Part shown: positions 1 to 64,000 of the stretch, one piece after another | Numbering within the stretch: position 1 is the first letter of the stretch | Layout of the letters: each line of letters starts with the position of its first letter | Source of the DNA: Phycisphaerales bacterium | Lineage (GTDB): Bacteria > Planctomycetota > Phycisphaerae > Sedimentisphaerales > UBA12454 | Direction: 5' to 3' | DNA length: 64,000 bases | NCBI GenBank assembly: GCA_003142595.1 | Contig: PLMU01000004.1 | Location: 62,001 to 126,000 of the forward strand | The notes under the pieces: model-generated | What the model was told of the DNA's origin: nothing | Database searches by the model: none | Seen by the model: the letters and a program-made list of their open reading frames with translations, nothing else | Translations under genes and position numbers: made by a program

Positions 1-180
1 GCTGTGTCACAGAGCCTTTGCGCTCCGCAGGCGCAGTTACGGACTCTTTATGTTCAGTTGGCTGCGTCACAGAACCTTTGCGCTCCACAGGCGCAGTTAC
101 CGATTCTTTATGTTCAGTTGGCTGCGTCACAGAACCTTTGCGCTCCACAGGCGCAGTTACCGATTCTTTATGTTTAGCAG
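1..180 (-). repeat. 60-bp tandem repeat, three copies in view
   Basis: Three adjoining 60-bp units (1-60, 61-120, 121-180) lie inside the gene above. Units 2 and 3 differ only in their last few bases; unit 1 differs at about five positions. The length is a multiple of three, so each unit adds 20 residues in frame. The array continues past the window edge. A degenerate extra half-unit (KETVVQPAKH) lies at about 178-210. Confidence 0.9.
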
Positions 181-1462
181 GCTGCACAACAGTCTCCTTA
201 TGTTCAGCCGGCTTGGTAAAAACTTTGCTTGGCTGAGCTGTCTTCCCAGTGGTTGGCGCAGACTCCCACTGGTTGCGTTTATCGCTAAACTTGGATACCT
301 CGGTTGCCTTTGTTGTAATCTGCCGTTGCGTTTTGGTATTGACTTGCTGGAACTTCATCGTCGCTCTGTTTGCAGAGGCCTCAGTTATTGGATGGGCTAC
401 ACGAAAGTTCTTTCGCTGATCTTCAGACATCCCGGCCTGCCGGGTTTCCATCTCGCGATACGTCCTCGGCGGACGAAGGTTCTTGTCGTTGCGGCGGAGG
501 TCATACTCGTGCTGCTCGTGCTCCTCCCAGCGAGGTTCGCTATGTCGATTATTCCATCGGTCATACACATATATTGGGTCATACCATAAATGGATACGCT
601 CGCTTCTAAACTGCGGAAAAATGCCGATACCCAGATACACATTATCATAGTAATCGCCGAAGTAGTAGTGGCTGTAACGCGGGCAGGTAAATAGATTCAC
701 CTGCAGCATGCCGATGCTTATGACGATACTGGGCGAGAAAGTAAACCCTGCCCGAAAATGAAATCCACGTGAAAAATAAACCGGCGCAAACAGCACGCCG
801 CGCCGTTCCAGCGAGTAGTCCCAATAACCAGCTGAGAAAACATATCCTCGCGGCGTCCAAATGTAGTGAGATGGCGACCACACCCATCCCTGCCGCGCTA
901 CCAGCCAGTATCCCGACCGAACGATATAATGGTCGTGAGACCAGTATTGACATGAGGGCACCCAGATTTGGTCTTCCGATGGCGGCGAACCTACCGGCTC
1001 CACGTCTTCTAACGCCGGAGGAGCGGGCAGATATTCGATTACATTACTGCCGGACTGTGCCCAGAATCCCGCTACCCATTCCCAGCCTTCATCAACCTTG
1101 GCCCAGTATCCCGGCACCCAATAAGTATTTGGCGGAGCCGCTCGCCAGCATGCGCTGATCCATATATAATCGTTGCGGTCAGTATCCCATGCCCAGTATC
1201 CCGGAATAAGGACGAATTGATCGCCTTGGGGCCTTTGCGATGGCGCGTTTTCCACGATATTAGCTGGTGGCGCTTTCGTAGCCACTAACCCTGCTTGCAC
1301 CTGAAGGTTAACAGGTTCGGCAAAAGCCTCATGAACAGGCCCGCTTGTCAAAACCTCGGGTTGTTCCTGCGATGGCACCGGTGGCGGCTCGTCAGCGGCC
1401 TTGATATAAACCGGACAAACGCACAAAACCAGCATTGTTACTATCATAATTGTAGTTTTCAT
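1..1462 (-). CDS. Secreted WXXGXW-type repeat protein with C-terminal 20-residue repeats (3' end outside window)
   Basis: The frame is open from an ATG at 1462 to the window edge (487 codons, no stop). A GGAG lies about 6 bases upstream of the ATG. Residues 1-22 form a signal peptide (MKTTIMIVTMLVLCVCPVY, then AA before DEPPP). The middle carries repeated aromatic segments such as PGYWAWD, WVPGYWAKV, EWVAGFW, RSGYWLVA and SAGYWDY, the pattern of YXWGXW/WXXGXW repeat proteins, which are usually envelope-associated and of unknown function. A charged linker rich in R, E and H follows. The visible C-terminal part consists of tandem 20-residue units (EHKESVTAP, VERKGSVTQP). It lies 31 bases downstream of the beta-propeller gene on the same strand, so co-transcription is likely. 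The repeat pattern is seen directly; the family name is from memory and no function can be assigned. Confidence 0.8.
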   Translation of the reverse strand, partial: MKTTIMIVTMLVLCVCPVYIKAADEPPPVPSQEQPEVLTSGPVHEAFAEPVNLQVQAGLVATKAPPANIVENAPSQRPQGDQFVLIPGYWAWDTDRNDYIWISACWRAAPPNTYWVPGYWAKVDEGWEWVAGFWAQSGSNVIEYLPAPPALEDVEPVGSPPSEDQIWVPSCQYWSHDHYIVRSGYWLVARQGWVWSPSHYIWTPRGYVFSAGYWDYSLERRGVLFAPVYFSRGFHFRAGFTFSPSIVISIGMLQVNLFTCPRYSHYYFGDYYDNVYLGIGIFPQFRSERIHLWYDPIYVYDRWNNRHSEPRWEEHEQHEYDLRRNDKNLRPPRTYREMETRQAGMSEDQRKNFRVAHPITEASANRATMKFQQVNTKTQRQITTKATEVSKFSDKRNQWESAPTTGKTAQPSKVFTKPAEHKETVVQPAKHKESVTAPVERKGSVTQPTEHKESVTAPVERKGSVTQPTEHKESVTAPAERKGSVTQ

Positions 1463-1493
1463 ATTTTCTCCATTTCTTAAATTTAAAAAATAG

Positions 1494-2552
1494 TTATTTT
1501 TCCGATGGTCCGACTATCAGCAATTCGAACGTTCCTGGCTCATAGCTTTTTTTGCGGCTCTGTTCCTGTCCCGGAACTGGCGGTTTAAGTTTTGCCGTCA
1601 CAAGATAAACCAGATGAGTTTTAGAATTCACTGCCATCGTTCTGGCCAAAGGTGCAGTCGTTACCGTTTGTACAACCTTGAATTGCATCGGCGTCTCTTC
1701 ATTGACGATTGTCAGCGTTCCATCCTGCCCGTTGGAGCTGAATGCAAGTCCCGCCTCATGGTCAAACCCCGCGGCATCAGGCCCTTTGCCGATTTCCGGC
1801 GTCGCGATGACTTTGCCGCTGTTGTAATCGACCACCACCATCTTGCCGTTAGCGCAGACAGAAAACAGCCGCATATTTTTGCGGTCTATCGCCAATCCCG
1901 TTGGTGCTTCGCCCGGTGCAATCGACCATCTGTTTGTTACAACCATTTTCTGGGCATCTATCACTGCGATTTCGCTCTTGTCTTCGAGATTGACGAACAC
2001 TCGTCCCTTTTCATCTTCCACCGCGAATTCCGGCTTGCCGTCCAGCGATATAGAGCCGATGATTTTATTGGTGTTGGCATCGATAACATTGCAGTCTTTG
2101 CTTCCGCCGTTAAACACAAAAATGCGTTTTGTTGCATGGTCGAACATAATCGCGTCAGGCTTGGCGCCGACCTTAATTCGGCCGGTCTCTTTCAGTGTTG
2201 CCAGGTCGAAAACAGTAACCGAATTATCGCCGCCGTTGCTTATAAATCCTTTATTAAATGCATGTGCAGTCGCAATGCCGTGCACGCCCGGCGTATTGTT
2301 AATGTCGCCGATTACTTTTTCGCTCGCGGTGTCGAAAACGACCACATGGGTCTGGTGCGAAATGTATAGCCGGTTGACTTTGCTATCGACGTTAAGATAA
2401 TCCCATCCGCCATCACTGTTGATGGGAATTTTCTTTATCAGCTTATATGATGTCTCTTTTTCCGCGGCCGATGCGACCCCGCCAAACGTAATTGCCAGGA
2501 TAACTGCTACGACAAGAACCACGGCCCCTTTATCGATTTTCAGATTTTTCAT
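1494..2552 (-). CDS. YncE-like secreted beta-propeller protein (YVTN-type repeats)
   Basis: 352 residues from the ATG at 2552. A TTG at 2567 would add five residues, but the ATG places the basic residues (MKNLKIDK) directly before the hydrophobic stretch AVVLVVAVILAITF and a cleavage site at ASAAE. The mature part contains repeated propeller blades with motifs such as VVVFDTASEKVIGDI, SVTVFDLATLKETGRI, CNVIDANTNKIIGSI and IAVIDAQKMVVTNRW, typical of YncE/40-residue YVTN proteins. These are seven-bladed propellers, usually periplasmic or surface-exposed, often without known ligand. The length fits the family. It is the first gene of a probable two-gene unit with the repeat protein downstream. 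No catalytic residues are evident. Confidence 0.8.
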   Translation of the reverse strand: MKNLKIDKGAVVLVVAVILAITFGGVASAAEKETSYKLIKKIPINSDGGWDYLNVDSKVNRLYISHQTHVVVFDTASEKVIGDINNTPGVHGIATAHAFNKGFISNGGDNSVTVFDLATLKETGRIKVGAKPDAIMFDHATKRIFVFNGGSKDCNVIDANTNKIIGSISLDGKPEFAVEDEKGRVFVNLEDKSEIAVIDAQKMVVTNRWSIAPGEAPTGLAIDRKNMRLFSVCANGKMVVVDYNSGKVIATPEIGKGPDAAGFDHEAGLAFSSNGQDGTLTIVNEETPMQFKVVQTVTTAPLARTMAVNSKTHLVYLVTAKLKPPVPGQEQSRKKSYEPGTFELLIVGPSEK

Positions 2553-2702
2553 TGCCCATTTTTCCAAATGAAATAAGTATTTTGACTAAGATTTATTACT
2601 TACAATCCGGATATGATATCAATATTTTATTCTAATGCAATAGGCGTATTACTGTAACATTTAAAGGTTATTCCTTGTTTTGCGAGTTATTTTATATTTT
2701 TG

Positions 2703-2730
2703 TTGACTTTATAAATCCAGTTTGTAGAAT
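2703..2730 (+). promoter_or_regulatory. Predicted sigma-70-type promoter of the cold-shock gene
   Basis: TTGACT (2703-2708), 16-base spacer, TAGAAT (2725-2730). It predicts a start near 2737 and a 5' leader of about 100 bases before the ATG at 2836. Confidence 0.5.
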
Positions 2731-2755
2731 TAGTGTTTTTGGTGTGTATCCTTTC

Positions 2756-2796
2756 ATCTCTCAAGAGTATGCTTCAAATAAATCTAATCGAGAGAT
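2756..2796 (+). promoter_or_regulatory. Leader hairpin in the cold-shock mRNA
   Basis: ATCTCTC (2756-2762) pairs perfectly with GAGAGAT (2790-2796), with an AT-rich loop of 27 bases. It lies wholly inside the predicted leader. Long structured leaders are known for cspA-type genes; a thermosensing role here is inference. Confidence 0.35.
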
Positions 2797-2835
2797 ACTA
2801 TGTTTTATGGCCTATAGACAGGTCAAGGAGTTAGT

Positions 2836-3129
2836 ATGAGTATAGGAACAGTAAAATGGTTTAATGCAGAAAAGGGTTATGGTTTTATTACTCCAGATGA
2901 CGGCGGCAGTGATTTGTTCGTTCATCATTCGGAAGTTAAGACCACAGGTTACGCAGGACTCGAAGAGAACCAAAAGGTTCAGTTTGAGGTTGGACAGGGC
3001 AAAAAAGGCCCTTGTGCAAACAATGTAACCCCGTTCGTGGCAAAAGCCGCCCCGGTCGCAGCAGTGGAAATCCCGACTTTAGCAGAGATAAACCCGGCTG
3101 AAGATGATGTAGAGTTGACCAAAGCCTAA
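2836..3129 (+). CDS. Cold-shock domain protein (CspA family) with C-terminal tail
   Basis: 97 residues. AAGGAG ends 5 bases before the ATG, one of the best ribosome sites in the window. Residues 1-68 are a cold-shock OB fold with the RNA-binding motifs [12 protein letters not shown] (RNP1) and LFVHHSEV (RNP2). CspA-type proteins bind single-stranded RNA/DNA and melt mRNA structure at low temperature or during growth transitions. The last 28 residues form an Ala/Pro and acidic tail ([17 protein letters not shown]) absent from the 66-70-residue classical forms. It is monocistronic, with its own promoter, leader and terminator. Confidence 0.95.
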
Positions 3130-3155
3130 CGTATCAACAAGACTTGCAAGAATCG

Positions 3156-3187
3156 AAAGGCTCGCCCAGGAGGCGAGCCTTTTTTTG
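3156..3187 (+). terminator. Rho-independent terminator of the cold-shock gene
   Basis: Perfect 11-base arms, AAAGGCTCGCC (3156-3166) and GGCGAGCCTTT (3172-3182), 5-base loop, then a T run. Confidence 0.9.
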
Positions 3188-3190
3188 CCT

Positions 3191-3212
3191 GCCCTGAGCA
3201 AAGTCGAAGGGC
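3191..3212. repeat. Short palindrome-ended intergenic element
   Basis: A 22-base element with ends GCCCT and AGGGC and core GAGCAAAGTCGA directly follows the terminator. From memory, near-identical elements are dispersed in genomes of many unrelated environmental bacteria. Only one copy is present in this window. Confidence 0.4.
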
Positions 3213-3304
3213 GCCTTGTCCCGCACCAACTTGGGAATCATAAATACTGCAATGGACCGGTTAATTCTTTGCGGACGGCTTGCTTTACGGTAGAATAACG
3301 CGAT

Positions 3305-3802
3305 ATGGAAAACGATTTAAAAAATCCGGCAAGGTCTACTCAGACCAGATTCAGTTTTGGCGCTACCTCGGCCATCATTACCAATCTGGGCATTATCACC
3401 GGCCTCGATACGCTGGCGCATCCAAAATTAAGCATCATTGGCGCTCTTTTGGTCATTGCACTGGCCGACAATCTGTCCGATTCTTTTGGCATCCATATTT
3501 ATCAGGAATCTGAGCATCTCAGCAAAAAAGAGGTCTGGCTTTCCACGCTGTCCAACTTCTTTGCCCGCCTGTTTGTCTCATCGACCTTCATCCTTCTGAT
3601 AATCCTTTTGCCTATTAAGCTTGCCGCCCTCTGCTCAGTCGTCTGGGGTCTGTTGATATTAACCGTTATGACTTATGTAATATCAAGACAGAGAAAAATG
3701 AATCCTTATTCTGCGATTCTTGCTCACATTCTCGTTGCGGTTCTTGTCGTCGCTGCCGGCCACTTTATCGGAGCTTTCCTCGTCGCCAGATTCCAGGGCT
3801 GA
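3305..3802 (+). CDS. VIT1/CCC1-like integral membrane protein
   Basis: 165 residues with four to five hydrophobic segments. The pattern SAIITNLGIITGLDT near residue 20 and ALADNLSDSFGIHIYQESE at about 52-70 resembles the first transmembrane helices of VIT-family iron/manganese transporters (a GLxxG turn, then A-D and S-E in helix 2). It is shorter than the usual 230 residues and lacks the long cytosolic metal-binding insert. The start lies only about 9 bases after a TAGAAT box (3291-3296, with TTGCGG 16 bases upstream) and has no Shine-Dalgarno, so the message may be nearly leaderless. Substrate cannot be deduced; the family assignment is moderate. Confidence 0.6.
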   Translation: MENDLKNPARSTQTRFSFGATSAIITNLGIITGLDTLAHPKLSIIGALLVIALADNLSDSFGIHIYQESEHLSKKEVWLSTLSNFFARLFVSSTFILLIILLPIKLAALCSVVWGLLILTVMTYVISRQRKMNPYSAILAHILVAVLVVAAGHFIGAFLVARFQG

Positions 3803-3848
3803 TTTTTGAGTTTCAACTTTCGATTCTTGCCCGCCGGGGTAACTGCCT

Positions 3849-4001
3849 TTATTTATCTGTCACGGCGTCCTTGGTGTCTTTGACGGCTTTATCCACCGAT
3901 TTGCCGGCTTTCTCCATTGAGCCTTTTTTCTTGCAGCCAATGAAAGCCACCATGGTCAACAAGACGCATACGAGCAATAGTAATTTTAAACTCTTTTTCA
4001 T
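3849..4001 (-). CDS. Small lipoprotein, 50 residues
   Basis: ATG at 4001, preceded by GGAAAGGAA with about 6 bases spacing; TAA at 3849. The sequence is a short basic start (MKKSLK), a hydrophobic core (LLLLVCVLLTMVAF), a lipobox FIGC with Cys23, then a Lys/Asp/Ala-rich amphipathic tail (MEKAGKSVDKAVKDTKDAV). This is the layout of entericidin-like or small amphipathic lipoproteins anchored in a membrane. Function unknown. It is easily missed because of its length, but ribosome site, lipobox and codon pattern agree. Confidence 0.75.
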   Translation of the reverse strand: MKKSLKLLLLVCVLLTMVAFIGCKKKGSMEKAGKSVDKAVKDTKDAVTDK

Positions 4002-4113
4002 ATTCGGTTCCTTTCCGATTACAATTATGTCTTCTTACTTAAATACGATAACTTCCAAATATTAAATGGTAATCCAAAAAAATAGTCAGGCTTTCATAGT
4101 TTCTTCGGGATAT

Positions 4114-6081
4114 TCACTTCGGAACTTCGAAAAATTCCACACGTATATGCTTATTATAGAAAGCCGGATATTTGGTGGATATGGTTATCGAATTCAGGTC
4201 GTTGCTCACATTTCCATTAAAGATATCAAGTAAACCGTTTATGTCGTGCATAGACTGCGACAGGAATATTCCGTTTCTTGCTATCGAAAAAATAAATTTG
4301 TGTTCAAGCGTAGTCTTATCGGTAGTTAATTTTATATAAACACTTGGAGGTTTATAAAACAGTTTTGCTGTTTTTCCAAGTAAATTATAGTCCATATATA
4401 TTTTTGCGAATAAGTATCTGTCCTTTATTTTAGGCACTGGTATCGATTTTCCAATTTCCGTATCGAGAACTGAAATGGTTCTTGAGGTTGACAAACGCTG
4501 TGTATCTGCTTTTCGTAAAATGATATAGGAATGGAATCTGTTGTCTACAAATACAGGTTTATAATTTCTCAAAATAGTCCTGAGAGTAGCCGGTGCATCA
4601 AACAGCGAGTATCTGGAATCTAAAGTGCCTATGGCATATAACAATATATCCGGGGCTTTATCACTTTCATAATATTGCGAATTAAGCATGTCAAGTTTGT
4701 CTGTATAGGCACAGTAACAGTGGAAAATAGGTCTGGGTGCCCAGTTTAGGTTGTAACCATAAGCCTGCGAAATTTCCCAGGGTATTAAATCCACAGATTT
4801 GTTGCCTATATACTTTATAGTTTCATCTTCTAATGTTCTCATTTTTCTTTTGGCGCCTTCCAGAATCTTAGCCCTGGTCGCCGCGTCATCGGTCGCTAAA
4901 GATACTGCAGAGCCGATTATCTTAAATTTTCCCTCAATATCCGGAATTATCTGGCGTGGGGACGACTTAAAAATAAAGGCGATTAAAACAAATATAAGTA
5001 TTAAGGATAAATAACGCAGCAGTGAAGTAAGTTGTTTTTTATTCGTTATATACATAGAACTGAAAATCAACAGGGCATTGGCAAAAAAAATGTATATGTG
5101 ACTAATATCATGGCGAACCAAACCATGTTTAAAACTTACAAAAACAAAGCCTGCGCTGATAAGGATAAAATATATTAAATTCGGTTTGCTTTTTAATATC
5201 GAATACAACAGCAGGGCAATTAACAGCCCGACCGCACATAAGCCGACACAAACCTCACTGACAGGACCGTTTACATTCATAGCGGAACTGTATCCATCAG
5301 ATAATTCGTAACTGTGAAGCAGATAAGCCGGAAAATTGACAATTTTTTGCCCGGTTAAAACAAGTAAAATCAGCATAGAGCCTATATATGAAAATAAAAT
5401 ACAACACAACGGAATTATCTGCTTTTTGTAGAGGCAGAAAACGACCATAAAAATTAATATGCTGCCGCTTACCAGCATTGCGGTGAATTTAATCAGGCTT
5501 GCCGCTGCCATCATAAAAGAAACAAAAACGTACAGTATTAACTGGGGTTTGGGCTTGAATGGGCTGACAACAGATAGATATAACAATATCAATACGGAAA
5601 ATAACAATTTATATTCTATTTGTGTTTGAGGCAATGCCAACATTAACGCCAGGCCCATCAACACGCAATCTATTGGGGAGCTAAATAACTTTTTTAGCAT
5701 AATGATTATTGAAAATATAAACAGGCAATGCACAAATAAGCAGAATGCAGATGAGATAAGCCATGTATTGAATTCACAGAAATAAGGAGAATACATAAAC
5801 CCCAAAGGACCGAAAGGGAAAACGATATCTTTGCCAAATTGGAGCCCTAAACCTTTAGCCATGTTTAATCCGATTATCCATGAACATTCAAGACTGCTGT
5901 AAGGCAGCCCCAATAAGTTTGGGATTGTTAAAAAGCCTATGATCGAGAATATGAAAGTTATTAAAATGTTTCTCTGGGATTTTACCGAACCTGTATGAGA
6001 CGATATCTTGGCAGCGGCCGAACTTTTATTTACCTGCGTTCTTTGTATTCTTCTTTGTTTAAATGATTTGTCTTTGGACAT
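4114..6081 (-). CDS. Large polytopic membrane protein, possibly a GT-C type glycosyltransferase
   Basis: 655 residues. A basic N-terminus of about 37 residues is followed by roughly ten to twelve hydrophobic helices up to residue 390 and a soluble C-terminal domain of about 260 residues. The first loop carries GLQFGKDIVFPFGPLGF, resembling the luminal loop with an acidic residue found between helices 1 and 2 of GT-C enzymes, which move sugars from polyprenyl-phosphate donors. No family signature is decisive. The gene is AT-richer than its neighbours and stands alone, divergent from the GLUG protein. Acceptor and donor cannot be inferred. Confidence 0.6.
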   Translation of the reverse strand: MSKDKSFKQRRIQRTQVNKSSAAAKISSHTGSVKSQRNILITFIFSIIGFLTIPNLLGLPYSSLECSWIIGLNMAKGLGLQFGKDIVFPFGPLGFMYSPYFCEFNTWLISSAFCLFVHCLFIFSIIIMLKKLFSSPIDCVLMGLALMLALPQTQIEYKLLFSVLILLYLSVVSPFKPKPQLILYVFVSFMMAAASLIKFTAMLVSGSILIFMVVFCLYKKQIIPLCCILFSYIGSMLILLVLTGQKIVNFPAYLLHSYELSDGYSSAMNVNGPVSEVCVGLCAVGLLIALLLYSILKSKPNLIYFILISAGFVFVSFKHGLVRHDISHIYIFFANALLIFSSMYITNKKQLTSLLRYLSLILIFVLIAFIFKSSPRQIIPDIEGKFKIIGSAVSLATDDAATRAKILEGAKRKMRTLEDETIKYIGNKSVDLIPWEISQAYGYNLNWAPRPIFHCYCAYTDKLDMLNSQYYESDKAPDILLYAIGTLDSRYSLFDAPATLRTILRNYKPVFVDNRFHSYIILRKADTQRLSTSRTISVLDTEIGKSIPVPKIKDRYLFAKIYMDYNLLGKTAKLFYKPPSVYIKLTTDKTTLEHKFIFSIARNGIFLSQSMHDINGLLDIFNGNVSNDLNSITISTKYPAFYNKHIRVEFFEVPK

Positions 6082-6244
6082 CTGATTAATTTTACCTTTA
6101 ATAAAAAAACAGCTATTACAGAATTCTATCTCTTTTTCTTCTCAAACTCAATGGCTATTTATGCCATACCATAGGTACCAAATAAGCTTTCCCTGTGAGA
6201 TTTCGCAGCCATCTCATCAGGGTGGCTATATTTATTGATTTCTC

Positions 6245-6273
6245 TGGACAAAACCAGGCTTTTATCCTATAAT
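6245..6273 (+). promoter_or_regulatory. Predicted promoter of the GLUG/dockerin gene
   Basis: TGGACA (6245-6250), 17-base spacer, TATAAT (6268-6273). Start expected near 6280, about 25 bases before the TTG start codon. Confidence 0.6.
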
Positions 6274-6304
6274 TAAACCGGAGAAAATATAGGAGGTCGG
6301 AAGG

Positions 6305-9019
6305 TTGATTTTCTCGAAACATATTTTAAATAATTACCTGCTTAAGCTTCTTTTGTTAAGCCTGTTAGCTTCAACAGTTTTTGCCTATTCCGGCGGCACA
6401 GGAACGGCAGAAAATCCGTACCAAATCGCAACCCCAAATGATCTGCTGGTACTGGCAGCCAATACGAACGATTACAGCAAAGCTTTCATTCTCGTAAACG
6501 ATATTAACCTGGCCGGATACACTTTTGATAAAGCCGTCATTGCACCGGACATAAGCTCTTCTGAGAATTTTCAGGGAACAAGCTTTAATGGAACGTTTGA
6601 CGGCAGCGGCCATTCAATCCTTAATCTGACAATCAATGCCGGCGAAACCGGCAACGACTATCTCGGTCTGTTTGGCCGGATTGACCAGGGCGGCGTAGTA
6701 AAAAATCTTGGCATTAAAGATGTAAACATTGTTGTCTTTATTGGGGGCAACGACGCTTATTTTGTCGGCGGACTCTGCGGAGACAGCGAACAATGCGATA
6801 TCAGCAACTGTTTCTCGACAGGTAAAGTAACTGGAATTTATGAAACCGGAGGACTTTGCGGAGGCAGCGATAATAGTAATATCAGCGATTGCTTCTCGAC
6901 TGCTGAAGTAACTGGAGTTTATGATACCGGCGGACTGTGTGGATACAATTTTGGTATCGGCAGCATCGCCAATTGTTATTCAACTGGTAATGTAGGCGGA
7001 GATAATTTTACCGGCGGGCTGTGCGGATACAATTTTGGCAGCATCACCAATTGTTATTCAACTGGCAATGTATACGGATATAATTCTACCGGTGGGCTGT
7101 GCGGAATCAATCTTGACGGCACTATCAGCGGTTGCTATTCGACAGGCTCGGTTGCCATAGGCCATCATACCGGCGGATTGTGTGGATACAATTATTATGG
7201 CAGCATTAGCAACTCCTATGCAGCAGGCCCGGTTACCGGAGATGCTTATACCGGCGGATTGTGCGGACGTAATTTTGGTTTCGGCAGCATCAAAGCCAGC
7301 ATCATCAATTGTTATTCAACAGGTAATGTAAGCGGAAGCGGATATTACTGTGGCGGACTGTGCGGAGAAAACGAAAGCAGCACTATCAGCAAATGCTATT
7401 CGACAGGTGCAGTCAGCGGGTCTCTTGTCGGCGGCTTTGTAGGAGACAGCAATAACAGCATTATCAATAATTCTTTTTGGGATGTTAATACTTCCAACCA
7501 GACATTCAGCCACGGCGGAACTGGCAAAACCACCGTTCAAATGAAAACACTTTCAACATTTACTTCGGCAGGCTGGGATTTTGTTGGTGAGACAGCCAAT
7601 GGCACAGACGATATATGGAATATTAATGAAGGCATCAGCTATCCCTACCTTGCTTGGCAGCCTCATGTCGCCGTTCCAAATGTCACAGGCATGACAGAAG
7701 CGGATGCCCTTACCGCAATTACAAATGCCGACCTTGTCGCAGGAACAATAACCGCCGAATACAGCCGCACAGTTCCTCTCGGAAATGTTATCCGGCAGAC
7801 CCCAGCCGCAGGCACTTCAGTGGCTGTAGGTTCAACAGTAAATATTGTTGTATCTTTGGGATTAAAATATAGTGGCGGGACCGGAACGCAAATAAACCCG
7901 TTTCTGATTGCAGCCGTCTCAGATTGGAACAGCTTAATGCGCACTTCTGAAGACTGGGATAAGTATTTTATTATGACCGCCGATATAGACCTGCAGGGCC
8001 TTTCACTAACGCCGGTTGGCAATTCCACTACTAAATTTATTGGTGTTTTTGATGGAAATAATCACATCATCAGAAATGTGGTTATGAATTTGCCTGGCGT
8101 CAGTGGTGTTGGTCTGTTCGGTTATATGGACCTCGGCGGCCAAATCCGCAATTTAGGCATAGTGGATGTTAACATAATTGGGTACAATAGTGTAGGCTCT
8201 CTGGTGGCATACAAAGGCGGCGGCAGTATCACCGATTGTTATTCAACCGGTGCTGTCAAAGGTTCTGGTGATGGAGTTGGCGGCCTGGTGGCAGTCAACT
8301 ACGGCAGTATCACCAATTGTTATTCGGCAGGTAAGGTCAGCGGTTCTTCGTATATCGGTGGGTTAGTATCAGACAACGAATACGGCGGCGCAATCACCAA
8401 TTGTTATTCGACGGCTGTTGTCAGCAGTTCTTCGTATTATGCAGGCGGGCTGGTGGGATACAACCGCACCGATGGCGCAACAATCGCCAATTGTTATTCA
8501 ACCGGCGCTGTCAGCTGTTCCCGTAATTATGTAGGCGGGCTGGTGGGATACAGCTGGTACGGCAATATCAGCAATTGCTATTCGACAGGTGCAGTCAGCG
8601 GCAACGTAGATGTCGGCGGGCTGGTGGGAGACAGCTGGTACGGCAGTATTGTCGGCAGTTTTTGGGATGTTAACTCTTCCGGCAGGTCAACAAGCGCCGG
8701 CGGAACTGGCAAAACCACCGCCCAAATGAAAACACTTACAACCTTCACATCGGCAGGCTGGGATTTTGATGTCGATTGGTTTATGCAACTCGATGAGTAT
8801 CCGATTTTGATCTGGCAGATTTCCCCTGTGGATATTTATACCGATGGCAAAAACAACTTCAGAGATTTTGCGGCCCTTGCGCGATACTGGATGAGAGATG
8901 ATTGCGCGACATATAACTATTACTGCGACGGAGCTGACTTGGACTCTAACGGCTCGGTAGATATCCACGACCTTAAAAAGTTTATATCCTATTGGCTCCA
9001 GTCAGGAATATACGAATAA
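6305..9019 (+). CDS. Secreted GLUG-repeat protein with internal PASTA domain and C-terminal dockerin-like domain
   Basis: 904 residues from a TTG; AGGAGG at 6291-6296 sits 8 bases upstream and fixes the start. Residues 1-27 are a signal peptide ending in VFA. Two homologous modules each begin with YSGGTGT (about 28 and 522), continue with an N-P-(Y/F)-x-I-A segment, and carry many GLUG repeats of about 25 residues (GGLCGYNFGSITNCYSTG in the first, GGLVGYNRTDGATIANCYSTG-like in the second). Each module ends in SFWDVN plus GGTGKTT. A PASTA-like domain (about 454-518, VPNVTGMTEADAL and IRQTPAAGTSV) joins them. Residues 840-904 hold two calcium-loop-like segments (D-G-K-N-N-F-RDFAALARYW and DLDSNGSVDIHDLKKFISYW), typical of planctomycete dockerin-like tails. 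Probably a surface or secreted adhesin-like protein, with the dockerin-like tail as attachment module. Cys appears in most first-module repeats but is largely replaced by Val in the second. Confidence 0.85.
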   Translation: MIFSKHILNNYLLKLLLLSLLASTVFAYSGGTGTAENPYQIATPNDLLVLAANTNDYSKAFILVNDINLAGYTFDKAVIAPDISSSENFQGTSFNGTFDGSGHSILNLTINAGETGNDYLGLFGRIDQGGVVKNLGIKDVNIVVFIGGNDAYFVGGLCGDSEQCDISNCFSTGKVTGIYETGGLCGGSDNSNISDCFSTAEVTGVYDTGGLCGYNFGIGSIANCYSTGNVGGDNFTGGLCGYNFGSITNCYSTGNVYGYNSTGGLCGINLDGTISGCYSTGSVAIGHHTGGLCGYNYYGSISNSYAAGPVTGDAYTGGLCGRNFGFGSIKASIINCYSTGNVSGSGYYCGGLCGENESSTISKCYSTGAVSGSLVGGFVGDSNNSIINNSFWDVNTSNQTFSHGGTGKTTVQMKTLSTFTSAGWDFVGETANGTDDIWNINEGISYPYLAWQPHVAVPNVTGMTEADALTAITNADLVAGTITAEYSRTVPLGNVIRQTPAAGTSVAVGSTVNIVVSLGLKYSGGTGTQINPFLIAAVSDWNSLMRTSEDWDKYFIMTADIDLQGLSLTPVGNSTTKFIGVFDGNNHIIRNVVMNLPGVSGVGLFGYMDLGGQIRNLGIVDVNIIGYNSVGSLVAYKGGGSITDCYSTGAVKGSGDGVGGLVAVNYGSITNCYSAGKVSGSSYIGGLVSDNEYGGAITNCYSTAVVSSSSYYAGGLVGYNRTDGATIANCYSTGAVSCSRNYVGGLVGYSWYGNISNCYSTGAVSGNVDVGGLVGDSWYGSIVGSFWDVNSSGRSTSAGGTGKTTAQMKTLTTFTSAGWDFDVDWFMQLDEYPILIWQISPVDIYTDGKNNFRDFAALARYWMRDDCATYNYYCDGADLDSNGSVDIHDLKKFISYWLQSGIYE

Positions 9020-9088
9020 GGCAAAGTTACAAAATTAACCCCACCCCTGTCGCGTCGTCGTCCTTCGTCATTACTTGTATATTAATTT

Positions 9089-9580
9089 TCAACCCTGCCG
9101 AAGTGTCGGCAGGGCTAACCCGTTTTCGTTATGATTTTGAATATATTTTATTTTTTGTTCAATTTCATTTTTACAGTAACAGAATCTTTTATCGAATCCT
9201 TTTGACCAGATTTTATTTTGTGATACATAATTGCGAAGTGCTGCTGTTGCCGAATATTTATATCGGTGGACTGCTTTTTCGATTGATTCTGCCGATACTT
9301 CTGCAAGTAGATGGATATGGTTGGTGCATACTGCGATAGCGTGGATTTTCTGATTTATCCTTTTTGCTTCTTGAAGGATTGCGATTTCTGCGATATTTCT
9401 TTGAAATGGAGTAAGTTTTATTATTTCTTGTTTGATGGCCGATAGATTTGATTGTTTAAGTTTTGGATCAGGGTCGAGGACTTGGCCGTCTTTAACATAT
9501 TTTCTTTCATCTCCTTGCAGCCAGCTTCCGAACGTTGTCCAAGTAACCATATATCCTATAAGTTTTTTGGAAGTCTCCAT
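9089..9580 (-). CDS. REP-associated tyrosine transposase (RAYT, IS200-like Y1 family)
   Basis: 163 residues from the ATG at 9580; an open frame reaches 9727, but the upstream part is REP DNA. The N-terminus GYMVTWTTFGSWLQGDER matches RAYT proteins of planctomycetes and proteobacteria. The HUH motif is NHIHLL with His88 and His90, and the catalytic tyrosine is Tyr146 (KYIQNH). Such enzymes nick single-stranded DNA at REP hairpins through a 5'-phosphotyrosine and are usually single-copy, domesticated relatives of IS200 transposases. REP hairpins sit on both sides (9093-9120 on the minus strand, 9632-9965 on the plus strand). The last eleven codons and the stop are built from the downstream REP. 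No good ribosome site is visible. Confidence 0.9.
   Translation of the reverse strand: METSKKLIGYMVTWTTFGSWLQGDERKYVKDGQVLDPDPKLKQSNLSAIKQEIIKLTPFQRNIAEIAILQEAKRINQKIHAIAVCTNHIHLLAEVSAESIEKAVHRYKYSATAALRNYVSQNKIWSKGFDKRFCYCKNEIEQKIKYIQNHNENGLALPTLRQG
9093..9120 (-). repeat. REP hairpin overlapping the 3' end of the RAYT gene
   Basis: CCCTGCCGA (9093-9101), 4-base loop, TCGGCAGGG (9106-9114), followed by CTAACC. Read on the minus strand it is GGTTAG followed by the hairpin, the same layout as the array units but in opposite orientation. Confidence 0.85.
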
Positions 9581-9631
9581 ATTTGAATAATAACTTTGAT
9601 TTATTATTGTGGCAATATTTTTTTTAATCGT

Positions 9632-9965
9632 GGTTAGCCCCATCATCACCATGATGGGGTTCGTTTTCGTCATCATCACTTTGGCAGGGTTCATTGTTGC
9701 GTGGTTCGTGGTTAGCCCCACCAACACCTTGGTGGGGTCGTCTCCGTTGTCGTCACCATGGCAGGGTCATAAAATTCAGTTAGCCCTGCCAACATTTTAA
9801 TCCCCGTAAGGGGACTTTGGCAGGGTATGTAATCGTGGTTAGCCCCATCATCACTATGATGGGGTTCGTTTAAGGTTAGCCCTGTCAACATTTTAATCCC
9901 CGTAAGGGGACTATGATGGGGTATAAAATCGTGGTTAGCCCCACCATCACTATGGTGGGGTTCGT
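9632..9965 (+). repeat. REP array: four simple hairpins, two nested hairpins, two half-units
   Basis: Each full unit starts GTTAG and forms a hairpin with 9-base arms. Simple units: arms 9638-9646/9651-9659 (CCCCATCAT), 9716-9724/9729-9737 (CCCCACCAA), 9843-9851/9856-9864 (CCCCATCAT) and 9939-9947/9952-9960 (CCCCACCAT), each with a CACC or CACT loop. Nested units: arms 9784-9792/9817-9825 (CCCTGCCAA) and one at about 9880-9921, both enclosing an inner CCCCGTAAGGGG hairpin. Half-units with only a right arm lie at about 9670-9690 and 9748-9767. Base changes in one arm are matched in the other in all full units except the one at 9880-9921. The conserved GTTAG foot corresponds to the GTAG/GGAG foot of classical REPs (established for RAYT systems). 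Confidence 0.9.
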
Positions 9966-10035
9966 CGTTTCTTCGGCATTTTCCCATCGGGGCATCTCAT
10001 CGGTATTTTTCATCTATCGCCTTTGATTTTTATTA

Positions 10036-10959
10036 TTACTCAATTTGAAATAAATTGCCTTGTTTAATACCTGTCGACTTATATTCTATTGATTGAAAAT
10101 TCCATTTTCCGTTTTCTAAAAAACATTCACTCATGCAAAAAGCACCTTTCCAGCGACTATTTTGCATTCGAGCATATCCTTCTCGATATTTTCTTATCAG
10201 ATATTTTGCTGGCTCTGCAATTATTTCATGAATATTTTTATTATTGGTACTAAAACCGTGTGCAACGCGAAAGGAACCTACAAGCAAATCTGTAAGTTGC
10301 AAAAATTGACAATCTTCATAAGACTGACAATCCTTTTCTTTTTTATGATCACTTGTTCTGTCATCAATTGAATATATGCCGTCAGCTATTGAAAAATATT
10401 CTCTTAAATCCTTAAGACGACCTACTATTCTTTGATGATCAATGCTTCTTTGATAGTGTTCACAACCATCAAAATGCATCTTTGTTATTTCAATTGGGTT
10501 GTCCGCATCACCTAAAAAATGAATACCGCCTTTTAATCCCATTCTGAAAGTCGTTTCGACCTTGCCGCCATAATCGAGAGAATCAGACATATTCTTAAGA
10601 TTATCTCTCTCTCTAAAAAGTATAAATTTGGCTCCTATTGGGAATTTAACAATATCTTCATAATTTCCATCCCAATTTATTTTGCCCTTATGTTGTTTGC
10701 CAAGTTTTATCGGATACTTTTTCTTTCCAAACTTAGTCATCATCGCGCCGACAGCAAAAAGTACCCATAATTCAGCGCAGGTAAAAACTTTGCCTTCACT
10801 TTTTATTTCTTTTATCCCAATCGGTGCGCTATGACCGGTATTTTCTCGTATTTTCTCCAGATACTGGAAAAGGAATTGTTTTGTATTTTCAGGCACTAAC
10901 AACATGCCGTGCCAATATCCGTCTATCTTTGACTCATCATGATACAAATGGTACTTCAT
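10036..10959 (-). CDS. DUF3800-like protein
   Basis: 307 residues. The N-terminal YHDESK (Asp8, Glu9) and the C-terminal LQLTDLLVGSFR (about 220-231) match the two conserved ends of DUF3800 proteins (usually YxDESG and LQxADxxxG). An RNase H-like nuclease fold has been proposed for that family; from memory, not proven. The gene is AT-rich, has Lys-rich composition, and stands alone directly beside the REP array with its 3' end facing it, which fits an accessory or defence-type gene. Function unknown. Confidence 0.65.
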   Translation of the reverse strand: MKYHLYHDESKIDGYWHGMLLVPENTKQFLFQYLEKIRENTGHSAPIGIKEIKSEGKVFTCAELWVLFAVGAMMTKFGKKKYPIKLGKQHKGKINWDGNYEDIVKFPIGAKFILFRERDNLKNMSDSLDYGGKVETTFRMGLKGGIHFLGDADNPIEITKMHFDGCEHYQRSIDHQRIVGRLKDLREYFSIADGIYSIDDRTSDHKKEKDCQSYEDCQFLQLTDLLVGSFRVAHGFSTNNKNIHEIIAEPAKYLIRKYREGYARMQNSRWKGAFCMSECFLENGKWNFQSIEYKSTGIKQGNLFQIE

Positions 10960-11016
10960 TTATTTAGCCACGACAACCTCTATTTATTTCTGATTTCCTA
11001 TACAGTAAATTACAAC

Positions 11017-11811
11017 TCAGTTTAATTGAACTTGTTTTATAATAGTTTTTTCGTTTCTAAATATTTCCAATTCTATTCGTTGTTCTTTATTTTCAGCTAT
11101 AAGGTTAATTAAATGATTTTTATCTATTATTTCTATATTATTTAATTTTCGAATAATATCACCTTTCAGTAGATCGGCATTAAAAGCAGGCGAACCTTTA
11201 ATAACTGCGATAATGTACACGCCTTTGTTTGACTCTACCTTCTTGCGAAGTTCATCGGTCAAATCTTCAAAGTGGATACCCAATCGTGGAAGTTTGATCT
11301 TAACCCAATAAGTGGCAAGATAATCATATCTCATTATGCTGTAAGGTACATATGTTGTTTGGGTTCCATAAGTCGTAGAAGTACCTGAATAATTGGCAAA
11401 TCCGCCTCTCGAACCATAGATATTTCCTGAGTGGTAAGTTGTTTGCGTATTAGGTACAGTCACTGGCATACTTCCTGAGACTGTGTTTGTATATTGACTA
11501 TAAACAATAACTGTATCAGCATGGACTTTTTTTGCTTGTTCAATTGCTGATTTCTGGTTCACATTTGCTGCGTTAAAGCTTGAGACGCCAATCAGAAGAT
11601 AGCCATCTTCTAACATTCGTATTCCATCATTCTCTACATTAGAACCTTGTATCAATTTTGGTTCATCTGTTGATACTATAATATTGGGGTTTTCGAGAAT
11701 ATTTGCTCCACCTGTGTGATCGGTATAATATTGGCCGTAAGGATTGAGACAGCCGGAAAAAATGCAAAGACTACTTATTAATAAAACTGAAAAGAGTTTT
11801 TTTAAATCCAT
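11017..11811 (-). CDS. Lipoprotein with C-terminal PDZ domain
   Basis: 264 residues. Signal sequence with lipobox FSGC (Cys21), then a domain with GYLLIGVSSFNA and an AIEQAKKVHADTVIVYS stretch, a Ser/Thr/Tyr/Gly-rich low-complexity part (about 110-155), and a PDZ-like domain from about residue 175 (LGIHFEDLTDELRKKV, GVYIIAVIKGSPAFNADLLKGDIIRKLNN). The PDZ presumably binds C-terminal peptides in the periplasm; no protease domain is present. The AT content matches the flanking DUF3800 gene. GGAG lies upstream of the ATG (11817-11820). Confidence 0.75.
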   Translation of the reverse strand: MDLKKLFSVLLISSLCIFSGCLNPYGQYYTDHTGGANILENPNIIVSTDEPKLIQGSNVENDGIRMLEDGYLLIGVSSFNAANVNQKSAIEQAKKVHADTVIVYSQYTNTVSGSMPVTVPNTQTTYHSGNIYGSRGGFANYSGTSTTYGTQTTYVPYSIMRYDYLATYWVKIKLPRLGIHFEDLTDELRKKVESNKGVYIIAVIKGSPAFNADLLKGDIIRKLNNIEIIDKNHLINLIAENKEQRIELEIFRNEKTIIKQVQLN

Positions 11812-12593
11812 TTTGCTCTCCTGTAAAACATTTTTTGTTTTAAAATTTACATTTTTGACTTTTGCAGTGATGTGTCCGTTTCTTATTTTTCTTCTTCCGC
11901 CCGCCCGTCCATAGCTTTAGCGAAGGCGGGTTACATTTTACCTCGATTCAGTTTAGTATTATATCTATCTATCTAACTAAACTCACTTAAAAAATTTATC
12001 CGCCTCAGGCGTGATTCCTCGAAGCGAAGCGAAGATCCCTTAGGGACGAAGCGCAGCTGAGACCCCGCCCCAATGAAGCTCTCCGATTTAATTTTCTTTT
12101 CCGCAGAAATGGAAATTGCGGGGGCAATTCTGGATATTAAAGATTACCCAATTTCCTCTTCAAAAACCCGTTCAAAACCTGCTCTTTTCGATGTTTTTCG
12201 TGTCATTTTCTCTTACTTTTCATCATTTTTCCCTCATTTTCTGTAAATTTCAGCGTGTTTTTTTAGCTTTTCGAGGACTAAAACAATTAAAACATACACG
12301 TTTGTTAAAAAAAATGACGTTTTTGTTCGAACTTTTTTCCATAAGTCTTTATTTTTTTTAAAAAAATAACGACTTGTAGCATTTCCAACAACGTAAATAC
12401 TCGAGTTATGACAATTATCTATATTAAATTTTGTGCCTTTGTGTCTTAGTGGCTATGGTAAACTGCGCAAACTTTAACGACTTTAGGAACTATCAACTAT
12501 TAACTATAAACCATGAACTAATTTTAATATTACAGGGAACTTATGCAACATTCCGATGTCAAATAAAGGTGTAGAGTTTCCGTCTTTGTTGAT
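11812..12593. other. AT-rich intergenic region without a credible gene
   Basis: 782 bases, T-rich on the plus strand. It holds two short palindromic elements: CCCGCC/GGCGGG arms at 11900-11930 around GTCCATAGCTTTAGCGAA, and CGCCTCAGGCG at 12001-12011 followed by a GAAGC-rich stretch. A tetranucleotide run (TATC) lies near 11960 and an AACTATCAACTATTAACTAT segment near 12490. An 81-codon open frame at 12116-12361 is Phe/Leu-rich, has no ribosome site and looks fortuitous. Confidence 0.6.
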
Positions 12594-13652
12594 TTGGCGG
12601 ACAAATTTGCGACTGTTTTGTTGGGTTTCTATAAGATGATTAAGACAATGAGGATAACGAGCTTTGTAGCAGCGGCTATTATGCTGGGCTTGCTTATTTT
12701 CATTTCTGCCCGCAGTATGGCCGCCAACGATAAAGTTGAAAATCTGCTTAAAATTCCCGGTGCAGCAGAGCAGTTTCAGGCAAATTTAGCCGGCAAAAAA
12801 GACACATCTGGCGAGCAGGAAACGCCATTAATCAAGCAGGCCAAAGAATTTGCGTTACGTATCAATCCTCCGCCTCCGCCTGCTCCGGTGATTAAGGCAC
12901 CTCCTCCGGATGCTCCTCGTCCGCAAGTTGCTATTTCCGCTAAATTTAAGCTTATTGGCACAAGTTATCATATTGGCGATTCCAATGATTCCTGGGCTTT
13001 GATAGACGAGGTTGGCAAGGGTTTGCATTGGGTCAAGCAGGGCGGCAAAGTCGGCTATCTTATAGTGGAGAAAATAGGTGATGGTGCTGTTCTAATTAAC
13101 GACAATGGCAAGACTTATGAACTTACTGCTGACCGTGCAAAGAAGCCTGATTTAGTTAAATCTTATACCGGCAAACTTGATAATGACAAGCCGGTTATTG
13201 TATTAACACCTCTGGTTCAGCCGCATCCGCCGCAGGGTCCCAACTCCGTTGCCGGCCCAAATAGTGTGCAGCCGCAACCTCCTCCTGTTGTTGAGCTTAG
13301 CCCAGAGGAGCAGCGTAAGCAAGCTCAGGAAAATATCGAATGGCTTAAAAAAATTCAGCAGGATCCCAATGCCGTAGGTATGACGCCTCAGGAGGCAAAT
13401 CAGCTTGGCGGACTGGGCGACATTTTAAAAACGCTTGAAAAGCAGGCGCAGCAAGGCGTTGCGGCCGATGGCAATTCTCCTAAAATTACTGATGTAAATC
13501 AGTCAGAAAATACAAAAAAAATCAGTATAGACAGTAATTCTCCGAAATCAGCCGGTGAAGTAAATCAGCCCGACCAAAGTCAGCAAAAGCCGCCTTCGCA
13601 GCCTCAACAACAGACTCCGCCAAAACGGTTAAGATCAAGGTCGGGTAGGTAA
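12594..13652 (+). CDS. gspC: GspC-like T2SS inner-membrane protein
   Basis: 352 residues from a TTG; an ATG at 12636 is an alternative and neither has a clear ribosome site. One transmembrane helix (about 20-37, ITSFVAAAIMLGLLIFISA), a Pro-rich linker (about 89-110, PPPPPAPVIKAPPP), then a homology-region-like domain (about 112-190: FKLIGTSYHIGDSNDSWALI, HWVKQGGKVGYLIVEKIGDG). This is the layout of GspC/PilP, which couples the inner-membrane platform to the secretin. A long Pro/Gln/Asn-rich tail has no known counterpart. First gene of the locus, directly before gspD, the canonical position. Confidence 0.75.
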   Translation: MADKFATVLLGFYKMIKTMRITSFVAAAIMLGLLIFISARSMAANDKVENLLKIPGAAEQFQANLAGKKDTSGEQETPLIKQAKEFALRINPPPPPAPVIKAPPPDAPRPQVAISAKFKLIGTSYHIGDSNDSWALIDEVGKGLHWVKQGGKVGYLIVEKIGDGAVLINDNGKTYELTADRAKKPDLVKSYTGKLDNDKPVIVLTPLVQPHPPQGPNSVAGPNSVQPQPPPVVELSPEEQRKQAQENIEWLKKIQQDPNAVGMTPQEANQLGGLGDILKTLEKQAQQGVAADGNSPKITDVNQSENTKKISIDSNSPKSAGEVNQPDQSQQKPPSQPQQQTPPKRLRSRSGR

Positions 13653-13829
13653 AAATTGTGTTTATCTGCAGGGAGGTGGATTAATCCGCCAAGTCCCGCT
13701 AAAAACGGGCAAAAACAGGCGGAGAAAATCAAAACTAAGTCCATTATTTTTAAGTATCTTATGCCAGTTTGTCCGATAAAACAATATGTAAGGCCTCAAG
13801 GCAAGGCCAAACGACATTTGGAGACCCGA

Positions 13830-16800
13830 ATGCCCTTTAATGGTGCACAGAACGTAAGGCATCGGCTGAAAGGCGCGATGCTGTCTGTAGTTCTATTTGT
13901 ATTGGTAATGAATGTCTGCGCATTGTCGGCTCCTCAGGATGTCAATCAGCCTATACGCGTTAGAATTTTTAATATGCGTAATATCACCGCACAGCAAGCC
14001 AAGGATTATTTGGCCCAGGTGCAGGTGGCAGATGCCGTTGTTATCATTCCGGGGACCACCGCTGTTTCTGTAACGGCAAGTCCCGAACAGCTTGTGTATG
14101 CGACTTCTATTCTTAAACTGGTAGATAGCAATGAGTCATACGAAATACAGTTAATAGATATCGAACCAGATAAAAAACTACCGAAGAATGATGATATTCA
14201 AACGAAGTTAGGCAAAGGTTTTTCTGTCGGCACATTGCTTGAAGGCCCAATTGCTTCTGTCGCGGAGAAAATAATCGTTGACAATCACAACGATAAAATT
14301 CTGATTATTTCACCGAAGGGGCAAACCGCAAATGTCGTTAAAACGATACAGGAAATGCTTACATTCCAAAAAGAACCAAGCACCGCACCGGTGACGAGCG
14401 AAGTCAACGCAGTACAGCCGGCTGCCGGCATATCCAAACCGAATGAACCAAAAACAGAAGATAAAGTGCTCGGCGAGTTTATGAACGAGCTTTCTGAAAC
14501 GGCAAAAAAAGAACCAACAGCTAAAAAAGTTGTAGCTGAACCAAATCTTACCAAACCTGCTCTTACGCAAAAACAGCAACAGTCTCAAAAACCCCAGCCG
14601 CTTCAGGAAGTCAGTGAGCCGGCACAGCAGAATCCGGCGGCAGTTTTTCAGGAGACTGAAATATCTAACGGCGATGAATTGCTTGACCTTAATCTGCCCG
14701 AGAAGCTTGAGATAGTGAACCTGATTGACCTTGTCGGCAGATACCTGAAACTTAATTATCTTTATGATGAAACTAAAGTGAACGGAAGCGTTACTGTAAA
14801 GGTGCAGGGCAAAATTCGTGTTCGTGAACTTTACAGTCTTCTCGAATCCGTGTTGAAATTCCGCGGCTTCGTGATGAGCAGAAAAGGAAATCTGGTAACT
14901 ATCGCCCCGTCGGCCGAAGCACTCGACCAGGATCCGAGATTGGTTGACGGCGTTGCCAAGCCTGGAGATGTCGTAGTAACAAAGGTATTTCATCTGGAGC
15001 ATATCAGCACAGCGTCAGCACGCAAACTGCTCGGCGAAATGAAACTCGGCTCAAGTATTACCGAAATTCCCGAGACCGGGACGCTTGTTATAACTGAGTA
15101 TGCTTTTCGCATACAGCGTATCGAAGATTTACTGAACCTTGTCGATGTTCCCGGCCCGCCCAAAGAATATAAACTTCGCGTATTGAAATATACTATCGCC
15201 GAAAGCCTTGTAACAAAAATCAAAGCGCTTGCCGAGCAGCTCGGGACCGTTGAAGTAACAATAGGAACAACATCGTCGCCAGTGGTTGCTGAACCCGGAG
15301 GGCGTATAAGGCCCAGACCAGTAACGACTCCTCAGCCGGGACAGCCGCAACAGTCCACAGCAGCTAAAGGCACAGGCGGGGTATTTATTGATTTTGACAA
15401 GAGAACAAATCGTGTTCTTATGATAGGCCTTACAAGTGAAATAACAGCGGTTGACAAGATAATCGATTCTCTTGATGTTCCGCAGCAGGATTTGCGTGTT
15501 ATACGGGAATATGAAATACAATACGTAGATATTACAAAAGTAGTCGATGCTTTAAAAGAGTTTGACATAGTAACAGCAGTCGGCACGACCGCCAAACCAA
15601 GCGGCGCCAGAACTACTACCGGTCCGCCGGGCGCTCAACCTCAACCTGCCGCGGCACTTGAAGCTGCTTCGCAGGGAGGAGGCGCTGCAATTGACCAGCC
15701 TCAGGTTATTACGCTCGAAAGCACAAACTCTCTGCTTGTAAACGCAACACCGGAACAGCATATCCAGATTTCACGGATTATATCATACGTTGATCGTGAA
15801 CCGGTGCAGGCCGCCATACCTTATAAAATTTACAGGCTTGAAAATCAGGAACCAGAAAAAATGGCAGAAGTTCTTAATGGTCTGATAGAAAAGACGGTCA
15901 AAGACAAGGAAGGCAAGATCCAGCAGACTGTAAAGTACACCGAAGAAAATATAGCGATAGTCCCAGACAAAGGCACCTTTTCGCTTATTGTCTATGCGAG
16001 CAGGAAAAACCAGGAATGGATAGGCAACCTTATAAAGTCGTTAGACAGGCGCAGACCGCAGGTTCTTATTGACGTTTCGCTTGTCGAAATTACACAGGAT
16101 AACGAGTTTAATTATGACCTTGATGTTTTAACTACTGCGACCAACGTCGTTGCAAATAATATTGGCATTACCGGCTCAGTACTAACCGGGGCTCCCGGAA
16201 CCACCGGTGCCACTCTTCCTTTCCCATCCACTTCGCCGCGCAAGACATTATTAGAAGGCGGCTATTTTGACACTGCAGGCAATACCAGAGGATTTTATAA
16301 CAATGGCAAGATACAGGCACTGCTATCCCTGATGGACAAGAAAGGCTACGGCAGAGTACTGGCCAGACCGAAGATTCTCGTAAACGACAATGAAAAAGGC
16401 ACAATTTCAACAGAAAATACTACTTATATTTCACAGCAAACAAACGCTACTTTGCCTGGAACAACAACAGGCACGACAACGACAACGTCAGATACTGTGC
16501 TTGTATCTCAAAATTATACGCCATATACCGCAAAAATAGAGCTTGACATTACGCCTCAAATCAGTGAAGGCGACCTTCTAAGGCTTGAGATAAAAATGCA
16601 GCGGAGTGATTTTATAACAGGACAAAGCGGCTCAACCTCCGGCCCGCCGGACCAAAAGAGCAGCAATGTTGATACCATTGTAACCGTGCCGGATGGAAGC
16701 ACTATAATACTCGGCGGATTAATAAAACTTAACCAGTCCAAGGGCGGCAATAAAGTACCCGGGTTTGGCGATATGCCTATTATAGGTGCATTATTCAGGA

Positions 16801-17015
16801 CTTACAATAAAACACAAAATGACGATAAGCTCTATATCTTTGTAAAGGCCAATATAATCAGGCCGGAAGATGCACAAGGCATCAATCAGATTAAACAGAT
16901 TTCGCGGAAAAACAGAGATGAATTTGAAAGAGATGAAACAGCATTTCAGCAGTATCAGGAAATCCCGGGGATAAAGGCGCCGCCGGTGGATCCGAACCAC
17001 GTGCTCAACCAGTAA
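13830..17015 (+). CDS. gspD: Type II secretion secretin
   Basis: 1061 residues from the ATG at 13830, preceded by GGAGA at 13820-13824; the frame is open further upstream to 13656, but that part lacks a ribosome site and the signal peptide (MLSVVLFVLVMNVCALSAP) only begins after 13830. Several N-domains follow (LLDLNLPEKLEIVNLIDLVG, KVFHLEHISTASARKLLGEM, RVIREYEIQYVDITKVVDAL, IYRLENQEPEKMAEVLNGL), then the secretin core from about residue 750 (VLIDVSLVEITQDNEFNYDLD, GRVLARPKILVNDNEKGTI at about 839, VPGFGDMPIIGALFR at about 975). Longer than the usual 650-700 residues because of extra N-domains and Gln/Pro-rich linkers. Forms the outer-membrane channel. Confidence 0.93.
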   Translation: MPFNGAQNVRHRLKGAMLSVVLFVLVMNVCALSAPQDVNQPIRVRIFNMRNITAQQAKDYLAQVQVADAVVIIPGTTAVSVTASPEQLVYATSILKLVDSNESYEIQLIDIEPDKKLPKNDDIQTKLGKGFSVGTLLEGPIASVAEKIIVDNHNDKILIISPKGQTANVVKTIQEMLTFQKEPSTAPVTSEVNAVQPAAGISKPNEPKTEDKVLGEFMNELSETAKKEPTAKKVVAEPNLTKPALTQKQQQSQKPQPLQEVSEPAQQNPAAVFQETEISNGDELLDLNLPEKLEIVNLIDLVGRYLKLNYLYDETKVNGSVTVKVQGKIRVRELYSLLESVLKFRGFVMSRKGNLVTIAPSAEALDQDPRLVDGVAKPGDVVVTKVFHLEHISTASARKLLGEMKLGSSITEIPETGTLVITEYAFRIQRIEDLLNLVDVPGPPKEYKLRVLKYTIAESLVTKIKALAEQLGTVEVTIGTTSSPVVAEPGGRIRPRPVTTPQPGQPQQSTAAKGTGGVFIDFDKRTNRVLMIGLTSEITAVDKIIDSLDVPQQDLRVIREYEIQYVDITKVVDALKEFDIVTAVGTTAKPSGARTTTGPPGAQPQPAAALEAASQGGGAAIDQPQVITLESTNSLLVNATPEQHIQISRIISYVDREPVQAAIPYKIYRLENQEPEKMAEVLNGLIEKTVKDKEGKIQQTVKYTEENIAIVPDKGTFSLIVYASRKNQEWIGNLIKSLDRRRPQVLIDVSLVEITQDNEFNYDLDVLTTATNVVANNIGITGSVLTGAPGTTGATLPFPSTSPRKTLLEGGYFDTAGNTRGFYNNGKIQALLSLMDKKGYGRVLARPKILVNDNEKGTISTENTTYISQQTNATLPGTTTGTTTTTSDTVLVSQNYTPYTAKIELDITPQISEGDLLRLEIKMQRSDFITGQSGSTSGPPDQKSSNVDTIVTVPDGSTIILGGLIKLNQSKGGNKVPGFGDMPIIGALFRTYNKTQNDDKLYIFVKANIIRPEDAQGINQIKQISRKNRDEFERDETAFQQYQEIPGIKAPPVDPNHVLNQ

Positions 17016-17056
17016 AACGAATTTAAGACTTAAAATTTAAGATTTAAGAAAAAAGA

Positions 17057-17069
17057 CTGCCGAAGGCAG
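17057..17069. repeat. Short hairpin in the AT-rich gspD-gspE linker
   Basis: CTGCC-GAA-GGCAG, embedded in a linker made almost only of A and T. Related in core sequence and setting to the hairpin at 18844-18860. Confidence 0.5.
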
Positions 17070-17102
17070 AGAAATAAATTTTAAATTTAATTATGCGATC
17101 GA

Positions 17103-18803
17103 ATGAAAGATTTATTGATAAAAACGGCCCAAAGGACGGGGATAGTTGATGCAGATGTCCTTGCGAAATATCTCGAGACAAACGGCGACAGTCCGGTGCG
17201 GCTCGACGATTTACTGCTGGCCTGTCCGCATTTTACCGAAGATGCCGTTCTGCGGTTATTCGCGGAAGTTTTAAAGATTAAATATTTTGCTGAAATCAGC
17301 TCGGCTGATGTTCCAAAACAGTTTATCGAAAATGTTCCTTCCGTTTACGCTCAGCACCATTACCTGATAGGTATAAAGACTAATCCGCAAGACCCTGAAA
17401 TGACGGTTGTTCTTTCCAGACCGTTCGATACCGAGGCGGTCGATAATGTTTCAAGACTTACGCAATCGCCGGTCAATATCGCCCTTGCCACGAGAACCGC
17501 GATAACGGCGGCAATCGATGTCGCGTACGAACAAAAATCAATGGTCATTGATGATGTTGCGGAAGAACTCGACTCTCAGAATCTCGACCAGCTTGTCGAT
17601 GAAGTTGCTACCGCAGATGATTTGCTCGATGTAGTAAATCGTCCGCCGGTAATCAGGCTCGTCAACGATATTCTTTTCCGTGCGCTGCAATTGAGGGCGA
17701 GCGATATTCACGTTCATCCTTATGAAGGCAAGATTCAAATCCGCTATCGAATAGACGGTATTTTATACGATACATTAAGCCTTAACCGCAATGTCCTGTC
17801 TCTTATTGTTTCACGTATTAAAGTTATGGCGGGAATGGATATAGCCGAGCGAAGAATGCCGCAGGACGGCAGATGCTCTGTTCGGCTGGGCAATCGCGAA
17901 ATCGACCTGCGTGTCAGCACTGTGCCGACAAGCTATGGCGAAAGATGCGTGCTGCGATTGCTCGATAAAAGCACGGGCCTGTTCAGTCTTTCTGAACTTG
18001 GCATGATGGAAGACAACCTGAAGGTGTTTGATTCTCTGCTTGACCGTTCGCACGGCGTAATATTTGTAACAGGTCCGACCGGCAGCGGCAAGAGCACTAC
18101 GCTTTACGCGGCGCTTAACAGAATGAACGCTGTTGAAAAAAATATTATCACCATTGAAGACCCGATTGAATATCAGCTTGGCGGCATAAGTCAGATGCAG
18201 GTTGCCACAAGGAAAGGTATGACATTCGTTACGGCTCTGCGGCACGTTTTACGGCAGGACCCGGATGTTATAATGGTCGGCGAGGTTCGCGACGAGGAAA
18301 CGGCAAGAATGGCGATACAATCGTCTCTGACCGGCCACCTTGTTTTCAGCACTCTGCACACAAACGATTCGGCAGGGGCCATAAGCAGGCTTTTGGACCT
18401 TGACGTTGAGCCTTATCTTGTAAGCTCCTCGCTTATCGCGGTTCTGGCTCAAAGACTTGTAAGAAAGATTTGTTCCGAATGCAAACAGCCGTATATACCG
18501 ACAGAGCATGAACTGCATGAGCTTGGAATTGGCGAGGATAAATCGAATCACCAATTTTTCGTCGGAGCCGGCTGCAGCAAATGCTTTAATACCGGATATA
18601 AAGGCAGAACCGGTATATATGAACTAATGATGATTGATGAGGAAATTCGTGAGATGATTCATCTTCGTCAGACGGCCGGTGTGATAAAGCAAAAGGCGAT
18701 TGAAAAAGGACTCCGGACCCTGCGAATGGACGGAGCAAGAAAAGTTATGGCCGGAGTTACAACGATTGCGGAAGTTCTGCGGGTAACTCAGGCAGATGTA
18801 TAA
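17103..18803 (+). CDS. gspE: Type II secretion ATPase
   Basis: 566 residues. N-terminal GspE_N-like region, then the ATPase domain with Walker A GPTGSGKST (about 324-332), Asp box (ITIEDPIEYQL), Walker B DPDVIMVGEVRDEET (about 386-400) and His box (TGHLVFSTLHTND). The zinc-binding tetracysteine module is intact: CSEC at about 457-460 and CSKC at about 491-494. Hexameric motor on the cytoplasmic face that drives pseudopilus assembly. No Shine-Dalgarno is visible before the ATG; translation may depend on the linker after gspD. Confidence 0.96.
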   Translation: MKDLLIKTAQRTGIVDADVLAKYLETNGDSPVRLDDLLLACPHFTEDAVLRLFAEVLKIKYFAEISSADVPKQFIENVPSVYAQHHYLIGIKTNPQDPEMTVVLSRPFDTEAVDNVSRLTQSPVNIALATRTAITAAIDVAYEQKSMVIDDVAEELDSQNLDQLVDEVATADDLLDVVNRPPVIRLVNDILFRALQLRASDIHVHPYEGKIQIRYRIDGILYDTLSLNRNVLSLIVSRIKVMAGMDIAERRMPQDGRCSVRLGNREIDLRVSTVPTSYGERCVLRLLDKSTGLFSLSELGMMEDNLKVFDSLLDRSHGVIFVTGPTGSGKSTTLYAALNRMNAVEKNIITIEDPIEYQLGGISQMQVATRKGMTFVTALRHVLRQDPDVIMVGEVRDEETARMAIQSSLTGHLVFSTLHTNDSAGAISRLLDLDVEPYLVSSSLIAVLAQRLVRKICSECKQPYIPTEHELHELGIGEDKSNHQFFVGAGCSKCFNTGYKGRTGIYELMMIDEEIREMIHLRQTAGVIKQKAIEKGLRTLRMDGARKVMAGVTTIAEVLRVTQADV

Positions 18804-18843
18804 TGAAATTAAAAACTAAAAATTTAAAATTAAAAATTATGGA

Positions 18844-18860
18844 ATCCGCCTTCGGCGGAT
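18844..18860. repeat. Short hairpin in the AT-rich gspE-gspF linker
   Basis: ATCCGCC-TTC-GGCGGAT, perfect 7-base arms, set in AAATTTAAAATTAAAAAT-type sequence. Confidence 0.55.
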
Positions 18861-18873
18861 GGTTTTCTTAATT

Positions 18874-20088
18874 ATGCCCAGGTATTTATATACAGCGTTA
18901 GCGGGTGGCGGCAAAACCGTTAAGGGAACGGTAACCGCGGAAAGCCCGTACGCTGCGCGAAAGCAGCTTCGCGCACGCGGCATTCACGCTACAGATGTAT
19001 CGCAGGTTTCCACTGAGAGCGAAGTTAAAAGCGGCTTGTTAAATTTTTTCGGCAGGACAAAGAAAAGCCATATAATCGAATTCACAAAGCAGATGTCTAT
19101 CCTGCTTAATTCCGATATAAAACTTACCGAATCTCTTTCGGTTATGATTGAACAAATTTCCGACAACCGGTTTAAAGGAGTCGTTACCGATATCCGCGAC
19201 AGGGTTGTTACCGGAGAATCGTTTGCCGATGCACTGGGGGATTATACAGAATACTTCGATGTCGTATATATCAGTATGATTAAAGTTGGCGAGGCAACGG
19301 GAACGCTTGGCAAAACAATGGAAACCATTTCCGGCTTTATGGAAAAACGCCGGCGTATCGAATCTAAAATTATGACAGCGATGATTTATCCGCTGTGTAT
19401 CGTAACAATAGGCATAGGAGCAATTGTTTTTCTCACGACTTACGTTCTGCCTAAAATTATCGTGCAGCTTCAAAAAACGAAAATGCAGCTTCCTATGATT
19501 ACAAAAGTCCTTATGGCAGTAAGCTATTTTCTTATACATTACTGGTATGCAGTCGTGATTGTAATCGGCCTGATTGTATGGGCGCTGAGGAGATTTCTGA
19601 AGACCCAAAGAGGCGCTTATCTGCGGGATAAAACTCTTCTGACGATGCCGATATTCGGTCCGCTTATAAAACAACGGGTTGTTTCACGATTTGCATCGAC
19701 TCTTTCGACCCTGCTGGGCTCTGGGATGAGCATGGCCGAATCGCTGCGGGTCGTCGCGGAAGTTACCGGAAATGTCATTATGGTCGATGCCGTTAAAAAA
19801 GCCAGAGACAGGATTCTTTCCGGTGCCGACATCGCAACCCCTCTGCGCGAAAGCGGCGTAATTTCGCCGGCAATCGCTCATATGGTTTCAGTAGGTGAAA
19901 AAAGCGGCGAGCTTACCAAAATGCTGCTTAATATAAGCGAAAGTCTCGAATCCTCTTCGGATGTTGTAATCGAACGATTAAGCGCGGCACTGGAGCCATT
20001 AATTATTGTCGTAATGGCATTCTTTGTCGGGTTGATTGCGCTTGCGGCGCTGCTGCCGATTCTTAGATTTTCCGCTGGAAACTTTTAA
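18874..20088 (+). CDS. gspF: Type II secretion inner-membrane platform protein
   Basis: 404 residues from the ATG at 18874 (an ATG at 18859 sits inside the hairpin and is less likely). MPRYLYTALAGGGKTVKGTV is the standard GspF N-terminus. Two T2SSF domains (about 65-190 and 268-395) carry the repeats FTKQMSILLNSDIKLTESL and FASTLSTLLGSGMSMAESL, and the glycine-rich ISMIKVGEATGTLGKTM and HMVSVGEKSGELTKML. Three transmembrane helices. It anchors GspE and transmits the power stroke to the pseudopilus. Confidence 0.96.
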   Translation: MPRYLYTALAGGGKTVKGTVTAESPYAARKQLRARGIHATDVSQVSTESEVKSGLLNFFGRTKKSHIIEFTKQMSILLNSDIKLTESLSVMIEQISDNRFKGVVTDIRDRVVTGESFADALGDYTEYFDVVYISMIKVGEATGTLGKTMETISGFMEKRRRIESKIMTAMIYPLCIVTIGIGAIVFLTTYVLPKIIVQLQKTKMQLPMITKVLMAVSYFLIHYWYAVVIVIGLIVWALRRFLKTQRGAYLRDKTLLTMPIFGPLIKQRVVSRFASTLSTLLGSGMSMAESLRVVAEVTGNVIMVDAVKKARDRILSGADIATPLRESGVISPAIAHMVSVGEKSGELTKMLLNISESLESSSDVVIERLSAALEPLIIVVMAFFVGLIALAALLPILRFSAGNF

Positions 20089-20126
20089 GTCGGGTAAAAC
20101 GTATAATTAAAGAAAGGAATATTTGT

Positions 20127-20564
20127 ATGTTAAAAAAACATAAATCCTCAAAAGGCTTTACATTAGTTGAAATTATGGCGGTGATTATCATCATCGGCCT
20201 GCTTGCCGCGATTGGAGCGATGAATTTTCTGGGACAAACAGATAAAGCCCGTGTTACTACAACAAAAGCCAATCTGAAAATGCTGCATAACTCCGTTGCC
20301 CAGTTCAAAATGGATACCGGCAGATATCCCACCCAGGAAGAAGGATTAAGTGTGCTGATTACACAGCCAAGCGATGTGAAAAATTACCAGCCCGGCGGGT
20401 ATATCGACTCAACGGCTCTTCCAAAGGATGCCTGGGGCAACGAATTTATATACGTTGACCATCCTGAAAGCGGCAAACCATATATGATTGAAAGTTATGG
20501 CGCCGATGGCCAGGAAGGCGGCGAAGGATATAATGCGGACCTGCGCAGCACTGATGCAGAATGA
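20127..20564 (+). CDS. gspG: Major pseudopilin
   Basis: 145 residues, AAGGAA upstream of the ATG. Class III signal KSSKG/FTLVE (cleavage after Gly10; Phe at +1, Glu at +5), hydrophobic helix, and the GspG C-terminal domain with RYPTQEEGLSVL, DAWGNEFIYV and SYGADGQEGGEG, the calcium-site region of the family. Polymerises into the pseudopilus. Its stop overlaps the next start by four bases (ATGA type). Confidence 0.97.
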   Translation: MLKKHKSSKGFTLVEIMAVIIIIGLLAAIGAMNFLGQTDKARVTTTKANLKMLHNSVAQFKMDTGRYPTQEEGLSVLITQPSDVKNYQPGGYIDSTALPKDAWGNEFIYVDHPESGKPYMIESYGADGQEGGEGYNADLRSTDAE

Positions 20565-21136
20565 TTTTGTCCGATTCATATCGTTTGTCTAAAGGAGTAT
20601 CTTCCGGGGCTGGGGCGGTTCTGGCGGAAGTTGTTATGGTACTCTTCATTATCGCGATGTTTACGATGATTGCGATGATGAATCTTTCAGGTGCGCTGAG
20701 CAGAGACAGCTTTAAGGGCAGGGCGTATGATTTCATGAGACTTTTTCAAATGGCTTCAACAGGTGCTGCCGAAACAGGAAGAAGATACGAAATAGTTGTT
20801 GATTTTGTGCAAAACTCATATTTGCTCCGCGAGATAACTACGGGTCTTGTTGCCGTCGAAGATATACAGCAGGAGGAAATTATTCAGACCGGGCAGTTCA
20901 GCGACAGATTTCAGTTGTCTTATGTGATGTTCGATGACAGCACGTGGACTAATAATTCGCCGGCACTTTTCAGAGTCGGGAAAAGCGGCTGGCAATACGG
21001 CGGGAAAATAGTTGTTACTGACGAAAACGGGAAAGAATATTCAATTGTAATCAACAGGCTAAGCAGAATAGTCGGCCTTGTTGAGGGCGATACTGAGTTA
21101 TTAGTGCCAAGGACCGCGGATGAAATGGGTTTTTAG
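20561..21136 (+). CDS. gspH: Minor pseudopilin, GspH type
   Basis: 191 residues. The N-terminal helix VLAEVVMVLFIIAMFTMIAMM lies after GAG, with Glu at +5 if cleavage occurs after Gly19 (G/AVLAE); Ala replaces the usual Phe at +1. The C-terminal part is beta-rich (RYEIVVDFVQNSYLLRE, GKIVVTDENGKEYSIVINRL), as in GspH. Translationally coupled to gspG and overlapping gspI by 17 bases. Assignment rests on the helix plus position. Confidence 0.8.
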   Translation: MILSDSYRLSKGVSSGAGAVLAEVVMVLFIIAMFTMIAMMNLSGALSRDSFKGRAYDFMRLFQMASTGAAETGRRYEIVVDFVQNSYLLREITTGLVAVEDIQQEEIIQTGQFSDRFQLSYVMFDDSTWTNNSPALFRVGKSGWQYGGKIVVTDENGKEYSIVINRLSRIVGLVEGDTELLVPRTADEMGF

Positions 21137-21782
21137 AAAAAATTTATCGGCCAGTCGAAAAGCCTTTACCCTGATGGAAGTCTCGGTTGCGCTTGTTATA
21201 CTCGGTATGATTGCCGCGACGGTATTAGTTGTTATAAACCGGGCCATCGATACAGTCGTTGCGTGGCAGACAAAAATGGAGGCGTTCGAGACGGCCAGGG
21301 AAAATATGGAAAAACTGCTGATGAAAAACTCTGTCAGCGACGGGGTGGAATACGGTATAAGTGATAAAAATCCCGATATAAACTGGGAAACAACAATTGA
21401 ATCGTTTTATGAACCGATATCGAATCGTATGTGGGCAAGGGCGGTCTGTACGTCAAAATACAAAGACAACGAGGGGCAGGATCAAAAAATAGAATTGACT
21501 CAGTGGATTACAAGCATCAGCACAGGACAGATCAAAGATATACTCAAATGGGAATCCAAGCAGAAACAGGCGGGACTTGCGAAAATCGCCAAGGGAAATC
21601 CCGTCGACCAGTCAGGCCAGCAGCAGGACCAACAGCAGCAGCAAAGCCAGAATGATGAAACTCAGGGATGGAAAGATATAGAAAATGTAATCGGCCCTCC
21701 GCCCCAGGGTTATGATAACTGGGGACAAGTGCCGTCAGACCAGTTTTGGAAAGCTGTGATGGGGTCAATGTCTAAGAGATGA
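21120..21782 (+). CDS. gspI: Minor pseudopilin, GspI type
   Basis: 220 residues. Signal SRKA/FTLMEVSVALVIL with Ala instead of Gly at -1 and Glu at +5. The helix VALVILGMIAATVLVVIN and the following TARENMEKLL stretch fit GspI, which with GspJ and GspK forms the pseudopilus tip. A Gln-rich tail (QQQDQQQQQSQ at about 165) is unusual. Overlaps gspJ by four bases. Confidence 0.8.
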   Translation: MKWVFRKNLSASRKAFTLMEVSVALVILGMIAATVLVVINRAIDTVVAWQTKMEAFETARENMEKLLMKNSVSDGVEYGISDKNPDINWETTIESFYEPISNRMWARAVCTSKYKDNEGQDQKIELTQWITSISTGQIKDILKWESKQKQAGLAKIAKGNPVDQSGQQQDQQQQQSQNDETQGWKDIENVIGPPPQGYDNWGQVPSDQFWKAVMGSMSKR

Positions 21783-22588
21783 ACCGCAGGAATAAATTAA
21801 AATTTGATTGCAGTGAAAAAGGGTTTACTCTTGCCGAGGCAATCGCAACGCTTGTGATTGCCACAATGATTATGGCAGCCGTTACCGGAATTTACATTGG
21901 CATTAAACGCGCCGAAACGTCGATAAACAGGCGGCTCGAAGGCGGTTTTCTGGCGATGGAAGTCCTGCAGCGAATTTCAGAAGATATCGACAGGCTTGCG
22001 ATGCCGGGTTCCGACGTGACGGTGACTATCAAAAATAAACTTGATATCAGAGGGTATAATATTTCGCAGATGATTATCGAAAGCAAAATATACGGCAAAG
22101 ACAATAAGCCTATGACGTTTGAAAAGATTGTATGGCAGAGCCGGGTCGATACAGATGCAAACGGCATGATTCTGTACCGTGCACATAGCGGATATACGCT
22201 TGAAGATAAAATGCTCGAAGAGCCGAAGGAAAAATATGAAACAGAACTTTATATTCCTGTGTGCAGCGGCGTCGAGATCTTTTCAATCCAGCCGGTTGTC
22301 GATGGCAACGCGGTTGATTCCTGGGAAAACCAGACTTTGCCGCCATCAGCGAGGATTTCAATATCCTTCTCCCCGCGGCAGCAGGATGCTTTGGGTAATA
22401 TGACAGTGCCGCCCGAATTGGTAAAAACAAGAACAGTCGTAATTAATCGATTCAAACAAATACCTTATGCATTTATTGAGCCAAATGATGCCAATTTAAT
22501 CTCTGATATTAACGATGTTAACGATGTAAATCGGCCTGCAGAACCAAATAAAGCCGCCGATGTCAATAATACCCGGCGGAAACGATAA
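21779..22588 (+). CDS. gspJ: Minor pseudopilin, GspJ type
   Basis: 269 residues. Canonical cleavage site SEKG/FTLAEAIATLVIATM (Gly15, Glu at +5). The region GGFLAMEVLQRISEDIDRL after the helix corresponds to the LxxxLxxDL segment of GspJ; beta-strands follow. The C-terminus has a repetitive Asn/Asp tail (DINDVNDVN). Reading overlaps gspI by four bases. Confidence 0.85.
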   Translation: MNRRNKLKFDCSEKGFTLAEAIATLVIATMIMAAVTGIYIGIKRAETSINRRLEGGFLAMEVLQRISEDIDRLAMPGSDVTVTIKNKLDIRGYNISQMIIESKIYGKDNKPMTFEKIVWQSRVDTDANGMILYRAHSGYTLEDKMLEEPKEKYETELYIPVCSGVEIFSIQPVVDGNAVDSWENQTLPPSARISISFSPRQQDALGNMTVPPELVKTRTVVINRFKQIPYAFIEPNDANLISDINDVNDVNRPAEPNKAADVNNTRRKR

Positions 22589-22592
22589 GAAA

Positions 22593-23978
22593 ATGAACCG
22601 CAATAATAAAAAGTTTGATTATAATCAAAGACCGGGTGTCGCCCTGATACTTACGGTGGTTGTGCTTGTGCTGCTTACCGCGCTGGTATATCGGTTAAGC
22701 TCTACTGTCAGCCAGTGGAAGCATCGGATGCAATATATGATTGATTACCAGACGGCCAGATATGCCTGCGAATCAGGATTGAAATATGCACTTTCGGCAA
22801 TAAACGAAATAGAACCCAATTGTATTTCAAGACCGAATGAGCCGGACTTCTCAGACCTTTTCAATATGAGCGATGAAGAGTATAGGTTAATGATGGAGGA
22901 CTGGGCAAAAAAAAGGCAGGTGAAAATTGACGTAAATAACCTGAGTAAGGATAGTCTCATTGCTAATCTTATGAATTTAAATTTCCGCCCTGATGCCAAC
23001 GACAGCAACAATTTAAGCAAAGTTGCTGCCGGCAGCCCGTCGAACAGTTCAGCTGTTTCCTTTGGAGCCAGTGATGTAAATGATGCTAATAAGGGACTGA
23101 AACAGTTTTATGTCCGCGGCCCTTACGGACCGCCCTGGCCTTATGTGACAAAACCTGCTGAAATAGAATTTGGCGATGCGAGTTTGACAATAGAAATAAT
23201 GGATGAAAACGCCAAACTGCCGCTTGTTTGGGGGTTTGATACGGACCCAAATGTGAAAGACGAAGCACAAGCTGCGGTTACGACGTTCTGTGAGTGGATG
23301 AAGATGGAGCCAAATGAGATTGACCCTCTTATGAAAGAGCTTAAACAGATAAAAGATGTAAAGCCCTTCAGTGCCTCGCTCAAAACGGTTGAAGCAAGCA
23401 CAACACCTGATAATAATACGCCAAAAGACAGTAACTCTGATAGTTCAAAGCAAAGCAAAAGAGTCACCCGTACCCGGCAGCGCAGCAGAACGAGGCAGCA
23501 AGCCGCCGCCGGTCAGCAGGGCAGGGGCGATATAGGTAATACATTGGATTATGCGAAGATTCTGCACAGTCCTATGATTGACCTTGAATCGCTTGCCAAA
23601 TCTGTAAACAAGGACGAGAACCGCAGCGAATCAGCGTTAAAATATGTCAGCCTGTGGGGCACGCAGAAAGTGAATATTAACACGGCGCCGAGACAGGTTC
23701 TCGAATCAGCCTTTACTTTCGGCGGAGACTCGGTTGAAATATCGAAGCAAATAATAGAAATGAGACAAAAGCAGCCTTTTAAGGATCTCAATGACCTTGC
23801 GAAAAAACTATATAGTTATAATACTTCGATAGATAAAACCAAGCCGTATATCACGACACAAAGCGATTGTTTTACGATTCGTGTAAAGGCCACAAGCGGA
23901 GTAGCCCAGGTTTGCGCAACGGCAGGTATAAAAAAAGTACAGGGAAAATTCCAGCAAATAGGTATAATTATTGAATAA
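22593..23978 (+). CDS. gspK: Minor pseudopilin, GspK type
   Basis: 461 residues from the ATG at 22593, 4 bases after gspJ; an in-frame ATG at 22560 inside gspJ is less likely. Signal RPG/VALILTVVVLVLLTALVYR, without Glu at +5, as is typical for GspK. A large globular domain follows, with the helix-hairpin-helix-like segment KVNINTAPRQVLESAF (about 355-370) and TTQSDCFTIRVKATSGVAQV near the end, both GspK hallmarks. A basic Arg-rich linker (TRTRQRSRTRQ) at about 290-300 is odd for an exported domain. Caps the pseudopilus tip. Confidence 0.9.
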   Translation: MNRNNKKFDYNQRPGVALILTVVVLVLLTALVYRLSSTVSQWKHRMQYMIDYQTARYACESGLKYALSAINEIEPNCISRPNEPDFSDLFNMSDEEYRLMMEDWAKKRQVKIDVNNLSKDSLIANLMNLNFRPDANDSNNLSKVAAGSPSNSSAVSFGASDVNDANKGLKQFYVRGPYGPPWPYVTKPAEIEFGDASLTIEIMDENAKLPLVWGFDTDPNVKDEAQAAVTTFCEWMKMEPNEIDPLMKELKQIKDVKPFSASLKTVEASTTPDNNTPKDSNSDSSKQSKRVTRTRQRSRTRQQAAAGQQGRGDIGNTLDYAKILHSPMIDLESLAKSVNKDENRSESALKYVSLWGTQKVNINTAPRQVLESAFTFGGDSVEISKQIIEMRQKQPFKDLNDLAKKLYSYNTSIDKTKPYITTQSDCFTIRVKATSGVAQVCATAGIKKVQGKFQQIGIIIE

Positions 23979-24009
23979 GCATAAAAGTCGGTTTTTGGAG
24001 TAATGGCTG

Positions 24010-25467
24010 TTGGAACAAAATAGATATCTTGGCATTTATATCGCGCCTGGCAGGGCAACGGTTGTTCTGGTCGGTAAAACAGGGCAGAAGATTGAAATTC
24101 TGCAGCAGTTCTGCGTAACCGCTGAATCCGGACAGGAGAACCAGCCTCAGCCGTTTACATTTGCGCAAACCGCCGAGGCTATCGCTTCTGCCTGCGCCGA
24201 AAAGCAGCTTGTTTTTTCGGATGTCGCGGTCGCGATTGACTGCAGACTCTACCGACAACAGAAACTTCATTCCGAATTTCAGGAATACCGCCAGATTACG
24301 CAGACAATAAGATTTGACGCCGAAGAGGCGCTTGCCGTTGATGCCTCCCAGACAGCTATAGCATTTGAAATCGCCAGCAAACAACCTTCGGGCTCTGATG
24401 TATCGACCTTTGCCGCGCCTGCCGCTGTAATGTCCGAAATAATTGTCGCCCTGCAGAACAAAAAGCTCGACCCTGTAACAATTGAACCCGATTCGATATG
24501 TTTTCGCAGAATTATTGAGGATACCAAACAGGATTCGATTGTTGTGGCTGTTTCACAGACCAGATGTTTCCTTATTTGTCCGCCGTTACCAGACGGCAAA
24601 GCGATAGTCCGCTCGTTTTTGACCTCTCCGGGCCAGAATAAAATGGCGCTGCTTGCAAGAGAAATTATGCTGACTATGGCGTCGCTTGGGACAAAGGGGC
24701 GGACTGAAACGGTTAAAGTCTATGACGTTACGGGCAAGATTGATTATAAAATTCTCACAGAACAAACCGGCCTGGATGTGGAAGCTTTGGACCTTGCGGA
24801 AAAAATTACTTTACAGGGACAGCAGGAATCCGGGCAGAATATTGAGAATCTCGACTTGATTATTGCGGCGGGAGCCGGAGCGGGCCTTGCGGGTAAAACT
24901 GACAAAGTTGATTTTCGTGCCGATTTTATGCCTTATCAGGGCAAAAGAGCGGCTTTTGAAAAAACCATAAAAATTAGCAGTGCCTGCCTGCTTGTGCTAT
25001 TTATCGCACTGGGTGTTTTGATGCAGATACAGTATTACAAAACAAACAAAGACTACAGCAGAATTCAAAACAAATTCAAGACGGACTTTATCATAGCTAT
25101 GCCTGGCTCAACATTTCCGAAAAGTAATGAAGCAGTCCGAAGGCTCAAGAGTCAAATCAACAGAATGAAAGATGTCAAAAGCGGCCTGATAAGCGCTTCA
25201 GGCGAAGAATCGATAGAAGCAAAGCTGACATATTTATTCGAGGCGCTCAACAGTGTGCCAAAGAACGTAGATATAGATATTGATAGAATTGCTGTTACGA
25301 CAAAAACTATGAGTATTACAGGCAGCACCAACGGCGGCGGGTATCTGCAGCTTTTTGGCGCAATCGATAAACATCCAAAACTGGCAAGAGGCCAGTCGAA
25401 TTATACGCCGAAGGAAGGACGTGATAATTTTATGCTGACGGTGGTATTAAAAGGAAAGTCTGAATAG
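24010..25467 (+). CDS. gspL: GspL/PilM-like T2SS assembly protein
   Basis: 485 residues from a TTG; GGAG at about 23997 supports it, since the nearby ATG at 24003 runs into a stop. Residues 1-300 form an actin-like cytoplasmic domain (YLGIYIAPGRATVVLVG, DVAVAIDCRLYRQQ, LIIAAGAGAGLAGKTD), then one transmembrane helix (about 320-338) and a periplasmic ferredoxin-like domain (VDIDIDRIAVTTKTMSITGS). This is the GspL or fused PilM-PilN layout; it recruits GspE to the membrane. Confidence 0.8.
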   Translation: MEQNRYLGIYIAPGRATVVLVGKTGQKIEILQQFCVTAESGQENQPQPFTFAQTAEAIASACAEKQLVFSDVAVAIDCRLYRQQKLHSEFQEYRQITQTIRFDAEEALAVDASQTAIAFEIASKQPSGSDVSTFAAPAAVMSEIIVALQNKKLDPVTIEPDSICFRRIIEDTKQDSIVVAVSQTRCFLICPPLPDGKAIVRSFLTSPGQNKMALLAREIMLTMASLGTKGRTETVKVYDVTGKIDYKILTEQTGLDVEALDLAEKITLQGQQESGQNIENLDLIIAAGAGAGLAGKTDKVDFRADFMPYQGKRAAFEKTIKISSACLLVLFIALGVLMQIQYYKTNKDYSRIQNKFKTDFIIAMPGSTFPKSNEAVRRLKSQINRMKDVKSGLISASGEESIEAKLTYLFEALNSVPKNVDIDIDRIAVTTKTMSITGSTNGGGYLQLFGAIDKHPKLARGQSNYTPKEGRDNFMLTVVLKGKSE

Positions 25468-25973
25468 TGAACAAAGATATTTATAAAAAACCGATTTTTT
25501 ATTATGTGCTTGTGCCGATAGTTTTCGGATTATGGCCTATCTTGCTTTTCACAATAGGTCTTCCGGGTTCCAAGAAAAGCCTGGAAAAAGGAATCAGCGA
25601 TTATACCGAGGCTCGAGCGCTTATCGGCGAGGTGCTTGACCTTGACCCGCAAAGGCTTGATTACGCAAAAAACAAAAAGACCGGCGAAGCGTTCGATTAT
25701 ACCGCAGCGGTTGACCAGGTTACCCGTCTGTGCAGAATATTGCCGACTGACTATAAACTCAGCTCAAGCCCGATGAGAAAGGTAAAAGGCGGGCAGGTAA
25801 ATCAGGATGCCGCGATGACAATTGATAAAATCGACATCGAAAAATTCACCAGATTTCTTTCGGTAATGCATATGCGATGGTCGAATTTACAGTGTACTAA
25901 TATATCATTGGTGAAAGTCAAAGGCGAAAAAGACTCCTGGAAGGCCGATGTGAGGTTTATTTATTACGAATAA
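25467..25973 (+). CDS. GspM/PilO-like T2SS assembly protein
   Basis: 168 residues from a GTG that shares one base with the gspL stop; AAGGAAAG lies 7 bases upstream. A short cytoplasmic N-terminus, one transmembrane helix (about 11-31) and a small periplasmic domain match GspM/PilO, the partner of GspL. Sequence similarity is not recognisable by eye, so the call is from size, topology and position as the last gene of the locus. Confidence 0.6.
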   Translation: MNKDIYKKPIFYYVLVPIVFGLWPILLFTIGLPGSKKSLEKGISDYTEARALIGEVLDLDPQRLDYAKNKKTGEAFDYTAAVDQVTRLCRILPTDYKLSSSPMRKVKGGQVNQDAAMTIDKIDIEKFTRFLSVMHMRWSNLQCTNISLVKVKGEKDSWKADVRFIYYE

Positions 25974-25996
25974 AAATTCTTCATTTGCTTTAATAT

Positions 25997-26025
25997 TTGA
26001 CTTTCGCATCTCTTTTTCTTAACAT
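25997..26025 (+). promoter_or_regulatory. Predicted promoter of gpmI
   Basis: TTGACT (25997-26002), 17-base spacer, TAACAT (26020-26025). It marks a likely new transcript after the T2SS locus. Confidence 0.45.
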
Positions 26026-26064
26026 ACCCTGCTTATCCAATGAATTGAATATTACAGAGGTATT

Positions 26065-27633
26065 ATGACTAAAGAAAAAGAGACTCTCAAACGCAGGCCT
26101 TTTGTGCTGATTATTCGGGATGGCTGGGGATATAACCCCGATCCTGCCCAGGACGCATATAACACAACAAAGCAGGCGAATATTCCTGTGGATAATATGC
26201 TGATGAGTCAGTATCCCCATTGCCTTATTCATACGAGCGGCGAAGATGTCGGCCTGCCTGCCGGGACAATGGGAAACAGCGAAGTCGGGCATCAGAACCT
26301 CGGTGCAGGAAGAATCGTTGACCAGGACTCAGTTAGAATTACCAAAACTATTCGCGACGGCTCTTTCTTTAATATTGAACAATTCGGCAAAATAATTAAT
26401 TTCATAAAAGAACATAACGGCAAACTTCATCTTCTGGGCTTGTGCAGCGATATTGGGGTTCACTCGCTGCTCGAGCATCTTTATGGTCTGCTTGAGCTTG
26501 CAAAAAGAAATAATCTTACCAAAGTTTATCTGCACGCCTTTACCGACGGCAGGGACTCGCCGCCTGACAGCGGGAAAGGTTACCTTGCCGATATAGAAAA
26601 TAAAATGGCGAAAATCGGCGTCGGCAAAATCGCAACCGTAATGGGACGATTTTACGGAATGGACAGGGACAGCCGATGGGACAGGGTGCAAAAGGCTTAT
26701 GAATGTATGGTGATGGGCAAAGGCGGCAGGGCGGCAAATGCTGCTGATGCTATGGAGCAAAGTTATCAAAAGAAAATAACCGATGAATTTATCGAACCTG
26801 TCTGTATTGCTGACGCGGATGGCACGCCACTTGCGAAAATCGAAGACGGCGATGGCGTAATCTTCTTCAATTTCCGAGGCGACAGGCCAAGAGAAATTAC
26901 CCGCGCGTTTGTCGATGATGCGTTTACGGGATTTATCAGAACGGCAAGGCCGAAGATTTATTATCTCTGTATGACTGAATATGACTCTACGATTCCAGCT
27001 CCGGCCGTCTTTATCAAACCGCCGAAGATGAAAAATATCGCGGCGGCTTATTTTAGCGACCTGGGACTTAAACAATTCAGATGTGCCGAGACTGAAAAAT
27101 ACGCGCATGTTACGTTTTTCTTCAACGACTATACCGAAAAACCATTCCCCGGCGAAGACAGGCAGATTGTGCCATCGCCGAGGGTTAGAACTTATGATTT
27201 AAAGCCGGAGATGAGCGCGTTGGAAGTCTGCGATGTTGTGATGCAAAGGCTCGAAATGAACAAATACGATGTTATTGTAATAAATTTTGCTAATCCCGAT
27301 ATGGTCGGTCATACCGGAATTCTTGAAGCGGCGGTAAAAGCTGCCGAAACGGTTGACGGCTGCGTCGGGAAAATTCTCGATAAAGTTAAACAGCTTGGCG
27401 GAGCGGCGATTGTCACCGCCGACCACGGCAATTTCGAAAAAATGCGTGATGAAAACGGTAATCCGCATACCGCGCATACAATCGGCGATGTGCCGTTGAT
27501 TGTTTTCGATGAACTTAATAAAAACAGGAAACTCCACAATGGAAGACTTGCCGATGTTATGCCGACTCTGCTGGATATGATGGAACTGCCGAAACCCCAA
27601 GAAATGACAGGGGTAAGTTTGTTCGAACATTAA
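26065..27633 (+). CDS. gpmI: 2,3-bisphosphoglycerate-independent phosphoglycerate mutase
   Basis: 522 residues, close to the family length of about 510. It interconverts 3- and 2-phosphoglycerate with two Mn2+ ions. Visible signatures: IIRDGWGYN near the N-terminus (metal-binding Asp), GTMGNSEVGHQNLGAGR (phosphoserine nucleophile at about residue 72), HAFTDGRDSPPDSG, GRFYGMDRD, NFANPDMVGHTG and TADHGNFEKM (metal ligands). GAGG precedes the ATG by 5 bases. Followed 29 bases later by mutL on the same strand. Confidence 0.97.
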   Translation: MTKEKETLKRRPFVLIIRDGWGYNPDPAQDAYNTTKQANIPVDNMLMSQYPHCLIHTSGEDVGLPAGTMGNSEVGHQNLGAGRIVDQDSVRITKTIRDGSFFNIEQFGKIINFIKEHNGKLHLLGLCSDIGVHSLLEHLYGLLELAKRNNLTKVYLHAFTDGRDSPPDSGKGYLADIENKMAKIGVGKIATVMGRFYGMDRDSRWDRVQKAYECMVMGKGGRAANAADAMEQSYQKKITDEFIEPVCIADADGTPLAKIEDGDGVIFFNFRGDRPREITRAFVDDAFTGFIRTARPKIYYLCMTEYDSTIPAPAVFIKPPKMKNIAAAYFSDLGLKQFRCAETEKYAHVTFFFNDYTEKPFPGEDRQIVPSPRVRTYDLKPEMSALEVCDVVMQRLEMNKYDVIVINFANPDMVGHTGILEAAVKAAETVDGCVGKILDKVKQLGGAAIVTADHGNFEKMRDENGNPHTAHTIGDVPLIVFDELNKNRKLHNGRLADVMPTLLDMMELPKPQEMTGVSLFEH

Positions 27634-27662
27634 AATATTTCACTTCTTGTGCCGGTGTTGTA

Positions 27663-29459
27663 ATGGGTCAGATAAAGGTACTTGACCAGAATACGGTAAA
27701 TATGATTGCCGCCGGTGAGGTTATAGAAAGACCCGCCAGCGTAGTCAAGGAGCTTGTCGAAAACAGCATCGACGCCGGGGCAACCGAGATAACAATTCAA
27801 ATCGAAGATGGCGGTAAAAAACTTATCCGCGTAATCGATAACGGCTGCGGAATGGATAACGCAGACCTTTCCGTTGCTTTTGAGTCTCACGCCACAAGTA
27901 AACTTAAATCCAGCGCTGATTTGCTGAACATTTCCACAATGGGCTTTCGCGGCGAAGCTCTGGCAAGTATCGCTTCGGTAGCGAAAGTTTCTGTGATGAG
28001 CAAACGGCCTGACGCGGCGGAGGCTTACAAAGCAGAAATTGACTGCGGCATAAAAAACGAAATTAAACCCTGCAGCGCAAATCTCGGCACAACAATAGAA
28101 GTAAGCAATCTTTTCTATAAACTTCCGGCCAGAAGAAAATTCCTGCGGACGGCAAATACTGAAATAACGCATATCATTGAACAATTTTCAAGAATTGCTC
28201 TTGCTCATACCGATATCTCGATGTCTTTGTTTCACAACGACAGACAGCTTTACAGGTTACCTGCCGGTTCGGGCATAAGAGGACGAATCGGAAGTTTATT
28301 TTCCGCAGACCTTGCGGCTTCTTTGCTCGAACTGCACAGCACAGAAAAAAATCTTGAGTTTTTCGCGCTGCTCTGCAAGCCGGAAAACGCAAGAGCCAAC
28401 TCGAAATTTCAGTATTTTTTCCTCAACGGCAGGTTCATTCGCGACAAATTTATCTCTGCCGCCGTCAGGGAAGCGTTTCGAGGAATGATTGAGCCGGATA
28501 AATACCCGGTAATCTTCCTTTTTCTTAAAATGCCCGCCGAGTTGTTCGATGTTAATGTTCATCCGACAAAAATAGAGGTCCGATTCGATAATTCTAATCT
28601 GATTTATTCTCAGGTGCTTGGCCTGATACGTGAAAAACTGCTGTCAATGGACCTTGATACAAAGGCAAAACTGCCCGGTGCGGATTATTCATCTTTATCA
28701 GGTCCGAATCAGGAGCCAAAACAGCAGATAACTGACGCAATAGCGGGATTTTTCAGCCAAAACAAACCGCCGGCTTCAGGGCGGCAATTTGATTTTTCAA
28801 AAGTTACGCAAAAAAGCGATTTTTCCGCCGCCCGGCAGCGAGAGGATTTTTACGACAATATTCCTTCGCAAACGCCTGGCGCTGCGGAATATTTTCAAAT
28901 TCACGACAGCTACATAATATCTCAAACTGAGGATGGATTTTTAATTATCGACCAGCATGCTCTTCACGAGCGGATAATGTATGAAGACCTGTGCAGACGC
29001 CTGGCATCTGATAAAGCCGCGAAACTTGAATCGCAAAAACTCCTCATACCTGAAACATTTGAAATAAATCCCGCGCATCAGGAAACGTTGAGCGGTGCGG
29101 CAGAACTTCTTGACCGGCTCGGCATAGCGATAGAGCCGTTCGGCCCGGGATTATGGGCGGTGCAGTCTTTTCCCACTCTGCTGAGCAAAATTAAACCGGT
29201 AGAGTTTATTATAGACCTGCTCGATATTCTCGATGATGCCGCAGGCAAGCTCGATGCTGAAAGGCTGCTGCATAAAATACTCGAAATGGCAGCCTGCAAA
29301 GCCGCAGTGAAAGCAGGGCAAAAATTAAATCAGGTTGAGATACGTCAATTATTGGCCGATAAAGAGGCAATTGAACGTGCCAGTCGATGCCCCCACGGCA
29401 GACCCACAGCTATAAGATTTTCGCTGGCAGAGCTCGAAAAACAATTCAAAAGAACATAA
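27663..29459 (+). CDS. mutL: DNA mismatch repair protein MutL, endonuclease type
   Basis: 598 residues. N-terminal GHKL ATPase: VNMIAAGEVIERPASVVKEL, ENSIDAGAT, DNGCGM, RGEALASI, FYKLPARRKFL. The C-terminal domain contains the metal-binding endonuclease motif DQHALHERIMYE (about 430-441), matching DQHA-x2-E-x4-E, plus ACKAAVKA and CPHGRPT near the end. MutL of this type nicks the strand itself and does not need MutH. No mutS lies in the window. Confidence 0.96.
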   Translation: MGQIKVLDQNTVNMIAAGEVIERPASVVKELVENSIDAGATEITIQIEDGGKKLIRVIDNGCGMDNADLSVAFESHATSKLKSSADLLNISTMGFRGEALASIASVAKVSVMSKRPDAAEAYKAEIDCGIKNEIKPCSANLGTTIEVSNLFYKLPARRKFLRTANTEITHIIEQFSRIALAHTDISMSLFHNDRQLYRLPAGSGIRGRIGSLFSADLAASLLELHSTEKNLEFFALLCKPENARANSKFQYFFLNGRFIRDKFISAAVREAFRGMIEPDKYPVIFLFLKMPAELFDVNVHPTKIEVRFDNSNLIYSQVLGLIREKLLSMDLDTKAKLPGADYSSLSGPNQEPKQQITDAIAGFFSQNKPPASGRQFDFSKVTQKSDFSAARQREDFYDNIPSQTPGAAEYFQIHDSYIISQTEDGFLIIDQHALHERIMYEDLCRRLASDKAAKLESQKLLIPETFEINPAHQETLSGAAELLDRLGIAIEPFGPGLWAVQSFPTLLSKIKPVEFIIDLLDILDDAAGKLDAERLLHKILEMAACKAAVKAGQKLNQVEIRQLLADKEAIERASRCPHGRPTAIRFSLAELEKQFKRT

Positions 29460-29628
29460 CTTGTTCTGGGGTAATGGCTTATAATTAATATTAAAATGAC
29501 TTGCAAACGGTCGTGTTGCTGAATATAGTATCTGCTCTTTAAAATACGTAATTTTAAATAAGTTTTCGGACTAAAGAGTCGATAATACCGGCTGCCGACA
29601 AGATAAAATTTTTAAAGGTCAAAAGACT

Positions 29629-30159
29629 GTGAAGAAAAAGGAAACTGTGAAAAAGAAAACATTCCTTGAAAAGGTTTTGCCAAAGCAAAGCCCTAAAAAG
29701 AAGAATGTTCCTGTCTATACAAAAACAAGCGAATATCTTACCCCGGCGGAAATAGAACATTATCAGAAACTGCTTATTGAAAAGATGCAGGAAATTGTCG
29801 GCGATGTCAGTTCCATAGAAGATGAAGCGCTGAAAAAATCCCGCCTTGATGCTTCTGGCGACCTTTCCAGTATGCCCATACATATGGCCGATATCGGAAC
29901 GGACAATTACGAGCAGGAATTTTCCCTTAACTTGCTTGACAGCGAAAGAAAAATTCTGCACGAGATTACCGAAGCTCTGCAGCGAATCGAGGATAATACT
30001 TACGGAGTCTGCGAAATTACGGGCAGAGGTATTCCTAAAGCCAGACTTGAAGCAAGGCCATGGGCCAGGTACTGCATAGAATATGTCAAACTGATTGAAA
30101 AAGGCGTTATAAAACCGGGCGACCCCGTGCCTGAAAACATCGATATTGACAGTCTTTAA
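29629..30159 (+). CDS. TraR/DksA-family protein with a half-degenerate zinc finger
   Basis: 176 residues from a GTG (AAAGG upstream). A very basic N-terminus (KKKETVKKKTFLEK), a helical coiled-coil region (38-120) with GDLSSMPIHMAD, as in YteA-like members, then the finger region. Positions that hold four cysteines in DksA are Cys128, Thr131, Cys149 and Tyr152: spacing 2-17-2 is exact but two ligands are lost. DksA proteins act in the RNA polymerase secondary channel with ppGpp; cysteine-poor forms such as Pseudomonas DksA2 work without zinc. The tip motif DxxDxA is not evident, so a DksA-like activity is uncertain. Confidence 0.8.
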   Translation: MKKKETVKKKTFLEKVLPKQSPKKKNVPVYTKTSEYLTPAEIEHYQKLLIEKMQEIVGDVSSIEDEALKKSRLDASGDLSSMPIHMADIGTDNYEQEFSLNLLDSERKILHEITEALQRIEDNTYGVCEITGRGIPKARLEARPWARYCIEYVKLIEKGVIKPGDPVPENIDIDSL

Positions 30160-30222
30160 TAGATCCAAACAAATCAGCTAAAACCATTTCTTTTTTCCTT
30201 ATATTACTCCTCTTGACGACTG

Positions 30223-30251
30223 TTGACATGCTATGTCTTTTAGCATATAAA
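30223..30251 (+). promoter_or_regulatory. Strong predicted promoter of the ZIP gene with an internal inverted repeat
   Basis: TTGACA (30223-30228), 17-base spacer, TATAAA (30246-30251). Between the boxes ATGCTA (30228-30233) and TAGCAT (30241-30246) form a perfect inverted repeat, a position where a repressor would block polymerase. Confidence 0.6.
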
Positions 30252-30297
30252 TATATTTGCGTTTAAAGTATGTTCCGGGACATTTGAAAGCAGGAAT

Positions 30298-31029
30298 ATG
30301 TCGATACAGCCAATAATTTTTTCATTAGCGACTTTTTTCTCGACCTTTTTCGGCGGTTTATTTGCCATAAAGTTTAAGGATAAACTTCATTTTATTATGG
30401 CTTTTGCCGCCGGCGTTTTGCTCGCTGTTGTAAGTTTTGAAATATTTCCGGAAATTATCGCACAGATAAAAATCAATAATTATGACCCGATTGAAGTTAT
30501 GGTTGCTTTGGTTGTGGGGTTCCTGGTTTTCCATATTTTGGAAAAAACTATTCTCATACATCACGCTCATGAAGACGATTATGCGGAACATAAACACCCG
30601 TCTGTGGGAATTATTTCCGCCCTTGCGCTGATAGGCCATAGTTTTATGGACGGAGTGAGTATAGGGATTGGTTTTCAGGTTAGCGCCTCGGTAGGAGTGC
30701 TGGTTGCTATTGCAGTAATCTCGCACGATTTTACCGATGGAATGAATACCGTAACTTTGATGCTGGCTTATAAAAACAGCCCAAAAAGAGCCAGGATATT
30801 TTTATTCATCGATGCCATAGTTCCAATTTTCGGAGCGATTTCAACATTGTTTTTTAAAGTACCTTCGCGTTTTCTGGTTTTATATCTGGGATTTTTCGCC
30901 GGCTTTTTGCTTTACATCGGGGCCAGCGATATTTTGCCGGAAGCCCACAGCAAGCACAGTTCGCTCAAACTTGTTGGATTGACTATTTTAGGAGTAATTT
31001 TTATTTTTATCGTTACTCGTTTCGCGTAA
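30298..31029 (+). CDS. ZIP-family metal transporter
   Basis: 243 residues, eight hydrophobic segments. Metal-site helices are visible: helix 4 with GHSFMDGVSIGIGF and helix 5 with AVISHDFTDGMNTVTLM, the HxxxDG and HDxxDG signatures. A His-rich loop HHAHEDDYAEHKH (about 83-96) precedes them, the usual cytosolic metal-sensing loop. Likely imports Zn2+ or another divalent metal across the inner membrane. AGCAGGAAT precedes the ATG. Confidence 0.88.
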   Translation: MSIQPIIFSLATFFSTFFGGLFAIKFKDKLHFIMAFAAGVLLAVVSFEIFPEIIAQIKINNYDPIEVMVALVVGFLVFHILEKTILIHHAHEDDYAEHKHPSVGIISALALIGHSFMDGVSIGIGFQVSASVGVLVAIAVISHDFTDGMNTVTLMLAYKNSPKRARIFLFIDAIVPIFGAISTLFFKVPSRFLVLYLGFFAGFLLYIGASDILPEAHSKHSSLKLVGLTILGVIFIFIVTRFA

Positions 31030-31072
31030 TTGGCATACGCTTTAAGATAAGTTCCTGAATCGGCGAATTCAA

Positions 31073-32182
31073 ATGGTCAATAATCAGCAAAGGATTGAAC
31101 AGATTGCGGGGCTGGCTCTAATCGGCGCGATTATTGTCGGTTGCGGCCTTGTATTGTGGCCGTTTGCGTTGTCTATTCTCTGGGCTGCCATATTGTGTTT
31201 TGCCACTTGGCCTCTGCACGAACTTCTCTTGAAATGGCTGAAAGGCCGGCGAAATCTTGCCGCGCTTTTGATGACCATTTTACTTTTACTCGTCCTTTTC
31301 ATTCCGTTTTTCGTTGTTGGGTTGACGTTTACCGACAGCATTAGTTCTGCTATGGAATGGCTTAATTCCCATCGTCAGACAAATTTACCTCCTCCACCCG
31401 AATGGGTAGGGCAGATACCTCTGCTTGGTGAAAGAATTAGCGGGTATTGGTCTAAGCTGGCGACAAGTGCCGAGCCTGCCTTGAAATGGCTCGAACCCTG
31501 GTTTCAGAGTGTGGGAGTTTGGCTCTTGAAACATAGTTTCGATTTCGCCAAAGGCGTTTTTTATCTCGCTATGAGTATGCTGATTGCGTTTTTCCTGTAT
31601 CGTGATGGTGAGGGCATTGTGGCACATCTTCGCGAAGGAGCCCGGAAAATCAGCGGCGACTATGCTCAACACCTGATGGACGTGGTTAAAACAACCGTGC
31701 AGAGCGTTGTGTATGGTGTTATTGGGACGGCTTTGGCGCAGGGAGTGGTGGCAGGAATTGGTTTTGTCATCGCAGGGGTGCCGTCTCCGATTCTGCTGGC
31801 GTTGTTTACTTTTTTCCTGAGTTTTATTATGTGCACGCCGATTGTCTGGATAGGTGTGTCGGTCTGGCTTTTCACAGAAGGGCAAACAGGCTGGGGAGTT
31901 TTTATGGTAATTTACGGCTTTGTCGCAATAAGCGGCATAGATAATTTTATTAAGCCTTACATTATGAGCCGCGGCGCTAAATTACCGTTTATTATAATGT
32001 TTATTGGTGCGATAGGTGGAATTGTAGCATTCGGTTTTATTGGTATCTTTCTTGGTCCGACGCTTCTGACTGTTGGTTACAGCCTGACAAAAGAGGTTCT
32101 CAGTCATCGCCGTTATAGCGAAACTGCACAACCGGCGGAAAATTCAGAAAATGCTCCGTCGTCTGGGGACGGCCAGGATTAA
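31073..32182 (+). CDS. AI-2E family (PerM/YdiK-like) permease
   Basis: 369 residues. Paired N-terminal helices (AGLALIGAIIVGCGLVLWPF, ILWAAILCFATWPLH), an amphipathic soluble part (75-160), then a block of five helices with SVVYGVIGTALAQGVVAGIGF and IDNFIKPYIMSRGAKLPFIIMFIGAIGG, the family signature. Members export autoinducer-2 or exchange Na+/H+; the substrate here is unknown. 43 bases downstream of the ZIP gene. Confidence 0.85.
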   Translation: MVNNQQRIEQIAGLALIGAIIVGCGLVLWPFALSILWAAILCFATWPLHELLLKWLKGRRNLAALLMTILLLLVLFIPFFVVGLTFTDSISSAMEWLNSHRQTNLPPPPEWVGQIPLLGERISGYWSKLATSAEPALKWLEPWFQSVGVWLLKHSFDFAKGVFYLAMSMLIAFFLYRDGEGIVAHLREGARKISGDYAQHLMDVVKTTVQSVVYGVIGTALAQGVVAGIGFVIAGVPSPILLALFTFFLSFIMCTPIVWIGVSVWLFTEGQTGWGVFMVIYGFVAISGIDNFIKPYIMSRGAKLPFIIMFIGAIGGIVAFGFIGIFLGPTLLTVGYSLTKEVLSHRRYSETAQPAENSENAPSSGDGQD

Positions 32183-32225
32183 AAATATTAGCCGTCCGAT
32201 AGCAGGTGCGGTATAATATTTGATT

Positions 32226-32438
32226 ATGAAAAAACAATGTCCGATATGCGGTAAACCTGTTCCTGAACATTCAGATGCCGGAAATCGTACTGCTTCTATC
32301 GGCTTTTTTCCGTTTTGTTCGGAAAGGTGCAAGCTTGTTGACCTCAATCGGTGGTTTAAGAGTGAATATATGATTTCTTCGCCATTTCAACAGCAAAAAG
32401 ACAGTGAAAATGACCCGGAAAATAAGCTGGAACAATAA
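32226..32438 (+). CDS. yacG: Small zinc-finger protein YacG
   Basis: 70 residues from the ATG at 32226 (a TTG at 32220 would add two). CPICGKPV (Cys5, Cys8 of the finger) and PFCSERCKLVDLNRWF (the second pair CxxxC followed by the KxxDLxRW box) define YacG, which in E. coli binds and inhibits DNA gyrase. The acidic, Gln-rich tail is disordered. Confidence 0.93.
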   Translation: MKKQCPICGKPVPEHSDAGNRTASIGFFPFCSERCKLVDLNRWFKSEYMISSPFQQQKDSENDPENKLEQ

Positions 32439-32509
32439 CTTAAAGAATGATAATATACTGCCCCTATAGTAAAATTTGGGTATAACCTGACTATTGAAAG
32501 GGTTCAGGG

Positions 32510-33850
32510 ATGGTGGAGCAAAAAGATATAAATCAATGTTTTGGAAATTTCCTTTTTCCAAACATTTTTAAATTATTCAGAATAGCCATTCAGCCAGGTA
32601 GAATATTAACGGCATTTTTGGCTCTGGTAATCATTTTTGTTACCGGATGGATTATGGATTTCAGCAAAACGGTGGTTGTTTCCGGAAAGGTTTATGCACG
32701 CGAACTGAGGTCATCGGTATTGACCGGTTCGGTCACTTGGCCGACAGAGTTGCATTGTTTTGTCAACAATGTCAACAATCCCGACAGGACTGATAGTTTT
32801 ATTAAGACATACAAAGACAGAACTGTTAACGAAAGACTGGGCGTTTTTGAGGTTTTCTCGAATTACTGTCTTGCCAATTTTAACGCAGCGGTCGTTTCGC
32901 TTTTGCAGTTTAAATTAGACATGGTAACTGCGGCGGTTCTTAGCTGTGTTATGTCCTGTGTCTGGGTGCTGAAGTATCATACAATTTATGGTATTATTTT
33001 TCTTCTGATCTCGCTCGTAGTATTTTCCATAACTGGCGGCGCAATCTGCAGAGGCGCAGCTTTGCAGTTCTCAAAAAATGAAAAGCCCGGCATCGGCCCC
33101 TGTTTGAAATTTGCACTTAAAAGATTTCTCCCGCTTTTTTTCGCTCCGACCGCTCCGGTAATACTGGTAGCTCTTTTGGGATTGGTAATAATTTTTATGC
33201 TCGGCCTGGCAACAAATATTCCTTGGATTGGGGAGCTTATTCTGGCGATGTCTTTCGTTGTTATACTTGCCGCGGGACTGCTGATGACTTTTACGGTTAT
33301 TGAAGCCGGCGCCGGTATTAATCTTATGTTTGGTGCGATTGCTTATGATAATTCCGATACCTTCGATGCCATTAGCAAGTCGTTCAATTATGTTTATTTG
33401 AGGCCGTGGCGCCTGGTATTTTATACTTTACTTGCCGCTGTTTACGGTTCAATTTGCTATTTATTTGTAAGGTTTTTTGCTTTTGTTCTGCTTAGCATCA
33501 GCAGATGGTTCCTTCAGCTGGGTGTTTTTGCACAAAGCAGCAAGGCGCCGCAGTTTAACAAGCTTGCTGTTATCTGGCCCAACCCTGATTTTTTTAATCT
33601 TTTAGGCAATGGACTTGATTTTTCAAGAAGTCCGACAGAATTAATTGCTGCTTTCGTCATTTATCTTGTGATACTTGTTATCTCAGGACTGGTGCTTGCA
33701 TTTGCCGTCAGTTTCTATTTCTCTGCAGGCTCAGTTATATATTGTCTGCTGAGAAACAAAATTGATAATATTGCCATAGGTGATGTTTTTATCGAAACCG
33801 AACAGACAATCCAGTCCGACAATGCCGGGCAGGCCGAGCAATCGGAATAA
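32510..33850 (+). CDS. Polytopic membrane protein of unknown function
   Basis: 446 residues. One helix at about 31-50, a soluble insert (55-125), then six to seven further helices, among them a Gly/Ala/Leu-rich pair at about 197-260. GGGATGGTGGAG covers the start. The segment AISKSFNYVYLRPWRLVFYTLL resembles proteins that pack a family of paralogous helices, as in DUF4013-like or YIP1-like proteins, but no family can be named. It is directly followed (15 bases) by the nucleotide-sugar dehydratase gene, which may hint at an envelope role. Confidence 0.65.
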   Translation: MVEQKDINQCFGNFLFPNIFKLFRIAIQPGRILTAFLALVIIFVTGWIMDFSKTVVVSGKVYARELRSSVLTGSVTWPTELHCFVNNVNNPDRTDSFIKTYKDRTVNERLGVFEVFSNYCLANFNAAVVSLLQFKLDMVTAAVLSCVMSCVWVLKYHTIYGIIFLLISLVVFSITGGAICRGAALQFSKNEKPGIGPCLKFALKRFLPLFFAPTAPVILVALLGLVIIFMLGLATNIPWIGELILAMSFVVILAAGLLMTFTVIEAGAGINLMFGAIAYDNSDTFDAISKSFNYVYLRPWRLVFYTLLAAVYGSICYLFVRFFAFVLLSISRWFLQLGVFAQSSKAPQFNKLAVIWPNPDFFNLLGNGLDFSRSPTELIAAFVIYLVILVISGLVLAFAVSFYFSAGSVIYCLLRNKIDNIAIGDVFIETEQTIQSDNAGQAEQSE

Positions 33851-33865
33851 TTCTCATTAGGATTT

Positions 33866-35842
33866 TTGAATAAAAATATGGTCGAAGAAAATAACAATAT
33901 AAATATTTCCGGAAAATCTCCACAGGCCGGCCCTGATGGTATTTTTGCATTGCTAATGCTGCGGTTTCGCAGGCAGATAATTATGCTTGCGCATATCGTA
34001 GTTTTCGCCGCAAGTCTGATGATGGCATTTCTGCTTGTCAACAATATGCAGTTTAGCACTGAATCCAATTGGCTGTTTGTGCAATATCCCAAACTTTTAC
34101 TGTGCTTCCTGATAATCAAAATTCTGGTTTTTGCTTATTTCAAACAATTTCAGGGTTGGTGGCGGTATGTAGGTATTTCTGACTTACTGGCTATAGTAAA
34201 AGCTTCTCTTGTCAGCACATTGATTCTGGTTATTTTGTGGTTTGGGCTTTTGTCTGCCGAGCCGTTACGAATATACCTGCGGGACCTTACCACTATCAGT
34301 CAGGCTGTTTTTATTCTCGATATGTTTGCAACAGTTGTTCTTCTCGGCGGATTGCGAATGGCTGTAAGGCTTTACCATGAAGAATTTAGCACAGAACGGG
34401 CTGGTAAACTGAAAAAATTTCTTATTATTGGAGCGGGCAACGCAGGCGAAGCGTTACTTCGTGAGATTCATCGTATGCCTGTTGAACAGTACGATGTAAT
34501 AGGTTTTATAGATGATGACCCGGCAAAGCAGGGTATGAGCATACACGGAATTCCTGTGCTTGGAGGAGTTGACCAGTTGCCGCAAATATGTAAAGAGCAG
34601 GAAATCGATGAAATTGCCATAGCTATGCCCAGTGCGACAGCAAAACAGATGCGAAGAGTGGTGCAAATTTGCGAGGGTGCGAAGATTCGCTTTCGTACGG
34701 TTCCTTCAGTTGCAGATATCGCAAGCGGCAAATTCAGAGTTTCGCAGATTCGCGACGTCGATATCAATGACTTGTTGGGTCGCGAAGCCATTCAGCTCGA
34801 CCTTGATATGATTGAACAGTACATCAAAGGTAAGGTTATTCTCGTAACGGGCGCCGGCGGGTCAATCGGCTCGGAAATGTGCAGACAGGTTTGTTATTTT
34901 GCACCAAAACATTTGCTTTTACTGGAACAGGCGGAAAACGCATTGTTTTTTATTGATAGGGACCTTCGTGCCAATTTCCCGCAGGTTTCGATGGAATTAC
35001 TTATTTGTGATATTACCGACAAAAAACGGGTTGAGCAGATTTTTGAGCGTTTTAAACCCGAGGTGGTTATTCATGCCGCCGCGCATAAACATGTGCCTCT
35101 GATGGAAGCCAATCCCGGAGAAGCAATTAAAAATAATGTGGTCGGAACCAAGACAGTAGCTGATGCTGCAGATAGATTCGGGGCCGGCAGTTTTGTGATG
35201 ATAAGTACCGACAAAGCGGTAAATCCTACGAGCATTATGGGTTCGTCCAAACGCATCGCCGAGTTATATATTCAGGATTTGGGCAAGACGAGTAAAACGC
35301 ATTTCGTGACTGTCAGGTTTGGAAATGTGCTCGGCTCAAACGGCTCTGTTGTGCCGATATTCAAAAATCAGATTGCTGCCGGCGGACCTGTAACAGTAAC
35401 GCATCCGGAAATGAGAAGATATTTTATGACAATACCGGAAGCCTCTCAGCTCGTTCTTCAGGCGGCGGCAATGGGAAAAAAAGGCGGCGAAATATTTGTG
35501 CTTGATATGGGTGAACCGGTGAAAATAGTTGACCTTGCCAAGGAACTTATAACGCTTAGCGGGTTTAGGCCGGGAGAGGATATAGAAATTATTTTTACAG
35601 GCACTCGCCCGGGCGAAAAACTTTTCGAAGAGCTTTCAATAAAAGGCGAGGATATGGTTCCCACGAGACATCCCAAGATAGGAATCTGGCAAAGAAATGT
35701 TTCATTAAGCAGAGAGCTCCTTTATGAAAAAATTAATAACGTTATCGCAATTGCCGATACCCAGGATTACAAACGTATTGTTGAGAATATTAAACAGCTT
35801 GTTCCTGAATTCATCGGTGATAAAAAGGCAGATATAAATTAA
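33866..35842 (+). CDS. Membrane-bound nucleotide-sugar 4,6-dehydratase (CapD/WbpM/FlaA1 type)
   Basis: 658 residues from a TTG 3 bases after AGGA; ATG at 33878 is the alternative. Four N-terminal helices, a first Rossmann domain (FLIIGAGNAGEALLREI, about 176-192) and a second, catalytic SDR domain starting VILVTGAGGSIGSEM (about 323). The latter holds HAAAHKHVPLME and STDKAVNPTSIMGSSK (about 448), where Lys replaces the SDR tyrosine, as in inverting and WbpM-type dehydratases, and FGNVLGSNGSVVP. It likely converts UDP-GlcNAc or a related sugar to the 4-keto-6-deoxy form for surface polysaccharide. Confidence 0.92.
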   Translation: MNKNMVEENNNINISGKSPQAGPDGIFALLMLRFRRQIIMLAHIVVFAASLMMAFLLVNNMQFSTESNWLFVQYPKLLLCFLIIKILVFAYFKQFQGWWRYVGISDLLAIVKASLVSTLILVILWFGLLSAEPLRIYLRDLTTISQAVFILDMFATVVLLGGLRMAVRLYHEEFSTERAGKLKKFLIIGAGNAGEALLREIHRMPVEQYDVIGFIDDDPAKQGMSIHGIPVLGGVDQLPQICKEQEIDEIAIAMPSATAKQMRRVVQICEGAKIRFRTVPSVADIASGKFRVSQIRDVDINDLLGREAIQLDLDMIEQYIKGKVILVTGAGGSIGSEMCRQVCYFAPKHLLLLEQAENALFFIDRDLRANFPQVSMELLICDITDKKRVEQIFERFKPEVVIHAAAHKHVPLMEANPGEAIKNNVVGTKTVADAADRFGAGSFVMISTDKAVNPTSIMGSSKRIAELYIQDLGKTSKTHFVTVRFGNVLGSNGSVVPIFKNQIAAGGPVTVTHPEMRRYFMTIPEASQLVLQAAAMGKKGGEIFVLDMGEPVKIVDLAKELITLSGFRPGEDIEIIFTGTRPGEKLFEELSIKGEDMVPTRHPKIGIWQRNVSLSRELLYEKINNVIAIADTQDYKRIVENIKQLVPEFIGDKKADIN

Positions 35843-35869
35843 ATAATGCTCAATATGGGCGCATAAAAA

Positions 35870-35896
35870 AACCCGCTTTTTAAGGCGGGTTTTTTT
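35870..35896. terminator. Bidirectional terminator between the dehydratase gene and xerC
   Basis: AACCCGC (35870-35876) and GCGGGTT (35885-35891) with A run on the left and T run on the right, so it can end transcripts from both sides. Confidence 0.85.
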
Positions 35897-35899
35897 GAT

Positions 35900-36904
35900 T
35901 TAACTGTTATTAGTTTTTTCTATCTGTTCATCACGGGGATGGGCGTCGTTATAGACTTCTTTAAGTCTTTTGGTTGTAAGGTGCGTATAAATCTGGGTTG
36001 TTGACAGTGACTGATGGCCCAAAAGCTCCTGAACGCTTCGCAGGTCCGCGCCGTTATTGAGCATATGTGTCGCGAAACTGTGCCTTAACGTGTGCGGGCT
36101 GATTGACGGGTCAAGACCGGCCATTTTCAGATACTTATCCATCTTCCTGCGAACGCTTCTTGTACTTAATCTTTTGCCGTGTTTGTTGACAAACAGAACC
36201 TTCGCGTCGAAATTGCCGTTGCTCTGGGCGCGTCTGTTGCGGAATTCCATATAATGCTGTATCGACTGCAGCGCAGATGAGCCGATTGGTGATATTCTTT
36301 CTTTTTTACCTTTGCCCCTTACGTGAAGCACTTCGCCAAGAAAATCTACGTCTTCAAGATTCAGCGCTACCAGTTCGCTTACTCTTACGCCTGTGCCATA
36401 GAGTGTTTCCATAATCGCACGGTCTCTCGCTCCCAGCCAGTTATCGGCAGGCGGCGTATCGAGCAGCTTTTTTACCTGGTCATATTCAAGAAATTTCGGC
36501 AACTTTTTGTCCTGCTTTGGTGTTCTGACCGCCGTAACCGGATTGTTGGTGATGTGTCCTCTTTTTACGAGGAATTTATAGAAACTTCTCAGTGTTGCCA
36601 GTTTCCTTGCTATTGTGGATTTGGAATATTGCTTGTCATTCAAAATGACCATATAGGCTCTGACGTTGTCTGTTGTAAGAGACAAAAGAAGCTGTTCGAT
36701 TTTTGTCTCTGTCTGCGTCGCGACTCCGCCCAACTCTTTATGCGACCAGTCCTCGCTACCTGTGGCAAGTCCCGTTGAGTCGCCGGATAGATACTGGCAG
36801 AACTGCACAAGGTCTGCGTTGTAGCACTTAGCGGTGTGCTCGGAGAAATGTTTTTCGAATTTCAGATAATTCAGAAACTCATGAATAATCGCACAGTTTT
36901 CCAT
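35900..36904 (-). CDS. xerC: Tyrosine recombinase XerC/XerD
   Basis: 334 residues. N-terminal SAM-like core-binding domain (1-110), then the catalytic domain with all residues: Arg174 (GTGVRVSEL), Lys198 (VRGKGKK), His271 and Arg274 (HTLRHSFATH), His297 (LLGHQSL), Tyr306 (TQIYTHL). Resolves chromosome dimers at dif. Slightly longer than the usual 300 residues because of an insert at about 40-68 (STGLATGSEDWSHKELGG). GGAG stands 8 bases before the ATG. Whether it is XerC or XerD cannot be told. Confidence 0.92.
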   Translation of the reverse strand: MENCAIIHEFLNYLKFEKHFSEHTAKCYNADLVQFCQYLSGDSTGLATGSEDWSHKELGGVATQTETKIEQLLLSLTTDNVRAYMVILNDKQYSKSTIARKLATLRSFYKFLVKRGHITNNPVTAVRTPKQDKKLPKFLEYDQVKKLLDTPPADNWLGARDRAIMETLYGTGVRVSELVALNLEDVDFLGEVLHVRGKGKKERISPIGSSALQSIQHYMEFRNRRAQSNGNFDAKVLFVNKHGKRLSTRSVRRKMDKYLKMAGLDPSISPHTLRHSFATHMLNNGADLRSVQELLGHQSLSTTQIYTHLTTKRLKEVYNDAHPRDEQIEKTNNS

Positions 36905-36947
36905 TTTATTGTCTCCAAATTGCCTCGATAACGAGGAAGTTTAATTT

Positions 36948-37214
36948 TCAATCCTGTCGGTTTTCAAAAGGTTCAATCATCTGTGGCGCTTGTTCGTTCA
37001 AAAGTCTGTCCGCTTCATTTATCAGTGACTGGGTTAGTTTGAAGCTTAGTACTGCCGCGTCAAACCAGTCGAAACCGGTTCGGCCGGCTCTTGCCTGGCT
37101 GACAAAGGCATCGAGTAGAAGGTCTTCACTGCCTGTTTCATAACGGAATATATACTTTTCGGCACCTTTACTTAGAATAAGTTGTCTTGTGTTTTGCTGC
37201 AATTTTCTACCCAT
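36948..37214 (-). CDS. Hypothetical protein, 88 residues
   Basis: ATG at 37214 (a TTG at 37229 would add five). Predicted helical, charged; contains YIFRYETGSEDLLLDAFVSQ and GFDWFDAAVLSFKLTQSL. It ends 43 bases before xerC on the same strand and may share its transcript. No family recognised. Codon use is like that of its neighbours. Confidence 0.5.
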   Translation of the reverse strand: MGRKLQQNTRQLILSKGAEKYIFRYETGSEDLLLDAFVSQARAGRTGFDWFDAAVLSFKLTQSLINEADRLLNEQAPQMIEPFENRQD

Positions 37215-37246
37215 AACTTTATCTGCCAATTACGTTATTGTCTTAT

Positions 37247-37340
37247 AGTTATCGGCCTGATTTGTCGGACCGATAACTGCAATTTTAAGATTTTCTCAAA
37301 TTTGCTCCAAATTATGGAGCCGGCATATAGAAGTTATCGG
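37247..37340. repeat. Three copies of AGTTATCGG in the kdsA-orf88 intergenic region
   Basis: AGTTATCGG at 37247-37255, its exact complement CCGATAACT at 37270-37278, and a third direct copy at 37332-37340. The first two form a 9-base inverted repeat with a 14-base loop. The rest of 37230-37530 is AT-rich and holds no gene. The sites lie just upstream of the minus-strand 88-residue gene and could be operators. Confidence 0.5.
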
Positions 37341-37530
37341 CCATTAATAAATGTTTACTTTAGCCAAGATAGGTAAAAGATTTTAAATAAGTGCCTTTGT
37401 CCAAAGGCAGTTAGCTAAATTCTTCTTCGGTCGAATTGCCTGGGCCGTGGGGTGATTGGATATCAGTTTGACACTATCAATTTATCAGTATAAATAACGC
37501 CGAAAATCACATTAAAGACTTTTTGCATCC

Positions 37531-38343
37531 TTAATCCCTGGTGATTTTGTAGATTTTTTGACAGGTAATTAATAAATTTTCTACCCATTCGATAGGCATA
37601 ATCGTTGCGGCATCGGATTGGGCCGTTTGGGGGTCGGTATGGACCTCGAGAAATAGCCCATCGGCGCCGGCGGCTATAGCGGCTTTAGCCAGGACTGGTG
37701 ACATATCTCTTGCTCCGCCGCTGGCATTTCCCAGACCGCCGGGCTGCTGAGTGCTGTGGGTAGCGTCGAAAACTACCGGACAGCCGAGTTTTTTCATTGC
37801 TGGTATCGCCGTCATATCATTAACAAGGCGGTTATAGCCGAAAAATGTTCCGCGTTCGGTCAGCAGTATCTTGTCATTTCCGGTTGAGCGGATTTTTTCA
37901 ACCGCGTTTTTCATCTCCTCGGGAGACATAAATTGTCCTTTTTTGACATTGATTGGCTTGCCGGTCTTGCCGCAGGCCGCGAGTAAATCGGTCTGTCTGC
38001 AAAGAAACGCAGGCACCTGCAAACAGTCAACGACTTTCGCTGCGGGGGCAACCTGTTGAATTTCATGAACGTCGGTCAATATGGCAAGCGAAGTTTTTTG
38101 TTTTACCTTTGCCAGAATAGCCAGTCCTTTTTCCATACCCGGACCGCGGAAGCTATCGATGCTGCTGCGATTGGCCTTGTCGAAACTTGCCTTGAAAATT
38201 ACCGCAACGCCGGTCTTTTTACTGATTTCAGCCAACCGCGTTGCGATATTTAAACAAATCTCTTCGCTTTCAATCACACACGGGCCGGCGATGACAAATA
38301 ATCCGCCGTCAGATTCAATTTTTACAGTTCCTATCTTGAACAT
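37531..38343 (-). CDS. kdsA: 3-deoxy-D-manno-octulosonate 8-phosphate synthase
   Basis: 270 residues. Condenses PEP with arabinose 5-phosphate, the first committed step to KDO of LPS. Signatures: VIAGPCVIES (Cys22), KASFDKANRSSIDSFRGPG, DVHEIQQV, QVPAFLCRQTDLL, NVKKGQFMSPEEM, ERGTFFGYNRLV, DATHSTQQPGG. Cys in the GPC position marks the metal-dependent class (E. coli has Asn there). GGAAG precedes the ATG by 6 bases. 15 bases downstream of the lipid kinase gene. Confidence 0.96.
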   Translation of the reverse strand: MFKIGTVKIESDGGLFVIAGPCVIESEEICLNIATRLAEISKKTGVAVIFKASFDKANRSSIDSFRGPGMEKGLAILAKVKQKTSLAILTDVHEIQQVAPAAKVVDCLQVPAFLCRQTDLLAACGKTGKPINVKKGQFMSPEEMKNAVEKIRSTGNDKILLTERGTFFGYNRLVNDMTAIPAMKKLGCPVVFDATHSTQQPGGLGNASGGARDMSPVLAKAAIAAGADGLFLEVHTDPQTAQSDAATIMPIEWVENLLITCQKIYKITRD

Positions 38344-38358
38344 ATTAACTTCCTTACC

Positions 38359-39300
38359 TTATTTAAAAATTCTGAATACTCTTCTTCTCATTCCAACTGG
38401 TTTGCCTTGCGGCGGGACAAGAATTTTGACTGCCTGTGGAATAATTGTAACTTCAAGAGGCAATGCGGGTCCTGGGTCTCCGTCAAGTTCGGTCCTTACA
38501 AGGTTTTCAGAAGATATTTTTATTTTTTTACACTGTTTGTATATCACATTTTTGCTCCTGCGGTGGCATTTTATTACTGTCATAAATGCATGAAGCAATA
38601 GCGCCGGTCGGGAATCGCATTTATAAATGCATATATCAAGCAAACCGTCGCCGAAATCTGCTATCTGAAGTATGGGCAGACCAAGAGCATATCTGGATAT
38701 ATTGCCGAAAATGACAATGCCTCGATCCGAAAAAACCGTTTTTTCATCAGCCTCGACAGTTATTTTCGGGAAATTACAACCCCAGAAAGACTTCCATATC
38801 GGCCAGAAATAATGAAGATGAGTGATATTGCCTTTTCTTTGGTCATTGACGAGTTTTACAACGTCGCCGTCGAAACCGATGCCGCCTACAGATGTGAAAA
38901 ATTTATCGTTTGCTTTGCATAAATCCAGCGGCCGTATGACCTCCGATTCAAAAATGCTTATCGCATTCTTAAGCGATGTCTTTATGCCAAGCTCGTTGGC
39001 CAGCAGATTTTCTGTTCCGCAAGGCAGAATCATCAAAGGTTTATCGCTGCCTTCAAGACCATGGACTACTTCCCTGATTGTGCCGTCGCCGCCGGCGACT
39101 ATTACCATAGAGCAGTCGTATTTTACTGCCGCCTCTGACGCAAGTTCCTGAGCGTGAGCGAGAGATTCTGTATAATCAATTTTTGTTTTGAAATTTTTAT
39201 GGTGCAGGTATTCAATAAATTTTCTCGCCGTCAGCTTATTGCTGCTTGCGCCTGCCTGGGTATTTATTATAATAGATATATAACCGCTTTCCGGTTTCAT
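38359..39300 (-). CDS. Diacylglycerol/sphingosine-kinase-like lipid kinase
   Basis: 313 residues. The nucleotide-binding signature VIVAGGDGTIREVVHGL (GGDGT) and the later LPCGTENLLANELGI (family P-x-GT-x-N-x-x-A-R) define the DAGK_cat/YegS fold. FTSVGGIGFDGDVV corresponds to the catalytic Asp region. Cys in LPCGT and NLLAN instead of NDFAR are unusual but tolerated. It phosphorylates a lipid hydroxyl, substrate unknown. Start overlaps the CYTH stop by one base (TAATG). Confidence 0.85.
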   Translation of the reverse strand: MKPESGYISIIINTQAGASSNKLTARKFIEYLHHKNFKTKIDYTESLAHAQELASEAAVKYDCSMVIVAGGDGTIREVVHGLEGSDKPLMILPCGTENLLANELGIKTSLKNAISIFESEVIRPLDLCKANDKFFTSVGGIGFDGDVVKLVNDQRKGNITHLHYFWPIWKSFWGCNFPKITVEADEKTVFSDRGIVIFGNISRYALGLPILQIADFGDGLLDICIYKCDSRPALLLHAFMTVIKCHRRSKNVIYKQCKKIKISSENLVRTELDGDPGPALPLEVTIIPQAVKILVPPQGKPVGMRRRVFRIFK

Positions 39301-39863
39301 TATTTTTGACCGAATGTAATCTTCCTTTTCTTCGAGCCGGTTTTCACGATTGCTTCTTCCATTAGATGTGCATAGCTCTGTGGTATGTGTTTAAGGTTTC
39401 CAAGACCAAGCTCTTTTTGTGCCTGCTCAATTGTATCGTCGTCCGGCCCTTCGATTTCCACGAAATACCCCAGCAAAGGCAGCTCATCCAGTGCGACTTT
39501 ACAATCGTGATAATCCCAAAGGCTTCGCTTTTTCTCGATAACGAGTCTTTCTTTATAACCCAGTTCTCCGAAAAGCTCTGCCAACTCGGCGGCCTTTTCG
39601 ACCTTCAAACCGATTTCACGCCGGCTTTTGAAGCGATGATTTTCTCTCGCTCCTTTATAGGTAAGCTCGATCGCTTCGCCCAGATGGTTTTTATGTCTTC
39701 GTATCCGAAGGCATCTGTCGGAATTAATCAATGAATCATCCGAATCGTCGTAATAAGCATCAGTCTGAAGGTAATCGCCCTGGAATTTAGCGCCTAACTG
39801 CGCCAGTTTCTGCGCTGTCGGCTCGAGACTGTCAACTTTTAATTTCAGTTCAATCTCTAACAT
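39300..39863 (-). CDS. CYTH-domain protein (CyaB/ThTPase-like)
   Basis: 187 residues from the ATG at 39863, preceded by AGGAT; a TTG at 39881 inside leuS is less likely. The signature EIELK at residues 3-7 (ExExK) is the triphosphate- and metal-binding motif of CYTH enzymes; further strand motifs are CLRIRRHK, IELTYKG, EIGLKVE, ERLVIEKKRSLW, VALDELPLLGYFVEIEG. It could be a class IV adenylate cyclase or a triphosphatase; sequence alone does not decide. Four bases after leuS. Confidence 0.88.
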   Translation of the reverse strand: MLEIELKLKVDSLEPTAQKLAQLGAKFQGDYLQTDAYYDDSDDSLINSDRCLRIRRHKNHLGEAIELTYKGARENHRFKSRREIGLKVEKAAELAELFGELGYKERLVIEKKRSLWDYHDCKVALDELPLLGYFVEIEGPDDDTIEQAQKELGLGNLKHIPQSYAHLMEEAIVKTGSKKRKITFGQK

Positions 39864-39867
39864 ATTG

Positions 39868-42510
39868 TTATCCTGTAACAATATTAACCAGTCGGGATTT
39901 TATTACGATTATCTTTTTTATTTCTTTGCCCGCGATAGCGGATGCCACTTTTTCACAGGCAAGTGCTTTTTGTTTAATCTCTTCATCATCGGCATCGGTA
40001 GAAACTACAATTTTATCTTTTATTTTGCCCAGCACCTGAACTGCAAGCTCAATCTCTTTTTCTTTTGCGAGATTTTCATCATACGTTGGCCATTTTTCAT
40101 AAGCCAGCGTATTTTTATTTCCCGACCTTGCCCACAGTTCCTCGGCTATATGCGGCGAGAATGGCGCCAAAACAAGTAAGAATTTTTCAATCACCTTTTT
40201 CGGTTTTGTTTCAAGCTTGCCCAGATGATTTACAAAAATCATCATCTGACTTATAGCGGTATTGAATCTGAAATTTTCAATGTCCCCGGTTACTTTCTTT
40301 ATTGTCTGGTGAAGCAATCGCTGGGTTTCCTCATCTGCGTCAATGTCTTTTATGCTGCCGCTTTCGTCAATTACCGCTCGCCACAGTTTATTTAAAAATC
40401 TGTGAACGCCTTCAACGCCATTCGTATTCCACGGCTTTGTTGCTTCCAGCGGCCCCATAAACATCTCATAAAGCCTCATTGAATCAGCGCCGTAGTCGGT
40501 AATGACTTTATCGGGATTGACAACATTGCCTCTGGACTTGCTCATCTTTTGATTATCTTCGCCAAGTATCATTCCCTGGTTGATAAGCTTTTTAAACGGC
40601 TCCGGCGTGCTGACATAACCTAAATCGTAAAGTAATTTGTGCCAGAAACGTGAATAAAGCAGGTGCAGCACCGCGTGCTCGGCTCCGCCGATGTATAAAT
40701 CGACCGGCAGCCAGTATTTTTCCTTTTCATGTGACCAGCCGGCCTTGTCATTCATCGCGTCGAGGTATCGCAGATAATACCAGCAGCTACCGGCCCATTG
40801 CGGCATAGTGTTTGTTTCGCGTTTTGCTTTTCTGCCGTCGGGAAGTGTTACATTGAGCCAGTTTTCAGCCTTGGCAAGCGGCGGCTGGCCGTTACTAGTG
40901 GGTTTGAAACTTTCGACCTGAGGCAGGACAAGCGGCAAATCTTTTTCGTCAAGTGCGATTATGCTGCCGTCCTCGCAATGAAGCAGCGGGAACGGTTCGC
41001 CCCAATACCGCTGTCTGCTGAACAGCCAATCGCGCAATTTGTAATTGACTGCCTTTTTGCCAAGGTCATTGTCATCGAGCCAGTTTGTAATTTTTTCTTT
41101 GAATTTAGCGGTTGACAGGCCGTTAAATTCTCCACTGTTTATCGCGATACCGTCGCCGATAAAGCAATATTCGCCTTTTTCGACTTTTTGTGCGAGTGCT
41201 TTATCCTCCGGCTCGACAACCGGTATAATCGGCAGATTAAATTTTTTCGCGAATTCAAAATCGCGATCATCGTGAGCAGGCACGCTCATTATCGCGCCGG
41301 TACCATAGCTAATCAGCACATAATCGCTAATCCAGATTGGTATTTTTTGTTCGTTAACAGGATTGATTGCGTAAGCTCCGGTAAATACGCCGGTTTTTTC
41401 TTTGGCCAGGTCTGTTCTGTCGAGGTCGCTTTTGCTTTGAGCGGTTTTTTTATAATCTTCGACCGCTTGTTTCTGACCGCCCGTTGTGATTTCATCGACA
41501 AGCGGATGTTCGGGAGCAAGCACCATATAAGTCGCTCCGAAAAGCGTGTCTGGGCGGGTCGTAAAGACAGTTATAATTTCATCGAAGCCATCAACCTTGA
41601 AATTGACTTCAGCGCCGATACTTTTGCCAATCCAGTCGGTTTGAAGTTTTTTAATTGATTCTGGCCAATCGACGAATTGCAAATCGTACTGAAGCCTGTC
41701 GGCGTATTTTGTAATCCGCAGCATCCACTGGCGCATCGGTTTTCTAATAACAGCAAAGCCGCCGCGTTCGCTTACGCCGCCGATGACTTCTTCGTTTGCC
41801 AAAACGGTTCCAAGTTCAGGGCACCAGTTGACAGCCACTTCGTCCTCGTAAGCGAGCCGGTGCTGATTTATAAATTCGTCCTGCTCCTGCTTTGACAGTT
41901 CAAACCATTTTCTTGCACCGACAGGTTCTCCTGTTACGACATGAGCAGGGGCGACGTATACAATTTCGTTATCCAGGCCGATGTGATATTTGTCCGCCTG
42001 GAGATTTTTAACAAGTTCGGCTATTGGTTTTGCCTTTTGTTCGGTATCGTCGTAGTAGCTGTTGAATAATTTAAGAAAAATCCACTGCGTCCATTTATAA
42101 TATTTTGGGTCTGTGGTATCGACCTGCCTGTCCCAGTCGTAGGAAAAGCCCAGCGATTTAATTTGTCTGCGCATATTTTCGATATTTTGTTGAGTTGTAA
42201 TTGCAGGATGTGTGCCGGTCTGGACGGCGTATTGTTCCGCGGGCAGGCCGAACGCGTCCCAGCCGATTGGATGAAGGACGTTAAAGCCTTTCATTCGTTT
42301 GTATCGCGCGACGATATCGCTTGCGGTATAACCTTCCGGGTGTCCGACGTGCAGGCCCTGTGCCGAAGGATATGGAAACATATCCAGCACATAATATTTG
42401 GGTCTGGATTTATCACTATCTTTGGCGGCAAAAGTTTTATTGGTTTCCCAGTAATTTTGCCACTTTTTTTCTATCTCATTGAAGTTATAGAATTCTCTGT
42501 TTTCATTCAT
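39868..42510 (-). CDS. leuS: Leucyl-tRNA synthetase
   Basis: 880 residues. Class I signatures: [13 protein letters not shown] (HIGH region) and KMSKSRGN (KMSKS). The editing (CP1) domain holds [20 protein letters not shown] and [19 protein letters not shown]; the tRNA-binding [17 protein letters not shown] follows the KMSKS loop. Full length compared with about 860 in E. coli. Three bases separate it from fmdB upstream. Confidence 0.98.
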
Positions 42511-42513
42511 AAT

Positions 42514-42729
42514 TTATAGTCCTGAATGCGGGCAAGTTCCGCCTGATGGGCAGGTATGACAATTACTTCCTGCGGCTGGGTTCTTTACCACTGCAGAAAA
42601 AGTTGAAAACTGTTTTTTCATAGTTTTACCTCCGCAGGCAGGGCAGGTATGGGTAGTCTTTGCGTCGGCTTTTTCCAGAAACTCGCTTACCTTGTCGCAA
42701 TCTGCGCATTTATATTCGAATAACGGCAT
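42514..42729 (-). CDS. FmdB-type zinc-ribbon protein
   Basis: 71 residues. MPLFEYKCADCDKVSEFLEK and CPACGGKTMKKQFSTFSAV give the CxxC-CxxC zinc ribbon of the FmdB/putative regulatory family. A C-terminal extension contains four more Cys/His (NCHTCPSGGTCPHSG). Probably the first gene of the run with leuS. Function of the family is unclear. Confidence 0.9.
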   Translation of the reverse strand: MPLFEYKCADCDKVSEFLEKADAKTTHTCPACGGKTMKKQFSTFSAVVKNPAAGSNCHTCPSGGTCPHSGL

Positions 42730-42854
42730 AGAAATCCTTAGAAAATAGAGTTTTAGGCTTCAAAAGCTAAGTAGTATATCTATTTAATATGATAGAGGCA
42801 AGCAAAACATTACCGTAAAAATTAATCTTATATATCCTGTATTTATGCAAATAA

Positions 42855-42883
42855 AAGGCTGGAAACTTTATATTTCCAGCCTT
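42855..42883 (-). terminator. Terminator hairpin after uxaE
   Basis: AAGGCTGGAAA (42855-42865) pairs with TTTCCAGCCTT (42873-42883). Read on the minus strand the hairpin is followed by TTTTATTTG. It begins 8 bases after the uxaE stop. Confidence 0.8.
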
Positions 42884-42890
42884 GAAAGTA

Positions 42891-44138
42891 TTAATCGAGG
42901 AAAATACGTTTTATATGCCTGTCGTAGATGTTCTCCGTAACGGTTTTTGCGATTGTATCTTCATATTTTTCGAGGGCATTGATATAACGGCTTCCCATCT
43001 TTGCGGCGATTTTGTAGCCGACGTGGATTAACTGTCTGAAATTCAGATTATAATCCCTGCATTTCTGGTCGTGCCGCAGTGTATTTGCGTATTTTACACT
43101 GTCCCATTTGTCAACCTCATCAGGACTTGGCAATTTAGCCTTGTCTATATCAATTACCGTAGCATAAGGTCCGCACAGTTCGTCGAAATGTTCAATTGCC
43201 TGACGATAGACATCTTTTGCGATGTCGAGCCCTTCGCCGCCGGCCAGAGCAAGACCGATAATTTCCTCAAGCCAGGTTGTGCCTGCAGTTTTCAGATGCA
43301 GACCTGCGCCGGACGTTTTCAACGCTTTTTTTATCGGCGTGTAAATTGAAAATTTATCGCTGCCGGAGTGAACGCTTAACTTCAGATTTGCAGGCAGACC
43401 AAATTCCTTAATAGCAAAATTAATGACCGCTATATCTTCGTTAAATTCCTTTTCAAATTGTTTAACATCGCCGACATAATCAACGCCCTTATTGAATCTA
43501 CCGGTGAATTTCGGCGCGATTGTTTGAGCCGGAATTTTCTGGGCGGCGATAGCCGAAAGAATAAAAAGCATCTCAGTCGGACTTTGAGGCAGATTCGATT
43601 CATCTACTGAAACTTCGGTGACAAAATTGTTGCTGCCTTTCTTTTCGATAATGTGATGATAAGTTTCACCTGCCTTTTTGACCGCAAGGAGGAATTTACC
43701 GCCGATTTTCTCAAGGTCGTTTTGAGTTATGTTTAATTTGCCGCCGATTCCAGGAATTTCAATTGTGCCGATAAATTTTTTATTGGCTGCAATAAAGGCT
43801 TTTAAATCTTTTTCGTCGCATTTCAGACCGATGTAATCGGCCACATCGAGCGTGAAGAAGTTGCTCGAATCAATAAAGCCATCGACATTGCTGAGATTTA
43901 TATGGTCTGCGTCAATATAATATGAATCTTTCCAACCGAGGGCTTTTACGGCAGCGTCGGCCTCTTTTTTCAAATCGGCAGGCTTTGTGCCGATAATGGA
44001 GTGCTCTCTGTTGGATTTGTTCCAGACAGGCACAATATTGCAGCCTTGTTGTTTAGCCTTGATTATCGCGGCAAGCTGTGCCTTGCCCTGATGGGCGAAC
44101 CTGTCGCCGGTTCCGATGGAAAATTTTTCAAGATTCAT
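42891..44138 (-). CDS. uxaE: Tagaturonate/fructuronate epimerase, UxaE family
   Basis: 415 residues. The N-terminus FSIGTGDRFAHQGKAQLAAI, the central SVHSGSDKFSIYTPIKKAL and HLKTAGTTWLEEIIGLA, and the NLNFRQLIHVGYKIAA segment near the end fit UxaE, which epimerises D-tagaturonate and D-fructuronate and so links galacturonate and glucuronate catabolism. The assignment is from memory of the family. Upstream (12 bases) lies a GntR regulator, which supports a hexuronate role; no other hexuronate gene is in the window. Confidence 0.75.
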   Translation of the reverse strand: MNLEKFSIGTGDRFAHQGKAQLAAIIKAKQQGCNIVPVWNKSNREHSIIGTKPADLKKEADAAVKALGWKDSYYIDADHINLSNVDGFIDSSNFFTLDVADYIGLKCDEKDLKAFIAANKKFIGTIEIPGIGGKLNITQNDLEKIGGKFLLAVKKAGETYHHIIEKKGSNNFVTEVSVDESNLPQSPTEMLFILSAIAAQKIPAQTIAPKFTGRFNKGVDYVGDVKQFEKEFNEDIAVINFAIKEFGLPANLKLSVHSGSDKFSIYTPIKKALKTSGAGLHLKTAGTTWLEEIIGLALAGGEGLDIAKDVYRQAIEHFDELCGPYATVIDIDKAKLPSPDEVDKWDSVKYANTLRHDQKCRDYNLNFRQLIHVGYKIAAKMGSRYINALEKYEDTIAKTVTENIYDRHIKRIFLD

Positions 44139-44150
44139 TTGATTAACCTT

Positions 44151-44846
44151 TCAAGCAGAAATAGTTTTATTTCGTTTTATCGAACTTGTTATCTGTTGTG
44201 TATGCTCAAGATGTTTTAAAATCGCTTTTGCGCCGTTTTTGGAGCTGCGATTTTTTAGGGCCCAGAGCATTTTTTTATGAAAATTGATGGCTGTCTGCAC
44301 TTCGCTTTCGTAGACGCTGGAAAAGACCTGTGAATATTTGAGATAATCCGCAATTGACTCAAATGCAGTGACAAGCGGCATATTTCCGCTTGCATGAATT
44401 ATTGACTGGTGGAACTCCATATCAAGTTTAAGAAACTCCACAAGATTGTCCTTGGATTGTTCCATTTTTTCTATTAATTGCTGGAGCTCTTCAATTTGGC
44501 GAGCGCTTATTTTTTCACAGGCAAGTGTTATCGCAGTGGTCTCAATTGCTTTGCGGGCACAAATAATGTCGGCGATAGATACGTTGACAAAGTCCGGCGG
44601 CAGAAAATATGTCGGCAGCTTGCGCTGAGAAATTTTCTGAACATAAGCGCCGGAACCGGCCTTGATTTTTAGAATGCCGAGTTTTTCAAGATCGTATAAA
44701 GCCAATCGAACAGTGCCGCGGCTGACGTTGAACTGCTCACAGAGCTTTCGCTCGGCCGGCAGGCGGGCCCCGTCGCCGTATATGCCTGATGATATCAGGG
44801 CAATCAGCTCACGCACAAGTTTAGTATGGAGAAGCTCTTTATTCAT
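44151..44846 (-). CDS. GntR-family (FadR/FCD type) transcriptional regulator
   Basis: 231 residues from the ATG at 44846; longer frames would read through the promoter and operator. N-terminal winged helix: LVRELIALISSGIYGDGARLPAERKLCEQFNVSRGTVRLALYDLE in pieces (LPAERKL, VSRGTVRLAL). C-terminal FCD ligand domain with ARKAIETTAITLA, DMEFHQSIIHASGN (metal ligands Asp/His) and INFHKKMLWAL. FCD members sense small organic acids, so tagaturonate or fructuronate are plausible ligands (inference). Confidence 0.9.
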   Translation of the reverse strand: MNKELLHTKLVRELIALISSGIYGDGARLPAERKLCEQFNVSRGTVRLALYDLEKLGILKIKAGSGAYVQKISQRKLPTYFLPPDFVNVSIADIICARKAIETTAITLACEKISARQIEELQQLIEKMEQSKDNLVEFLKLDMEFHQSIIHASGNMPLVTAFESIADYLKYSQVFSSVYESEVQTAINFHKKMLWALKNRSSKNGAKAILKHLEHTQQITSSIKRNKTISA

Positions 44847-44868
44847 ATCCGCTTCAAAATTAAAAAAC

Positions 44869-44887
44869 TGGTATATTTTATATACCA
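44869..44887. promoter_or_regulatory. GntR operator: perfect 19-bp palindrome
   Basis: TGGTATA-TTTTA-TATACCA (44869-44887). The half-sites TGGTAT/ATACCA are those of FCD-type GntR repressors such as UxuR/ExuR. It lies over the -10 box of the gntR promoter. Confidence 0.7.
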
Positions 44888-44905
44888 ATATTATCTGTTC
44901 GTCAA
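44877..44905 (-). promoter_or_regulatory. Predicted promoter of gntR-uxaE
   Basis: On the minus strand TTGACG (44905-44900), 17-base spacer, TATAAA (44882-44877). The -10 lies inside the palindrome, which suggests autorepression. Confidence 0.65.
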
Positions 44906-45089
44906 GGACAAATCAGATTAATAATCGCTTTTCAGGAAGATATGGCGATTTAAACTTTTGGCAAAATTAAGTGTTGCAAAAAAGACAATTGTAAATAAAC
45001 TATGTTTGAATTATGAAAATAGCGGTCGCCATCGCTCATAACGCGGATTCAGTTGGACCCGAACTAACCCTTTAGGCAAATATTCTGCA

Positions 45090-46676
45090 ATGAAAAAGAG
45101 AAACTTGCTAATAACCGGAAGGAAAAGAAAAAAACATAGTTCACAAGTCCCGGTTGACAATAGTAAACAAGTTCGAAATGTTTTCTATATAATAAATGGA
45201 TTATTAGCAGTTGCGGGAATAATAATCATTCTTAAAGCCACGGCATTATATGGACTGGGCATTACACCGGATTCAATACATTACCTTGGTTGTGCTGAGA
45301 ATCTTCGAGCGGGAAAGGGTTATTTAGACTACGATGGCACGCCTTACACGCATTGGCCGCCTTTGTTTCCGTCGTTAATGGCATTACTGTCCCTGACGGG
45401 CATTGGGCCTTATGTTTCGGGACGAATTATAAACGCCTTAAGTTTCGGCGGAATAATTTTTCTTTCCGGAATATTAATTCATCAAAGAATCAAGTCGTTT
45501 TTGCTGGCTATAGCAGGGACTCTTACCGTATTTTTATCATCAACATTGTTAAAGGATTGTACATGTCTTTGGAGCGAATCGGTATTTATCGTGCTGATAA
45601 TAGCGTTTATTTACTACATAACGCTATATCTGGAAAAAGAGCGTCTGCGGCTGCTGATATTGGCGGCGGTTTTTGCAGCGATATCCTGTCTGCAAAGATA
45701 CGCCGGTCTGACAGCGATAATCGCAGGCGGCATCCTGATATTATTTTTTAATCGCAAAATAACTCTATGGAAAAGATTTAAACATTCATTTTTATTTGGA
45801 TTTATTGCCGTTGCACCTCTTTGTCTGTGGATTATAAGAAACCGATTAGTTTCCAAAACAAATATTGGTTATGAATTCGGTTTGCACCCGGATTTACTGT
45901 CGTGGATAGTAACCAGTCCGCTTGAAGACGTAACGGCATGGCTGGTTACGCAAGAATTGTGGCTGCCTGTCAGATTAATTATCATTGGTTTTTTTCTGTC
46001 AGTATTGATAGTCGCCAAAATACTGAGACGTCATAAATCATCAGATACAAAGATAGCGCAAGTCAGCGGTATTTTTTCTCTGGCATATGCTGTCTTTGTG
46101 ATATCCTCTGCGATAGTGGTGGCAGAAGCTAATGAGAGACTCTGGTCGGTATTATTTGTATTTTTGGTTCTTCTGATGTTGACCGCAATAGAGGCGATAG
46201 CCGAGCTTTTAGACCGATTCATAAAGAAACCGCCTGTAAGCAATTTTCTGGTATCAGGAATAATCAGTTTGTGGTTATTATTCTATTGTCTGCCAATAGT
46301 CCAGCAAACAGTTTCTGACGACTGCGAACATGGTGTTTCGGGCGTTAGTTCATCTTTTTGGCGGAATGCTCCGCTGGCCGGCTGGCTGAAAAATCATAAG
46401 CTGGATGGTGTATTTTTCAGCGATGACCCAGAAGCTTTGTATTTTCTACACAGGATTGTCGCGGAGCCCAGCCTTATAAAAACAGATGAAATAACGAAGT
46501 ACCGGGAAAAACTATCTTCAGTGAAAAATAATTATCTAATCTGGTATTCTATGGATTATTACTGCTTCAGCGGTTTCAGACGCAGTTATATTTGTGATTT
46601 AAGCGAAATAGCCGCCAAATTTCAATTAAAACCTGTGATAGTGCTGCCGGATGGCGGAGTTTTTATAATCCAGTGA
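45090..46676 (+). CDS. GT-C glycosyltransferase-like membrane protein (ArnT/PMT type)
   Basis: 528 residues, about eleven helices. The first loop TPDSIHYLGCAENLRAGKGY followed by DYDGTPYTHWPPLFPSLMALL is the acidic-residue loop of GT39/GT83-like enzymes (catalytic Asp, then PP-x-P). Such proteins transfer sugars from polyprenyl phosphates to lipids or proteins on the outer face of the inner membrane. A basic N-terminal tail (MKKRNLLITGRKRKKH) is cytosolic. Faces the methyltransferase and GT2 genes, so surface glycoconjugate synthesis is likely. A weak promoter may lie at 44989-45017. Confidence 0.8.
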   Translation: MKKRNLLITGRKRKKHSSQVPVDNSKQVRNVFYIINGLLAVAGIIIILKATALYGLGITPDSIHYLGCAENLRAGKGYLDYDGTPYTHWPPLFPSLMALLSLTGIGPYVSGRIINALSFGGIIFLSGILIHQRIKSFLLAIAGTLTVFLSSTLLKDCTCLWSESVFIVLIIAFIYYITLYLEKERLRLLILAAVFAAISCLQRYAGLTAIIAGGILILFFNRKITLWKRFKHSFLFGFIAVAPLCLWIIRNRLVSKTNIGYEFGLHPDLLSWIVTSPLEDVTAWLVTQELWLPVRLIIIGFFLSVLIVAKILRRHKSSDTKIAQVSGIFSLAYAVFVISSAIVVAEANERLWSVLFVFLVLLMLTAIEAIAELLDRFIKKPPVSNFLVSGIISLWLLFYCLPIVQQTVSDDCEHGVSGVSSSFWRNAPLAGWLKNHKLDGVFFSDDPEALYFLHRIVAEPSLIKTDEITKYREKLSSVKNNYLIWYSMDYYCFSGFRRSYICDLSEIAAKFQLKPVIVLPDGGVFIIQ

Positions 46677-46687
46677 TAACATTTCCG

Positions 46688-47296
46688 TTATTTGACTGCT
46701 GTAGCCCAGTTATTCATAAATAATTCAAAATGTCCGAGCCTCAATTTTTTTTTGGAAAAACCGGACGCCTGGAGTACGGATGAAATCGACGAGCAGCTAT
46801 AACTGCCTTTGTGATCTTTAATCTCGGTGTCACTGATCAATTTCAATTTTGCCAAAGTTCTCAGCAAGCCATCTGTCCAGAACGCAGGCGTAGTTAAAAT
46901 ATAGATTCCGTCCCGTTTTAAGATTCGGTAGATTTCCTTATGTATCTTAACCAGGTTTTCCGGGACGATATGTTCAAAAACTGCCAGCATAGTCACAACA
47001 TCGAAATAGTCGTTTTCAAAAGGAAATTTTTCCACTTCTTCAAAATTACAGTCGATAAGAGTAATCTTCTGTTTAATTATGTTTTCATCAGGTTTGTTAT
47101 GAGATATTTTATCCAGGCCGTATTTTTCTGAAAAGTTTACATTGAGAAGAAATAACGGATAATTTCCACAACCCACATCTAATATCCGTCCGGTTTTATT
47201 GGCAGATTTTATTTTATTTTTAGCTATTTTATGCCGCTGTTTCGCCAGGAACACATCGAGAGGGCCGTATCCTCTAACCACATTCTGTCTTGTCAT
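46688..47296 (-). CDS. SAM-dependent methyltransferase (Methyltransf_11 type)
   Basis: 202 residues. Motif I RILDVGCGNYPLFLL (about 37-51), motif II with YGLDKI, and FDVVTMLAVFEHI plus ILKRDGIYILTTP (motifs IV-VI). Class I Rossmann fold; substrate unknown. It converges with the GT-C gene (11 bases apart) and follows the GT2 gene on the same strand, so it may act on a glycolipid or polysaccharide precursor. Confidence 0.85.
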   Translation of the reverse strand: MTRQNVVRGYGPLDVFLAKQRHKIAKNKIKSANKTGRILDVGCGNYPLFLLNVNFSEKYGLDKISHNKPDENIIKQKITLIDCNFEEVEKFPFENDYFDVVTMLAVFEHIVPENLVKIHKEIYRILKRDGIYILTTPAFWTDGLLRTLAKLKLISDTEIKDHKGSYSCSSISSVLQASGFSKKKLRLGHFELFMNNWATAVK

Positions 47297-47357
47297 AATG
47301 GTTTTAATTCCCCAAACCGGGTTTCCGATTTATCATCTGATATTTCAAATAAAGCTT

Positions 47358-48317
47358 TTATTGTAATTGCCTTGTTGGTTTTCTGGTGAGCACATTATGC
47401 AGCTCACGAAACCTCCAATTTATAGCGTGAAGCAATATTCCCAAAAAAACGCAGATGCCGGACAGAATTATGAATCCTGTTGCCAGGATTGCAAGTGGGA
47501 CATGACGTACTATATGATTAGGGTCGCTAAGATAATCTCTGATAGGCGGAATTCCTGCCATTATTCCTAAGGCCAGAAAAATCAGTCCGACACTGCCGAA
47601 AAAAGTCAACGGCTTAAAAGCTCTGAAAAGGCTGAACAGCTTCCACAGAACACGAGTTCCGTCACGAAAAGTGTGCAGCTTGCTTGTGCTTCCGAGAGGT
47701 CTTTGTTGATATGGCACATTAACTTCGACAATTTTCATGCGATAATACAGCATTTGGATGGTCATTTCAGTTTCAATCTCGAATCCTGACGAAACCAGCG
47801 GGATACATTCTACCACGCGTTTATTGAATGCTCTGTAACCGCTCATGATGTCTGTCAATTGAGCACTTCCCATCCAGTTAACCAGTCGGCAAATAAGGTT
47901 ATTTCCGAATACATGAAGCGGGCGGAATGAATTATCCTGGTAATTTGCAAGCCTTGCACCGACGACCATATCGGCATCTCCTGCCAGCAATGGCCCAAGG
48001 AGCTTACCGACGTAATCGGTTGGATAGGTATCATCTCCGTCAATAATTATGTAGACATCTGCATCGATACGGCTGAACATTTTTTCCACAACAAAACCTT
48101 TTCCGAGCCGTGGTTCCTTTATTACGATAGCGCCGTGTTCTCTGGCTGCAGAGGCCGTAGAATCTGTCGAGCAATTGTCAAAAACATATGTGGTTGCCGA
48201 AGGAAGTTCCCTGCGTAATCCATCAATTACTTTTCCAATGGTAACTTCCTCGTTGTGACACGGAATTAATATCGCTGTTTTCAAATCAGCTATCTTAATG
48301 TCGTTTTTATCAGGCAA
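47358..48317 (-). CDS. Glycosyltransferase family 2 with two C-terminal transmembrane helices
   Basis: 319 residues. GT-A fold with AILIPCHNEEVTIGKVI, VFDNCSTDSTASAA, IIIDGDDTYPTDYV (DxD-like) and SGYRAFNKRVVE; two helices at about 245-300. This is the DPM1/ArnC/GtrB type, which makes polyprenyl-phosphate-linked sugars. Those would be donors for GT-C enzymes such as the one encoded next to it (inference from pathway logic). Confidence 0.9.
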   Translation of the reverse strand: MPDKNDIKIADLKTAILIPCHNEEVTIGKVIDGLRRELPSATTYVFDNCSTDSTASAAREHGAIVIKEPRLGKGFVVEKMFSRIDADVYIIIDGDDTYPTDYVGKLLGPLLAGDADMVVGARLANYQDNSFRPLHVFGNNLICRLVNWMGSAQLTDIMSGYRAFNKRVVECIPLVSSGFEIETEMTIQMLYYRMKIVEVNVPYQQRPLGSTSKLHTFRDGTRVLWKLFSLFRAFKPLTFFGSVGLIFLALGIMAGIPPIRDYLSDPNHIVRHVPLAILATGFIILSGICVFLGILLHAINWRFRELHNVLTRKPTRQLQ

Positions 48318-48502
48318 TAGACATTATCCATTTAAGACTATAAATTTCGCTTAGAAATCACTTCCCCCTGATTATATTGCAATATAATCAGGTAGGCAAT
48401 TAAAAAATTTTGTTGAATCGACCGGCATAATCGCTTTCTTTTTACTTATTTTTGCCTTATTATAATAGAATAAAAGGCTTATACATTATGTAACAGGAAA
48501 TC

Positions 48503-49654
48503 ATGGAAGCTTTAAACTCAATATGGACGTTTCCGGCAATCGTTTTAGCGGCAATGCTTATTGCCTGGGCTGCAGAATGCGGCCAATTCTATATTTCGCA
48601 GGGTCTGGCGCTGGCAGTTCTGGCGTGGATTCAGACGATTCCCGAATTTGCGGTTGAGGCTGTTATTGCGCTGGATGCCTCTAAAGACCCCGCCAAGCTT
48701 CATCTTATTACCGCTAATTATACAGGGTCTTTAAGGTTGTTCGTGGGTCTGGGATGGCCTATGGTTTATTTCGTTGCCCTGATTTTTGCCAGGATGAAGG
48801 GGGATAAAAAAGAATCGTGGGTCATAAAAATGGATGATGAGCATTCCATCGCCATTGTTTCGCTTTTGCCGACGCTGCTTTACTTTTTATTTATTTATTT
48901 TAAAGGCACGCTGAATATTTTCGATGGTCTGGTATTAAGTGCTATATATTTTACTTATCTTTATCTGCTGTCGAAAATTCCGCCTCAGGAAGCCGAAGAG
49001 ATGGAGGATCTCGGATGGGTTCCAAAATACGTGATGACACGCAGGAAACCGGTCAGTATTACGCTGATAGTTGTGCTTTTCATCGCCGGTGCCGTAACTA
49101 TATATTATTCAGCACATCCGTTCCTTAATTCAATGCTTGCACTGGCGACATCTATTGGAATTTCACAATTTGTTTTTGTGCAGTGGGTAGCGCCGTTCCT
49201 GAGCGAGTTTCCTGAGAAGCTCTCGGCCTTTCACTGGGCAAGAAAAGTTACCAAGGCGCCGATGGCCCTTGCAAATTTTGTCTCCTCGTCAATCAATCAA
49301 TGGACGATCCTCATAGCGATGATACCTGTCATTTATTCTTTGGGTTTGGGAAGATTATCATCGGTTCCTTTTGACGAGCATCAGAAAGTTGAAATACTAT
49401 TGACTATAGTTCAGTCCTATCTGGGATTTCTTTTCCTGGCAAGTATGGATTTTACGCTCTTTGAAGCTGCCGGTTTGTTTGTTTTGTGGCTTATTCAATT
49501 TATTGTCCCAAACATACGCGTGGAAATTACATGGGTTTATGCTTTTTGGGCATTAATTGAAACGCTGCGGATGATAAAAAATTTCAGACAAAGAAACGCT
49601 CTAAATGTTTTTTGGAAGCTGAGCAGAAAGCTTTTAAAAAAAGAAGCATATTAA
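48503..49654 (+). CDS. Sodium/calcium exchanger-like (CaCA superfamily) membrane protein
   Basis: 383 residues, about ten helices. Two inverted alpha-repeats are visible: WIQTIPEFAVEAVIAL (about 41-56) and VAPFLSEFPEKLSAF (about 230-245), each with the P-E or S-E-x-P-E ion-binding core of CaCA antiporters. The soluble loop between the halves (about 155-180) is short. It likely exchanges Ca2+ or another cation for Na+ or H+. AGGAAA precedes the ATG; a TATAAT lies at 48461-48466. Confidence 0.78.
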   Translation: MEALNSIWTFPAIVLAAMLIAWAAECGQFYISQGLALAVLAWIQTIPEFAVEAVIALDASKDPAKLHLITANYTGSLRLFVGLGWPMVYFVALIFARMKGDKKESWVIKMDDEHSIAIVSLLPTLLYFLFIYFKGTLNIFDGLVLSAIYFTYLYLLSKIPPQEAEEMEDLGWVPKYVMTRRKPVSITLIVVLFIAGAVTIYYSAHPFLNSMLALATSIGISQFVFVQWVAPFLSEFPEKLSAFHWARKVTKAPMALANFVSSSINQWTILIAMIPVIYSLGLGRLSSVPFDEHQKVEILLTIVQSYLGFLFLASMDFTLFEAAGLFVLWLIQFIVPNIRVEITWVYAFWALIETLRMIKNFRQRNALNVFWKLSRKLLKKEAY

Positions 49655-49671
49655 AAGTTTTCGCCGAATAA

Positions 49672-49686
49672 ACTTACAATGTAAGT
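49672..49686. promoter_or_regulatory. Palindrome upstream of the FMN reductase gene
   Basis: ACTTAC-AAT-GTAAGT, a perfect 15-base dyad, 20 bases before the start codon. It could be an operator; redox-regulated flavoprotein genes often have such sites. Confidence 0.35.
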
Positions 49687-49705
49687 CTTAAGAAGGGATA
49701 ATCCT

Positions 49706-50287
49706 GTGCCTAAAAAAATTCTGATAATTAACGGCAGTCCTAAAAAGGATGGAAATACCACTGTGATGGTTGAATGGTTCAAACAAGGTGCCGCCTCCAA
49801 GGGAGCGGATGTTGAAATTGTCCGCAGCGCTTTTCTTAAATATAAAACGCCGGGCTGTATATCCTGCCGGGCGTGCCAGAAAAGCGCTAAGTATGAATGT
49901 TGCATTGAAGACGAGGCAAAACCTGTTTTAGCTAAAATGGCAGAGGTCGATGTGATTGTTTTCGCTACGCCGCTTTACTTTTTTGGTCCAAGCGCTCAAT
50001 TGAAACTTATTTTCGACAGAATGTTTTCACTTTATAAATGGGATAACGATGCCGGCACAATGGAAACGCCCTTAACAGGAAAAACTCTTGTCCTTTTGGC
50101 AAGCGCATTCGAAGATATTGGCCTTGATGTCCTTGAAAAACCTTTTGCGCTGACAGCCCAATATACCATGATGAAATTTGAATCTGTTCTTGTCGCAAAT
50201 GCAGGTGTTTCAGGCGAAATTGCAAAAAAATGGCCAAAAACCCGCGAAAAAGTTATAGCGATTGGCAGCGATATCGCGCAGCAATAA
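49706..50287 (+). CDS. NADPH-dependent FMN reductase / iron-sulfur flavoprotein-like
   Basis: 193 residues from a GTG. ILIINGSPKKDGNTTVMVEWF is the FMN phosphate loop; CISCRACQKSAKYECCIEDEA (Cys at about 53, 56 and 64-65) resembles the cysteine cluster of COG0655 proteins; VIVFATPLYFFGPSAQLKLIFDRM is the second flavin-binding loop. The enzyme transfers electrons between NAD(P)H, flavin and an acceptor. Its 3' end is 14 bases before the next gene. Confidence 0.88.
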   Translation: MPKKILIINGSPKKDGNTTVMVEWFKQGAASKGADVEIVRSAFLKYKTPGCISCRACQKSAKYECCIEDEAKPVLAKMAEVDVIVFATPLYFFGPSAQLKLIFDRMFSLYKWDNDAGTMETPLTGKTLVLLASAFEDIGLDVLEKPFALTAQYTMMKFESVLVANAGVSGEIAKKWPKTREKVIAIGSDIAQQ

Positions 50288-50301
50288 ATGAGAATTTATC
50301 T

Positions 50302-51093
50302 ATGAATTATAAATGGGATGCTGAAGAATACAGTAAAAATTCCGGAAATCAAAAGCGCTGGGCTGACGGGCTTTTGAAGCAGATAGATTTTAAAGGCAAT
50401 GAAATCGTTCTCGATATAGGATGCGGTGACGGAAAGATTACCTCGCTTCTTAGGGGGAAAACGCCGCGGGGAACTGTTTTAGGGATAGATAGCTCGAAGG
50501 ATATGATTGGCCTTGCCAAAGGCAGATATGACGGCAAATATAAAAATCTATCTTTTAAAAAAGCCGATGCCTGCAGACTTGGTTTTAAAAACAGGTTCGA
50601 TATTGTTTTCTCGAATGCCTCTTTTCACTGGATAGCAGACCATAATTCGCTTTTGAAATGTATCTATCAGTCGTTGCGGCCGGGCGGGAAGCTTTTTGTC
50701 CAAATGGGCGCCAAAGGCAATTTTTGCGGTATAGTCGCAACCGGCAATAAACTTATTCGCAGAAACAAATGGCGAAAATATTTTAAAAATTTCATATTTC
50801 CATATAATTTTTTTGCTGCCTCTGCTTACAGGAAGCTGTTGCGAAAATACGGTTTGAAAATAGATACTATGCGCACTTTTAGTCAATATATGGAATATGA
50901 CGAGAAAGAAAAATTCAAAAACTCGCTTCGCACCCTCTGGATGCCATATATGTGTAAAGTGCCCCCCGGTCTTCGCGGGCAATTCCTGGATGAAACCGTC
51001 GAGCAGTATTTGAAGGATTATCCGCCGAACAAAAATGACTGGATTAAGGTAAAGATGAACCGGCTGGAATTCCAAGCGCAAAAACCATACTAA
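50302..51093 (+). CDS. SAM-dependent methyltransferase (trans-aconitate methyltransferase-like)
   Basis: 263 residues from the ATG at 50302. W-D-AEEYSKNSGNQKRWADGLL at the N-terminus and VLDIGCGDGKITSLL (motif I), VLGIDSSKDMIGLAK (motif II), FDIVFSNASFHWIADH (motif IV) and LRPGGKLFVQMG (motif VI) match the Tam/UbiE-like group. FNASxHW is typical for methylation of small carboxylic acids, but the substrate is not certain. Confidence 0.88.
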   Translation: MNYKWDAEEYSKNSGNQKRWADGLLKQIDFKGNEIVLDIGCGDGKITSLLRGKTPRGTVLGIDSSKDMIGLAKGRYDGKYKNLSFKKADACRLGFKNRFDIVFSNASFHWIADHNSLLKCIYQSLRPGGKLFVQMGAKGNFCGIVATGNKLIRRNKWRKYFKNFIFPYNFFAASAYRKLLRKYGLKIDTMRTFSQYMEYDEKEKFKNSLRTLWMPYMCKVPPGLRGQFLDETVEQYLKDYPPNKNDWIKVKMNRLEFQAQKPY

Positions 51094-51136
51094 TAATTTT
51101 GCGCTTTGCGGTTAAAGTATAAATTTAAGAGATATA

Positions 51137-51436
51137 GTGAATAAAATTATGTCAAAAGTACCGATTCGTATAGGAAAGTACTGGGTTTATATCCTCAGAT
51201 GTAAAGACGGGACGTATTATACCGGCTACACGAGTAATCTTGAAAAACGCATTGTTTTACATAACAGCGGCAAAGGGGCGAAATATGTGAGAAATAAGCT
51301 GCCGACGACCTTGGCTTATGCCAAAAAATACAAATATTATAAAAGCGCTTTAAACGGAGAAAGAGATATTAAACAATTAAGCCGTCAAAAAAAAGAAGAA
51401 CTTGTAAGAAAATATGAAATTGGTGGAATACAATGA
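51137..51436 (+). CDS. GIY-YIG nuclease-like protein (UPF0213/YhbQ type)
   Basis: 99 residues from a GTG 4 bases after AAGAGA; ATG at 51149 is possible. The motif is WVYILRCKDGTYYTGYTSNLEKRI (written in parts: VYI for GIY, YTG for YIG), followed by HNSGKGAKYVRN with the catalytic Arg region and NGERDIKQLSRQKKEEL with the conserved Glu. Small single-domain members are of unknown biological role. Overlaps miaB by four bases. Confidence 0.9.
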   Translation: MNKIMSKVPIRIGKYWVYILRCKDGTYYTGYTSNLEKRIVLHNSGKGAKYVRNKLPTTLAYAKKYKYYKSALNGERDIKQLSRQKKEELVRKYEIGGIQ

Positions 51437-52797
51437 AAGTATTCCTAAGAAGCTTTGGATGCCAGATGAATAAGCTCGATACTAATCTGGTGGCCAATTC
51501 ATTTTTACAGGCCGGCTTTGAATTTACAGAAGAAATCGGCGAAGCTGATGCCGTTCTTATTAATACCTGCTCTGTCCGCAATCACGCCGAAGAAAGAGTT
51601 CTCTCGCTGCTTGGGCATCTTAAGCATATAAAAAAGACTCGTCCCCAAATAGTTGTCGCTGTCTTCGGCTGTATGGCTCAAAGATTAAAAGAAGATTTAC
51701 TCAGTCACGAAGCGGTAAATATTGTTTGCGGACCGCTGCAGATACCCGAACTTGTAAGTCTTGTAAGTAAAGCCATCGAGAAAAACACAAAGTTAACTGC
51801 CGTAAGCAATGACATAAGGCATAAATCATTGCCAGAAGATTCAGATAGACTTGACGATTTTGAATATTCTTATGATTCGGCGGAAGATAATCTGCCGGCA
51901 CAGGCGTATGTTCGAGTAATGCGCGGCTGCGACAAATTCTGCTCATATTGTGTTGTGCCTTATGTTCGAGGGCCTGAGGCATCGAGGGAGCCTGCAAAAA
52001 TAATTGCTCAGATTAAAAAACTTGCTGACAGCGGCATAAAACAGGTAACTCTGCTTGGGCAGACGGTAAACTCGTATCGCTATGATAATTTTACCTTTGC
52101 GGATTTATTGTATGAAGTCAGTAAGATAAACAGTATTGAATGGATAAAATTTGTTACCTGCTATCCGAAAAATTTTGATGAGAGAATTTTTAAGGCGATG
52201 GTAGATTTGCCGACAGTGTGCCGGTATTTGCATATACCCGCCCAGAGTGGCTCGGATAAAATCCTAAAGGCGATGAATCGCGGCTATACGTGCAGCCAAT
52301 ATCTCGAAATTATAGACAAAGCAAGAGAGATTGTGCCGGATATCGCGGTTGCGGGCGATTTTATTGTCGGTTTTCCGGGCGAAACTGACGAAGATTTTCA
52401 AAAAACCATTGAGCTTGTCGAAAAGGCTCAATATAAAAATTGCTATATATTCAAATATTCACCCCGGCCCGGCACAAGAGCGGATGATAAGCTCGCCGAC
52501 GATGTGCCAATGGAAGTAAAAAAGCAGAGAAATATTGAGCTTCTCGCCGTTCAGGAAAAAATCAGCGCCGAACTGAACAAATCTTTTATTGGCAAAACTG
52601 TAAAAGTCCTTGTCGAAGGTGCGAGCAAAAAGGCTCATCTTGATAAAGCGGACAAAGAAAATGTTTCTCAGCTGATTGGACGAACGGCGGGAGATTATAT
52701 TGTTGTTTTTGACGGCTCGGAAAATCTGGCCGGACAGTTCGTAAATGTCAATATTACAAAGGCAAGTGCGTTGACGCTTTTCGGGCAGATTAATTAG
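51433..52797 (+). CDS. miaB: tRNA-2-methylthio-N6-dimethylallyladenosine synthase
   Basis: 454 residues. N-terminal UPF0004 domain with SFGCQMNKLDTNLV, NTCSVRNHAEERVLSLLG and VFGCMAQR (three Cys for the auxiliary cluster); radical-SAM motif RGCDKFCSYCVVPYVRG (CxxxCxxC); C-terminal TRAM domain. It methylthiolates A37 of tRNAs that read UNN codons. Ribosome site GGTGGA lies before the ATG. Confidence 0.95.
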   Translation: MKVFLRSFGCQMNKLDTNLVANSFLQAGFEFTEEIGEADAVLINTCSVRNHAEERVLSLLGHLKHIKKTRPQIVVAVFGCMAQRLKEDLLSHEAVNIVCGPLQIPELVSLVSKAIEKNTKLTAVSNDIRHKSLPEDSDRLDDFEYSYDSAEDNLPAQAYVRVMRGCDKFCSYCVVPYVRGPEASREPAKIIAQIKKLADSGIKQVTLLGQTVNSYRYDNFTFADLLYEVSKINSIEWIKFVTCYPKNFDERIFKAMVDLPTVCRYLHIPAQSGSDKILKAMNRGYTCSQYLEIIDKAREIVPDIAVAGDFIVGFPGETDEDFQKTIELVEKAQYKNCYIFKYSPRPGTRADDKLADDVPMEVKKQRNIELLAVQEKISAELNKSFIGKTVKVLVEGASKKAHLDKADKENVSQLIGRTAGDYIVVFDGSENLAGQFVNVNITKASALTLFGQIN

Positions 52798-53422
52798 TGC
52801 GAGCCATCTTTTCAGCCATTTTATCAAGCCCTGACAAACATAGTTGCGACCAGGTTTCCATTTCAGCTTTGACATCCTGTAATTCGGCAGCGGACATAAA
52901 ATCCATCTGGGTAATCATTTGTTCGCGTTTTTCAACTTTCGGAGCATCAAGCAGCCAATAATGAACAATTCCAAGATGAACACTTCCGACTTCGTTAGAA
53001 TCGTCATTAATCAGGGCAACAATTTTATCGGTATAGGAAGTATTAACAGAAATTTCTTCAGCTATTTCACGCTGGACTGCTTCAAGATAAGTTTTTTTAA
53101 CATCCACGCTAAAAAGTGTCCAGTCAACCGGATTTATATGACCGCCGATGCCAATAGAACGTTTTGAGACAAGCCGGGTCTCGCCTGCACGTTTGCCGCG
53201 GACATAATTGAGATATTTTCCATTATGGCTCATTATCACATAAGGGATAAGCTGTTTAAAAGAAGGATTTTTTTCCGCCTCTGACCTGTTCATAAAAAGA
53301 GCAGCGCCCCTGGCAAAAATTTTGTCGAGATAACGTTCAGTGTCGAACATAAGTCCGTTGAACAATCCTACCTGTTCAAAAACTTCACGTTTGATTACCA
53401 ATACCTGTTCTTCCTGAGCCAT
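52790..53422 (-). CDS. Nudix-like phosphoesterase (COG4112 type)
   Basis: 210 residues. It starts AQEEQVLVIKREVFEQVGLFNGL, carries ALFMNRSEAEKNPSFKQLIPYVI and a Nudix region GIGGHINP followed by LEAVQREIAEEI (REIxEE core at about residue 138). Between GG and the helix there is a longer insert than in the classical 23-residue box. This pattern belongs to a group annotated as predicted phosphoesterase of the MutT family. It converges with miaB, overlapping by eight bases, and ends a pair with tsaB upstream. Confidence 0.82.
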   Translation of the reverse strand: MAQEEQVLVIKREVFEQVGLFNGLMFDTERYLDKIFARGAALFMNRSEAEKNPSFKQLIPYVIMSHNGKYLNYVRGKRAGETRLVSKRSIGIGGHINPVDWTLFSVDVKKTYLEAVQREIAEEISVNTSYTDKIVALINDDSNEVGSVHLGIVHYWLLDAPKVEKREQMITQMDFMSAAELQDVKAEMETWSQLCLSGLDKMAEKMARTN

Positions 53423-53426
53423 TTAA

Positions 53427-54140
53427 TTATCCTTTCTTTTCCCAGTTTTCTTCCGCTTCAGGTCTGCGGATGTAGAATGGTACAAGGCTGACAGGGTCGG
53501 CAAATTTTCCTTCTGCCGCCATTTGTGAGCCGATTCTGAAAACATTTGATGCTCTCGGCGACCAATATTTATTATCGAGTATTCTAATGTTATTAGTTTC
53601 TAATTTTTTAGCGTAATAAAGCAGACCTTCACCAAGCAGCCAAATAGGTTCATTCTCAAATTTTTCTTTGAATTGTTCTGCGGTCAACATACAGTCAGCG
53701 AGAATTTTTTCCCAGGTGCTATTTTCTCTTTTAAAGACCGCTATAAAAAACTGGCCTCTCTTTGCGTCGATGACTGTGGCAATTTTTTTGATTTTTATAT
53801 CATCGACATTCATCGCCATTGCGTCGCTGGTATTTACGGCAACAATTTTACTTTGAGCAGCAAGAGCCATCATCTTGGCAACCGTGACCGAAATTCTAAT
53901 TCCGGTGAAGCTGCCTGGGCCAATAGAAATATGGATATAATTTATCTGCTTAGGCTTTTTTCCGGTTTTTTCTAAAAGTTCGATAATAGAATCAAATAAT
54001 TCGGCACTATGCCGAAGGGGGGCAGAAAAGGTTTTTTCGTCCGATAAATTTTTTTCAAAGCCTGCAGCTACAGAACCTACCCTGCCGGAAGTCTCAATAG
54101 CAAGGCCATAAGGTTGGGGTGAAATTGTTGATTTTATCAT
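53427..54140 (-). CDS. tsaB: tRNA threonylcarbamoyladenosine biosynthesis protein TsaB
   Basis: 237 residues. LAIETSGRVGSVAAG, LRHSAELFDSIIELLEKTG and IHISIGPGSFTGIRISVTVAKMMA (GPGSFTGxR) define TsaB, the partner of TsaD in making t6A at position 37 of ANN-decoding tRNAs. With miaB nearby, two different tRNA position-37 modification genes sit within 3 kb. Four bases before the Nudix gene. Confidence 0.94.
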   Translation of the reverse strand: MIKSTISPQPYGLAIETSGRVGSVAAGFEKNLSDEKTFSAPLRHSAELFDSIIELLEKTGKKPKQINYIHISIGPGSFTGIRISVTVAKMMALAAQSKIVAVNTSDAMAMNVDDIKIKKIATVIDAKRGQFFIAVFKRENSTWEKILADCMLTAEQFKEKFENEPIWLLGEGLLYYAKKLETNNIRILDNKYWSPRASNVFRIGSQMAAEGKFADPVSLVPFYIRRPEAEENWEKKG

Positions 54141-54330
54141 AAGTTCAGTTACTTAAGGGTGTTATAGATTTAACCTGTTTTCCCAGATTACTTTTTATTA
54201 AAAAAATTAACTATATATCCGGCCATTAGAAGCCGATGTTATTACCGAAATATAATGGATATTTTAAATAATGTAAGCTGAAAAAACTAAAATATTTTAA
54301 AAAACATCTATGCAAATATACAAATTTATC

Positions 54331-54381
54331 TTGAAAAAAATAGAAACGACTGTTAAGATAGATAATCTCAGTAACAGTCGT
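54331..54381 (+). promoter_or_regulatory. Predicted promoter and inverted repeat upstream of the orphan secretin
   Basis: TTGAAA (54331-54336), 17-base spacer, TAAGAT (54354-54359). A perfect 10-base inverted repeat, ACGACTGTTA (54346-54355) and TAACAGTCGT (54372-54381), straddles the -10. A further ACAGTCG occurs near 54409. The rest of 54141-54462 is AT-rich and has no gene. Confidence 0.45.
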
Positions 54382-54462
54382 AGAATAAACAAGATATATG
54401 CAGCCGAACAGTCGAGTACAAAGAACATTGTCTTAATGATTATTTTGTAACAGGAGACTACT

Positions 54463-57405
54463 GTGTCTATTAGTGTATTGATGACGAGATGGTCGATGCG
54501 AGTCATTTTGACGGCGCTATTTATTTTTGGTTCGACAGTTTCGCTTAGCTTAGCAGCAAGTGAGGCTTCCTCGAAAGCTCAGACTATGCGACAGACAGGA
54601 AAGCAGATTCTTGATGTTGGTTATGAGCAGTATCAAAGAGGTATGTATAGCGAAGCAAAAACGACCCTTGACAAAGCCGCGACATACCGAGAATATCTTA
54701 GCGTCTCTGACGTGAGTAAGCTCGATGAGCTTTTGAAAAAGTTGAGTACTCAACCGAGTCCGCCTGTCAAACAGCCTGCAGTTCAGAATACCGCAGCGGA
54801 ACTTTTGAGCCAGGCAAGGAGTTTTGCCTCAAAAGGTCAATTCGCTCAGGCAAAGGAAAAATATATACAGGCAGAGCAAAGCGGACAGCTTTCCAACGAA
54901 GAGCTTTCAGCGGTCGAAGCCGAGCTTACCGCACTTGAGCAGATTCAGGCAACGCAAACAACAAAGCCTGTAATTGAGCGAAAGGTAGAACCGGTTATTA
55001 CAGAACAATCTCAGCCGGTCCAGCCGCAGCAGCCCGGCGTCAATTCTCAATATATTGAGTTTGTGCCCGTAGATGCCAACAGCGTCAATCAGTCGCAATA
55101 TGTTACTCCTGCTGCTCCGTCCAAGGCTAATTCCGCGATAATTGGGACAAATAAAGTAAATCAGCAGCCGATTCAGCCTAAGATTTATGCAACTCCAACC
55201 CCGCAAGAACAGGAAAAAGAAAGTTATATTGAGGTAGTTAAACAAAAACAGCGGATTCAGCAAAGCTACACGAAAGCTATAGTCAATGATGCGGTAGCTA
55301 AGGCAAAGGAATACGCGGACAAAGAAAACTTCACAGCAGCCAGAGATGAGATTTCCCGTGCTGCTGCGGTTGTTGAAAAAAATAAGATGCTTTTGGGTGA
55401 AGATGATTATAAGCAATATAAAGATACATTACAGCAGCTTTCAAATGGGATATCAACTCGCCAGGCTGACATAGAAAAGCAGAAAGCCGAAAAAGCTAAA
55501 GTAGAGGCGAAGGCTTCGCAGGAAAACCTCAGAGCTCAGCAGGCCGCCGACAAGAATAAAAGAATTCAAGATCTGCTGACACATTCGGCGGAATATCAGG
55601 AACAGCAGAGATACGAGGAAGCTCTCGCTGAGATTAATACTCTTTTAGCCATCGACCCGACAAACAGAGAAGGCTTAAGAAATAAACAAATGCTCGAGGA
55701 CATTATAAATCTTCGAACGCAACTCGAAATAAAACATGACATCGGCAAGCAGGAAGAAGCTGTATTGACTGACACACAAAGGTCTATGATTCCTCATGCC
55801 GACCTTTTCACATATCCTCGCAACTGGCAGGATATTGTAGCAAAAAGGAAGCCTGATATAATCTCAGGCCTTTCGCCAGCCGATGCGGCTGTTACTAAGG
55901 AGCTTGAAACACCGGTTGATTTATCCGCTCTTACACCGGATACGCCGTTAAGCGAGGCAATTAAGACAATACAGACATCTGTCGATCCGCCACTGAAGAT
56001 AGTCGTTCACTGGAAAGACCTTGCCGATAATGCATACATTGAGCAGGATACTGCAATAGGAATGCAGGGTATGTCCGGTATTCCAGTTGGCAAAGTCTTG
56101 AAGGAATTGCTTAACGCGGTTTCCGGCGGAGTTGCAAACATAAGTTATGCTGTTGAAGATGGCATTATAACTATAGCGACTAAAGCATCACTGCCTGACA
56201 ATCTTGTTACGAATGTTTACGATATTACAGACTTGGTAGGAACGCCGTCGACCGCCCAGACTCAATTGAACATTTCAACATCAGGTCTTTCTGGTGGTGG
56301 TACTTCTAGCTCGTCAGGATCGACGTCGGGACAAGGTCCTGCGCTGAATGTTTCTACTGTAATTCAGATGATACAGGAAACGATTGTTCCTGAATCATGG
56401 TTACTCAACGGCGGTGCAGGCACTATTGGCGAACATGGTAACAGACTTGTTATAAACCAAACTCCGCAGATTCACGAGCTGATTTCAAAGCTTCTTGACC
56501 ACCTTCGCAAATCATCATCCGGCCAGATCTCTATTGAAGCCAGATTTCTTTTTGTTACCGAAAACTTTCTTGAAGATATTGGTTTTGGTATAAGCACAAT
56601 ACAAACAGGCTCCATTGGTAAACTTGGCCCAATGACATTTAGTTTCAACTCGGCCGGCAATACCGCACCAACTCCGACATCCATCGAAGGCAGTTTTGGC
56701 AGCAGCAGTCTTACCCCGCTAACGCAGGCGGTGAATCTCGCCGGAGGCGTGCAGTATAATCTTCTTGATAATTTACAGGTTTCATTTTTCTTAAATGCGG
56801 TTCAGGCTCATAGGGACGCCAAGACTCTTACATCGCCAAGGGTTACAGTTCTCAACGGCGAAAAGGCTTACATTAGTGTTACCAAAGATACGGCATACAT
56901 TTCGAATTATACATTCACGGATATTACAACAGGCACCACCACCCTCGGCGGTACGATAGTAAGAACTGTTGCCAGTCCTACCACAACAGTGGCTGGCGGC
57001 GGTGTTGTGCTTAACGTGACCCCGATAATAAGCGACGATAAAAAATATGTTATCCTTACAATTAGCACTAATTATACCAAGGCAACCCTTGCGGCGTCTT
57101 TTGTTTATGGCACAAGTACCACCCAGCAATACCCGATTTCACTTCCAACTTTCGAAATTTCGCAAATTGAAACCCGTGTGAATGTGCCGGACCAAGGTAC
57201 ATTACTTATCGGCGGCCAAAAACTCGGTGCTGAAATTAATCTTGAATCCGGTGTGCCGGGCCTTTCAAAAGTGCCGATTATCGGTCGCCTGTTTGACAGC
57301 CGAACCAAGGTTAAAGACCAGGAAGTCCTGCTTATACTTGTTAAGCCGTCAATTATCCTGCAGGAAGAGAAAGAACGTGAATTCTTAGCTCCGCTTGAAG
57401 AGTAA
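54463..57405 (+). CDS. Second secretin, with N-terminal tetratricopeptide/coiled-coil region
   Basis: 980 residues from a GTG 6 bases after AGGAG. Signal peptide to about residue 33 (LSLAA). Residues 40-420 are helical: TPR-like pairs (GYEQYQRGMYSEAKTTLDKA, AEYQEQQRYEEALAEINTLL) and a Gln/Lys-rich coiled coil (IEKQKAEKAKVEAKA). From about 480 a secretin N-domain (VDLSALTPDTPLSEAIKTIQ) and from about 690 the core (SGQISIEARFLFVTENFLEDIGFG, DAKTLTSPRVTVLNGEKAYI, RVNVPDQGTLLIGGQKL, VPGLSKVPIIGRLFDSR). It is an outer-membrane channel subunit unlinked to the T2SS locus; similar TPR-secretins are known in planctomycetes (memory). Function could be pilus or alternative export. Confidence 0.88.
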   Translation: MSISVLMTRWSMRVILTALFIFGSTVSLSLAASEASSKAQTMRQTGKQILDVGYEQYQRGMYSEAKTTLDKAATYREYLSVSDVSKLDELLKKLSTQPSPPVKQPAVQNTAAELLSQARSFASKGQFAQAKEKYIQAEQSGQLSNEELSAVEAELTALEQIQATQTTKPVIERKVEPVITEQSQPVQPQQPGVNSQYIEFVPVDANSVNQSQYVTPAAPSKANSAIIGTNKVNQQPIQPKIYATPTPQEQEKESYIEVVKQKQRIQQSYTKAIVNDAVAKAKEYADKENFTAARDEISRAAAVVEKNKMLLGEDDYKQYKDTLQQLSNGISTRQADIEKQKAEKAKVEAKASQENLRAQQAADKNKRIQDLLTHSAEYQEQQRYEEALAEINTLLAIDPTNREGLRNKQMLEDIINLRTQLEIKHDIGKQEEAVLTDTQRSMIPHADLFTYPRNWQDIVAKRKPDIISGLSPADAAVTKELETPVDLSALTPDTPLSEAIKTIQTSVDPPLKIVVHWKDLADNAYIEQDTAIGMQGMSGIPVGKVLKELLNAVSGGVANISYAVEDGIITIATKASLPDNLVTNVYDITDLVGTPSTAQTQLNISTSGLSGGGTSSSSGSTSGQGPALNVSTVIQMIQETIVPESWLLNGGAGTIGEHGNRLVINQTPQIHELISKLLDHLRKSSSGQISIEARFLFVTENFLEDIGFGISTIQTGSIGKLGPMTFSFNSAGNTAPTPTSIEGSFGSSSLTPLTQAVNLAGGVQYNLLDNLQVSFFLNAVQAHRDAKTLTSPRVTVLNGEKAYISVTKDTAYISNYTFTDITTGTTTLGGTIVRTVASPTTTVAGGGVVLNVTPIISDDKKYVILTISTNYTKATLAASFVYGTSTTQQYPISLPTFEISQIETRVNVPDQGTLLIGGQKLGAEINLESGVPGLSKVPIIGRLFDSRTKVKDQEVLLILVKPSIILQEEKEREFLAPLEE

Positions 57406-57430
57406 TTGGGGAATAATCATATAAATTAAA

Positions 57431-57455
57431 AAGGCCGACATTAGTCGGCCTTTTT
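57431..57455 (+). terminator. Terminator of the orphan secretin gene
   Basis: AAGGCCGAC (57431-57439), 4-base loop, GTCGGCCTT (57444-57452), T run. An A run precedes it, so it may also stop aroC transcripts from the other strand. Confidence 0.88.
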
Positions 57456-57466
57456 TTTGAGACAAA

Positions 57467-58795
57467 CTATTCAAATTTATTTTTTATCGCCTGGTAGCCG
57501 TAATGCGCCATCAGGTTATCTAGGATAATCATAGCGGTATAATTTTCCGCAACCGGCCAGATTCGTGCCACAATCGTCGGGTCCCGTCTTGTAATCGCGG
57601 CCAGTGTTTTGTTTTCGAGAGTATATTTGTCGATGGTTCTTTGCTGTTTATCTATTGTAGGAGTAGGTTTTACTGCCAGTCTGACAATAATATCCTGACC
57701 GGTTGATAATCCGCCGGTTATGCCGCCTGCGTTGTTGGAATCGAATACGACTTTACCTTTTTCAGAATGCATCTGGTCATTGTTTTGCGAGCCGGTCATA
57801 TTCTTGACAGCGAAGCCTGCTCCGATTTCAACGCCTTTTACCGCTCCGATTCCGAGCATTTTTCCAAGCTCCGCATCGAGCTTATCGAAAATCGGCTCGC
57901 CAAGACCGATAGGAACGCCTCTGACGACAACTTCGACAACGCCGCCCGCTGAATCTCCGCTTGTGGAAATCCTGTTGCAGGCCTTTACCATTTCTTCCGC
58001 CGTCTCGGTGTCAGGACAATTCAGAACGTGATGAACGCCGTATTTTTTCTCTATTTCAACTGCATTGGTTTTAGGCGCTTTGTCGCGAATCTTGTCGATA
58101 TCTTTCTCGATTTGAGCAAAGACCGCCGCTTTTTCCAGAAATCTCATCTCGTTTGTTATTCTGCCGTTTACATAAATTTGCTGATAAAACGGGTCTAAAT
58201 CCCGCCTCATCTTTTTGTAATTTTGTGAGTATTTGAGGATTTTAGCGTTGTCAATTTGAGCGCAGCGAATGCCGGCCAGTTCCCTGACAAAACTGAAAAC
58301 TTCTATGCCGCATTTCTGAAGCACTTTCTTGGCGATGAAACCGGCCGCTACGATTGTCGATGAATATCTGCCGCTGAAAAATCCGGCGCCGATAGAGTCA
58401 TCGGCAGGGCCGTATTTCATAAACGAAGCATAAGAGGCGTGCCCCGGCCGGGGTGTGCGGTTGGTGTCCTGATACTGTTTGATATGTGTGAAGTGCCTGT
58501 CGAGATTCGGAATCAGGATAGTCAGCGGCGTGCCGTTGGTCAGCCCTTTATTTTTTGCGTTCTCGACGGTGTCTGCGGCGTTGACGCCGGTATAGATTAT
58601 CGGCAAATCAGGTTCTTTGCGGGGCGAGCTTAATTCATCTGCTCCCGGCTTTCGCAAAAGCAAATCGCCGTAGATTTCCTGCTCGCTAATCGCCATGGCA
58701 GGGGGATGGCCCTGTATTACAGCAGTCAAGCCGTCCTGATACGACCCGCCCGCTACGGTTACCTGAAACAATCTTCCAAAATGACAGCCTAACAT
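57467..58795 (-). CDS. aroC: Divergent chorismate synthase
   Basis: 442 residues, longer than the usual 360-390. Family features are clear: FGRLFQVT, LRKPGADELSSPRKEPD, RPGHASYASFMKYG (His119), IVAAGFIAKKVL, FDSNNAGGITGGLSTGQDIIVRLAVKPTPTI and DPTIVARIWPVAEN. It removes phosphate from EPSP to give chorismate with reduced FMN. Odd: the N-terminal FGESHG is AGGSYQDG, so the catalytic His is Tyr19, and the D-x-RGGGRSSARET loop reads DDSIGAGFFSGRYSST. It is the last gene of the run after aroA, which supports a role in the same pathway. Confidence 0.85.
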   Translation of the reverse strand: MLGCHFGRLFQVTVAGGSYQDGLTAVIQGHPPAMAISEQEIYGDLLLRKPGADELSSPRKEPDLPIIYTGVNAADTVENAKNKGLTNGTPLTILIPNLDRHFTHIKQYQDTNRTPRPGHASYASFMKYGPADDSIGAGFFSGRYSSTIVAAGFIAKKVLQKCGIEVFSFVRELAGIRCAQIDNAKILKYSQNYKKMRRDLDPFYQQIYVNGRITNEMRFLEKAAVFAQIEKDIDKIRDKAPKTNAVEIEKKYGVHHVLNCPDTETAEEMVKACNRISTSGDSAGGVVEVVVRGVPIGLGEPIFDKLDAELGKMLGIGAVKGVEIGAGFAVKNMTGSQNNDQMHSEKGKVVFDSNNAGGITGGLSTGQDIIVRLAVKPTPTIDKQQRTIDKYTLENKTLAAITRRDPTIVARIWPVAENYTAMIILDNLMAHYGYQAIKNKFE

Positions 58796-58837
58796 CGGAT
58801 TATATCTCCTATATATTTTTCAGGTGTGTAGTATATA

Positions 58838-60100
58838 TTATTTGTGGAAAACTTCAAATCTTTCCCAGAAATCCGGAAAAGATTTTGCCACGCATTTTTC
58901 GTTTTCTATAGTCTGTCCGCCGACAGCGAGCCCGGCAGCCGCGAAACTCATCGCAATTCTATGGTCATTATGGGGATCTATTTTTGCCCCGTGAGCCTGT
59001 ATGGTTCCATCTATTATCAATGAATCCCCAGTGCATTCGGCGTTGACGCCCATTTTATTCAGTTCAGACGCCATTACCGCCAGCCTGTCGCTCTCTTTTA
59101 GTCTCAGATGGCCGATATTAGTCAGTTTAGACCTGCCTTTGGCAAAGGCCGCCGCTATCGCCATTGGCGGGACCAAATCTGGAATATTACTCATATCCTG
59201 CTCAATCGCGGCAAGTTCAGCGCCTTGAATAGAGATTTTGTCTTTTGAGGCCGATACTTTGCAGCCCATTTTTTCGAGAAGATTCAAAAAGGCCTTATCT
59301 CCCTGTTTGGTATCGGTCCGCAGTCCGCTGACGGCAACTTTACTTTTGCAGATTGCCCCCGCCAGGAAGAAAAACGAGGCGCTGCTGTAATCGCCTTCAA
59401 TAGTAAATTCTTTAGCTGAATATTTTTTTCCGCCGGGGATAGTAATCTGTTTGTAGTTATTGTTTACGGCGTTTACGCCGAATTCAGCCATCATCTGCAG
59501 ACTGATATCGAAGTATGGTTTTTCTGTCATTTCATCGGTGCAGTTCAGCGTTACATCTGTTTGAGCATAAGGCGACGAAATCGTAATTGAGCTGAAATAC
59601 TGGGAGGTTTTCGACCCCTTTATGGAAGCCAGGCCGCCGCGGATTCCGCCGCCGTAAATTTTGACAGGCGGAAAGCCTTCTTTGTTAAGATGGTCTATTT
59701 TGCAGCCAAGCTGTCTCATGCCGTTTATGACTTCGCCGACAGGTCTTTCAATAAGTCTTTTTGAGCCGGTGATAATTACAGGTTTATCCGACAGATTTGT
59801 CGCCGAACAGAGAAAATTCATTCCGACGCCGGATTCTCCGACATTTAACTCGCTTTCTGCGGGGCTGTATTTGCCGCCAGAGCCTTGAACGGTTATTTTA
59901 TTGCCGCTGACATCGATTTTTACGCCAAGTTTTTTAAGGCAGTTTATTACATTTAACTGGTCTTCTCCGAGAAGGGCGTTTTTTATAATAGTAACACCTT
60001 CAGCAAGAGAGCCGATGATTATGGCTCTTAATGTATGCGCCTTCGATGGCGGGGCCGTCATTTCTGCATTAAAATTTTTTATTTTTTCTACTGTTTTCAT
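58838..60100 (-). CDS. aroA: EPSP synthase (3-phosphoshikimate 1-carboxyvinyltransferase)
   Basis: 420 residues. PPSKAHTLRAIIIGSLAEG (Lys20, Arg25 for shikimate 3-phosphate), LGEDQLNVINCLKKLG, GESGVGMNFLCSATNL (in place of GNAGTAxRP), HLRLKESDRLAVMASEL and DPHNDHRIAMSFA are the family landmarks. The GESGVGMNFL loop lacks the usual Thr-Ala-x-Arg-Pro, a site known to affect glyphosate binding. Starts three bases after yacP. Confidence 0.94.
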   Translation of the reverse strand: MKTVEKIKNFNAEMTAPPSKAHTLRAIIIGSLAEGVTIIKNALLGEDQLNVINCLKKLGVKIDVSGNKITVQGSGGKYSPAESELNVGESGVGMNFLCSATNLSDKPVIITGSKRLIERPVGEVINGMRQLGCKIDHLNKEGFPPVKIYGGGIRGGLASIKGSKTSQYFSSITISSPYAQTDVTLNCTDEMTEKPYFDISLQMMAEFGVNAVNNNYKQITIPGGKKYSAKEFTIEGDYSSASFFFLAGAICKSKVAVSGLRTDTKQGDKAFLNLLEKMGCKVSASKDKISIQGAELAAIEQDMSNIPDLVPPMAIAAAFAKGRSKLTNIGHLRLKESDRLAVMASELNKMGVNAECTGDSLIIDGTIQAHGAKIDPHNDHRIAMSFAAAGLAVGGQTIENEKCVAKSFPDFWERFEVFHK

Positions 60101-60103
60101 TTT

Positions 60104-60583
60104 TTATTTTATAAATCCGAATTCTCTCAGCCAGTATTCGGTTTCGGCTTCGCTGATTCCGATGAATTTGGCCTGCGGCTCGGCCGCTTTTTTCTTTTTC
60201 TTCTCAAGCTGTTTTATCACCTCTGTCCAGAAATCGACGCAATCTACTGCCGTTGCCTTTCTTTTTTCCGCCGCTTTTTTAATTCTTCTGTCGCTGCTGA
60301 CAACAATAAGATCTTTCGGGCCGGTGCTTTCGAGAATCAGTTTTTCAATAATATCATCGGCTTCGTGACTGGTGCCTGAGAAAATGATTTCCAGATTAAA
60401 TAAATTATTAAAAGCGTCTTTTATCCGGGGGCCGATACCGTCGAATACAACACAGCCCTTCTTTTTTGTTTTGTAAATATATTCGTTTATAATCCGGCAA
60501 AGCTGAATATCGGAAATTTCAGAGGATTGTTCCAAAAGGCCCTGCACGGACCTGAGCAGATTGTATCCATCTATTAGCAGCAC
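60104..60583 (-). CDS. NYN-domain ribonuclease YacP/Rae1-like
   Basis: 159 residues. LLIDGYNLLRS at the N-terminus, CVVFDGIGPRIKD, FSGTSHEADDIIEKLI and LIVVSSDRRIKKAAEKR are the four acidic motifs of the NYN/PIN-like YacP group; the Bacillus Rae1 member cleaves mRNA on the ribosome. A Lys-rich helix follows. It sits with one-base and three-base gaps between pyrC and aroA, so co-transcription is nearly certain although no metabolic link is apparent. Confidence 0.88.
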   Translation of the reverse strand: MLLIDGYNLLRSVQGLLEQSSEISDIQLCRIINEYIYKTKKKGCVVFDGIGPRIKDAFNNLFNLEIIFSGTSHEADDIIEKLILESTGPKDLIVVSSDRRIKKAAEKRKATAVDCVDFWTEVIKQLEKKKKKAAEPQAKFIGISEAETEYWLREFGFIK

Positions 60584-60584
60584 T

Positions 60585-61874
60585 TTAATTTCCTCGTGCC
60601 GAGTATCTGATTTCTCCGCCGACGATAGTGTATTCGGCTTTCCCTTTCAATTTCCAGCCGTCATAAGGACAGTTTTTGCTTTTTGACCGGAATTTATTCA
60701 CATCGACGGTGTATTCAAAATTGGGGTCAATGATAGTTATATCGGCCTGTTTGCCTTTGCCTAAAGTTCCTTTATCGACGCTGATTATTTTTGCGGGTCT
60801 TTCAGCCATAATCGAGACAAGTTGCGGCCAATCTATTATTTTCGGCTCTATCATCGCCTTGATATAAAGCCCCAGCGCACATTCGAGGCTCGCGATTCCA
60901 AACGGCGCCGCCAGAAATTCCAAATCTTTTTCGCTTTTCAGATGCGGCGCGTGGTCTGATGCCAGTGCGTCGATTACGCCGTCTTTTATCGCCTGCTTTA
61001 TCGCTTCGATATCTTTTTCCGTTCTCAAAGGCGGATTGACTTTAAAATTCGTATCGTAATCGCGGCAGGCATCATCGGTCAAAAGCAGATGATGAGGCGC
61101 AACCTCGCAGGTTATCGGCAGGCAATCCTTTTTGGCTTGTCTTATCAGCTCGACAGATTTTGCAGTTGAGACGTGCTGAACGTGATACCGCATATTTGTT
61201 TTTCTAACCAGTTGAATATCCCGCCACAGCATCATTTCTTCGGCGAGCGGGTCAATTCCCGGCAGTCCCAGCACGGTTGAATTATAGCCGGCGTTCATTA
61301 CGCCTGAACCGGTCAGCGAATTATCTTGGCAGTGCTGGCTTATAACAATATTTTTGAACATCGACGCGTATTTCATCGCTCTTAGCATCACAGCGGTGTT
61401 TTGTACGCCTGAGCCATCGTCGGTAAACCCGACTGCGCCGGCCTGAGCCATAAAGCCCATTTCTGCGAGCTGTTCGCCCGCCCTGGCTTTTGTGATTGCT
61501 CCCATCACATAAACGTGGGTTTTTCGTGTTTGTCTGCCCATCCTGTGAATGTATTCGACACTAGTCGCATCATCGATTGGAGGGTCGGTATTCGGCATAC
61601 AAACTACCGAGGTAAACCCGCCAGCAACTGCGGCAGCGGAACCTGACGCGATTGTCTCTTCTTCTTCGTCGCCCGGTTCGCGGAAATGAACATGAATATC
61701 AATCAGGCCCGGCAGCACAAGTTTGCCCGTTGCGTCAATGACCAAATCCGCCTTAGGTTCGGCTTTGCTGACCTCGGCGATTTTGCCATCGACCGCGTAA
61801 ACGTTGGCCTTTTGGTTAATCTTATTAGCCGGGTCGATTACTAAACCATTTTTTATAAGTATGCTTTTTGCCAT
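60585..61874 (-). CDS. pyrC: Dihydroorotase (class I)
   Basis: 429 residues. GLIDIHVHFREPGDEEEETI (His61, His63 as zinc ligands), VVCMPNTDPPIDD, HCQDNSLTGSG, VQHVSTAKSVELI, EVAPHHLLLTDD and ALASDHAPHLKSEKD (catalytic Asp) define the amidohydrolase dihydroorotase of the PyrC/AllB group. It closes the ring of carbamoyl aspartate. 20 bases after pyrB. Confidence 0.95.
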   Translation of the reverse strand: MAKSILIKNGLVIDPANKINQKANVYAVDGKIAEVSKAEPKADLVIDATGKLVLPGLIDIHVHFREPGDEEEETIASGSAAAVAGGFTSVVCMPNTDPPIDDATSVEYIHRMGRQTRKTHVYVMGAITKARAGEQLAEMGFMAQAGAVGFTDDGSGVQNTAVMLRAMKYASMFKNIVISQHCQDNSLTGSGVMNAGYNSTVLGLPGIDPLAEEMMLWRDIQLVRKTNMRYHVQHVSTAKSVELIRQAKKDCLPITCEVAPHHLLLTDDACRDYDTNFKVNPPLRTEKDIEAIKQAIKDGVIDALASDHAPHLKSEKDLEFLAAPFGIASLECALGLYIKAMIEPKIIDWPQLVSIMAERPAKIISVDKGTLGKGKQADITIIDPNFEYTVDVNKFRSKSKNCPYDGWKLKGKAEYTIVGGEIRYSARGN

Positions 61875-61894
61875 TCAGTTTTTATTTTTAAGTT

Positions 61895-62845
61895 TTAAGT
61901 TTCTTTTGTCATCGCGGCCTGGTTAACAAGAAACAGCACCGCCATTCTTACCGCAAGGCCGTTAGTTACCTGCTGCAAAATTACGCTGTTTGCTCCGTCA
62001 GCCACTTCGCTTTCTATTTCCACACCTCTGTTAATCGGTCCCGGATGCATAACGAGTATATCTTTTTTTGCTTTTTTCATTCTCTCGACCGTCAGGCCGA
62101 AATAATGAGAATATTCTTTAATTGAAGGGAAAGGATTTGCTCCCATTCTTTCAAATTGTATCCGCAGCATATTAATTACATCGACTTGTCCGATTACCGA
62201 ATCCAGCGAATAGCTCACCTGCACCGGCAACTGATTTATTTTCGCAGGCATAAGAGTCGGCGGCCCGACCAGGATTACTTCTGCGCCGAGTTTCGTCATC
62301 GCGTATATATCGCTTCTTGCTACCCGCGAATGAGCTATATCGCCCACAATAGCGATTTTAAGCCCTTCGAGCGAACCTTTAATTTTCCTGATTGTGAAAG
62401 TATCCAGCAGTCCCTGCGTCGGATGTTCGCAGAAGCCGTCGCCGGCGTTGACGACGCAGGCATTAATATTTCTGCTCAAAAATTTCGGAGCTCCGCCTGC
62501 GCTGTGTCTGATTACGACGATATCTATGCCCATTGCTTCAAGATTCTTTGCGGTATCCAGCAGCGTTTCGCCTTTGTTTACGCTGCTGCTTTTCTGTGTG
62601 AATTCTATTACATCGGCGCTAAGCCGGTTTGCCGCCAGCGTAAAGCTGTTTCTGGTTCTTGTGCTGTCCTCGAAAAATAAATTCACTACTACCTTGCCGC
62701 GAAGAGTAGGGGCTTTCTTGACGCTCCTTGTGCTCATCTGCTCGAAACCCTGGGCGGTATCGAAAATATATTCTATTTCTTCCCGGCTCAGTTCCCGCAG
62801 CCCGATAAGATGTTTGCGATTCCAGGTAAATTCTTTACTGCTCAT
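61895..62845 (-). CDS. pyrB: Aspartate carbamoyltransferase catalytic subunit
   Basis: 316 residues. FFEDSTRTRNSFTLAANRL (carbamoyl-phosphate site, STRTR at 61-65), VVIRHSAGGAPKFL, HPTQGLLDTFTI, LKIAIVGDIAHSRVARSD, MHPGPINRGVEI. First committed step of pyrimidine synthesis. Its ATG overlaps the pyrR stop by four bases (ATGA). No pyrI regulatory subunit is present. Confidence 0.97.
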   Translation of the reverse strand: MSSKEFTWNRKHLIGLRELSREEIEYIFDTAQGFEQMSTRSVKKAPTLRGKVVVNLFFEDSTRTRNSFTLAANRLSADVIEFTQKSSSVNKGETLLDTAKNLEAMGIDIVVIRHSAGGAPKFLSRNINACVVNAGDGFCEHPTQGLLDTFTIRKIKGSLEGLKIAIVGDIAHSRVARSDIYAMTKLGAEVILVGPPTLMPAKINQLPVQVSYSLDSVIGQVDVINMLRIQFERMGANPFPSIKEYSHYFGLTVERMKKAKKDILVMHPGPINRGVEIESEVADGANSVILQQVTNGLAVRMAVLFLVNQAAMTKET

Positions 62846-63369
62846 ATTACAATTACTCTATCTTTGCCGTCTGATTCGACAAAATTAACCTGCACGGATT
62901 TATCTGCCGGCAGGTCAACTTTAAGGCCGGCAAAATCCGCCTGTATAGGAAACTCTCTTCCGGAACGTTCAACCAGGACAGCAAGTCTGATTGCTTTTGG
63001 TCTGCCAAGGTCGATTAGCGCATCCATTGCCGCCCTTGTGCTTCTGCCTGTGTATAGAACGTCATCGACGAGAATGATTATTGTATCATCGATATCAAAG
63101 CCTATTTCAGTGCTTCTTACTACCGGCTGGCTTTGGCCCTGTGGATTATTTATGTCGTCACGGTAAAGAGTTATATCCAGTGTGCCGCAGGGAATTTTCG
63201 TCTTGAACTTTTTGGATAATACCTCAGCCAGACGTTTGGCAAGGATTTCACCTCTGCTGCGAATTCCGATAACAACGATTTTGTCGCCTTTGGTTGTCTT
63301 CGAAACAATCTCATCGGCTATGGCTGTAGTGCAATCAGCGATTTTATCGGAGCTTAAGATAACTTCCAT
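62842..63369 (-). CDS. pyrR: PyrR, bifunctional pyrimidine regulator / uracil phosphoribosyltransferase
   Basis: 175 residues from the ATG at 63369; a longer frame to 63429 would begin inside the predicted promoter, and 175 fits the family length. VIGIRSRGEILAKRLAEVL, DITLYRDDI and the PRPP loop IILVDDVLYTGRSTRAAMDAL are diagnostic. In Bacillus PyrR binds UMP and controls pyr mRNA attenuation. Here it opens the run pyrR-pyrB-pyrC-yacP-aroA-aroC. Confidence 0.95.
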   Translation of the reverse strand: MEVILSSDKIADCTTAIADEIVSKTTKGDKIVVIGIRSRGEILAKRLAEVLSKKFKTKIPCGTLDITLYRDDINNPQGQSQPVVRSTEIGFDIDDTIIILVDDVLYTGRSTRAAMDALIDLGRPKAIRLAVLVERSGREFPIQADFAGLKVDLPADKSVQVNFVESDGKDRVIVI

Positions 63370-63416
63370 ATTATTGCTTAAACCGGACTTCAAAAAAACC
63401 CGAAATAGCTTAGGAG

Positions 63417-63445
63417 AGTATAGCAACACCAGGGGCCTATAGCAA
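63417..63445 (-). promoter_or_regulatory. Predicted promoter of the pyr-aro run
   Basis: On the minus strand TTGCTA (63445-63440), 17-base spacer, TATACT (63422-63417). The leader to the pyrR ATG would be only about 40 bases, with no clear terminator/antiterminator pair. Confidence 0.5.
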
Positions 63446-63536
63446 GGTATAATTCGGCCTTATTTTTAGCCGTTACTCGTTTGCTAATAAAGATTTAAAA
63501 AATAACAAGGGTGGTCTGGTAAAACTAAGTAAAATA

Positions 63537-63545
63537 TGGTATAAT
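63537..63545 (+). promoter_or_regulatory. Extended -10 element upstream of the subtilase-like gene
   Basis: TGG-TATAAT (63537-63545). The -35 region is weak. Start expected near 63552. Confidence 0.4.
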
Positions 63546-63581
63546 ACAATTTAAGTTTTTTCGTTTTTTAGGGGTCTTTTT

Positions 63582-64000
63582 TTGGGCCGCAGATTTGTAA
63601 CTATATTTGCGATTTTTGTGTTTTTTACATCGCTTGCGATGGCCGCCGGTGTCCAGCCGGCCGCCCTTGATATTGTCGGGCTTTACAAAATCACCGGTAT
63701 AGACCCTAATCTTACCGGTCATGGCCTGAGCATTGGGCTTGTCTGCAGAAGCGATACTTATGTTGACTCAAAACCTCAGAACGATTACAAGCCGGACATT
63801 TCTCATAAATGTTTCAAAGACAGTAATGTGCGATTTTTTGATGACAATTCCATTGACCCCGGCGTTTCAAGTCATTCAACTGCTATTGCTTCGATTCTTA
63901 CCGGTTCTGATGCGAACGCCTTTTATCCGCCGCTCGGCAAATTTTCATATAAGTCTGCTGTGCCCGATGCCAAATTGAATGTCTATGAGTTTTGGCACTT
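63582..64000 (+). CDS. Subtilase-like secreted protein (3' end outside window)
   Basis: Open frame of 139 codons plus two bases from a TTG, with AGGGG (63570-63574) 7 bases upstream. Signal peptide RRFVTIFAIFVFFTSLAMAA. Then LDIVGLYKITGIDPNLTGHG, IGLVCRSDTYVDS and SSHSTAIASILTG. The order G-x-G, Asp, His-x-T-x-x-A-x-I resembles the N-terminal half of S8 peptidases (strand with catalytic Asp, then HGTxVAxI), but Gly of HGT is Ser. The Ser motif would lie outside the window, so protease activity cannot be judged. Confidence 0.6.
   Translation, partial: MGRRFVTIFAIFVFFTSLAMAAGVQPAALDIVGLYKITGIDPNLTGHGLSIGLVCRSDTYVDSKPQNDYKPDISHKCFKDSNVRFFDDNSIDPGVSSHSTAIASILTGSDANAFYPPLGKFSYKSAVPDAKLNVYEFWH

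Follow-up and report, generated by a model that had tools for sequence, protein, structure and literature searches.

A REPtron-like locus with TTAG-footed hairpins in a Phycisphaerales genome

A locus in the window, by which we mean the whole 64,000-nucleotide stretch of Phycisphaerales DNA that was analysed, very probably encodes a REPtron-like system in which a Y1 HUH transposase of single-stranded DNA, present in one copy, is paired with a REP hairpin family of its own; these hairpins carry the foot TTAG, and the enzyme would cleave them. Among relatives, this tag changes in step with two residues of the enzyme, suggesting a clue to how such enzymes choose their hairpins.

Transposase gene and hairpins at the locus

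The gene and the REP units that surround it, in window coordinates, are as follows.

9089-9580, minus strand: Y1 HUH (RAYT-like) transposase gene, ATG at 9580, 163 aa
9092-9119, minus strand: 3' REP hairpin, foot GTTAG, stem CCCTGCCGA, loop CACT; also encodes the final codons of the gene
9633-9660, plus strand: 5' array REP hairpin, GTTAG CCCCATCAT CACC
9677-9691 (approximately), plus strand: half REP without foot, CACTTTGGCAGGGTT
9711-9738, plus strand: 5' array REP hairpin, GTTAG CCCCACCAA CACC
about 9755-9768, in the array: second half REP without foot, similar to the unit at 9677-9691
9779-9826, plus strand: long REP hairpin, foot and stem as in the array units, loop with a 20-nt insert, TTTTAATCCCCGTAAGGGGA, forming an inner hairpin
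9838-9865, plus strand: 5' array REP hairpin, GTTAG CCCCATCAT CACT
9875-9922, plus strand: second long REP hairpin, within a 90% tandem copy of 9779-9869; some mismatches in the stem, 20-nt loop insert
9934-9961, plus strand: 5' array REP hairpin, GTTAG CCCCACCAT CACT

The identification of the gene is based on its open reading frame, its Pfam match, an AlphaFold model searched with Foldseek, and conserved residues. A longer reading frame opens with a GTG at 9727 and runs through the hairpin array; this GTG lies inside the array and is an unlikely start. Reading of the sequence assigns the catalytic residues to H88-I-H90 and Y146, and an alignment of 63 relatives shows no variation at H88, W125 and Y146 and at least 90% conservation of H90; the HUH and tyrosine residues named in the original prediction are thus present and conserved in the family. 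The protein scores 25.5 bits against Pfam Y1_Tnp (cut-off 23) and, with this domain, an HUH motif and one catalytic tyrosine, has the features of an IS200/IS605-type domain. Its putative foot-reading segment is W125-SKGF-D130-K131-R132. No Y1_Tnp gene other than the window gene was found in the 2.28-Mb genome.

A search with the single window protein in phmmer returned no relative in the PDB, whereas the profile and the fold did; sequence similarity to E. coli TnpAREP was marginal (profile E 0.61). The AlphaFold model (pLDDT 87) had as its top Foldseek match 4er8, the E. coli TnpAREP with its REP hairpin (E 2.7e-6, 154 columns). In a second look with the aligner VIA, 4er8 reached Z 11.3 over 122 residues that include the tyrosine helix, while IS608 and ISDra2 gave Z 12-13 over about 105 residues, in alignments that mostly ended before this helix.

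Seven foot-bearing hairpins surround the gene: upstream of it are six plus-strand units, and one inverted, minus-strand unit lies at its 3' end, the layout that had been described at the outset. Each of the seven is preceded by GTTAG, and five consist of a perfect 9-bp stem with a 4-nt loop. Six of these hairpins, folded in their single-stranded form, were more stable than all of 200 shuffled sequences; the exception is the imperfect long unit at 9875 (z -1.4). Both long hairpins (9779 and 9875) belong to a 91-base tandem repeat. A search of the genome for the 20-base loop insert with its own hairpin (ATCCCCGTAAGGGGA) yielded no copies beyond the two array REPs that hold it, and the TTTTAATCCCCGTAAGGGGA insert was therefore dropped as a candidate for a second REP family or for a repeat of CRISPR type.

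The final codons of the transposase come from the 3' REP, and the REP-encoded tail that results, such as LALPTLRQG, resembles the tails SPQLYVGG and QLHVGG that follow some homologues (L075, L086, L036). Just downstream of the transposase, at 6305-9019, lies a gene for a repetitive protein of 904 aa that has GLUG-like repeats and ends in a dockerin-like segment. An empty site corresponding to the window locus was sought in relatives and none was found; a neighbouring gene for 307 aa is absent from most of them, and in G002 the surroundings of this neighbour gene are unrelated to the window locus.

The hairpin family across the genome

Copies in the genome were counted by pattern searches, with the reversed pattern as control. 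The pattern GTTAGCCCYRYCA...TGRYRGGGT matched 15 times and its reverse 0 times, and a mismatch-tolerant search added two copies, the 3' hairpin of the locus and one other. The resulting 17 family hairpins comprise the seven at the locus, eight intergenic ones, and two that lie in frame within genes. Further GTTAG hairpins, for which the original prediction had proposed to search, thus exist at ten places outside the locus, and as in a REPtron these dispersed copies are mainly intergenic, where intergenic means between mechanically called reading frames in DNA whose surroundings are mostly coding. All nine stem pairs are formed in the 12 distinct copies, and five pairs have changed on both sides, compensatory changes that accompany a fixed foot; sliding the partners against each other as a control destroyed this covariation.

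In this genome (G000), further hairpin families with TTAG and different stems were seen at C3:9237, C14:115555, C15:66328, C14:318265 and C16:274714, among others. One other TTAG stem type of the genome, CCCCTTGA-TTTA/TTCA, also flanks a transposase (L026) in G005, another species of the genus. No second transposase was found here, and these other TTAG hairpins look like orphans of a lost enzyme.

The two in-frame copies lie in genes that, from our own reading of the translated products, appear to be mfd, for the transcription-repair coupling factor (L001, C3:24987-25014), and mnmE (L002, C8:7252-7279). Orthologues of mfd within the family (L279-L288) carry at the same protein loop a similar REP, one of another type, a decayed one or none. 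Among mnmE orthologues (L266-L278), that of G003 has another REP type in the same loop and several have no REP. In some orthologues from the same family the hairpin is of the type seen here but its stem bases have changed. These differences between orthologous sites are direct evidence of gain, loss or replacement of hairpins: hairpins of this kind come and go within conserved genes.

This turnover bears on whether the enzyme has been domesticated by the host, so that it binds REPs merely to process or organise DNA and the hairpins are no longer moved. Retention of a single gene copy with intact catalytic residues would suit such a role; nevertheless, we consider it unlikely, since genomes of one family differ in whether the mfd and mnmE hairpins are present, absent or replaced, the locus holds a tandem array and other genomes lack the gene, all of which argues for ongoing turnover of the hairpins.

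We regard it as more unlikely still that the locus is an IS200/IS605 insertion sequence whose gene and end hairpins move as one, with the dispersed hairpins as relics of its ends. The window system shares with IS200/IS605 TnpA the Y1 fold, for which IS608 and ISDra2 are close structural matches, the HUH motif with one tyrosine, hairpin substrates and a guide tetranucleotide 5' of the stem, and its nearest homologue, in G004 of the same genus (79% DNA identity in the gene), sits in an unrelated neighbourhood. However, the end hairpins of IS200/IS605 elements lie on one strand, whereas those of the window gene are inverted with both feet toward the gene, so that a same-strand LE/RE pair is lacking; the genome has one gene copy; and where other genomes have several genes, these are strongly divergent, unlike recent copies. 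The dispersed hairpins, too, are units without a partner end that stand singly or else with a same-orientation hairpin in this genome, and dispersed inverted pairs, as in REPINs, were not found among them.

Foot and foot-reading segment in relatives

To the REPtron-like reading, the hairpins of other genomes add a definition of the foot. Homologues were drawn from 198 relatives and from GTDB contigs, and hairpins were located by their stems alone, blind to the foot. At 78 loci whose protein has the segment D-K-[RQ]-x-C, TTAG faces the gene in 86 of the 130 gene-nearest hairpins, against a background of 0.35% and with 52 different stems, so the foot does occur beside close homologues. The usual layout is hairpin-CTAA-gene-TTAG-hairpin, with feet toward the gene on both sides. 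The base before the foot varies among the 130 hairpins (G 41, T 55, C 15, A 19), and since the last four bases alone are constant across homologues, the foot is TTAG. The five-base GTTAG originally proposed as the foot holds for all full units at the locus and was rejected as the foot itself.

Hairpins of the form TTAG-CCCC, searched as TTAGCCCC-N11-15-GGGG in the 198 genomes, gave 3732 matches against 268 for the reversed pattern. At least eight matches were present in 49 of 55 genomes with a gene of the clade and in 28 of 143 without one (p 8e-20, a value that overstates the number of independent cases, since nested matches within a hairpin were counted and the genomes are relatives of one another). 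Among the 28 genomes with at least eight matches and no detected clade gene are G003 (37), G011 (317), G038 (74) and G165 (125). Their hairpins may be orphans of a lost enzyme, or may reflect an assembly gap, a missed gene or another enzyme. In a genome that has 317 matches, one TTAG hairpin adjoins L053, a class-3-like gene with an internal stop.

The inner sequence of the REPs, that is stem and loop, correlates with protein distance (Mantel rho 0.32, a value reached in none of 1000 permutations), a pattern that coevolution of enzyme and hairpin would predict. That the hairpins are host transcription terminators or RNA stability elements which adjoin a transposase by coincidence is highly improbable: their stems are GC-rich and intergenic and a loose terminator scan accepts two array units, but their constant part is a 5' foot and not a 3' T-run, the foot points to the gene from both sides, copies lie in frame within mfd and mnmE, and across genomes the type of hairpin follows the lineage of the transposase.

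The foot also varies together with the protein. Every foot ends in AG. At the 81 loci where the foot is clear, D130 goes with T as the second foot base (71 of 71) and S130 with A or G (10 of 10), and within the D130 proteins K131, and one V131, go with TTAG and R131 with ATAG. Residue 130 changed twice on the tree, each time with a matching change of the foot, and ATAG, a change of base 1, represents one change. With only two plus one changes on the tree, shared descent alone could produce the association, and a sign test has too few independent changes to reach significance.

The E. coli stretch W94-R104 aligns without gaps to W125-Y135 of the window protein, and within it Q95, E100, H101 and R104 are reported to contact GTAG (PMC6006769, PMC8266576). 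A difference in this foot-reading segment is the probable reason why the foot reads TTAG and not GTAG. The Marinomonas system REPtron Mb uses foot bases A3G4 in choosing its CT cleavage site (PMC8266576), and in light of this role the fixed AG of the feet fits a fixed cleavage at CT. Based on these findings, we tentatively propose a code, for which we would not yet claim even chances, in the clade and its class 3 sisters: residues 130-131 would set foot bases 1-2 (DK for TTAG, DR for ATAG, S for xAAG or CGAG) and the fixed AG would select the CT cleavage site, and REP families with different stems could thereby arise, spread and outlive their enzymes.

The analysis thus establishes how the locus is built, that its hairpins are dispersed and turn over at orthologous sites, that foot and stem/loop type are linked to protein lineage, and which fold the protein is predicted to have; binding, strand choice, cleavage and mobilisation are inferred from relatives. 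Most likely, the enzyme would bind the TTAG hairpin on one strand of single-stranded DNA, reading the TTAG just 5' of the stem as well as features of stem and loop. Through Y146 it would then cut the strand that bears the foot, close to the hairpin, and rejoin nearby DNA; the retention of A3G4 in the foot makes CT the probable cleavage site. Such cutting and rejoining could spread or copy hairpins, remove them or duplicate them in tandem. How RAYT enzymes distinguish their own hairpins has been worked out in detail in just a few proteobacterial systems, all of them GTAG-footed; the clade offers a large natural series of other feet with small changes in the foot-reading segment, which makes foot specificity and the choice of cleavage site testable by swaps of one or two residues.

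Placement among described families

The system apparently represents an undescribed sister clade of class 3; it is organised like a REPtron and lacks the class 2 and class 3 signatures that were tested. The original prediction of a RAYT in a REPtron-like locus with a variant foot is borne out by the single gene, the inverted hairpins, the dispersed copies and the TnpAREP-like fold. It does not hold in so far as the protein is no canonical RAYT, with 30.3 bits against NCBIfam REP_Tyr_transpos, below the cut-off of 80 that also marks class 2. Class 2 enzymes have GT[AG]G feet, W-Q or W-E, and YIxxNP (PMC6006769); the window system has TTAG, W125-S126 where class 2 has W-Q (W-E in some subclasses), and YIQNHN.

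The window system resembles that of E. coli TnpAREP/RAYT (class 2.2) in several respects: both have a Y1 HUH fold whose catalytic helix aligns in cis, a single gene with inverted hairpins at its flanks, further hairpins that are dispersed and mostly intergenic, and beside the stem a tetranucleotide foot ending in AG. It differs in having TTAG and not GTAG, perfect stems without a bulge, W-S/T and not W-Q, and YIQNHN and not YIYINP. The nearest described relatives of the window protein are the class 3 TnpAY1 proteins, and not the enzymes with GTAG or GGAG feet that had served as background to the prediction.

Class 3 is rare, occurs in Planctomycetes, Acidobacteria and Proteobacteria, and has W[TA], YVxxEQ and the foot CnGA (PMC6006769). 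The clade resembles it in its planctomycete hosts, in W-T in most members, and in a REPtron-like arrangement with atypical hairpins, and shares with the class-3-like proteins of our alignment an extended N-terminal TWTTYGTWL block. In contrast to class 3, its foot is TTAG and not CnGA, Y-x3-H (Y146-x3-H150 in the window protein) replaces Y-x4-Q, and its segment reads G-F/Y-D-K-R-F/Y-C instead of G-S-T-R-Y-L. On the tree, distant homologues with G-S-T-R-Y-L and Y-x4-Q split from the TTAG clade with full support, and the visible feet of these class-3-like homologues are CCGAG, ACGAG, CAAG or GAAG/AAAG; CCGAG and ACGAG were seen beside no other homologues.

The GTAG- and CGTC-tagged REPs of Di Nocera et al. 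2013 (PMC3733652) are likewise palindromes with an unpaired tag, some of them within repair genes; the tags TTAG and GTTAG do not occur in the text of that paper. A literature search, with subscription journals mostly outside its range, found no pairing of a RAYT with TTAG or of a REP-associated transposase with Phycisphaerae. Judged by record titles, the hosts of the clade are almost wholly MAGs of Phycisphaerae and Sedimentisphaerales, and nearly all relatives come from MAGs.

Follow-up and report, generated by a model that had tools for sequence, protein, structure and literature searches.

The only chorismate synthase homologue of the Phycisphaerales bacterium studied here is a variant in which tyrosine takes the place of the histidine of the GESHG motif, and a search of the same genome with PF01202 found no shikimate kinase of the AroK type. 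The gene lies in the window, that is, the whole stretch of 64,000 nucleotides that was analysed. As judged by sequence comparison, the variant is probably the working chorismate synthase of the organism and a member of a deep subclass of the family, with shikimate 3-phosphate being made by a kinase that shares at most a very remote ancestry with AroK. The product of chorismate synthase is the common precursor of the aromatic amino acids, and the enzyme is a target for drugs and herbicides. To our knowledge its active-site histidine has been regarded as present without exception across chorismate synthases. Full-text searches, which mostly covered literature outside subscription papers, found no description of the variant or of its link to an absent shikimate kinase.

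The gene, its product and the residues of the active site

The genome that contains the window has a size of 2.28 Mb in 18 contigs and a completeness of 98.5%. The protein encoded by the aroC variant (Table 1) covers the entire PF01264 profile (E 1e-95, 320.7 bits against a cut-off of 27) and reaches 323.1 bits with TIGR00033 (aroC; cut-off 212.2), which places it in the chorismate synthase family by both curated cut-offs. The earlier note on this DNA had proposed looking for a canonical aroC elsewhere in the genome as evidence against the variant; a PF01264 search of the genome returned this protein as its one match, and no second, canonical copy. The identity to E. coli AroC is 38.8% across 356 aligned residues. 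As is the case for AroC (PF01264, TIGR00033, EC 4.2.3.5), the gene adjoins aroA, but the variant has about 70 additional residues. This surplus falls mostly in residues 179-221 and 242-257, and also in residues 74-83, of the alignment, and the previous estimate of about 60 extra residues was roughly right (442 residues versus 361 in E. coli).

Table 1. Features of the aroC variant and its surroundings, with related loci in other genomes (window positions unless a locus is named)
Feature	Position	Strand	Remarks
aroC variant	57467..58795	(-)	Single ORF of 442 codons read from 58795 to 57467; 442 aa; sole chorismate synthase homologue of the genome
aroA (EPSP synthase)	58838..60100	(-)	Directly upstream of the aroC variant; TIGR01356 415.5 bits
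GGSYQDG, residues 16-22, replaces GESHG	58730..58750	(-)	Tyr19 codon 58739-58741; Tyr19 aligned to the GESHG His
LLRKPG, residues 46-51, replaces RRRPG-like motif	58643..58660	(-)	Middle Arg48 kept; flanked by Leu47 and Lys49
RPGHAS, residues 116-121	58433..58450	(-)	Arg116 and His119 kept
GAGFFSGRYSST, residues 136-147, replaces GGRSSARET	58355..58390	(-)	First Arg and Glu lost; Ser141 and Arg143 kept
Added helical stretch, residues 179-221	58133..58261	(-)	Alignment and structure model
Insertion, second part, residues 242-257	58025..58072	(-)	Alignment
TRRDPT, residues 402-407, replaces GRHDP	57575..57592	(-)	Asp405 and Arg403 kept; His to Arg404
Archaeal-type early-pathway loci, family f7	L255:2954-3760, L254:8934-9938, L258:8191-9015

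A structure model was built from 43 sequences derived from the window and from contigs. It has a mean pLDDT of 71 and a pTM of 0.78, and its confidence is low at residues 101-141 and across large parts of 311-365, regions that contain some of the active site. At E ≤ 0.001 the model gave 28 matches in the PDB, all of them chorismate synthases (including 1qxo), and thus points, at a pLDDT of only 71, to the same fold as that of AroC.

Three changes or constancies had been read from the letters beforehand, namely a GESHG motif with His changed to Tyr19, a rewritten RGGGRSSARET loop and a retained RPGHA block, and alignment bore out each of them (Table 1). When 32 ordinary, 4 sister-group and 28 variant proteins were aligned, the GESHG position was His in all of the ordinary proteins (32/32) and Tyr in all of the sister-group (4/4) and variant (28/28) proteins, so that the variant lacks the His17 of characterised chorismate synthases. 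The GRHD His is Arg in both Tyr groups. Confined to the variant are the change of the GES Glu to Gly, that of the first loop Arg to Ile, Leu or Phe, that of the ARET Glu to Tyr (27 of 28; Arg in the other one), and the loss of the outer arginines of RRRPG (to Leu and Lys). The sister group, with the motif GESYG (genomes G043, G038, G296 and G450), is 43-44% identical to the window protein and shares with the variant the Tyr for His17 and TRRD for GRHD; unlike the variant, it retains GES and the loop GRASGRET, has Arg or Lys at position 45 and Arg47, and is of near-ordinary length.

Common to all three groups are Ser16, Arg46, Arg103, His106, Ser127, Arg129, the GRHD Arg and Asp, and the next Arg (yeast numbering, from the alignment with 1r52). 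Thus the FMN-side His106 of RPxHA (flavin N1), the GRHDP Asp (N5 base) and each of the EPSP-binding arginines R46, R103, R129, GRHD Arg and TPR Arg occur in 28 of 28 aligned variants. The FMN-side His, the Asp and the EPSP residues defined by docking are also kept in the four sister-group sequences aligned. The variant therefore shares with AroC the flavin-side His, the catalytic Asp and the arginines that contact EPSP, and differs from it in His17 (Tyr), in GRHD (TRRD) and in the lost Arg and Glu of the loop. According to a review (PMC3509576), the RPxHA His protonates N1 of the flavin, with a 20-fold loss in the Ala mutant, and the Asp primes N5. In the docking of the Paracoccidioides enzyme (PbCS; PMC11633415), EPSP contacts R46, R103 and R362, and its 3-phosphate is bound by R129 and R354; R354 and R362 would correspond to the GRHD Arg and the next Arg, because the two are spaced by eight. 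The GESHG His is reported as conserved in all known species in PMC2386126, and is placed near the leaving phosphate in PMC7144000. Since the arginines of the 3-phosphate are kept and the GESHG His is gone, the loss, on these accounts, concerns a His near the phosphate and not the arginines that grip it.

The variant retains the arginines that bind EPSP, the FMN-side His and the catalytic Asp, and is therefore read as a working enzyme that forms a new subclass of chorismate synthase; the presence of these residues in all 28 variants and all 4 sister-group proteins aligned, and the fact that every PDB match is a chorismate synthase, both favour this reading. Reduced FMN and EPSP would bind as in known enzymes, via Arg48, Arg116, Arg143, Arg403 and Arg411. 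His119 would protonate the flavin and Asp405 would prime N5. Help to the leaving group would come from Tyr19 and the additional Arg404, which replace His17, and the shikimate 3-phosphate would be supplied by a kinase with no relationship, or only a very distant one, to AroK.

Distribution, phylogeny and apparent exchange with AroK-AroC fusions

A match was obtained in 12 of the 13 genomes of the family to which the window's genome belongs; 11 of them are full-length and of the same length class, and the six full-length matches read in the right frame carry GGSYQD and SGRY. Within the order, 108 of 118 genomes gave a match. When these are sorted by match length and neighbours and, where read, by sequence, the variant is the only type in 69 (partial in two of them) and accompanies the ordinary type in 17; a further 14 have just the ordinary type, 2 have the sister type and 6 have nothing but fragments. 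Scanning of assembled contigs yielded 216 stretches that encode relatives, and the record titles of the best 80 of these 216 name Planctomycetes, Sedimentisphaerales, Lentisphaerae, Chitinispirillaceae, Fibrobacter, Raymondbacteria, Omnitrophota and others (bins, with phyla by title only). The motifs G[GA]SYQ, RPGHA, FSGR and ITRRD are each present in 100 of 100 variant loci, which consist of these best 80 and 20 from the order and include some genomes twice; the variant is therefore not the result of chance or sequencing error. Lack of such conservation in relatives had been named beforehand as an argument against the variant, and the opposite was found.

The variant is the sole full-length type of AroC in 22 of 23 genomes that were reached from bins carrying the labels of several phyla, which again favours the reading as a working chorismate synthase. 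The exception, G119, has an ordinary AroC as well; G128 carries two variant copies and G129 an additional fragment. The variant relatives are 69-89% identical to the window protein where aligned, and 42 of them in one alignment are 73-89% identical, which is high for such a spread. In a quick tree the variant forms one clade with a support of 100, joined to the sister group at 97. The distinct subclass that had been suspected was thus recovered, and the Tyr is already present in its sister group.

The stem of the variant clade is long in this tree (2.43 changes per column), which together with the rewritten loop could be taken as a sign that the protein no longer serves chorismate synthesis and has another product. 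Another point on the side of this reading is that both types occur in 17 of the 118 order genomes and stand in tandem in L060, L032, L034, L035 and L040. It is nevertheless very improbable, as the window's genome and most relatives, in which TrpA is present, have no AroC but the variant, and as the catalytic Asp, the FMN-side His and the EPSP arginines are strongly conserved. A change of function, offered in the earlier note as the alternative to a subclass, has no support in the window's genome, because the variant is the sole AroC there and a trp cluster is present. This cluster (L308) has trpA, trpB and further trp genes side by side, TrpA being assigned by profile and the other names by eye. 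With the variant as the only chorismate synthase, the cluster implies that chorismate is made by this organism.

In many ordinary AroC proteins of the order, an AroK domain precedes the chorismate synthase part. These fusions, of about 540 aa and common in the ordinary-AroC genomes of the order (L014-L042), differ from the variant in their length, their N-terminal shikimate kinase and their ordinary GESHG and GRSSGRET motifs; in some genomes (L017, L021) they occupy the same position beside a secretin gene. In G015 (L019) an AroC has a C-terminal extension that resembles chorismate mutase by eye and is not an AroK fusion. Within the genus g15, the fusion adjoins the secretin gene in G025 and G029 (L017 and L021) and the variant adjoins it in G021 (L051). 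Presence of the fusion and the variant at one place within a genus reads as a functional exchange, and it counts in favour of the variant as a working chorismate synthase. In G047 (L060) aroA, aroK-aroC, the variant aroC and the secretin gene stand in a row, and the two types are also adjacent in L032, L034, L035 and L040. The tandem looks like an ancestral or passing state, followed by loss of either type. Joint loss of AroK and ordinary AroC within the order is explained by the fusion; the other bins are not explained in this way.

Shikimate kinase and the state of the aromatic pathway

Other enzymes of aromatic biosynthesis were detected in nearly all genomes examined of the order, which favours the variant as a working chorismate synthase. 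TrpA was found by profile search in 42 of 42 genomes of a panel from the order and shikimate dehydrogenase in 41 of 42; AroA was above the cut-off in 37 of 39. In some variant-only genomes of family f7, archaeal-type first steps are found beside aroDE (ADH synthase, TIGR01949 above cut-off, and 3-dehydroquinate synthase II). A PEPCK and an aminotransferase lie downstream of aroC in some loci, and in L138, L171, L095, L096 and L110, from a few Planctomycetes and Lentisphaerae bins, the variant aroC has a ribulokinase-like and/or AraD-like gene at a distance of less than 6 kb.

The shikimate kinase (SKI) family was searched with PF01202 at E ≤ 0.001 in 72 variant-only genomes (a first set of 27, and a second of 23 from the order and 22 others), and no match was found in 50 of them. 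In the remaining 22 genomes, 15 matches score highest with homoserine kinase NF040667 (167.6-189.3 bits; no shikimate kinase model exceeds 117), those of G088, G031, G091 and G118 resemble gluconate or cytidylate kinases by eye, and those of G069 and G122 are weak and fit no NCBIfam model at E ≤ 1e-20 (one of two G122 matches scanned). Only in G071 does a shikimate kinase model fit best; several broken AroK-like stretches lie on the same contig as this AroK-like gene (L065). An AroK-type kinase was thus not found in 71 of 72 variant-only genomes by PF01202 followed by NCBIfam models or inspection by eye, which favours the preferred account with its separate kinase. Ordinary-AroC genomes, on the other hand, have a SKI-family match in 55 of 55 cases, comprising 15 of 15, 5 of 5 (G074, G078, G061, G115, G119) and 35 of 35 other Planctomycetota, the last having been picked among the better matches to a sister-group protein and scored as SKI family by PF01202 alone. 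Fisher's exact test of 1/72 against 55/55 gives 1.4e-35, which is not an independent probability, given the kinship of the genomes, the AroK-AroC fusion in most ordinary members of the order and the selection of 35 of the genomes. The earlier note's proposal of a subclass stands; the link to an absent shikimate kinase formed no part of its claims.

The single SKI match of the window's genome (L077:1489-2022, contig C14) reaches 185.5 bits with NF040667, the homoserine kinase of Desulfovibrio type, just below the cut-off of 197, and 117 bits with the best shikimate kinase model. It is not a SKI protein that fits shikimate kinase best, as AroK or AroL would be, and by these scores is homoserine-kinase-like, although automatic annotation may label it a shikimate kinase. 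The relative DvMF_0971 was shown to be a homoserine kinase, according to PMC5764234. As a general missing kinase the homoserine-kinase-like protein was rejected, because the 50 variant-only genomes noted above are without any SKI match, several ordinary-AroC genomes carry it beside AroK, and the model that fits it best is NF040667. The archaeal GHMP shikimate kinase (TIGR01920) was above the cut-off in 0 of 42 genomes of the order, the window's genome included; of the weak GHMP matches, L174 and L175 resemble IspE by eye, and L176 resembles a sugar kinase. No convincing kinase candidate lies among the conserved neighbours of aroC, aroDE and trpA. These two results speak against the preferred account.

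Ordinary divergence would leave EPSP as the substrate and only the His-to-Tyr subclass as new, the kinase being a very diverged member of the AroK family missed by PF01202. Such misses may happen, since among 14 control genomes the PF01202 search missed Synechococcus elongatus, and G069 and G122 have their weak SKI-like matches. This explanation is rather improbable, given the contrast between 50 of 72 variant-only genomes without and 55 of 55 ordinary genomes with a match, and the far better fit of 15 of the 22 matches to homoserine kinase than to shikimate kinase models.

A substrate other than EPSP, for example 5-enolpyruvylshikimate that lacks the 3-phosphate or carries a different activating group, would make the losses of His17 and of the kinase one change. 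This is unlikely; the strongest reason for it is that the type of AroC and AroK pair beyond the fused cases. If EPSP is the plain substrate, this pairing outside the order, where the genes are mostly unfused, is odd and tells against the preferred account. The sister group, with Tyr and an ordinary loop, also gave no SKI match (0 of 4 genomes), although these genomes are only 61-86% complete. On the account of PMC7144000, the changed residue sits by the leaving phosphate, but the arginines placed on the 3-phosphate in the PbCS docking (R129, R354) are kept in 28 of 28 variants. AroA also bears on this question. In a comparison of 30 loci (L207 and L213 left out), the residues at 21 inspected positions do not differ between most variant genomes and the ordinary-AroC genomes of the order, which speaks for a single AroA product common to both; a second AroA type occurs in G000, G002, G005 and G037, all variant-only. 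AroA as a partner that discriminates between the two types of AroC was unconvincing for the same reason. The window AroA has Ala, Glu and His at E. coli positions 23, 197 and 336, which we take to be contacts of shikimate 3-phosphate, and Glu197 is found in all other non-E. coli AroA of that comparison. The AroA of G014, inspected separately, is a different one and has Ser at position 197. A shikimate route without any AroK-type phosphorylation, in which the Tyr-type enzyme would expel a non-phosphate leaving group from a derivative of 5-enolpyruvylshikimate, is unlikely. Between a separate kinase making shikimate 3-phosphate and a different intermediate, the former is favoured.

The large natural clade with Tyr offers a direct test of the need for His in protonation of the leaving group. 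The absence of a recognisable shikimate kinase from the same genomes points either to a kinase family yet to be discovered or to final steps that depart from the textbook pathway, and the aromatic biosynthesis of many uncultured bacteria could be annotated as incomplete. In genomes that rely on the Tyr form, part of the textbook pathway may run differently.
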